From Candidatus Rifleibacteriota bacterium (lineage in GTDB: Bacteria; Muiribacteriota; Ozemobacteria; Ozemobacterales; Ozemobacteraceae), in assembly GCA_905236865.1 (NCBI GenBank), contig CAJOQX010000353.1:1-34208 (forward strand): a stretch of 34,208 nucleotides of DNA. The letters run 5' to 3'. Positions 1 to 34,208 of this stretch are shown here, one piece after another. Positions within the stretch are counted from its first letter, which is position 1. Every line of letters starts with the position of its first letter. The notes beneath the pieces are model-generated. The model was not told where the DNA came from and searched no databases. It was given only the letters and a program-made list of their open reading frames with translations. The translations under genes and the position numbers were made by a program.

Positions 1-3000
1 AAACGAGGTGTTGAGCCTGTATCTTGTATGTGACGGCGATGCGTCGAACAGGTCGTTCCCGTTGTGGTCTATGCTGAAAGTTATGACTGGCATTGTTTTT
101 ATGCCATGGTTCTCAAACTTGTTGAAGCTTATGGCTTCTATGTCAGACAGATCTCCGAGCTTTATGGCATAGGTCGTGTCTGGTTCCAGATAGCCGTCGA
201 ACGAGAGCCTGATCATATTTCCGTCCCACGCCTTTATCACCTTGCTTTCTGCGACACCTTCCACAGAAAGGGCACCAAGTATCACGCCCTTGTCATGAGC
301 GTTAAAAACATAGTCAGGATTGATAGTGAACGACGGATTCAGCCTGTATAGCTGGCCTGGTTCGTCGAAGACCCTGCCGGTATCGGATGCCAGAGTAATA
401 TTAATTGTCCTCATGGTGTGGAATGTGAAATCGGCGAAAGGCTTCGCGACAACGCCCCTTATGCCTGTCGAGGTATTGACAGAAATCGTATAGTCGGTAT
501 CGGGATCCAGGTAGTGGTTGACCGCCAGTCTGATACTGTCGCCGACCCATGTCATGACCAGATCGTCATGGTCAACACCCGATATGTTGACCGCGCTTTC
601 GACAAGCGCCCTGTCTGTCGGATTGAATGGGACGCTTGGTGTTATTACGAAAGTGGGGTTGAGCCTGTAGAACTGGCCTGGCTCGTCAAATACGCTTCCT
701 GTGGTTGATGCAAGAGTGACCAGGACTTCCTCCATCGTGCTGAAAGGGAAGTCCCTGAACGGTTTTACGATAACGCCCGAAATGCCTGTGTCGGCAGAAA
801 GGCTGAGTGAATAACTTGTTTTCGGAGTAAGATAGTCCTTCTGCGTGATTCTCAGACTGTTCCCGACCCAGTCCCTGTTGATGGCGTCATGGGCGACACC
901 CTTGATAGAAACAGCGTTCGCAAAGAGCTCCCTGTCGCTATCGTTAAAAGTGACGCTCGGAGTCACTGTGAAAACTGGATCCAGCCTGTAAAGGCCTTTT
1001 CCGTCATAGAAAACGCTTCCGTCAACAGTCGTATATGTTGCGGTCGCCCTGTCCATGGTCTTGAACTGCTTGCTTTCAAAATTTGCAACCACCATCCCGT
1101 CTACTCCGACGGAGCTCGCCATATTTACGGTGTAGTCCTTGCCAGGTTCCAGATAATTCTTGAACCCGAGCACGAGCCTGTCATACACGCCGTCCTTCTG
1201 CCAGTCAAAGACCAGATCGTCTTTCACAACGTCCGTCACCGATATTGCTGATACTATCCCGTCCCTGTCTCTATCGTCAAGCATAAGATTCGTGGTTATG
1301 GAAAAGGTCGGGTTGAGCCTGTAAAGACCGCTGCCGTCGTCAAAAACGCTGCCGCCGTTTTCTGCTATATTGACTATGAGGACACCTACGGTCTTGAAAG
1401 ACACTTTTTCGAAAGGTCTCACTTTCAGACCCTCCAGTTTTATGTCTTCATCCATGGTGAGCTCGTAATCCGTGCCTGTGTCCAGCTTGCCAAGGAAACT
1501 GATCTTGAGGGTGTTGCCGTCCCACACTTTCTTTATTCGTTCGTCATCAAGCCCCTTAAGGTGGACCGATTTTTCCACAGTTGACTTTTCTGATTCTCCA
1601 AGGGTGAAACTGGGTTCTATAAAGAAAGTCGGATTGAGCCTGTATTTGTTCTCCGCCTCATCATAGACGCAGGACGGGTCTTTGGTAACTTTGAAAGTCA
1701 CCGCTCCCTTAGTCGTAAAACCGAAGCTGTCGAATGTGTTTATGATTACACCGTCTATACCAGTATCGGATAGCATTTCTATCTTGTAGGCCTCTCCCTC
1801 TTCCAGATCTTCCCTGAAACTCAGTGTGAAACTGTCGCTGGCAGTCCACTTCACCACAAGGTTGCTGCTTTCAACTCCTGCTACAGACACAGATTTGGCA
1901 ATCTTTACCCTGTCGGACTCCTTGAAGGGATAGCTGGTCTTCACTGTGAAAGCGGGGTTGAGCCTGTAGAGGCCTCTCTCCCTGTCGATGACATTGCCCT
2001 GGTTGGAACCGAGGGTTACGTCTACCTCGTCCATTGTTGTAAAGGAGAAATCTTTAAAAACGGAGATGTCAACACCTTCTACGCCTGTGTCGCTCGCCAT
2101 GGTGACAGTATATTCCGTTGCCGCATCAAGTCTATTCTTGAAGCTGATATTCAAAACATCGTTTTCCCAGGTTTTTGTCAGCGACGAACTTGCCACATTC
2201 GAAACGGATATGGAATCGGCTATTTTTTTCTTGTCGCTGTCGCTGAAAGAGAAACTGGGAGTGATAGAAAACCTGGGGTTTATCTTAAAAAGTCCGTTTG
2301 GCTCGTCAAAGATATTTTCTTTTGGCGAGTCAAATTCCACCTTTATACCGTCCATAGTGGTGAAATCAAGGTTGTCGAAACATTTGATGCTGTAGCCTTC
2401 CACATCTGACGGCTCTTTCATGGACAGGACGTAGTTCGTGGAACTGTCCAGGCCGCCTACCACGCCCACATACAGTTTGCTGCCATCCCATCTCTTTTCA
2501 AGCCTGTTGTTGGAAACGGTGGAAATGGAAATGGAGTCGGCCACCCTCCTCTTGTCCTCGTCGTCAAGCATATATCCCAGGTCGATTGTGAAGGCGGGAT
2601 CTATTCGGTAAAGGCCGTTCTGGCTGTCGAAGATATTCTTATCGGAATCAGACAAGGTAACGGTCACATCGCCCATCGTGGTAAACTTATGGTCGTCAAA
2701 ACATACAACGGTGATGTTTTCAATCCCTGTGTCCGATGCCATCGTGACAGTATAGGTGGTGTCGGTCGCAAGATAGCTGTCGAAGCTTAGTGTCAGCCCA
2801 TCCTCGCCCCATATTTTGGCGAGCTTCTGCCCCGAAAGGTTGCTGACAGAAATCGAGTTCTCGATTTTGACACGGTCCGCTTTTTCAAAATTATGGGTTG
2901 ACTTTACAGAAAATCTCGGGTTGAGCTTGTAGATGTTGCCATTCTCGTCCGCGAAGCTGGATTTTTCTGGCGTTATGCTGAAAAGCACATCGCTGTATGA

Positions 3001-4071
3001 GTCGAATGTAACATACTGCGAGTAGACAAGAGGCCGCGAAAGACCGCTTTCTTTTCGGCTGAAAAACTCTATCAGGAATCTCTGCGGGAAATCCTCCTCC
3101 GCCATCCCTTTGATATTTAACGTGAAAGAGTATTCCGCCTCCGAATATGTCTTGGCGAAGCTTATAAGATTCGTGATGTCGAACGAGTGGGAGTATCTGC
3201 CCTCCTCTATGCAGCTGTCGCTGAAGTTGGACTGTTTCACAAGTTTTCCGTTCACTTTCACCCGGTCAGGTATTTCGCTGTTGTTACGGTATGTGAGCCT
3301 GACAACCAGGTCCGAATCGTCGAACGACTCCAGGTTGACACCTTTCAGAACGCTTTTTACAAAGAGGTCGTCGCAGTACTGGCTTTTGGAATTCATCAGC
3401 ACGGCAGAGGTCGAGGTCGCCACAACCGCATCTATCACCGTTTCGGGTTTCAAGGCGTCAGGCTTCATTATCGCCAGGGCTATCTGCACCCCTGCACGGT
3501 AAAGCTCGAACTTGCATTCTTTCGGGGCTGGCTGTTCCGCCGCCCTGGATGGTACAGTATTCGCTATCTTTGTTATCTGGTCGGTGACTCTTGAAAAACG
3601 CCACGGCTCGTTTTCGGAAGTCTTCACCGCCACGTAGCAGAGCCCTGTGTCGCTGACAGGATTTGGAATAGTGAGGGTGAAAGGCTTTTCCAGGGTTGTC
3701 ACCTGGACATCTTCTACCAGTGGGCTGTCTGACTTGTAGACGGCTTTCACCGTGTAGACATAGATGTAGTCGGAAGGAAGCCCTATTTTTTCTTCGCCTG
3801 TGTTTGTGTGCTTCTCTTCCATAACGGTGACAACGACGCCTGAGCGCATGGTCGCGTCATTGTCTGTCTCTATTTTAGCCCCTGACGGAAAAGTTATCGG
3901 GGGCATCCTGCCGTCGTCGTTCACCACGGCTTCCCTGCACAGTATCTCCATGGTGGATGACGGGACATAGCCAAGGCTGTTAAGGCCGTCGCTCCCCTTT
4001 CGGTTGCAGCATCCGTATATGAAAATCATAATAAGAATTATGACCGTTATTATCGATAGGTACTTCTTCAT
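1..4071 (-). CDS. Giant secreted lipoprotein with tandem ~107-aa Ig-like (Big_5/SbsA_Ig-like) repeats; 3' end beyond the window
   Basis: ATG at 4071-4069. Forward-frame-1 triplets 1-4071 were read individually and contain no TTA/CTA/TCA, so the minus frame is open for 1357 codons. N-terminus MKKYLSIITVIILIMIFIYGCCNRKGS has a signal peptide and lipobox (IYGC). The motif [LIF][YF][RK][LI][ND]P.F recurs with its Asn/Asp codon at + positions 337, 658, 979, 1312, 1633, 1957, 2278, 2599 and 2920, plus a variant (YRLNTSF) at 10. Each unit also has ..W....L.(I/L)SF...L...T.Y.(V/I).M..DTGI.G....F..F.FTTM. Not in the ORF track, probably because it runs off the edge. Confidence 0.9.
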   Translation of the reverse strand, partial: MKKYLSIITVIILIMIFIYGCCNRKGSDGLNSLGYVPSSTMEILCREAVVNDDGRMPPITFPSGAKIETDNDATMRSGVVVTVMEEKHTNTGEEKIGLPSDYIYVYTVKAVYKSDSPLVEDVQVTTLEKPFTLTIPNPVSDTGLCYVAVKTSENEPWRFSRVTDQITKIANTVPSRAAEQPAPKECKFELYRAGVQIALAIMKPDALKPETVIDAVVATSTSAVLMNSKSQYCDDLFVKSVLKGVNLESFDDSDLVVRLTYRNNSEIPDRVKVNGKLVKQSNFSDSCIEEGRYSHSFDITNLISFAKTYSEAEYSFTLNIKGMAEEDFPQRFLIEFFSRKESGLSRPLVYSQYVTFDSYSDVLFSITPEKSSFADENGNIYKLNPRFSVKSTHNFEKADRVKIENSISVSNLSGQKLAKIWGEDGLTLSFDSYLATDTTYTVTMASDTGIENITVVCFDDHKFTTMGDVTVTLSDSDKNIFDSQNGLYRIDPAFTIDLGYMLDDEDKRRVADSISISTVSNNRLEKRWDGSKLYVGVVGGLDSSTNYVLSMKEPSDVEGYSIKCFDNLDFTTMDGIKVEFDSPKENIFDEPNGLFKINPRFSITPSFSFSDSDKKKIADSISVSNVASSSLTKTWENDVLNISFKNRLDAATEYTVTMASDTGVEGVDISVFKDFSFTTMDEVDVTLGSNQGNVIDRERGLYRLNPAFTVKTSYPFKESDRVKIAKSVSVAGVESSNLVVKWTASDSFTLSFREDLEEGEAYKIEMLSDTGIDGVIINTFDSFGFTTKGAVTFKVTKDPSCVYDEAENKYRLNPTFFIEPSFTLGESEKSTVEKSVHLKGLDDERIKKVWDGNTLKISFLGKLDTGTDYELTMDEDIKLEGLKVRPFEKVSFKTVGVLIVNIAENGGSVFDDGSGLYRLNPTFSITTNLMLDDRDRDGIVSAISVTDVVKDDLVFDWQKDGVYDRLVLGFKNYLEPGKDYTVNMASSVGVDGMVVANFESKQFKTMDRATATYTTVDGSVFYDGKGLYRLDPVFTVTPSVTFNDSDRELFANAVSIKGVAHDAINRDWVGNSLRITQKDYLTPKTSYSLSLSADTGISGVIVKPFRDFPFSTMEEVLVTLASTTGSVFDEPGQFYRLNPTFVITPSVPFNPTDRALVESAVNISGVDHDDLVMTWVGDSIRLAVNHYLDPDTDYTISVNTSTGIRGVVAKPFADFTFHTMRTINITLASDTGRVFDEPGQLYRLNPSFTINPDYVFNAHDKGVILGALSVEGVAESKVIKAWDGNMIRLSFDGYLEPDTTYAIKLGDLSDIEAISFNKFENHGIKTMPVITFSIDHNGNDLFDASPSHTRYRLNTSF

Positions 4072-4093
4072 CGTTTTATTTGCTTTTTATTTA

Positions 4094-4122
4094 ATTTTAC
4101 TAATTTTTATTTATATTTGCAA
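4094..4122 (-). promoter_or_regulatory. Putative sigma-70-type promoter for the repeat lipoprotein
   Basis: On the minus strand: TTGCAA (4122-4117), 17-nt spacer, TAAAAT (4099-4094), 22 nt upstream of the ATG. Confidence 0.45.
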
Positions 4123-4148
4123 TAATATATAAGCTATTTGTCAGCTAC

Positions 4149-4177
4149 TTGCATATACTTGTAAAATGGCTTATAAT
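4149..4177 (+). promoter_or_regulatory. Putative sigma-70-type promoter for rpoN-mutS2
   Basis: TTGCAT (4149-4154), 17-nt spacer, TATAAT (4172-4177), 47 nt upstream of the rpoN ATG. Confidence 0.55.
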
Positions 4178-4224
4178 GAGCAAAAAATAGTATAAAGATA
4201 ATAAAATAAGGAATCAGACAACTC

Positions 4225-5679
4225 ATGGATACTTCAATGAATTTGGGTTTGACTCAAAGACTTAGTCAAACCTTGAAAATGACACCCGAAATGCAGTTAG
4301 CTATTAAAATTTTACAGCTAAATTCTGCAGAGTTAAAAAGCCAAATTCAAGAAGTACTAGAATCTAATCCTGTTGTTGAATTAGATGAATCTACTAGTTC
4401 TTCAAACGAACTTCCTTTAGATAAAATCGAAGAAACACAATCTGATGGCACTATTGCTTCAGTAGAATTCAAAGAAGCTAACAGAAATGATTATGGGGTA
4501 GATTGGCAGAAATACATTGAAGATTCTGATAGCAACGAAATAAAAAATTATTCTAGTAACTATAGTGATGATACAGAAAACTCCTATGAAAATTTTGTTT
4601 CTAAAAAAATAACATTACGGGAACACTTAACAAAACAGATAAGTGAAGTAAATCTTTCTCCTACAGAGCAAAAGATAGCTGAATATATGATAGGTCTTAT
4701 TGACAATAATGGTTACTTGCGAATCTCTAATCAGCAAATTGCCGAATTACTAAAAATAGATGAATATATAGTAAAAAAAGTTCGTAGTATTATTCAAACT
4801 ATGGATCCTACAGGAGTTGGAGCTTACGATTTAAAAGAATGTCTTTTGATACAAGCAAAAGATGAAGGTTATGAAGACGATATAGTTATAAAAATAATTT
4901 CTAACCATTTAGAAGATATAGCACAAAATAAATTAAATAATATAGTTAAAGCTACAGGCTACAAATTAGAAGAAATTAGAGATGTAATAGATACTATTAA
5001 AAGTTTTGAACCTAGACCAGGAGCTTCATTTCCTACAACGGAAGAACAGGTTTTTATAACTCCAGAAGTATTTATAGAAAAAATCGATGATGAATATATA
5101 GTTACAGTTAATGAATCTGATATACCTCAATTAAAGATAAATACAGCTTATAAAGATGCTTTAAAAAAGTTAAACAAAACAGAGAAAGCAACTGGAGATT
5201 TTATTAGAAGTCGTTTAGAATCTGCTCGATCATTTTTAAAATATATAGACAAAAGAAAAGAAACTATATTGAACGTTACCAAAGCTATTTGTGAAATACA
5301 AAGAGATTTTTTTGATTATGGAATATTGCACTTGAAGCCTCTAACGCTTCAAGACGTTGCTATGATGGCTGGTATTCACGAATCAACTGTTAGTCGTGCT
5401 ACTAACGGCAAATATGCTCAAACTCCAAGAGGAATATTTGAATTGAAGTTTTTCTTCTCAGGAGCAGCAAAATCTCAAATTGGTGATGATGTTTCTACAA
5501 TAGCTGTTAAACAAAGAATTAGCGACATTATCAAAAATGAAAATCCTGCAAAACCTTTATCTGATAGTTCTATTGTAAATATGTTAGCAAAAGATGGTAT
5601 TGATGTTGCACGTAGAACAGTTGCAAAATATCGAATAGAACTAAATATTCCAAGTTCATCAGCAAGAAGAAAGAAATAA
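4225..5679 (+). CDS. rpoN: RNA polymerase sigma-54 factor
   Basis: N-terminal region I (LGLTQRLSQTLKMTPEMQLAIKILQLNSAEL...ESNPVVE) and C-terminal RpoN box (ARRTVAKYR). Confidence 0.97.
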   Translation: MDTSMNLGLTQRLSQTLKMTPEMQLAIKILQLNSAELKSQIQEVLESNPVVELDESTSSSNELPLDKIEETQSDGTIASVEFKEANRNDYGVDWQKYIEDSDSNEIKNYSSNYSDDTENSYENFVSKKITLREHLTKQISEVNLSPTEQKIAEYMIGLIDNNGYLRISNQQIAELLKIDEYIVKKVRSIIQTMDPTGVGAYDLKECLLIQAKDEGYEDDIVIKIISNHLEDIAQNKLNNIVKATGYKLEEIRDVIDTIKSFEPRPGASFPTTEEQVFITPEVFIEKIDDEYIVTVNESDIPQLKINTAYKDALKKLNKTEKATGDFIRSRLESARSFLKYIDKRKETILNVTKAICEIQRDFFDYGILHLKPLTLQDVAMMAGIHESTVSRATNGKYAQTPRGIFELKFFFSGAAKSQIGDDVSTIAVKQRISDIIKNENPAKPLSDSSIVNMLAKDGIDVARRTVAKYRIELNIPSSSARRKK

Positions 5680-5685
5680 TGCCTT

Positions 5686-8124
5686 ATGGAACACAAAACA
5701 TTAGACAATCTAGAATTTCCCAAGATATTAGGCAAAATAGCACAATTTGCTTCCTCCAGAGCGGCTAAAGAAAAAATACTTTCTCTAGAGCCGTCTACAG
5801 ACCAAAACGAAATACTTGGCTGGCTTTCTGAAATAGAAGACTATAAAAATTATTCTGAGGCAGGAGTAAAGTTGAATACTGGCTCAGTAAATGATATTAG
5901 GGAGCTTGTAGAAATTTTAAATTCAGGTTCTACAATTCTTGGAAGTGATGATTTTCTAAAAGTTAGAGCTAACATTCAAATTACAGGAAGTCTTAAAAAA
6001 AATTTTGAAAACCAAACTTCTGGTTGGGCAATAAAACCGACTGATAGAATTGCTGAAAGAATAAAAGCAATGCCACCATTAATTACACTTTGTCAGAGAA
6101 TTGATGATTGCATAGATGACCATGGGCAAATAAAAAACACTGCTTCGCCTGCATTAGCTTCTATTAGAAGAGAATTTACTAAAAATACTCAAGAAATTGA
6201 AAAACAGCTTAATTTGTTTTTGAATTCCCATTCAGATGATATCCAAGATCACTACTTTACTTTAAGAAACGAGCGTTATGTTGTTCCTGTGTTAGCTTCT
6301 TCTCAAAACAGAATACAAGGAATTGTTCATGACCAATCAGCAACGGGTCAGACTTTGTTTATTGAACCTTTACAATTTTTGCCCATGAACAACAGATTAG
6401 CTCAGCTTCGTCTTTCTGAAAGGGAAGAAATACGCAAAATTTTGACTGCTTTAACTTCTATATTGTGTCAATCAAAATCTGCAATGATTGAACAATTTGA
6501 AACGCTTATATGGCTTGATACAGTAAAAGCAAGAAACGAATTTTCAATACAATATAATGCTCATAAACCAGAAATATCAACAGAACACGAATTAGTGCTA
6601 AATAAGGCAAGACACCCATTGTTACATCCAAATTGTGTTCCACTTGATATAAAAATGAACAACGCGCAGAGATGTATTATTATTACTGGTCCTAATGGTG
6701 GTGGGAAAACCGTTTCTCTAAAAACAACAGGAATAAATGCTCTGTTAATGCAAACAGGGAACTTTGTTCTTGCTGATGTTGATGCAAAATTGCCGATTTT
6801 TTCTGAAATATTATCCGACATAGGTGAAAGCCAAAGTATTGAAGACCATTTGTCTACTTTTACTGCTCACTTAAAACGATTAAAAGAGATTTCTGATTTG
6901 GCTGACGGAAAATCTTTGGTTTTGATTGACGAAATCTGTGTTGGAACAGACCCAATCGAAGGAGGAGCACTAGCTTCTGGTTTTTTAAAAGAAATTGCCA
7001 ATAGAGGAGCATTTAGTATTGTGACCTCTCACTACGACTCTTTGAAGCGAGTTGCTTTTACTACTCCAGGCTTTATTAATGCTGCAATGGAATTTGATTA
7101 TGAAACATTCAAACCCACATTCAGATTTTGTCTTGGAATTCCAGGCAAGAGCAATGCACTAGCTATGGCTCGTTCCTTTGGTTTACCAGAAAGCATTTTG
7201 ATGGATTTGGTTGATGCAAATTCTGGCGAACATAAAGACGAAAAGGGGCTTATTGAAGCGATAGAAAGAGAACGAAATCGAGCAGAAGCGTTAAGACGAA
7301 GCTATGTTCAAAAAATTACAGCTTTAAGAACAAAAGAAGCAGAAGTTGAAGAAACACTCACTCAGCTAAGAGAGTTTCGTAAAACAAAAAGAGATAAGCT
7401 TACAGAAGAATATACAATAGAACTTCGCAATAAAATGAGAACTTTTGAAACTTTGATTTCAAAGTTAAAAACAACTATTGAAAAACATTCAAGCGAAAAT
7501 ACTATAGAGGAACTAAAACAAGCATTAGAGGAAGCTAGAGGTGCTCATACTTCTGTAAGAGCTACAAAATCTAAGCTTGAAGAACAGCAGAACGAAGAAG
7601 AAAAAGCTAATAGAAAAGCTTTTAAAGAAGCTGATAAAGCTGAATTTAAAGAGGGAATTAGCGTAATTTGGAAACAAAATATGCATAAAGGCACATTTAT
7701 TAAATTTTCTGGTAAAGATAGTGCTGAAATTGATTTTGATGGAATGACAATGCGTGTTAAGCTTGCAGATTTAGCCATTAACAAAAATAAAATAAAAAAG
7801 TCAGAAAATCAAAATACTGGTGCAATTTATTCTGTCACACCTCTGGTGAAAACAGAATTAGATCTACGTGGAATGAGAGTTGAAGAAGCTCTTGACGAAT
7901 TAGATTCTTATCTTAAAATGGTTAGCGATACAGATGCGGCACAAGTCTTTATTATTCATGGGAAAGGCACAGGGGCGTTACAGAAAGCCGTAGAAAACTA
8001 TCTTAAAAACAGTCGTTGGAAAAAGAAATTCCGTCCTGGTCGCTATGGCGAAGGTGATTTAGGGGTTACTGTTGTAACTTTCAAGCAATCTGAAGCTAAA
8101 GAACCTGAAGGATATAGGGTATAA
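5686..8124 (+). CDS. mutS2: MutS2 family ATPase with C-terminal Smr domain
   Basis: Walker A GPNGGGKTVSLKTTG, Walker B-like LVLIDEICVGTDPIEGGAL, C-terminal Smr motif ELDLRGMRVEEAL...IIHGKGTGAL; starts 6 nt after rpoN. Confidence 0.97.
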   Translation: MEHKTLDNLEFPKILGKIAQFASSRAAKEKILSLEPSTDQNEILGWLSEIEDYKNYSEAGVKLNTGSVNDIRELVEILNSGSTILGSDDFLKVRANIQITGSLKKNFENQTSGWAIKPTDRIAERIKAMPPLITLCQRIDDCIDDHGQIKNTASPALASIRREFTKNTQEIEKQLNLFLNSHSDDIQDHYFTLRNERYVVPVLASSQNRIQGIVHDQSATGQTLFIEPLQFLPMNNRLAQLRLSEREEIRKILTALTSILCQSKSAMIEQFETLIWLDTVKARNEFSIQYNAHKPEISTEHELVLNKARHPLLHPNCVPLDIKMNNAQRCIIITGPNGGGKTVSLKTTGINALLMQTGNFVLADVDAKLPIFSEILSDIGESQSIEDHLSTFTAHLKRLKEISDLADGKSLVLIDEICVGTDPIEGGALASGFLKEIANRGAFSIVTSHYDSLKRVAFTTPGFINAAMEFDYETFKPTFRFCLGIPGKSNALAMARSFGLPESILMDLVDANSGEHKDEKGLIEAIERERNRAEALRRSYVQKITALRTKEAEVEETLTQLREFRKTKRDKLTEEYTIELRNKMRTFETLISKLKTTIEKHSSENTIEELKQALEEARGAHTSVRATKSKLEEQQNEEEKANRKAFKEADKAEFKEGISVIWKQNMHKGTFIKFSGKDSAEIDFDGMTMRVKLADLAINKNKIKKSENQNTGAIYSVTPLVKTELDLRGMRVEEALDELDSYLKMVSDTDAAQVFIIHGKGTGALQKAVENYLKNSRWKKKFRPGRYGEGDLGVTVVTFKQSEAKEPEGYRV

Positions 8125-8133
8125 GGGTGTAGG
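8113..8133 (+). repeat. Degenerate heptanucleotide tandem repeat overlapping the mutS2 stop
   Basis: TATAGGG TATAAGG GTGTAGG in exact 7-nt register; TGAAGGA at 8106 may be a fourth unit. Confidence 0.55.
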
Positions 8134-8139
8134 ATACAA

Positions 8140-8171
8140 AACTACGCTGAAGCTGACGCTTCAGCGTAGTT
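8140..8171. terminator. Hairpin between convergent mutS2 and peptidase lipoprotein; possible terminator
   Basis: AACTACGCTGAAGC-TGAC-GCTTCAGCGTAGTT, perfect 14-bp stem. No clear U-tract on +, a short TTTT run on -. Confidence 0.55.
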
Positions 8172-8218
8172 GGTGGTAAATGATTAGTAGTGGGTGTTAT
8201 TATTGAAGTAACATCTAC

Positions 8219-9970
8219 TCACTGACTGACGCGAACCATATTGACTACAACTGGTTTTGAAGAAGTAAAAGTTAAAGTGTAGTTATTAGTATGAACTAGA
8301 TTGCTAAAACCACTAGGCTGCTCAAGAAAAAATCTTACTGTTCCACCGTTAGCAGGAATAGTATGTTTATCTTTTAGAATATCTATTTTATTTAATGAAT
8401 CCAAAGAAACAAAGCGATTTTCTATTTCATTTTTACTAACTTCATGAAATTGCCCATTGTTATCTTTAGAAAAATTCAAATTTAAATTTGTCTTAAAAAT
8501 ATGTTTTTGATTATTGCTATAAGCTACATCATAAGGATTGATTAAATAATTGCTAAGAGTTACATTACGTAATTTTTCATTTAAACAAGCAAAATTAAAA
8601 TCTATTGAAAGTTGTTCTAGAGTTCTATCGGTAATTAAAGAAGAAAATTTTGAAGTGCCTCTAGCCCCTTGACATATTTGTCGTAAAGTTTCTTTGCCAT
8701 ATTGTTCATAAATATAATAGAAAAAAAGCCCTTTTTGTCCATAATGAGCTAAAGCCTTATTTGTATCTTTCCCATAATCAAAATTTTGGATAGTTAGTTC
8801 TGGCATATAATATGAAGCATAATAAAATCTTGCATCATCTCCAGGAAAGTCAAGATGTTCACCACCATAATAAAGACTAAATGTCATAAGACCTTCTTGA
8901 CTTCTTTTGTTTCTATATAGAATTTCAGAGCATACTGCTAAACCTTCATCTATCCAAAGAATTTCGCTACTAGTGCCTTGATTTCTTTTTGCAGAAAAAT
9001 TAACTATATGTTGCATTTCGTGAGCTAATGTTTCTCTTGCATCCATGAACCATTTTTCATAAGGTTCATCACCAGATTTCATCACAGCAATACTAATCAT
9101 ATCACGAGGATTTGACGTATAGTTTATACTAGAAGTATCAAAAACTCCTGCTACATTATCTCCATAATTATTTACAATTGGTGAAAAAACTATAGAAAGT
9201 TTTTCGTCATTATCTACGTCATGCCAGAAAATATCTGTTCCATCTCCAAAATATTCTTTTAAAATAGGATAAATATAATAATCAAATTCTGTCGCAAATT
9301 GTTCTAAACTAGCATCTGAAATTTTAGGAGCGGCGATAGAACCATCTTTATCTTGGTCAACAAAGAATTTTCCATAATTTGACACTTTAGCCAAAGTACA
9401 ATTTCTAGATTTGTTAAGAACGGTTATACTAATGTCTTTATCACCTTGAACTTCATTTTGATGGTTTGAATTAGCTCTTATAGAAAGTCTTTTATTATTA
9501 GCTTCATTTTCTAAATATTTATTGTAAAGTTCTTGTTTTAATTTATCTTTTGTTATTGGGTTTTCTCTGAATTTTATATTGGAAAAATCCATAATATCAG
9601 AACTGTCACAAAGAGAATCGTCGTTTTTCGTATCAGTAGCGATAGAAGCTCTAAAATTATAAGTTGTAGGCGGAGTAACATAAAGTTCAGATATTGCTGA
9701 ACTATTGGGGTTTGTTACCAAACATTCATATAATACTCGTTCAGAAACAATTGGTATATTTTTTATTTCTAAAGAAGATTGTTCATTGTAAGCACTATAA
9801 GTTTTTCCAGATACTGTCAAATTTTCAACAATAGAACTTTCAGAATCATAATAAGAAGCAGTTGTAGACGAAGTAGGGAATATTTCTTCCCAAAAACCAC
9901 CACCACTACTTCCACAGCCAACTAACAATAAGATAAATAGTATAAATAATGAAAAAAATCGTTTAGACAT
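8219..9970 (-). CDS. Lipoprotein zinc metallopeptidase (M30/hyicolysin-like)
   Basis: Lipobox LLVGC near the N-terminus; HEXXH motif in ETLAHEMQHIVNFSAKR followed by WIDEGLAVCSE. Confidence 0.75.
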   Translation of the reverse strand: MSKRFFSLFILFILLLVGCGSSGGGFWEEIFPTSSTTASYYDSESSIVENLTVSGKTYSAYNEQSSLEIKNIPIVSERVLYECLVTNPNSSAISELYVTPPTTYNFRASIATDTKNDDSLCDSSDIMDFSNIKFRENPITKDKLKQELYNKYLENEANNKRLSIRANSNHQNEVQGDKDISITVLNKSRNCTLAKVSNYGKFFVDQDKDGSIAAPKISDASLEQFATEFDYYIYPILKEYFGDGTDIFWHDVDNDEKLSIVFSPIVNNYGDNVAGVFDTSSINYTSNPRDMISIAVMKSGDEPYEKWFMDARETLAHEMQHIVNFSAKRNQGTSSEILWIDEGLAVCSEILYRNKRSQEGLMTFSLYYGGEHLDFPGDDARFYYASYYMPELTIQNFDYGKDTNKALAHYGQKGLFFYYIYEQYGKETLRQICQGARGTSKFSSLITDRTLEQLSIDFNFACLNEKLRNVTLSNYLINPYDVAYSNNQKHIFKTNLNLNFSKDNNGQFHEVSKNEIENRFVSLDSLNKIDILKDKHTIPANGGTVRFFLEQPSGFSNLVHTNNYTLTFTSSKPVVVNMVRVSQ

Positions 9971-10064
9971 ATTAATAAATTTAAGCCTTTCATATTTTTA
10001 TTATTACAAAAAAATATCTATATTATAAAGAATTGTACCACAAATAATGATAATTTGTTGATAA

Positions 10065-12932
10065 TTATTGTAAATATTTTTTTATTTGTTGCAAATCTTC
10101 TGCTATTTCTTCTAAGTGAATTCTTAATTCACCTATTTTATTAATCGCTTCTTGCATATTTCCTTCACCTGCTTTTTGCTCTATAAATCTAGCTATATCC
10201 CAAGTTCCCTTTGAAGACATCATTCCAACAAGACCTTTTATAGAATGAGCTACTTCTCTAAGTTTTTCAGAGTCATTATCGTTAATACAATTATCTATAT
10301 CAATATCTAAACTTCTATAACGTCTATTGTAGATTTCTTCTAATTTGATAATGCTTTTTGAATTTGGGGAAATACGCAATTTTAAATCATCATAGTCAAT
10401 TCTTTTAAGTGTTTCTTTTAATTGTGTCTTATCTTTATCAATATTGTAATCGTCTTTAATATCAATAGTGGAATTAACCTGTTTTTCATCAGAATCTTTT
10501 TCATTTTTATTTGCTTCTGCAGGCAATTCTTTATCTAACTCAAAAACAGAAGATACAGCATCATATAAATCTTTTTGGAAAAAAGGTTTACCTAAATACA
10601 TCTGTGCTCCTGCTTTTAACGTTTTATTTTTTTCATCTTCAGAAGCGAAAGCACTTATAGCAATAACAGGTATTTTTGAAGTTTCTCCTTCTAACTTCCT
10701 GATTCTCTCTAAGGATTTCATACCATCTAAATTTGGCATCTGAATATCTAACAAGATAACATCAAATTCTTTTTCTTTTAAAGCCTCTAAAACTTCTAAA
10801 CCATCTTTTACAGAATAGTATTCGCCTTTGTATCTATTTATTATTGATTCAATGAGAAATAGATTAACGTCATTATCATCCGCCACAAGAAACTTTAAAG
10901 GCTTACCTTTATAGTAAAAAAGTTTTTGACTTGTTGTTTGGGATAATTCCTTATTTTCGACTATTTCTATAGGGATATTTATTTTTAAAGAAAATGATTC
11001 TTTTGAAGCTACTTTTTCTTCAATCTCAACAGAACCATTCATAGCTGAGAGAATCATGTAATGAAGAGAAAGTTTTGAAGCAAATTTTCTGTTAAAACTT
11101 GCTTGATAAGAATCTTCATAATCGATACTGTTATCAATACTTTTTTGGATTTCTTTACGTTTTTCTTCTCTAATACCAGAAAGAGTAAAAACAAGTAATC
11201 CAGAACTAGGGTTTAATTTTTTAAAATCTATAATAATTATACCGCTATTATTAACATAAAAATTAAAAGAATAAATAATAATAGTCATCAATATATGTCT
11301 AATATGGTCTAAATCAGCATTTACTACATTGGGAATATCTGTCGCCAATTTAAAAGAAATATTTTTATTGTCTCTCTTTGCTAAGAAAGATACATACTCT
11401 ATTATTTCGTCTAAAAAAACCTGCAATTCAAATTGGGTGTTTTTTAAACATATTTTACCATTTTGTGCTTCTGTAAGGTTAAACATATCATTTATCAGAC
11501 TCATCAAAGACTTACTAGATATTCTCAACAATTCCAGCACTTGTTTTTCTTTTTCATTCTGACAAGAGGAAACAGCCAACTCTGTTAATCCCATAACCGC
11601 CATCATAGGAGTACGTAGCTCATGACTTGCATTTGCAAGTAATCTACTTCTCATCTGATTTGCTTCTTCTGCAGAGTTTTTTGCTTCTGTCAACTTTTCC
11701 TCAATTTCTTTAAAAATACTAATATCGTGAATATTTAAAAGGATAGCTTCTTTTGATGCATACTCAATAAAAGATGCTGTTACTTCAGCAGTGAATGTTT
11801 CTCCGTTAGCTTTTTTAAATTTACATTCTGATATAACAACATCATTAGAACTAGGAATATTATATTGAAAATGATTTGCTTCAACTATCATGTCATCTAA
11901 TTTTTTTCCAATAAGACTTTCTTCATAACCGAAACTTTTTTGCATACTTACATTAACAGCAATAATAGTTGAGTTATCTTCACTTATTACACAAATAGGG
12001 TCTGGTGTGTGGTGTAATATATGTTCAAAATTTGTTTGAGCAGTTTCAATAGTTTTTAAATTTTCGCTATTATAGGCGATTCCATAAAGAATTAAGTACT
12101 GAATAAAAGTTACAAGTAACGCAATCAAAAGCAACCAAACTTTAGTAGATGTATCATGAATAATACTGCTTCCTATTAAAACTCCTAAAGCAACTATAAT
12201 TGAAGTTATAAAAACTACCATAGGAGATATTAATGACAGAGTGTTGGGAACATGCAATTTTTGTTTTTTTTCGTAAACAAAACGTCTGACTAAAATTAAA
12301 ATAGAAATAACTAAAGCAACTAAGCTTTCTATATAAAATAGATATATTGACTTTTTTGACAATGGTAAATAATGACTATTATCTAATCTTGCAAAATGCC
12401 AGTCTATAAAAAATTGTACAAAAGAACCTATAATAGCAAAATAGAAAGCTACTCTTATCACCTTTCTATTTGTATTCGGTAATATTTTAGCTGCTTTTAT
12501 TGTTATTATAATAGCAAAGAGCTTTGCTATTAATATGAGTATTCTACGTATAATACGCTTTACTAAATCGTATTTATAAGATAAAAGAAATAAAACAACA
12601 ATTAAAGGAATATACCACCAAGCAGAAAATTTCTTTTTAGAAAAAGCTTTTTCAATATTTTGCCTGCCTAATTCAGTAGCACATAAAATAACAAAAGATT
12701 GAAGAAAGGCATTTATACCGATAAAACCGCCAACATCTGCTAGAAAATCAAAAGAACGAAAAATATTAATTAGCCCAAGAGAAATAAATAATGGAATGGC
12801 TAACCCTGTATGTAGAGTTTTTCGGCTATCTGGAGTTGTTATTCCTATTAAAGCTCCAAATATTATCAGAATAATTCCTGATAAATATATATAAGTGTTA
12901 GGCTCTGTTAAAGGTCTAAGTAATAAATCCAT
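10065..12932 (-). CDS. Membrane hybrid sensor histidine kinase (multi-TM, PAS, HisKA, ATPase-like, REC, Hpt)
   Basis: Multiple N-terminal TM segments; PAS-like HHTPDPICVISEDNSTIIAVN; HisKA ASHELRTPMMAVMG; REC VADDNDVN...LLDIQMPNLDG...GKPF; Hpt VAHSIKGLVG. Confidence 0.92.
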   Translation of the reverse strand: MDLLLRPLTEPNTYIYLSGIILIIFGALIGITTPDSRKTLHTGLAIPLFISLGLINIFRSFDFLADVGGFIGINAFLQSFVILCATELGRQNIEKAFSKKKFSAWWYIPLIVVLFLLSYKYDLVKRIIRRILILIAKLFAIIITIKAAKILPNTNRKVIRVAFYFAIIGSFVQFFIDWHFARLDNSHYLPLSKKSIYLFYIESLVALVISILILVRRFVYEKKQKLHVPNTLSLISPMVVFITSIIVALGVLIGSSIIHDTSTKVWLLLIALLVTFIQYLILYGIAYNSENLKTIETAQTNFEHILHHTPDPICVISEDNSTIIAVNVSMQKSFGYEESLIGKKLDDMIVEANHFQYNIPSSNDVVISECKFKKANGETFTAEVTASFIEYASKEAILLNIHDISIFKEIEEKLTEAKNSAEEANQMRSRLLANASHELRTPMMAVMGLTELAVSSCQNEKEKQVLELLRISSKSLMSLINDMFNLTEAQNGKICLKNTQFELQVFLDEIIEYVSFLAKRDNKNISFKLATDIPNVVNADLDHIRHILMTIIIYSFNFYVNNSGIIIIDFKKLNPSSGLLVFTLSGIREEKRKEIQKSIDNSIDYEDSYQASFNRKFASKLSLHYMILSAMNGSVEIEEKVASKESFSLKINIPIEIVENKELSQTTSQKLFYYKGKPLKFLVADDNDVNLFLIESIINRYKGEYYSVKDGLEVLEALKEKEFDVILLDIQMPNLDGMKSLERIRKLEGETSKIPVIAISAFASEDEKNKTLKAGAQMYLGKPFFQKDLYDAVSSVFELDKELPAEANKNEKDSDEKQVNSTIDIKDDYNIDKDKTQLKETLKRIDYDDLKLRISPNSKSIIKLEEIYNRRYRSLDIDIDNCINDNDSEKLREVAHSIKGLVGMMSSKGTWDIARFIEQKAGEGNMQEAINKIGELRIHLEEIAEDLQQIKKYLQ

Positions 12933-13029
12933 CGATTTATAGGCAAAAAGCCTTTGTTTTTATTGTAGTTAGTTTTTGTTGTAATTATTTTTGACCAATA
13001 AAAACTATAAAAACCAATTACAATAAAAA

Positions 13030-13048
13030 CAGCTTGCGTAGCAAGCTA
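13030..13048 (-). terminator. Rho-independent terminator downstream of the esterase
   Basis: Minus strand: AGCTTGC-TAC-GCAAGCT followed by GTTTTTATT. Confidence 0.65.
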
Positions 13049-13053
13049 GCTTT

Positions 13054-13860
13054 TTACACATCATAGAAATTCTGAAGGAAATATTGGCTTTCATCAGCAG
13101 TCATTCTGTGTTTGCTTTTTAAAAAACCACTCCTGTCAAATTTCTCTAAGAAATATACTATTTGTTTTTTCCACCAAGGCCAATCATGAGCGACATCATA
13201 GCCCCAAAGGTCTAAAAATACAGGAATATCCACCTCTTTTAGATTTTTCGCCAATTCTATAGCTTCTCCTGTCCATTCTTCCCAAGGACCTTGTCCACTA
13301 CAAATTATCAACAAATTATCTTGAAGCTTCTGTATTTTATTGTAGCTTAAATGACTAGAATAAGATAACGGATTTCCAGCTTCTGCATCATCGTTCCAAA
13401 AGCCGTTCATAGTAAAACCTATATCGTAACAACCGCTTAAAGCTATTCCCAAATCGAAAATTTCAGGATATTTTAGAAAGAAATTAGCTGTATGAAAAGC
13501 TCCAAAACTGCAACCATGAGCTATAATGCCTGCTCCTTCGTGACCATCGGCATAAATGTGGGGAACAACATCCTCTACAATTATTCTTTCATAGTCTAAT
13601 GCACGCTTTGCTCTATATTCAGGCGAAGCTTCTTTGTTGAACCAGCTTTCATTATCTATGCTATCTACACAGTATAGCTGAATTTTCCCTTCTTCAATAA
13701 AATTTGAAATGGTTTCTGGCATACCGAAATTCTCATAGTCAAAAAAACGCCCTTCTTGAGATGGAAAAACTAACATAGGTTTTCCAGAATGACCGAAAAC
13801 TATCATTTCCATCGGATGCCCTAAAGTTTCACTATGAATTACTCTATATTCTCGATTCAT
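13054..13860 (-). CDS. Esterase (COG4947-like alpha/beta hydrolase)
   Basis: Nucleophile elbow GCSFG in IIAHGCSFGAFHTANFF; C-terminal WGYDVAHDWPWWKKQIVYFL with likely catalytic His. Confidence 0.8.
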   Translation of the reverse strand: MNREYRVIHSETLGHPMEMIVFGHSGKPMLVFPSQEGRFFDYENFGMPETISNFIEEGKIQLYCVDSIDNESWFNKEASPEYRAKRALDYERIIVEDVVPHIYADGHEGAGIIAHGCSFGAFHTANFFLKYPEIFDLGIALSGCYDIGFTMNGFWNDDAEAGNPLSYSSHLSYNKIQKLQDNLLIICSGQGPWEEWTGEAIELAKNLKEVDIPVFLDLWGYDVAHDWPWWKKQIVYFLEKFDRSGFLKSKHRMTADESQYFLQNFYDV

Positions 13861-15026
13861 TATGCCTCCGCAATGATGTCATTGACTATTCCGAACATTT
13901 CTTCTTTATCTTCAGAGCGAATCAAATAGCCCCAAGAGCCCATAACTTCTGCTTCGATTGGGTTCATTGCATGACTCCAACAAATGTTATTTGCCCACAT
14001 TTCGTGAATTTCTTCGTGAGAGAATTTATATTCACGGTCATATTTTCGACCAACATAAGCACAATAATATTTGCGTTCATAAGGTCTGTTTGGATTTTCA
14101 CCTGCAATTATAGAAGCCCACCAGTTGTAAACATCTATATCGCAGTTGTAATTGAACATGTGAGTAGTAACTCCTCCAGGAGGTCTCATATTGATTTCAA
14201 GGGCCTGATACTGATATGGCTTCCCTTTTACTTTAAAGAATTCAATATGGAAAAATTTTTCTCTTGTTCCTGTTGCTTTAACTACAGCTTTTCCGTATTT
14301 TTCAAGTTCTTCAGGTATTTCACGCTGTGTGTAATACCAACAGTTTTGATTTAATTTAACAAGTTTATGAATATCGTTATTGAAAACATCAGAAGTAAAG
14401 AATACTACATTACCTTCGCTATCTGTAAGACCATCGAAAGATTCAATATCACCTTCGACATATTCTTCCATATAATAGTCATATTCTTGTTTTACTCTGA
14501 AAAAGTCATTCAAATCAACTTCATTTCTTATTGTGTAAGTATCGTAAGCACCGACACCTATATCTGGCTTAATAAATACAGGATAAGAAACTTTATTTAT
14601 GAAATCAATACATTGGTCGAAATCTTCAACAATTATTCCTCTTGCATGAGGAACACCAGCTTTTTCAAAAACAGCTTTCATTTGAGATTTTCTCTTAATA
14701 AACTGTATGTCTTCTGGTTTGAAGCCTGGAACGTTATGAGCTTTTCTAATTTCTGCTTCAAGTTCAAGCCAAGGTTCGAGATGAGATTCAACTCTGTCTA
14801 TTTTTCCATAATTTTCTTCAAAGAATTGAGCGGCCGCCATTACTTGGTCGTAATTTTCAAGTTGGTCTACTTTATAATGACCAGTTAAAGCTTTTCTTAA
14901 TTCTTCTGGTAATTGTTCTTCATTTTGATCTGTAATGCCAAGCACTCTAACATTGTGCCTTGCTAAACTTTCAGCAAATTGCTGATAATGCGGTGGATAA
15001 TGCGGTGATATATATATTACGTTCAT
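13860..15026 (-). CDS. ATP-grasp domain protein (carboxylate-amine/thiol ligase-like)
   Basis: ATP-grasp-like YPVFIKPDIGVGAYDTY...YYMEEYVEGD...YQALEINMRPPGG. The track's start (15032) is a TTG; ATG at 15026 follows an AGGAG Shine-Dalgarno sequence. The stop shares one base with the esterase start (TAATG). Confidence 0.85.
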   Translation of the reverse strand: MNVIYISPHYPPHYQQFAESLARHNVRVLGITDQNEEQLPEELRKALTGHYKVDQLENYDQVMAAAQFFEENYGKIDRVESHLEPWLELEAEIRKAHNVPGFKPEDIQFIKRKSQMKAVFEKAGVPHARGIIVEDFDQCIDFINKVSYPVFIKPDIGVGAYDTYTIRNEVDLNDFFRVKQEYDYYMEEYVEGDIESFDGLTDSEGNVVFFTSDVFNNDIHKLVKLNQNCWYYTQREIPEELEKYGKAVVKATGTREKFFHIEFFKVKGKPYQYQALEINMRPPGGVTTHMFNYNCDIDVYNWWASIIAGENPNRPYERKYYCAYVGRKYDREYKFSHEEIHEMWANNICWSHAMNPIEAEVMGSWGYLIRSEDKEEMFGIVNDIIAEA

Positions 15027-15106
15027 CAACAAAAACTCCTAACTATGTTGTTGTTTGCATATTTTAACACTATTATTCTTTTTATCAAGTATATTTTTTA
15101 TAAAAA

Positions 15107-15143
15107 AAAAACTAGCTAGTCTTTTATAGACTAGCTAGTTTTC
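15107..15143. terminator. Bidirectional rho-independent terminator
   Basis: AAAACTAGCTAGTC-TTTTATA-GACTAGCTAGTTTT, 14-bp stem with flanking A/T tracts. Confidence 0.8.
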
Positions 15144-15168
15144 TAACAAAATTAGTTTTTATTAACAA

Positions 15169-15792
15169 TTAATCATCGTCTTCAGACTTTTCTTCATCTT
15201 CTTGCTTTTCTTCTTCTTCAGAATCATCTTTGTCAGAGTCATCTTTGTCTGAATCAGATTCTTCTTCTTTTTCTTCTTCTTCAGAATCATCGTTGTCTGA
15301 ATCAGATTCTTCTTCTTCTTCATTTTCTTCTGGTTCATCTTCATCATCAGAAGATTTTTTCTTTGATTTATTTTTAGAACTTGATTTACTTTTTTTATTT
15401 TTTTCTTCTTCTTCTTCTTCGCTATCGTTGTAGCTTTCTTCTTTTTGTGAACTATACGAATCATTATAACTTGAAGAAGATCCATAAGAAGTATCTTTTA
15501 CTTCTTTCCATTCACTTGCAGTAAGTTGTCCGCTTTTATTTGTTCCTGCGATTTTAACTTGTTTGTTTTCGTATTGTTGAGCAATAGCTTTGCCATTTTC
15601 ATCCATAACAAGATTATATGCTATAGTTTTACCTTGGGCATTTTTTTTGTCGGTAATTAATATGGCTCCGACTATACTTCGACTAGCATCTCTTTTGCAT
15701 TGTATAGTGCCAATATAATCTGCTGAACTAACTTGAACTGCTCCTAAAATAATCAAAGAAGTAACAATAATTTTAGTCAAACTTTTTTTCAT
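15169..15792 (-). CDS. Secreted protein with low-complexity acidic Asp/Glu/Ser C-terminal tail
   Basis: Signal peptide MKKSLTKIIVTSLIILGAVQVSSAD; tail with repeated (E)nSDSDxDDSEEEE. Terminator directly downstream. Confidence 0.75.
   Translation of the reverse strand: MKKSLTKIIVTSLIILGAVQVSSADYIGTIQCKRDASRSIVGAILITDKKNAQGKTIAYNLVMDENGKAIAQQYENKQVKIAGTNKSGQLTASEWKEVKDTSYGSSSSYNDSYSSQKEESYNDSEEEEEEKNKKSKSSSKNKSKKKSSDDEDEPEENEEEEESDSDNDDSEEEEKEEESDSDKDDSDKDDSEEEEKQEDEEKSEDDD
15205..15325 (-). repeat. Imperfect tandem repeat encoding EEEESDSDxDDSEEEE
   Basis: TTCTTCTTCAGAATCATC[T/G]TTGTC... recurs twice, with an extra AGAGTCATCTTTGTC insertion in one copy. Confidence 0.7.
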
Positions 15793-16152
15793 TTAATAAA
15801 TCCTTTATCTTAAATAATTGAGGATATATATTTACTTATGCCCTTTTTAATAATAATTGTCAAGAGTTTGTATTTTAAATTTTGTTAATCTTTCATAATA
15901 ATCTTTTTATATTACTTTTACTTTTAAATAAACCACTGCATGGTTTTCATATCCTCGAATAAAAAAAACTGTTTTAAGACATTTTTGTTGTCTATTTATA
16001 TTCATTTAAACAAAACTTTTATTTTGACAATACTAAAGACAATGAAAAAGAAGATTTTTAATCCCTTTGCTCCGAGAAAACTAAAAGAATGTTTACTTAT
16101 ACTATGTATTTGTGTTATGGTATAAAATATAAAAATAGATTGGAGGCAAAAT

Positions 16153-16572
16153 ATGTGGCCTAGATGGGTTAGAGCTTTAGCAACAGTTTGGGTATCAATA
16201 GATAGCAGCAACAGAGGCAAAATCGATTTGCCATGGGTTTTAGCTATTCTCTTGTTTGGTCCTTTATTGCTTCCTTTTTATATTGCAGGTCGCCCATTTG
16301 TTAAAGGTGAAAAAGAAATAGATTGTTATTTTTGGAAGTTTGTCAAAGCTTGTCAAAGCTTATTTCTTTTTGTTATTTGTTTGGCTTCTTCAGCTGTTTT
16401 TGTAGAAAACATAACCACTCCTAAAAGCCGTGAACTTGCTGAAGTTAAAAGAGCAGAAATAAAAGCAGGAAGTATTCTTGGTATTATTGTAATGATGATA
16501 TTTGTCTTTCTAGAAAAATTAAGTTTTGATTTTATGAAAGACCAAATTGAACAAAAGTTCTTTTCAAAGTAA
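16153..16572 (+). CDS. Small membrane protein of unknown function
   Basis: ATG preceded by GGAGG; hydrophobic segments LPWVLAILLFGPLLLPFYIAG, LFLFVICLASSAVFV and GSILGIIVMMIFVFLEKL. Confidence 0.65.
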   Translation: MWPRWVRALATVWVSIDSSNRGKIDLPWVLAILLFGPLLLPFYIAGRPFVKGEKEIDCYFWKFVKACQSLFLFVICLASSAVFVENITTPKSRELAEVKRAEIKAGSILGIIVMMIFVFLEKLSFDFMKDQIEQKFFSK

Positions 16573-16601
16573 CTAAAAAATAACCGATAGAATCCTAGAA
16601 A

Positions 16602-17639
16602 ATGAAATATATAAAAACTATTATTGTTATAGTTTTCTTTTTGTTTTGTACTCTTTGTGAAGCTGCAAAAATAAAATACGGCCCTGTTCAAGAATCTTTT
16701 GGAGCAGGAGGTCGCGATTATCATCATAAAAGCTTCACTTATTGGGAATCTGGTATATTCCCTCATGAACGGTATTTGGTTTTTGAACCAGCAGAGCCGA
16801 CACCTTCTAAAGCTGGAGTAGTTTTAATTATCCATGACTTGATGAATCCTCTGCCAAATTATTATATGGGGCAAATCAGACATTTGTGTAGAAAAGGCTG
16901 GATAGTTCTTTTCCCTTTATATCAAGGCACAGATCAACCTACCGAACATTATGTTTTTAACATAATTCGCTCAGTCAAAGACTTTTTGAAACAATCTTTT
17001 GAGAAAAATACAATACAAATTGATTCAACTAAATTTGGTATTTTTGGTCATGGTTCAGGAGCTGTTTTAGCTGCTAATGTTGCGGCTACTTATGAATACT
17101 TCGGTTTGCCCATTCCTAAAGTTTTGGTAATAACAATGCCTGATAGAACATATTTTAAATTATTTAACCTAAGAGGAATAAGTAGAGAAACAAGAATGGC
17201 AGTTATTAATGGTGATAAATTGCCATTAGAAGATGCTCAGACGGCAGTTTCTATTTTTTATACTGCAAATAGAGTCAAAACAGTTAATAAAGTTTTTATA
17301 ACTGTTCAATCAGATTATTATGGGCAGCCGCCTTTAATTGCTGATAGATTTTCTGCTTTAAGTCCTGAATATCCTCCAAAAGAGAGAGTTGTTGTCAATA
17401 GAAGAAACGAATACATACATACTTATAAAAGTAAAAAATTCGCGCCTTATGTAAAAGCCGATGATATTGAAAATTTTGATTGGAAAGTTGATTTCAGAGT
17501 TTTTGATTTATTGGCTATGGCGACCTTTGATTTAAATACTAATCTTACTAACATAAAAAAATCAGAAGAATTTCGTTTTATGGGTTATTGGAGCGATGGG
17601 AAGAAAGTAAAACCTCTAATTGTCACAGACAGACCTTAA
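16602..17639 (+). CDS. Secreted alpha/beta-hydrolase-fold protein
   Basis: Signal peptide MKYIKTIIVIVFFLFCTLCEA; GVVLIIHDLMNP and nucleophile elbow GHGSG in FGIFGHGSGAVLAANVAA. Confidence 0.7.
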   Translation: MKYIKTIIVIVFFLFCTLCEAAKIKYGPVQESFGAGGRDYHHKSFTYWESGIFPHERYLVFEPAEPTPSKAGVVLIIHDLMNPLPNYYMGQIRHLCRKGWIVLFPLYQGTDQPTEHYVFNIIRSVKDFLKQSFEKNTIQIDSTKFGIFGHGSGAVLAANVAATYEYFGLPIPKVLVITMPDRTYFKLFNLRGISRETRMAVINGDKLPLEDAQTAVSIFYTANRVKTVNKVFITVQSDYYGQPPLIADRFSALSPEYPPKERVVVNRRNEYIHTYKSKKFAPYVKADDIENFDWKVDFRVFDLLAMATFDLNTNLTNIKKSEEFRFMGYWSDGKKVKPLIVTDRP

Positions 17640-17749
17640 AATAGCTAGACAGATAAAAACATACAAAAAACTAAAAAATTATTTTAACAAAGACGATACT
17701 TAATTACCACTATCTTAAAAAGCTATTAGAAAAATGGAGGTAAAAATCT

Positions 17750-17959
17750 ATGATGCAGGAAAGTCTTATGACTATTCCAGAATTAATGGAATTCTTGCAA
17801 GTAAAACGAAATACTATTTACACTTTAAGAAATCTTGGATTGCCTACTGTAAAAATTGGTCGTTCTGTAAGATTCAGGGTTGATAGCGTAATAAAATGGC
17901 TTGGGGAATTAGAAAAAACAAGTAATAGTAATATGCCTAGCTATTTAGCAAGTGTATAA
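17750..17959 (+). CDS. Small HTH protein (excisionase/HTH_17-like)
   Basis: LMTIPELMEFLQVKRNTIYTLRNLGLPTVKIGRSVRFRVDSVIKWL matches the MerR-like/excisionase DNA-binding pattern; GGAGG Shine-Dalgarno upstream. Confidence 0.8.
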   Translation: MMQESLMTIPELMEFLQVKRNTIYTLRNLGLPTVKIGRSVRFRVDSVIKWLGELEKTSNSNMPSYLASV

Positions 17960-17979
17960 AATGGAGATAAGCTATTAAT

Positions 17980-18141
17980 ATGTTTGAACTAGCAAATCCA
18001 TCTGAAGAAGTTATTTATTTACTTTGTTTTTCTTTTGGAAGCAGTTTTTTGTTAGGAAAGACACTTTGCAGTCTTTATAATGAACTTATGAATTCTAAAG
18101 AAGAAAAAGAAAATAAGGCATTACGTTATATGAAACCTTAA
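17980..18141 (+). CDS. 53-aa small ORF of unknown function (not in ORF track)
   Basis: ATG at 17980 preceded by ATGGAGATAAG; MFELANPSEEVIYLLCFSFGSSFLLGKTLCSLYNELMNSKEEKENKALRYMKP*; terminator follows at 18176. Confidence 0.5.
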   Translation: MFELANPSEEVIYLLCFSFGSSFLLGKTLCSLYNELMNSKEEKENKALRYMKP

Positions 18142-18175
18142 ATTTAACTACAACTTTTTACATAAATGTTTTATG

Positions 18176-18210
18176 AATAGCCATACTATATAGTATGGTT
18201 ATTTTTTTTT
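18176..18210 (+). terminator. Rho-independent terminator
   Basis: AATAGCCATACTATATAGTATGGTTATT stem followed by a T run. Confidence 0.8.
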
Positions 18211-18250
18211 ATAGAAATATATAATTTTTTTAAACTATATTGAATTATGA

Positions 18251-18259
18251 TGGTATAAT
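18251..18259 (+). promoter_or_regulatory. Extended -10 promoter element
   Basis: TGGTATAAT matches TG-N-TATAAT; followed by AGGAGGG and the ATG at 18283. The -35 is poor. Confidence 0.45.
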
Positions 18260-18282
18260 AATAGAAACTAGGAGGGTACATT

Positions 18283-19647
18283 ATGAAAAAAAATATTAGC
18301 AAAACACTATTAGCTTTGGCTTTGGTGTTTCTTGTAACTAATACTTATGCTGGACCTTTTGATGAAGATGAAGATATTGTTGCAACAAAAGATAATACCG
18401 TTAAGGAAGAAACAGAAAAGCCAACAACAGCAAAAGTTAGTATATTATCTACTATTAGTAGTAAAGTAAAAGAAGGAATTAGTGCTGTTAAAAATGCAAA
18501 AGACAAAGTAGTGGACAATGCTTCTAGTCAAGCTGCAGATACTGAAAAGACTGAAAAATCAACTAATAAATCAAACAAAAAATCTTTTATAACAGAGTCG
18601 ATTTTTTTACCTGGTCATGAAAGTAAAGAAATGGTTTGCCAGGGCATAGCATATTTGCCAAGCAAAGTTATGGATGCTAACGAACAGGGTGATGGTAGCT
18701 ATTGTCAATATGTGCTTTTATCATATTACCCAAAAGAAAGCAAACAACCTTCTCAGATTTTAGTTGTAGACAGAAAAACAGCTAAACCTGTTAAACGTTT
18801 TTCCTTATACAAGAAAAACGGAGATGCCTATACTGGTCATGCAGGAGGTATTGCTGTAGCAGGAGAATATCTATGGGTTGCATCTGGATATAAGATTCAT
18901 GGCTTCAGTGTTAAAGAAATAATAGATTTTATTGGAGATACAAAAAAAGAAGCGAAAGCTGTAAAAGGACTACCAAAGAGCATGGATGAATTACCTGCCA
19001 AGAAACTTACTTGTATCGAATCTTATGGTGTAGATAGCAAAGCAAGTTATGTTAGCTTTGACGGAAAATATCTTTGGGTTGGCGACTTCACAAAAAAATC
19101 TTCAAAAGATTATCAACCGATAGCACATCATAATGCTTTTAAACGTAATTGTTGGGTTGCTGGTTATTTAGTAGACCAGAAAGGTCTTCCAACTTCTAAC
19201 ACTTCTTACTCTCTTAGTATAGGTGATGATACTTATAAAGTTAATAAGCCAGATGCAATAATAGCAATGCGTGAATCTGTTCAAGGTATGGCAGTATGCG
19301 GTGATTATGTCGCTTTGACAATTTCATTTGGTGCAACTAATTCAAAACTTGCTGTCTATAAGAATCCTTTAAAAGATAATGGAACTAAATTTACTTATAA
19401 ACCAGCTGGACAATCTAAGAGTTTTACTGTTAATAGCTGGGAACTTGCAGATAAAAAGAATTGGTTGAATACAAAAACAATTGCAGCAGGTGCAGAAGAT
19501 TTAGAATACGATGGTGATAATTTATATTTAACTTTCGAATGTTCTTCAAAGAACTATAATACAAAATGGAGACTAGCTAATCCTCTTATAAAGATGACAA
19601 AAGATTTTTATTTGATAGATGTCGAAAAGATAGCCTCTGAAAAATAA
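18283..19647 (+). CDS. Secreted protein of unknown function (possible beta-propeller-like)
   Basis: Signal peptide MKKNISKTLLALALVFLVTNTYAG; segments such as GGIAVAGEYLWVASGYKIHGF, VSFDGKYLWVGDF and GMAVCGDYVALTISF; strong Shine-Dalgarno. Confidence 0.7.
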   Translation: MKKNISKTLLALALVFLVTNTYAGPFDEDEDIVATKDNTVKEETEKPTTAKVSILSTISSKVKEGISAVKNAKDKVVDNASSQAADTEKTEKSTNKSNKKSFITESIFLPGHESKEMVCQGIAYLPSKVMDANEQGDGSYCQYVLLSYYPKESKQPSQILVVDRKTAKPVKRFSLYKKNGDAYTGHAGGIAVAGEYLWVASGYKIHGFSVKEIIDFIGDTKKEAKAVKGLPKSMDELPAKKLTCIESYGVDSKASYVSFDGKYLWVGDFTKKSSKDYQPIAHHNAFKRNCWVAGYLVDQKGLPTSNTSYSLSIGDDTYKVNKPDAIIAMRESVQGMAVCGDYVALTISFGATNSKLAVYKNPLKDNGTKFTYKPAGQSKSFTVNSWELADKKNWLNTKTIAAGAEDLEYDGDNLYLTFECSSKNYNTKWRLANPLIKMTKDFYLIDVEKIASEK

Positions 19648-19658
19648 CTTTTCAATAA

Positions 19659-19724
19659 GTTCAAAAGCAACAAAAAAGGCAATTTAATTAGATAATTAAA
19701 TTGCCTTTTTTGTTGCTTTTGAAC
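19659..19724. terminator. Bidirectional terminator: perfect inverted repeat with 32-bp arms and a 2-nt centre
   Basis: GTTCAAAAGCAACAAAAAAGGCAATTTAATTA-GA-TAATTAAATTGCCTTTTTTGTTGCTTTTGAAC between convergent genes. Confidence 0.85.
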
Positions 19725-19729
19725 CAAAT

Positions 19730-20608
19730 TTAACCCCAATTCATTTTTTTTCTTAAAACATTAAAAAAGTTTCGTTCTTTAAAAACAACTATGTGACTAG
19801 TTGTTTCTGATTTTACTATTTCTACAACATCATTATTAAGTAGTTTAAAATTTGATTGTCCATCAAGAACAAGTTCTACTATTGAATGAACACAGGCGAT
19901 TCTGCAGCTTAAAACTTCATTTTCTGCTGCAATAACAGGTCTTGCACTTAACATGTGACTATTTAAGGGGCAAATAATTAAAACATTAACCCATGGAGGT
20001 ACAATTGGACCACCAGCCGATAAAGAATAAGCTGTTGAACCAGTTGGAGTAGAAACTATCAGTCCATCTCCTTGATAAGTGTTTATCATATTTCCTGAAA
20101 TAGATACATTTATCTTAATAACCCTTAACATTGGAGCTTTTTGGATTACAACATCATTTAATGCAATGCCAGAATAAACTTTTTCACCATTACGATAAAC
20201 ATTGGCATGAAGCATCATCCTTGGTTCAACCGCATAATCACCTTTTTTTAATCGTCTTAATACTGTTATTGCATTTTTAGGGTCTTCTAGTGTCATGAAA
20301 CCTAAATGCCCCAAATTAATACCTGCTATAGGCAAATTATATTCAGAGTAATCCCTAGCCGCACTTAGGATTGTGCCATCACCCCCTAAAACCAAGAACA
20401 TATCCGCTTGATTTCTTAAATACTCCTCGTCAAAAACAAGTTCTGGCATAGAAACCAACTTTGCCATTGTTGGAGAAATACGGACATTTATTTTGTTTTT
20501 CAATGTCCATTTAAGCATAGTCTGAACAAGTGGGGGTAACGATTCTTTTGCAGGGTGACAACTAAAAGCTATATTTTTAACTGGTTTTTCCAACGATTTT
20601 TTTTCCAT
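19730..20608 (-). CDS. nadK: NAD kinase
   Basis: LVLGGDGTILSAAR, GINLGHLGFM, NDVVI, TPTGSTAYSLSAGGPIV motifs. Confidence 0.95.
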   Translation of the reverse strand: MEKKSLEKPVKNIAFSCHPAKESLPPLVQTMLKWTLKNKINVRISPTMAKLVSMPELVFDEEYLRNQADMFLVLGGDGTILSAARDYSEYNLPIAGINLGHLGFMTLEDPKNAITVLRRLKKGDYAVEPRMMLHANVYRNGEKVYSGIALNDVVIQKAPMLRVIKINVSISGNMINTYQGDGLIVSTPTGSTAYSLSAGGPIVPPWVNVLIICPLNSHMLSARPVIAAENEVLSCRIACVHSIVELVLDGQSNFKLLNNDVVEIVKSETTSHIVVFKERNFFNVLRKKMNWG

Positions 20609-20653
20609 TATAATAGTTAATTATTTCCTTATATGTAAGTAAGCAAAAACAAA

Positions 20654-21787
20654 TCAGTATGGAGGAAAGATTTCATAGTAACTTCTGCCACTTCGAATAG
20701 ATTTTGCAACACTTCTGGCTGAAAGTCCATAAACAGAACCTTTCTGACTTTCACTAATCTTGTCTAAGATATTCAAAGCAGCTTGTTTTTGCCCTTTTCT
20801 AAAATATAGATTTGCAAGTAAAAGTTGAGCATCAAGGTTATCAGGATTATATTTAAGACAGGTTTTAAGAGAATTAATGGAAGAATCAACTTCACCTAAC
20901 CTAAAAAGGGTATCTCCTAACTGAAAATGTGCTTCTGCCCATAAAGGATAAAGAATGACTACTTGTTCAAAAGATTTTAAAGCCTCCATATAATTTCGGC
21001 TAAGTTTTGCTTTTAAACCTGTGTTATATTCTTTAAAGACATTGGTAACTTCCGCATCTAAAGAAGTAAAAGAGCCATGTGCTGAACAAAAGACATCATT
21101 GTTTTTCCATGAATAAAATCCACTTTTGGGACAAACAGGAGCAGCTGTTAAAAGTCCTTCCATAACTAGTTTTGTTAAAGAAAAAGTATCTTTGCTTTTT
21201 GGATTTTTATCTATTAGATTTTCTTGTGCTCTTTTAATTAAAGACATTCCATGAGAACATTCCTGTTTATGTTTCAATTCTTCAAAATAGGTTGCTGTAA
21301 GTAGTTTTTCTTTTGAAACAGGACGTTCTTCTATAGGAGCAATAGGTGCATCTGTTTTCCCTTTATAAGAAGATTTATTATTTAATATTGGGTTTACTGC
21401 TTGCCTAGATTGTAACGTTTCTTCAATAATTTTTAAACAATTGTTGGCATATTCATCTTCGGGTCTAATTTTCAATACAGAATAAAATGTTTGTCTAGCA
21501 GATATTAATTGCCCTTGTTTTACAAGTAGTGCTCCTTTTAAATTCAGAAGTTTATAATTTTGTGGGTTAATACCAAGACCAGTAGCTATAGCTTTATTGG
21601 CAATTTCTATATCATTTTTGCGAGCAGCCGACAATGCTATAAGATAATAGGTGTCAGATCTAGGTGTATTCTTAGCATTTTCAAGCAAATCTCCTACTGT
21701 AACATTTGATTTTGGCGTAGAAAATTCTTGTGAAAAAGCTAATAAGTTAATAGATGCAAATATAAGAGCTATGAAATATTTTTTCAT
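20654..21787 (-). CDS. Secreted TPR-repeat protein with embedded pilin-like Cys motif
   Basis: Signal peptide MKKYFIALIFASINLLAFSQ; TPR units (e.g. WAEAHFQLGDTLFRLGEVDSSINSLKTCLKYNPDNLDAQLLLANLYFRKG); CPKSGFYSWKNNDVFCSAHG. Confidence 0.85.
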   Translation of the reverse strand: MKKYFIALIFASINLLAFSQEFSTPKSNVTVGDLLENAKNTPRSDTYYLIALSAARKNDIEIANKAIATGLGINPQNYKLLNLKGALLVKQGQLISARQTFYSVLKIRPEDEYANNCLKIIEETLQSRQAVNPILNNKSSYKGKTDAPIAPIEERPVSKEKLLTATYFEELKHKQECSHGMSLIKRAQENLIDKNPKSKDTFSLTKLVMEGLLTAAPVCPKSGFYSWKNNDVFCSAHGSFTSLDAEVTNVFKEYNTGLKAKLSRNYMEALKSFEQVVILYPLWAEAHFQLGDTLFRLGEVDSSINSLKTCLKYNPDNLDAQLLLANLYFRKGQKQAALNILDKISESQKGSVYGLSARSVAKSIRSGRSYYEIFPPY

Positions 21788-24120
21788 TGCTTGCTCGTTC
21801 TAGACAATCGTTTTCTCATAAGTTCAGCCCAACTAATTAAATCAGGATCTCCGACAGAATTAGCTACTTTTGTAAATTCTTTTAGAGCTCTTGGAGCTAG
21901 ACCTTTAGAGAAATATATTTTTCCAAGTAAGAAATGAACTCTTGAATCGTCTGGAGCAAGCTTTTCTGCTATTGAAGCATATTTGTAAGCTTCGTTTACA
22001 AAACCTAAATTCAGATTAGCATTTATAATAAATAGGTGAGCATCCAAATTCTTAGGTTCTAATTTTATTATTTCTTTATAACATCTCATGGCCATTTTAA
22101 GTTTGCCCATTTTTCTTAAAAGTTCTGAATAGCAAATCAAACCAGGAATATACTTTGGATCTAAAGCAAGAACTTTTGAATAAGCAGCAAATGCTTCATC
22201 TTGTATTTCTACACTTTCATAAGCTTTACCAATATCTAAATAAGCTTCAATATCATTAGGATTCTTTTCTATTCTTCTTTTTCTATTTTCGATTATTCTT
22301 GAGGCATCTGATTCTATTTTCTTTTGAACAGCCTTTAAATTAACAGAGATAGTTTGGTCAGTATAATCAAAACTTGCCGCTTTTTTGAAAGCTTTTAAAG
22401 CTTCTGCGAATAGTTTTTGATTAGATAAAAGAATACCTATATTATTCCATATACCAGCTTGATCAGGTGCTCCATTTGCGGCTTTAGTAAAAGCAACTAT
22501 AGCTTTATCGGTTTGTCCTGATGCTTGATAAAGCTTACCTAGTTCTAGCCAAGCCTCATAAGTAGCATTTTTATTAGCAACTAAAGCTTCAAACATATTT
22601 GTTGCATCATCTAATCTTCCCTGTTTTGCTATAGCATAAGCCATTAAAAACGCAGCATCGTAATTGTCTGTCTCTAATCTAAGTATTTCACTAGTTAAAT
22701 CCTGTAAATCTCTCCATCTACCAACAACTTTCAACGATTTTGCCAATGACATCATTGTGCCAACATTTTGTTGAAATTGTCCAGCCAATACATCTTGGAA
22801 TAATTCGATTGCTTTATTATGTTCTCCTTTACTAGCAACTACTTCAGCTAATTTTTCCAAAACGAAAGCATCTTTGGGTTTTAGACTCAAAGCCATAGAA
22901 TAGGATGCTATAGCTAAATCATATTTATTCAATTGTTGGTAGAATTGCCCTAAACGGCTATGACCATAAGAGTCAGTAGGATGTAAAATAGTAGCCCTTT
23001 TTACCTCCATTATCGCCAAATCAATTTTTCCCAAATCCTTATAAGTCATACCTAATTGGTAATGAGCGTAAGCATCATCAGGCAAAAGCTGTATCGATTT
23101 TTGAAACAATTCACGTGCTTCTTCTAAATTTTCTTTTGTTTTTTCAAGCAAACCAAGCTGATAAAAAGCTTTAGACATAAACTTATTAATTTCTAATGCT
23201 TTTTCAAAAGCTTTTCTGGCCTCGTTAAGTCTTCCTTTCTGCCTTAAAATAGTTCCGTAATACAGGAAAACTTCTGCATTGTTAGGATTGCGTTTGATAC
23301 AAGACTCTAAATTTGAAATCGCTTCTTCTGTTTCGCCTTTTTCTTCTAGTAATTGTGCTAAATGCAATGTACTAGCATAATCATTTGGAGATTTTGCCAA
23401 CTTTTCCTTTACTTCGCTAATTTCTGTAGTTATTCCATCTTCAAGAAACTCTGCTAATGTGTCATAATGCTTATCCGCACTTGGAGCTTTTGTTACTTGC
23501 TCTGGAACAGCTTCTATTGGGGTGCTATTGTCTAACTTAGCAATTTCTCCAGATGCTTTTGATGAAATTTCAATGTCTTTATCAGTTTCTTCTAACGAAG
23601 TTACAGGTGAAGCAACTTCTAAAGAAGAATCTTCGGGAAAATCGTTTTCTATTTTTTCAGGAGTTTCAACTTTCTTTCCATCAACAAGATTTTTTTCATC
23701 TATAAACCAAAAAGTTAGCTCTATTAAACCTAACAAAGCGATTATTCCGCCTATTAAACCAACAATGATTTTAATGTAAAAATATGATTCGCTCATTTTG
23801 GTTAGAAAAATGACTGCAAAAACAAAGAAACCCAATACAAGCATAATTATTGCTTTTTTAGGTGATGAATTATTGGTTTTTCTTAAAGATTGTTCGCTAA
23901 ACATTTCTCCTACAAGATCATCATGATTATTATCATTTGTTTCGGAATTTGCATTAGCTACCAAAGAATAACCGCATTGCTTACAAGCTATATCAGCAAC
24001 AGAATTACTATACTCACATTTTGGACAATTTATCTGTAATGTATGATTACAAGCTACACAATTGGTAGCATCATCAGTATTAGCCGCACCACACCCTGGA
24101 CAATTAACCATTTTATTCAA
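21784..24120 (-). CDS. Membrane TPR protein with two N-terminal zinc ribbons
   Basis: CPGCGAANTDDATNCVACN and CPKCEYSNSVADIACKQCG; two TM segments; many TPRs. Overlaps the next gene by 4 nt (ATGA). Confidence 0.9.
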   Translation of the reverse strand: MNKMVNCPGCGAANTDDATNCVACNHTLQINCPKCEYSNSVADIACKQCGYSLVANANSETNDNNHDDLVGEMFSEQSLRKTNNSSPKKAIIMLVLGFFVFAVIFLTKMSESYFYIKIIVGLIGGIIALLGLIELTFWFIDEKNLVDGKKVETPEKIENDFPEDSSLEVASPVTSLEETDKDIEISSKASGEIAKLDNSTPIEAVPEQVTKAPSADKHYDTLAEFLEDGITTEISEVKEKLAKSPNDYASTLHLAQLLEEKGETEEAISNLESCIKRNPNNAEVFLYYGTILRQKGRLNEARKAFEKALEINKFMSKAFYQLGLLEKTKENLEEARELFQKSIQLLPDDAYAHYQLGMTYKDLGKIDLAIMEVKRATILHPTDSYGHSRLGQFYQQLNKYDLAIASYSMALSLKPKDAFVLEKLAEVVASKGEHNKAIELFQDVLAGQFQQNVGTMMSLAKSLKVVGRWRDLQDLTSEILRLETDNYDAAFLMAYAIAKQGRLDDATNMFEALVANKNATYEAWLELGKLYQASGQTDKAIVAFTKAANGAPDQAGIWNNIGILLSNQKLFAEALKAFKKAASFDYTDQTISVNLKAVQKKIESDASRIIENRKRRIEKNPNDIEAYLDIGKAYESVEIQDEAFAAYSKVLALDPKYIPGLICYSELLRKMGKLKMAMRCYKEIIKLEPKNLDAHLFIINANLNLGFVNEAYKYASIAEKLAPDDSRVHFLLGKIYFSKGLAPRALKEFTKVANSVGDPDLISWAELMRKRLSRTSKQ

Positions 24121-24145
24121 GGCCTACTTTCTTGTATATATCTAT

Positions 24146-24556
24146 TTACTTTGTTAAAGATTCAATATTATTCTTTGAAGACAAGTCTTTATCGTATTCC
24201 TCATCAGAATAATTTGTTTCTCTCCAAAAAGAACTAATAGGTTCACCCATTATAGCCCCTATTAAAGAACTAATAAAAACAGCAAGATAAGCCGTTTCAA
24301 AGTCTATTAAATAATAAATTGCTGGTGAAATCAGAACACCAATTATCATTCCGACAATACACCCAATAATAGTAGATTCGTAAACAGCAACAAAAGCTCC
24401 AAGAGCAGAGCCTAGAAAAAGTCCTACAAAAGAGTAGGCTTCACCAAAATTTCTAGCTAGAACAGAACCAATAGCCCCAAAAGCTATTACAATTGTAACA
24501 ACCATTAGATAAGCTATCGTTCTAGAAAAATTGCTTGAAGAATTGTAAAAATTCAT
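24146..24556 (-). CDS. Small Gly/Ala-rich membrane protein
   Basis: Four hydrophobic segments, e.g. TIAYLMVVTIVIAFGAIGSVLA and IIGCIVGMIIGVLISPAIYYL; operonic spacing. Confidence 0.7.
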   Translation of the reverse strand: MNFYNSSSNFSRTIAYLMVVTIVIAFGAIGSVLARNFGEAYSFVGLFLGSALGAFVAVYESTIIGCIVGMIIGVLISPAIYYLIDFETAYLAVFISSLIGAIMGEPISSFWRETNYSDEEYDKDLSSKNNIESLTK

Positions 24557-24559
24557 ATT

Positions 24560-25312
24560 TTATCTCAAGATTGTTTTTTCGTAATAATATTTATTTTTTG
24601 GATTTTCAGCTATAAAAGTTGTCATTTCAGAAAGCATTTGATGGTTATTTATTGTTGCAGCTTTCAAACAGATTTCTTTTATATTATTAAGCATATTTTG
24701 AACTTCGTTATAACTACCGCTTTTCATCGGTTTAACTACTTTTATTACAGCTCTAACAGCATTTTTTGTACTATACTCTGGAAGAGAATAAATATCTAGT
24801 CTAACAATCTTAAAACCATTATCAGTCAAAGCTTTTGAAATATTGTTTTTGATTTGGTTCTTTGTTTTTTCACTTACAGGAGAACTATTTGCTTGAAAAT
24901 CCCCTTTTTCCTTTATGCTATTCCAAAAATTAGAATTCTTGTTTCTAACTTTGACAGACTGATCTTTCATATCACTTTTTAAAGATCTTGAAACTCCTAG
25001 TTCTTTTAGTTGTTCAACTGTTGAATCAACTTCTTCTTTTAGTCTATTTATTTGATTACGATGAGAAAATATATTAGAGTTTTCCTCATCTTCGTCATCA
25101 GTTATATATACACATATATCTTCATCATCATCTTCTTCATCATCTTCTTCTTCGACATCTGGCGAAGTAAGACCCAATTCTTCATCAACAAACTCGGTCA
25201 TTTCATCGCTATAGCCAAGATAATTTAAATCTCCTTCTGGAAATTCTGCAAAGCTAGCTCTTGAAAATAATAGACCAATTACTAATAAATAAACTATATA
25301 TTTTAACTTCAT
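24560..25312 (-). CDS. Secreted protein with acidic stretch, unknown function
   Basis: Start moved to ATG 25312 (MKLKYIVYLLVIGLLFSRASFAE), preceded by GGAGA; the track start at 25330 is a TTG. Acidic segment VEEEDDEEDDDEDICVYITDDEDEE. Confidence 0.7.
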   Translation of the reverse strand: MKLKYIVYLLVIGLLFSRASFAEFPEGDLNYLGYSDEMTEFVDEELGLTSPDVEEEDDEEDDDEDICVYITDDEDEENSNIFSHRNQINRLKEEVDSTVEQLKELGVSRSLKSDMKDQSVKVRNKNSNFWNSIKEKGDFQANSSPVSEKTKNQIKNNISKALTDNGFKIVRLDIYSLPEYSTKNAVRAVIKVVKPMKSGSYNEVQNMLNNIKEICLKAATINNHQMLSEMTTFIAENPKNKYYYEKTILR

Positions 25313-25359
25313 AATATTAATTATCTCCAAATTGTTTTATATATTATATTAGGAATTTC

Positions 25360-25860
25360 TTAAATTTTAAAGTCCTTAAAAGCATTTCTCAAATTTTTCA
25401 TTGTAACTTGAGGATCTTCAATAAAAATTTTTGTTCCAGAAATTATATCCACAAATCCTAATTCTCTTTCATAACGAGGTACAATATGTTGATGAACATG
25501 ACTTATGCTTGCTCCAGAGCAGTAACCGATATTGTAACCAATATTAAAACCTCCAGGATTGTAAAGTTTTTTTAGAACACCAATTGTAAAAGTCTGAAGC
25601 TTATGAATTTGTAAAACTTCATCATCTGAAAATTCTCTAGTATCAGTAATATGCCGAGTAGGGAAAAGAATAACATGACCTGATGTATAAGGGTAAAGAT
25701 TAGCAGAGATAGCCAATAAATCATTTTTCCAAATTACAAGATTGTCTACATCTGGATTATTTTTGTATACTTCGCAAAGAATACAATCTACTTTAGGACG
25801 ACTTTCACCTGTAAGATACTTTATTTTGTTTGGAATAAACAATTGATTCTCAAAAGTCAT
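25360..25860 (-). CDS. HIT family hydrolase (Ap4A-hydrolase/FHIT-like)
   Basis: HIT motif HVHQHIVPRY; N-terminal CILC. The track start (25926) is a TTG; ATG 25860 (MTFENQLF) preceded by AAGGAAA is more likely. Confidence 0.85.
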   Translation of the reverse strand: MTFENQLFIPNKIKYLTGESRPKVDCILCEVYKNNPDVDNLVIWKNDLLAISANLYPYTSGHVILFPTRHITDTREFSDDEVLQIHKLQTFTIGVLKKLYNPGGFNIGYNIGYCSGASISHVHQHIVPRYERELGFVDIISGTKIFIEDPQVTMKNLRNAFKDFKI

Positions 25861-25950
25861 TTGATTTCCTTGAACGGTATTAGAAAGATTCTCTAATATT
25901 TTAACAAAATCCTTGACCACTTTCAAGAAAGCCTTTATTTTTAGCTAAAT

Positions 25951-27135
25951 ATGGACAACAAAACACAAAAACTTCGAGTATTAAGAATCATAAGCCGAAT
26001 GAATGTGGGCGGTCCCTCCAAGCATGTTACGAATTTAACTTCTGACTTGAGAAAATATGGGATTGAAACATTGCTTCTTAGTGGGCAACCTTCAAAATCA
26101 GAAGGCGAAATGTTCTATTTAGCAAAAGATAAGAACATTAAATTGAAAATCATACCTTATATGGAAAGGTTTGTATCGCCTATAAAAGATTTAATTTCTT
26201 TTTTCATCATATTGAAAGAAATATATATTTATAAACCAGATATAGTTCATACTCATACGACAAAAGCTGGTATATTAGGTCGTTTTGCCGCTTTAATTTG
26301 TGGTGTTAAACATATTTATCATACTTATCATGGACACATATTTTATGGGTATTTTTCAAAATATATATCCTGTTTTATTATAGCTATAGAAAGATTATTT
26401 TCGAGATTTTCAACTAAATTAATAGCTCTAAGTCCTAATTTGACTATAGAATTAAAAAGAATAATAAAACCAGTTGATTATAAAAAAATAGTTACAGTTC
26501 CTTTAGGCTTAGATTTGAAAAAAAACCTTTCAACTCCAAGAATGCTTAATAGATGGAGAGAAACTATGGGTTTTTCTCATAAAGATATTATTATAGGTAT
26601 AGTTGCAAGACTTGTTCCTGTAAAAAACCATCAAATGCTTATAAATTCAATGTCAGAACTATGTAAAGACTTTTCTAATCTTCATTTAGCTGTTATTGGA
26701 AATGGTGAATTAGAGAATCAGCTTAAAGAACAAGTAAATAAACTAAAATTAGATTCTAAAATTCATTTTTACGGTATTTTAAAAAATTTGAATGAAGTAT
26801 ATTCTGATTTGAATCTAATAGTTCTTTGTTCAAAAAATGAAGGAACACCTGTTGTTTTAATTGAAGCCTTAGCTTCAGGTTGTCCTGTAGCTTCTACAAA
26901 TGTTGGAGGAGTTGCCGAGGTTTTAGAAAATGGAAAACTAGGAACTTTTCTTTCTAGTAATCCTAATGAATTTACTAAAGGACTACATAATATAATTAAC
27001 GATATTGCAAACAATAATTTTAAAGAATCATTAGATTATTCTGAACGTAAAAAAATCTGTAATCAATATTCCGTTGATAAACTAGGGAAAAATATTTATC
27101 AATTATATACCAACAACAGTAAGCTACTTATCTAA
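25951..27135 (+). CDS. GT4-family glycosyltransferase
   Basis: N-terminal ISRMNVGGPSKHVTNLTSDL; C-terminal GIVARLVPVKNHQMLI and SKNEGTPVVLIEALASGCPVASTNVGGVAEVL. Confidence 0.9.
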   Translation: MDNKTQKLRVLRIISRMNVGGPSKHVTNLTSDLRKYGIETLLLSGQPSKSEGEMFYLAKDKNIKLKIIPYMERFVSPIKDLISFFIILKEIYIYKPDIVHTHTTKAGILGRFAALICGVKHIYHTYHGHIFYGYFSKYISCFIIAIERLFSRFSTKLIALSPNLTIELKRIIKPVDYKKIVTVPLGLDLKKNLSTPRMLNRWRETMGFSHKDIIIGIVARLVPVKNHQMLINSMSELCKDFSNLHLAVIGNGELENQLKEQVNKLKLDSKIHFYGILKNLNEVYSDLNLIVLCSKNEGTPVVLIEALASGCPVASTNVGGVAEVLENGKLGTFLSSNPNEFTKGLHNIINDIANNNFKESLDYSERKKICNQYSVDKLGKNIYQLYTNNSKLLI

Positions 27136-27141
27136 GAAGAA

Positions 27142-28068
27142 TTAGGCTCCTCCACGGTCGGTTGGATCTTGTGCTAAAACATTGTTAAATCCGAGTTCTT
27201 CTACAAGTTCCAATACAGGCATATATTCATCAGCTGTAATTTCACGTCCAAAAATAGGATCGCCATGAACCTTATAAGCAGGAAAATATTGACACATAAT
27301 ACTGATATTAATATCTGCACCAAGTTCGGAACGTATCCATTTTAAAGAATCTTTGCTCCCAGCAAAATCATTAGGAAGAATCAAATGTCTGATTATCATC
27401 CCTTTTGTAGCTAATCCTGATTTGGAATTAATCTTAAGCAACCCAACTTGTTTGAACATCTTTTTCAATGTTCTGCGATTTTCTTCCACATAATCTTTAC
27501 AAGCAGAAAGTTGCAATGCTGGTTTATTGTTAGAATATTTAATATCTGGAAGATAAATATCTATGATTCCATCTAATAAGTCTAATACTTCGTCTGTTTC
27601 GTAACCAGAGCAGTTATACACCAAAGGAAGTTTTTGAGTTTCTGGTTTGGCATTTAGCCATGCATCTAATAACATTGGTAAGACATGAGTAGGAGTAACA
27701 AAATTAATGTTGTGAACGCCTTTTTGGGCAATGTAATCATATTTCTTGGCTAATTCTTGCGGAGTCATAAAAACTCCGTTATCAAGTTGGCTAAATGGAA
27801 AATTCTGGCAAAACTTACAAGCCAAAGTGCAACAGGAGGGGAAAATAGCACCCGAACCATATTCTCCTGTTATAGGTGGTTCTTCGCCATGATGTTGAGC
27901 CCAAGAAGCAATCTTTATTATATTTGTGGTTCGACAAAAACCTTTTTCGCCTTTTAGACGATTTACACCACATTTTCTAGGGCATAAACAACATTTTTCC
28001 ATCATTTTATATAAATATGGAAGTCGTTCTTCAACTATTTTTCTACGTTCTTCAACAGTTATTTTCAT
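27142..28068 (-). CDS. Radical SAM protein, PflX/COG1313-like
   Basis: Radical SAM CxxxCxxC in CCTLACKFCQNFPFSQ; N-terminal Cys cluster CCLCPRKCGVNR..GEKGFC. Confidence 0.85.
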   Translation of the reverse strand: MKITVEERRKIVEERLPYLYKMMEKCCLCPRKCGVNRLKGEKGFCRTTNIIKIASWAQHHGEEPPITGEYGSGAIFPSCCTLACKFCQNFPFSQLDNGVFMTPQELAKKYDYIAQKGVHNINFVTPTHVLPMLLDAWLNAKPETQKLPLVYNCSGYETDEVLDLLDGIIDIYLPDIKYSNNKPALQLSACKDYVEENRRTLKKMFKQVGLLKINSKSGLATKGMIIRHLILPNDFAGSKDSLKWIRSELGADINISIMCQYFPAYKVHGDPIFGREITADEYMPVLELVEELGFNNVLAQDPTDRGGA

Positions 28069-28080
28069 AATATTATTTCA

Positions 28081-28572
28081 TTACATATCTTTATCAGACC
28101 AACCGCGACCTATATCCCAGTGTTCATCAACATTAAACTCTGTATTTTCTGGTAACATAAATTCATCCAAAATCATTTTTTTTGCTTCTGGATATTTATT
28201 TATCCAACTACCAACACAAACAATAAACCCATTATCTTTTATTTCAAAAATTCTACCTCTTGGCATAAGTGTATGGTCTTTGTTAATAACTCTATGCCTT
28301 CTATACATTTGATCCCAAACTTTATAATGTAGTGTGCTACAGGTTTTTACTTCGCAATTAAAAAGATTAGATTTATAATAATCTTCTTTTTCGGCAAGAG
28401 TTTTTACTACACCAAATAAGTCTTTTTTATTTGGGTCATACCAAAAAATACCCAAATAAGGGTCATCAACGTATTGAACGTTTTGAGCCATAAGTTCTCT
28501 GAAAGCATTTATTTTAGGGTCTGGAGTATCTGTTGCCCAATCTTTTGATTTAGGTATCTTTATTTTTTCCAT
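28081..28572 (-). CDS. Conserved-looking protein of unknown function
   Basis: Start moved to ATG 28572 (MEKIKIPKSKDW); the track start at 28608 is a TTG. 12 nt upstream of the radical SAM gene. Confidence 0.6.
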   Translation of the reverse strand: MEKIKIPKSKDWATDTPDPKINAFRELMAQNVQYVDDPYLGIFWYDPNKKDLFGVVKTLAEKEDYYKSNLFNCEVKTCSTLHYKVWDQMYRRHRVINKDHTLMPRGRIFEIKDNGFIVCVGSWINKYPEAKKMILDEFMLPENTEFNVDEHWDIGRGWSDKDM

Positions 28573-28665
28573 ATTTATATGTTCTGCTTTGCTTGATATT
28601 TTGTTCAATTATAGGTTTTTAATTGAATTTGTCAAATAATTTATATAAAATGTGACAAGAGAAAA

Positions 28666-30990
28666 ATGGCTAATAAATTTCGTATTTTTAAATATATCTT
28701 AATTGCTACATTTGCTTTTTTCTGTGCAGTAACTATCGTATGGTTACTACGCAGTTTTTATTTACCCCTGATTTGTGAAGACCCTTTTCCTTTATTGAAA
28801 AAACATTTCGCAACTGGCGGAACTTTAACAGATAGAAACGGAAAAATATTAAGAATAGTATCAGATGAACGAGAAGCTATTTCTGTCTATACTCCACTAG
28901 CAAGCCACACACAGGAACTTATAGATGCTGTATTATTAGCGGAAGACAGAGGCTTTTACAGTCATTCTGGAGTTTCGCCAATGGCAATTATGCGTGCAGC
29001 TTGGCAAAATCTGACTAACAATCGCATTGTTTCAGGAGCATCAACAATAACACAGCAGTTAATACGTGTAATAAAACCAAGACCAAGAGTTTTATCAACA
29101 AAGATTTCTGAAGCTTTAATGGCACTCAGACTAGAAGAAAAACTTTCCAAAGATGAAATTTTAGAAAAGTATCTTAATTCTGTTTCTTTATTTGGTAATG
29201 TTTGCGGTATGCAAGCAGCTTCTTTATTGCTTTTTAACAAAAGTCCATATATGCTTAATTTAGGGGAAAGTGCCACACTTGCCGCTGCTATTCAAGCTCC
29301 TAGTCGATTTAATCCTTTTTCAAAAAAGGGGAATCTCGCTTTAGCTAAAAGAAGAAACTGGGTTTTAGCTGAAATGCTGAAAAATGGCAAATGCACTATA
29401 GAACAATATAATATAGCAATAAAACAGAATATTCCTACCTATAGAAAAAAACTTCCATTCAATGCCCCACATTTTTGTGATATGTTTTTACAACAAATTG
29501 GTAAGCCTATCGGAGTTGTTTCAACAACTATTGATTTAAATATGCAAAATAAACTTTGTGAAATATTGTTAGCTCATAAATCTAGACTTTTAAGAGGCGG
29601 TGCAAATCAAGCTTGCGGAATGATTGTTGACGCTAGAAGTATGAATATACTTGCAATGACAGGTTCTTTTGAATATGGCTCAGTTAATAATGGTTTCAAC
29701 AATGGTTGTCTTGCAAAACGTTCTGGAGGTTCTATTTTAAAGCCATTTTTATATGCTTTAGCTTTTGAAAATGGTTATTATCCATCTTTTATAATACCTG
29801 ATACAATGCAGACTTTCAAAACGATGCAAGGTGACTATCACCCAGACAATGCAAGCAGAAAATCTTATGGTCCTGTTTCTATACGATTGGCATTAGGCAA
29901 TAGTTTGAATATTTCAGCTGTTAAAATGCTAAATATACTAGGTATTAAATCTTTTTATGATTTCATTGTGAACTTAGGAATATTAAAATATAATGAAAAA
30001 GCGGCTGAACATTACGGTCTTGGTTTAGCTATTGGCAATCCTGAAATAAAAATGTATGACCTTATTCCTGCTTTTGCAATGCTTGTTAATGGTGGTGAAT
30101 TAAGACCATTAGTTTTTATGCCTAACGAAAAATCTATATCTAGAAGCATAATTTCGCAAGAAACAGCCTGGCTTATATTTGATGTGCTAGCCGATCCTTC
30201 TGCTAGATTATTTACTTTTGGAAATCCATCTTGTTTTAAGAGCGAAACAAGGTTTATGTTAAAAACTGGTACTAGCACTGACTATCGTGATGGATGGTTA
30301 GTTGCGGGCAATTCTCGTTTTATTATTGCTTTATGGGTTGGAAATTTTTCTGGTACACCAACAAGAGGATTAAGCGGTGCAGTTGCTTGTGGACCTATTT
30401 ATAAAGATATAGTTGATTATCTTGAAAAAATATATCCTTGCAAAGAGCCTTTAAAACCACAAAAAATAAAGAAACAAAAAATATGTTCTTTTTCAGGAAA
30501 GTTTCCAAATGGTATTTTTTGTCCATTAACAGGAACAGATTATTTTACAGAAGAAAACTCTAATCCTGGAATTTGCACTTTCCATAAAGGTTTTGGAGAA
30601 TATCACACATTATCTACGGATTACGCCAGTTGGCTTCAACACCGTAAAATGTTAACAGATGTAGACCCATATAAATTAGAGGAAGTAAACAAAAGTATTC
30701 CCAAGGATAATAAAGTTGAATCAAACTCTACTTTTGGATATTCTATAAAAATATTATCGCCTTATGATGGAGATAGATTTGTTATGTTACCTAGTCACGA
30801 AAATATGTGTCATTTAAGAGCTTTGCCTTCTCAAGCTGTCGATGAAATAATTTGGATAATTGATGGTTATGAGTTCGAACGTTCAAAAGCCCCTTATGAA
30901 ACATATTGGAAAATGGAAAAAGGTCAGCACCGCATTTGTGCTATGACAGATGGGGATATTGCTACTGAAGTTACTATTTACGTAGAATAG
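28666..30990 (+). CDS. pbpC: Penicillin-binding protein 1C (GT51 transglycosylase/transpeptidase)
   Basis: GT51 motifs LAEDRGFYSHSGVSP, SGASTITQQLIR; transpeptidase SILK, SLN, KTGT; C-terminal extension. Confidence 0.92.
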   Translation: MANKFRIFKYILIATFAFFCAVTIVWLLRSFYLPLICEDPFPLLKKHFATGGTLTDRNGKILRIVSDEREAISVYTPLASHTQELIDAVLLAEDRGFYSHSGVSPMAIMRAAWQNLTNNRIVSGASTITQQLIRVIKPRPRVLSTKISEALMALRLEEKLSKDEILEKYLNSVSLFGNVCGMQAASLLLFNKSPYMLNLGESATLAAAIQAPSRFNPFSKKGNLALAKRRNWVLAEMLKNGKCTIEQYNIAIKQNIPTYRKKLPFNAPHFCDMFLQQIGKPIGVVSTTIDLNMQNKLCEILLAHKSRLLRGGANQACGMIVDARSMNILAMTGSFEYGSVNNGFNNGCLAKRSGGSILKPFLYALAFENGYYPSFIIPDTMQTFKTMQGDYHPDNASRKSYGPVSIRLALGNSLNISAVKMLNILGIKSFYDFIVNLGILKYNEKAAEHYGLGLAIGNPEIKMYDLIPAFAMLVNGGELRPLVFMPNEKSISRSIISQETAWLIFDVLADPSARLFTFGNPSCFKSETRFMLKTGTSTDYRDGWLVAGNSRFIIALWVGNFSGTPTRGLSGAVACGPIYKDIVDYLEKIYPCKEPLKPQKIKKQKICSFSGKFPNGIFCPLTGTDYFTEENSNPGICTFHKGFGEYHTLSTDYASWLQHRKMLTDVDPYKLEEVNKSIPKDNKVESNSTFGYSIKILSPYDGDRFVMLPSHENMCHLRALPSQAVDEIIWIIDGYEFERSKAPYETYWKMEKGQHRICAMTDGDIATEVTIYVE

Positions 30991-30991
30991 A

Positions 30992-31019
30992 AAATAGCCC
31001 CAAATCTTTGGGGCTATTT
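30992..31019. terminator. Bidirectional terminator after pbpC
   Basis: AAATAGCCCCAAA-TC-TTTGGGGCTATTT. Confidence 0.75.
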
Positions 31020-31023
31020 GTAG

Positions 31024-31051
31024 TATCTTATATCTTATATCTTATATCTTA
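31024..31051. repeat. Perfect heptanucleotide tandem repeat (TATCTTA)x4
   Basis: TATCTTATATCTTATATCTTATATCTTA; on the other strand (TAAGATA)x4. Confidence 0.95.
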
Positions 31052-31052
31052 T

Positions 31053-31562
31053 TTACTTGCCAAGAACCTTTGCTAGTTTATCTTTTGGGGTATTAAGTTC
31101 AAGATATTTAAGACCATTTTTCTCAAATTCTTCGTTATACTGTTGTTCCAATTCAGTTATTCTAGCAAAACGTTTCATTCTATATGATTCACCTTCATCA
31201 TCTTCCCCAACTTCATCTATTTCTTTATGTTTGGTTTCCTTGATATAGTCGCGTTCTGCAAGTTTTTCAATTAAATTGTCCCAAAAACAAGCATCTTCAT
31301 ATTCATCTATAAATTGGTGTGTTAATGATTCTTCTTTAAAATCATCATTAAAAAAGAATTCATCTGAATCTTCTGATTTTTCAACACAATCTTTTAAGCC
31401 ATTCCTATAAGCTTCTCCATATATTTTCTGTAACAATTTTAAATATGGTTTCTTATCTTCATCTTCATCGCTATCAACATCTTGAGCACAAATAATCCAA
31501 TCTGATATGCTCAATAAATCTATAAGTCTTTTTAATTCATCTTTTGATAAATCTAGTTTCAT
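31053..31562 (-). CDS. Acidic cytosolic protein of unknown function
   Basis: 169-aa ORF (MKLDLSKDELKRLIDLLSISDWIICAQ...), 14 nt from the upstream ligase gene on the same strand. Confidence 0.65.
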   Translation of the reverse strand: MKLDLSKDELKRLIDLLSISDWIICAQDVDSDEDEDKKPYLKLLQKIYGEAYRNGLKDCVEKSEDSDEFFFNDDFKEESLTHQFIDEYEDACFWDNLIEKLAERDYIKETKHKEIDEVGEDDEGESYRMKRFARITELEQQYNEEFEKNGLKYLELNTPKDKLAKVLGK

Positions 31563-31576
31563 AATTATTCCCTTTT

Positions 31577-33178
31577 TTATTGTTCTTGTAGTTGTCGGCG
31601 TAAAATTTTACCTACTGCTGATTTTGGCAAAGAGTCTTTAAACACTATTTCCCTAGGAACTTTGTAGTTTGCAAGATTTTGACGACAGTAAGCGATTATT
31701 TCTTTAGAATCAGCAGTTTCGCCTTCTTTCAAAACAACAAATGCCTTAACTATTTCACCTCTTGTTTCACTCTTAGCTCCAATAACAGCAGCTTCACGAA
31801 CTTTAGGATACTTGTAAAGAACTTCTTCAACTTCTCTTGGATAAACATTATAACCGCCACATATTATTAAATCTTTCTTGCGGTCAGTAATATAGAAATA
31901 GCCATCTTCATCATATCTAGCTATATCGCCAGTATACAACCATCCATCTCTTATAACTAAGTCGGTTTCAACTTTATGATTATAGTAACCAAGCATTACC
32001 TGCGGACCTCTAATACAAAGTTCGCCCTGTTCACCAACGCCCATTTCCTTAATACCGTATTCTACGTCAACAATCTTCGCTTCTGTAAATGGTAGAGGCA
32101 TACCAATAGAACCTTCTTTTTTAGGGAAGTCCATATTTGAGAAATGGGTTACAGGAGAAGCTTCGCTTAAACCGTAACCTTCAGAAATGATAGCCCCTGT
32201 TTTTTGTTCAAAAGCTTGCATATTAGCAAGAGAAAGAGGTGCAGAACCAGATATTAGAACTTTCAAAGAAGACAAATCGTAACTGTCTATATCTTTCTGA
32301 GTAATGCAGGCGTTAAAGATAGATGGAGCTGAAGGCATTGCGGTAATACGTTCTTTTTGGATAGTAGCTAAGAAACCCTTTGGACTGAAACGAGGCAATG
32401 GAGTTTGACTAGCACCTATCATTGTTGGGAATAAAATAGAAACCATCAGTCCATAACTATGGAAATAAGGAAGAACACAGATAAAAGCTTCCTGCCCTTC
32501 AAACAAATATTTTGTAAACATAGAACTAACTTGCTGACAATTCGCAAGAGCATTAGCATGAGTAATCATACATCCCTTTGAAACACCAGTAGTTCCACCT
32601 GTATACTGCAAGAAAGCCAAATCTTTTTGTGGATCTATATGTTTGCAATAATATCCACGGTTTGGCTTTAACAAATCAGACCAAGGATGTATTCTTTCAT
32701 CTTCATAATTTTGTTCTGCATCAGAAAGTTTAACAACAAAAACATCTGACACAGAAGTTTTATCTAAAACATCTATAACTTTTGGCAAAAGAAGATCGCA
32801 AGTTATAATCATAGTAGATTCAGAATCTGTGATTTGGTGTAATAATTCGCTATCAGAATATAGAGGATTTGTCATTACACAAGTACAATCACCAATAACA
32901 ACACTCCAAATAGCTATTACTGTTTCAGGTGTATTTGGCAAAAATATAAGAACTTTTTGCTGTTTTTCTAATCCGTATAAGCGAAGATTACCTGCTATTG
33001 TTGCCGTAATAGACCCTAATTCTTTGTAAGTCATTCTAAAATCACCCATTTTGAAAGCAGGTTTTTCAGAGAATTTTGCAACTGCTTCTTTTAATAAAGT
33101 ATGTAAACTACCAGGTTTTAAAACTTCTTCTCTAACAAGGGGAATATTGTTGTTATCAGTCCAACGACCAGTCAGCAT
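31577..33178 (-). CDS. AMP-binding acyl-CoA synthetase/ligase
   Basis: P-loop-like LQYTGGTTGVSKGCMITHANA; SEGYGLSEASP; GWLYTGDIARYDEDGYFYITDRKKDLIICGGYNVYPREVE; C-terminal Lys motif SAVGKILRR. Confidence 0.95.
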   Translation of the reverse strand: MLTGRWTDNNNIPLVREEVLKPGSLHTLLKEAVAKFSEKPAFKMGDFRMTYKELGSITATIAGNLRLYGLEKQQKVLIFLPNTPETVIAIWSVVIGDCTCVMTNPLYSDSELLHQITDSESTMIITCDLLLPKVIDVLDKTSVSDVFVVKLSDAEQNYEDERIHPWSDLLKPNRGYYCKHIDPQKDLAFLQYTGGTTGVSKGCMITHANALANCQQVSSMFTKYLFEGQEAFICVLPYFHSYGLMVSILFPTMIGASQTPLPRFSPKGFLATIQKERITAMPSAPSIFNACITQKDIDSYDLSSLKVLISGSAPLSLANMQAFEQKTGAIISEGYGLSEASPVTHFSNMDFPKKEGSIGMPLPFTEAKIVDVEYGIKEMGVGEQGELCIRGPQVMLGYYNHKVETDLVIRDGWLYTGDIARYDEDGYFYITDRKKDLIICGGYNVYPREVEEVLYKYPKVREAAVIGAKSETRGEIVKAFVVLKEGETADSKEIIAYCRQNLANYKVPREIVFKDSLPKSAVGKILRRQLQEQ

Positions 33179-33200
33179 TAAAATGCCTCCATATTAATTA

Positions 33201-33242
33201 TAAGCTGTATGTTTTAAGTTTTAAGCTGCAAGCTATAAGTTA
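33201..33242. repeat. Degenerate heptanucleotide tandem repeat, consensus TAAGCTG/TAAGTTT, 6 units
   Basis: TAAGCTG TATGTTT TAAGTTT TAAGCTG CAAGCTA TAAGTTA in exact 7-nt register. Confidence 0.8.
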
Positions 33243-33425
33243 AAGACAAATTTGATTAATACCCTTTTGTCTTTAATATCAACGCTTTTAACTTTTTATA
33301 GTATAATAATAGATAATTATAAATAGAGCAAGTTTGTTTTTACGATTTTTGTTGACTTAGTTAAATTATTCAAGTATTTTAAGCAATAAATAAATGGCTG
33401 GAAACAGCAAAAAGGATATAAATCA

Positions 33426-33923
33426 ATGACAAAAGTAAAGAATGGCGATTGGGTTTTTGTTCACTATACAGGCAAATTTGACGATGGAAAAGTTTTTGAT
33501 TCCAGTCTAAAAGGCTCACCACTAGATTTCGTTGTTGGTGAAGGTGGTTTAATTGAAGGCTTTGAAAAAGGCGTTATGGGAATGGCTGTAGGCGAAAAGA
33601 AAACCATCAAATTAACACCAGAAGAAGGTTATGGAGCTAGAGATGAAAAGCAAATTTTCGATGTTCCTATTGAAAATTTTGGTGAAAATCCTGAATTAGA
33701 AAAAAATATGCAAATTGTTGTAACTCCACAAGATGGTGGTGATTTTCTAGCTACTATTATTGATTTCAATGATAAAAAAGTCAAACTTGATACAAATCAC
33801 CCTCTAGCAGGTAAAAATTTAACATTTGAATTAGAACTGATGGATATAAAAGATGCAAGCGAAAGACCTCATCATTCTTGTGGTGGTGGATGTGATTGCT
33901 GTAGTGGTGGTTGTTGTCATTAA
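33426..33923 (+). CDS. FKBP-type peptidyl-prolyl isomerase, SlyD-like with Cys/His-rich metal-binding tail
   Basis: VHYTGKFDDGKVFDSSLKGSPLDFVVGEGGLIEGFEKGVMGMAVGEKKTI; tail RPHHSCGGGCDCCSGGCCH. Confidence 0.93.
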   Translation: MTKVKNGDWVFVHYTGKFDDGKVFDSSLKGSPLDFVVGEGGLIEGFEKGVMGMAVGEKKTIKLTPEEGYGARDEKQIFDVPIENFGENPELEKNMQIVVTPQDGGDFLATIIDFNDKKVKLDTNHPLAGKNLTFELELMDIKDASERPHHSCGGGCDCCSGGCCH

Positions 33924-33930
33924 TAAAATA

Positions 33931-33964
33931 AAAAAAACACTTGGGAAAAACCAAGTGTTTTTTT
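33931..33964. terminator. Bidirectional terminator after the FKBP gene
   Basis: AAAAACACTTGG-GAAAAA-CCAAGTGTTTTTTT. Confidence 0.85.
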
Positions 33965-34208
33965 ATGCTTGAATCAATTTTTTACCTAATTTATTAGCCC
34001 ACTTTACAGTAATATAAGTTCCGCTAGATTCTTCTGACGGTAAAGCAACAATCACATCGGATAAAGCTGCTATAAGTCTATTTCTTGTAGGGAAAAAACC
34101 TTTTTGAGGTTTAGCTCCAAGCATCAATTCAGTCATCAATGTTCCCTTTGCTTTTATTTGTTCAAATAGTTCTCTATGTATTTTAGGATATATAATATCT
34201 AGACCATT
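33963..34208 (-). CDS. DprA-like (Rossmann/SLOG) protein, C-terminal part only; 5' end beyond the window
   Basis: Minus-frame translation NGLDIIYPKIHRELFEQIKAKGTLMTELMLGAKPQKGFFPTRNRLIAALSDVIVALPSEESSGTYITVKWANKLGKKLIQA* matches the DprA pattern YP..N..L......G..(I/M)(S/T)E......FP.RNR.IA.LS. Confidence 0.75.
   Translation of the reverse strand, partial: NGLDIIYPKIHRELFEQIKAKGTLMTELMLGAKPQKGFFPTRNRLIAALSDVIVALPSEESSGTYITVKWANKLGKKLIQA

Follow-up and report, generated by a model that had tools for sequence, protein, structure and literature searches.

Introduction

Intimin and invasin are inverse autotransporters and not lipoproteins. At its distal end intimin carries a lectin-like tip, and Periscope proteins have stalks of variable length that are built from highly identical tandem repeats (PMC9704523). 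Tandem Big_5 domains are present in LdtMt2 of Mycobacterium tuberculosis (PMC3605043). Candidatus Riflebacteria are encountered in rumen metagenomes, and our literature search found nothing on their surface proteins.

Here we describe a gene from a rumen Candidatus Riflebacteria species whose product is, with a probability of roughly 0.7, a long rod-like surface lipoprotein and probable adhesin. We analyzed a stretch of 34,208 bp ("the window") that starts at the first base of contig C353 of a metagenome-assembled genome (MAG; 440 contigs, 78.6% complete, 2.9% contamination). The gene belongs to a set of paralogues in which one base domain is combined with different stalks and tips.

Results

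An open frame at the contig edge encodes most of a giant lipoprotein

On its minus strand, the window is stop-free from an ATG at position 4071 to the window edge at position 1. This frame of 1357 codons, which a preliminary description of the DNA had pointed out as unlisted, is missing from the ORF list because such lists leave out by default any frame that continues past the end of the contig. Since the window begins at the first base of C353, that record holds nothing past position 1. The frame does not reflect chance, because it scores 64.7 bits with Pfam Big_5 (PF13205), where the cut-off is 23.6 (E = 1.5e-17; three stretches pass individually), and shows a dN/dS of 0.14 relative to a paralogue in the same genome. 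The window holds the first 70% of the protein (positions 1–4071, minus strand), and the rest would be read on contig C203 of the same genome.

The product opens with a lipoprotein signal peptide (MKKYLSIITVIILIMIFIYG-CC; positions 4006–4071, minus strand) with the lipobox Cys at residues 21/22. By eye, Cys21 is the lipobox residue, in line with the lipobox proposed earlier, and similar lipoprotein starts (..LYGC, ..LIGC, ..FWGC) can be seen in most paralogues. The N-terminal region that had been put at about 380 aa corresponds to a base region of about 320–360 residues, predicted to be all-beta (approximately residues 23–359; positions 2995–4005, minus strand). It is followed by nine tandem Big_5 units of 107–111 aa each (residues 360–1329; positions 85–2994, minus strand) and by the initial part of a tenth, cut by the contig end (positions 1–84, minus strand).

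Outside this system, the gene for the sigma-54 factor RpoN lies divergently at positions 4225–5679 on the plus strand. Together with a MutS2-like gene behind it, it occupies positions 4225–8124, and a 583-aa ORF at 8222–9970 (minus strand) had no Pfam match. We detected no Rfam family within the window. A phage or plasmid origin was rejected, as tblastn gave no match in phage or plasmid records.

The stalk consists of diverged Big_5 units with a predicted Ig-like fold

Counted from the N-terminus, the conserved Asn/Asp codons are spaced by 321, 321, 321, 324, 321, 333, 321, 321, and 327 bp, exactly the numbers reported before in reverse order, and a further spacing of 321 bp leads to an 11th unit past the window edge. 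The previous count of at least nine domains of ~107 aa agrees with the nine full units in the window; it leaves out the tenth, which has started there, and the joined protein has 11. Pairwise identity between units is 24–47%, with a mean of 32% at the amino acid level, so the strong divergence noted at first sight is real and the high identity of Periscope repeats is not seen. Low identity between units also led us to reject a recent repeat expansion of the Periscope type. Together with the dN/dS of about 0.14, it supports the proposal that the repeats are old, selected copies.

In an AlphaFold model, three adjacent units were predicted as tandem Ig-like beta-sandwiches with a mean pLDDT of 87.6; the alignment behind the model had 7 rows, and the five models spanned 65 to 87.6. 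The best fold matches in the PDB were structures of the LdtMt2 transpeptidase, and SbsB and EA1 also matched. TM-scores across the three-unit model were low (about 0.25), which presumably reflects a differing inter-domain arrangement, with the LdtMt2 match being valid at the level of the single domain. The Big_5/SbsA_Ig-like identity, first suggested from sequence pattern, is thus supported by Pfam, by the model and by the fold matches.

An 87-bp contig overlap leads to a candidate C-terminus

Bases 1–87 of the window (no strand) match the final 87 bases of contig C203 exactly, as an assembler overlap. A third identical copy was not found in the bin, and the paralogue contig C173 has 6 mismatches over the same 87 bp. 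The contig pair C173/C104 of the same bin also overlaps by 87 bp; as expected, the recurrent length fits an assembler's word length. Past the overlap, the frame, the unit spacing and the collinearity with the intact paralogue are all kept. The overlap of the contig ends strongly suggests, short of proof, that C353 continues into C203. Proof is not to be had from gene order because rpoN, which lies beside the 5′ end of the giant gene, and the TetR–TolC–HlyD genes beside its 3′ end are located elsewhere, with other neighbors, in genus-mates with readable flanks. The neighbors of rpoN differ in G001–G003, and therefore the location of the giant gene is not conserved.

Joined in this way, the protein would reach its C-terminus, which had been sought past position 1, at 1935 aa: 11 Big_5 units would lead into Flg_new_2 and Flg_new (InlB-type) repeats and then into a tip of ~183 aa, encoded at positions 3346–3894 of C203 (minus strand). 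The tip had no sequence match in Pfam, NCBIfam or the PDB, and none among the proteins of the 24 family genomes searched.

A paralogue with the same stalk ends in a C-type lectin domain

A complete paralogue of 1896 aa lies on contig C173. It shares the lipobox, the base and the 11 units, which are in register, and has 83% amino acid identity to the part in the window. Its C-terminus is a Lectin_C (C-type lectin) domain (E = 8e-14) with EPN and WND motifs visible in the sequence, and the PDB relatives of this tip include mannose receptors, DC-SIGN and collectins. The two genes begin to resemble each other in DNA sequence at the ATG, and the similarity fades where the first InlB-type repeat is reached. 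The DNA upstream of them and the genes that follow are unrelated, and at a dS of 0.67 non-coding flanks could have diverged past alignability. Over 1640 shared codons, dN was 0.092 and dS 0.672 (ratio 0.14), which shows purifying selection over the frame.

For a MAG as fragmented and incomplete as this one, and with its 2.9% contamination, one could ask whether the near-identical stalks are a single gene from two strains merged in the bin instead of paralogues. We regard this as improbable, given that the flanking genes are unrelated on both sides, that the tips differ and that each of the four genomes of the genus has several copies of the base domain.

The two paralogues have diverged unevenly. 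Protein identity is 64% in unit 5 and 56% in unit 6, both near synonymous saturation, but reaches 93% in unit 10 and 91% in unit 11, and the clustering of synonymous changes exceeds that in all 5000 permutations. This pattern fits recombination among family members; selection or a mutation rate that varies along the gene could also produce it. A donor for the diverged units 5–6 was not found among the fetched paralogues. A speculative reading, to which we give perhaps one chance in a few, is that base and stalk form a platform whose tips are swapped by recombination among paralogues at scattered loci, giving combinatorial and changeable surface receptors. If so, the 83%-identical stalks, the unrelated tips and the mosaic divergence would be a snapshot of the process.

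Surface lipoproteins of the TvpA-like kind are diversified by diversity-generating retroelements (DGRs), which have a reverse transcriptase and a template repeat that corresponds to the tip apart from changes at adenines. No match to RVT_1 (reverse transcriptase) was found in the genome of the window (78.6% complete), and the DGR template regions of genus-mates did not match any of the seven tips tested; we therefore rejected DGR diversification for these tips. The genus-mates G002 (L066) and G001 (L067) each have a DGR, composed of a reverse transcriptase and a pair of 70-nt repeats whose only differences are at 9 adenines, adjoining a DUF6273 protein and apparent phage genes.

One base domain is shared by a genus-restricted set of proteins

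The base region (~320 aa) had no Pfam match common to the members, a match to Endotoxin_C (1.7e-6) being seen in one member alone, and no sequence relative in NCBIfam or the PDB. Its model was all-beta and well predicted over approximately residues 41–361, with pLDDT mostly 75–93 apart from short, lower-scoring stretches; within this model, the first Big_5 unit was poorly predicted because the other alignment rows did not cover it. Generic beta-sandwich and adhesin-like folds were the sole matches in the fold search, with TM-scores of ~0.2 or lower by query length. The first half of the domain looks ZU5-like (UNC5b at rank 11), a lead and no more.

A first profile, A1, had no pattern conserved enough for a scan of the collection, and a smaller alignment took its place. 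With the base-domain profile, each of the four genomes of the genus yielded between 9 and 16 matches, including fragments; 36 further genomes of the phylum, drawn from 19 other genera, yielded none. Named relatives were Candidatus Riflebacteria MAGs (goat abomasum, reindeer) and the uncultured bacterium isolate RUG334. Copy number, singled out earlier as worth comparing among relatives, proved variable: the number of Big_5 units per member runs from 0 to 21, and many members have Flg_new repeats in their place. This range is found among diverged paralogues, and the closest pair has 11 and 11. The C-termini are FGE-sulfatase (in several members), Lectin_C, GLUG or orphan domains.

The largest member reaches 3104 aa and ~21 Big_5-like units when C104 and C341 are joined across an overlap of 57 bp. 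C104 in turn adjoins the end of the C173 contig by 87 bp, and the two giants therefore lie close together. One member, on G003:C53, contains a stop and a frameshift and is possibly a pseudogene or an assembly error. Proteins of ~1927 aa on G001:C296, G002:C106, G003:C19 and G003:C2 have weak, partial similarity to the base domain and are perhaps a second, related family.

The variety among members bears on two other functions. A structural, S-layer-like envelope lipoprotein, with the Ig array as coat or spacer and the variable C-termini as passengers, would be in keeping with the fold matches to the S-layer proteins EA1 and SbsB and with several copies per genome. A coat is, however, expected in few, uniform copies, and here the C-terminal fold classes differ, the number of Big_5 units runs from 0 to 21 and one C-terminus is a recognizable C-type lectin domain, so that we consider this role unlikely. 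Less probable still is that the stalks serve as an enzyme scaffold, in the periplasm or at the surface, and hold out catalytic or sensor domains of FGE-like or C-type-lectin fold at their C-termini: FGE-sulfatase domains do end several members, but the tip of the window protein has no enzyme family match and its closest paralogue has a C-type lectin domain.

Discussion

Most likely, the gene belongs to a family of stalk-and-tip adhesins that is specific to its lineage and has diversified through duplication, recombination and the exchange of tips. In such a protein, a lipid on Cys21 would hold the chain in a membrane, with the all-beta base domain next to it; 11 serial Ig-like Big_5 domains would form the stalk, extended by two InlB-type repeats, and the C-terminal tip would be the point of contact. 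Paralogues that retain the base and vary in stalk length and tip could make up a set suited to different targets, among them possibly plant fiber glycans, mucin, protozoa and other microbes. We infer outer-membrane display, the rod shape, adhesion and the targets from the architecture; the protein might alternatively be a periplasmic lipoprotein. For the window copy, adhesion is argued from the paralogue because its base and its own tip have no known relatives, and the C-type lectin tip of that paralogue supports the putative stalk or adhesin of the preliminary description. Because FGE-fold domains can also be enzymes, adhesion may not hold for every member.

The family and its base domain, which has no current Pfam entry, appear to be undescribed. 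The modules and the base–stalk–tip plan are already known; what appears to be new is the base domain and the genus-restricted set of paralogues with the same base and different tips. That a single genus combines one base with several tip folds and with stalks ranging from 0 to 21 Ig units suggests that attachment is a large part of its lifestyle, and the genus probably uses the family to stick to varied surfaces. Isolated tips could be expressed and tested for ligands.

Among described systems, LdtMt2 shares with the window protein the sequence family of the repeat unit (Big_5, PF13205) and the predicted fold, but there two Big_5 domains precede a transpeptidase whereas here 11, and up to 21 in the family, form the stalk of a lipoprotein. 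Methanogens of the gut and rumen likewise have a large multigene surface set with Ig-like repeats, their adhesin-like proteins (PMC11532034); these differ in being archaeal, with archaeal Big domains. An Ig-like stalk is also found in intimin/invasin and in the leptospiral Lig proteins (BIg repeats; Lig: PMC7821625), although it is built there from other Big families. Like Periscope proteins, the family varies in repeat number among homologues and would form a rod-like array of beta-sandwiches on a surface-anchored protein, but Periscope repeats are highly identical, whereas the units here share 24–47% identity and are equal in number in the closest pair of paralogues.
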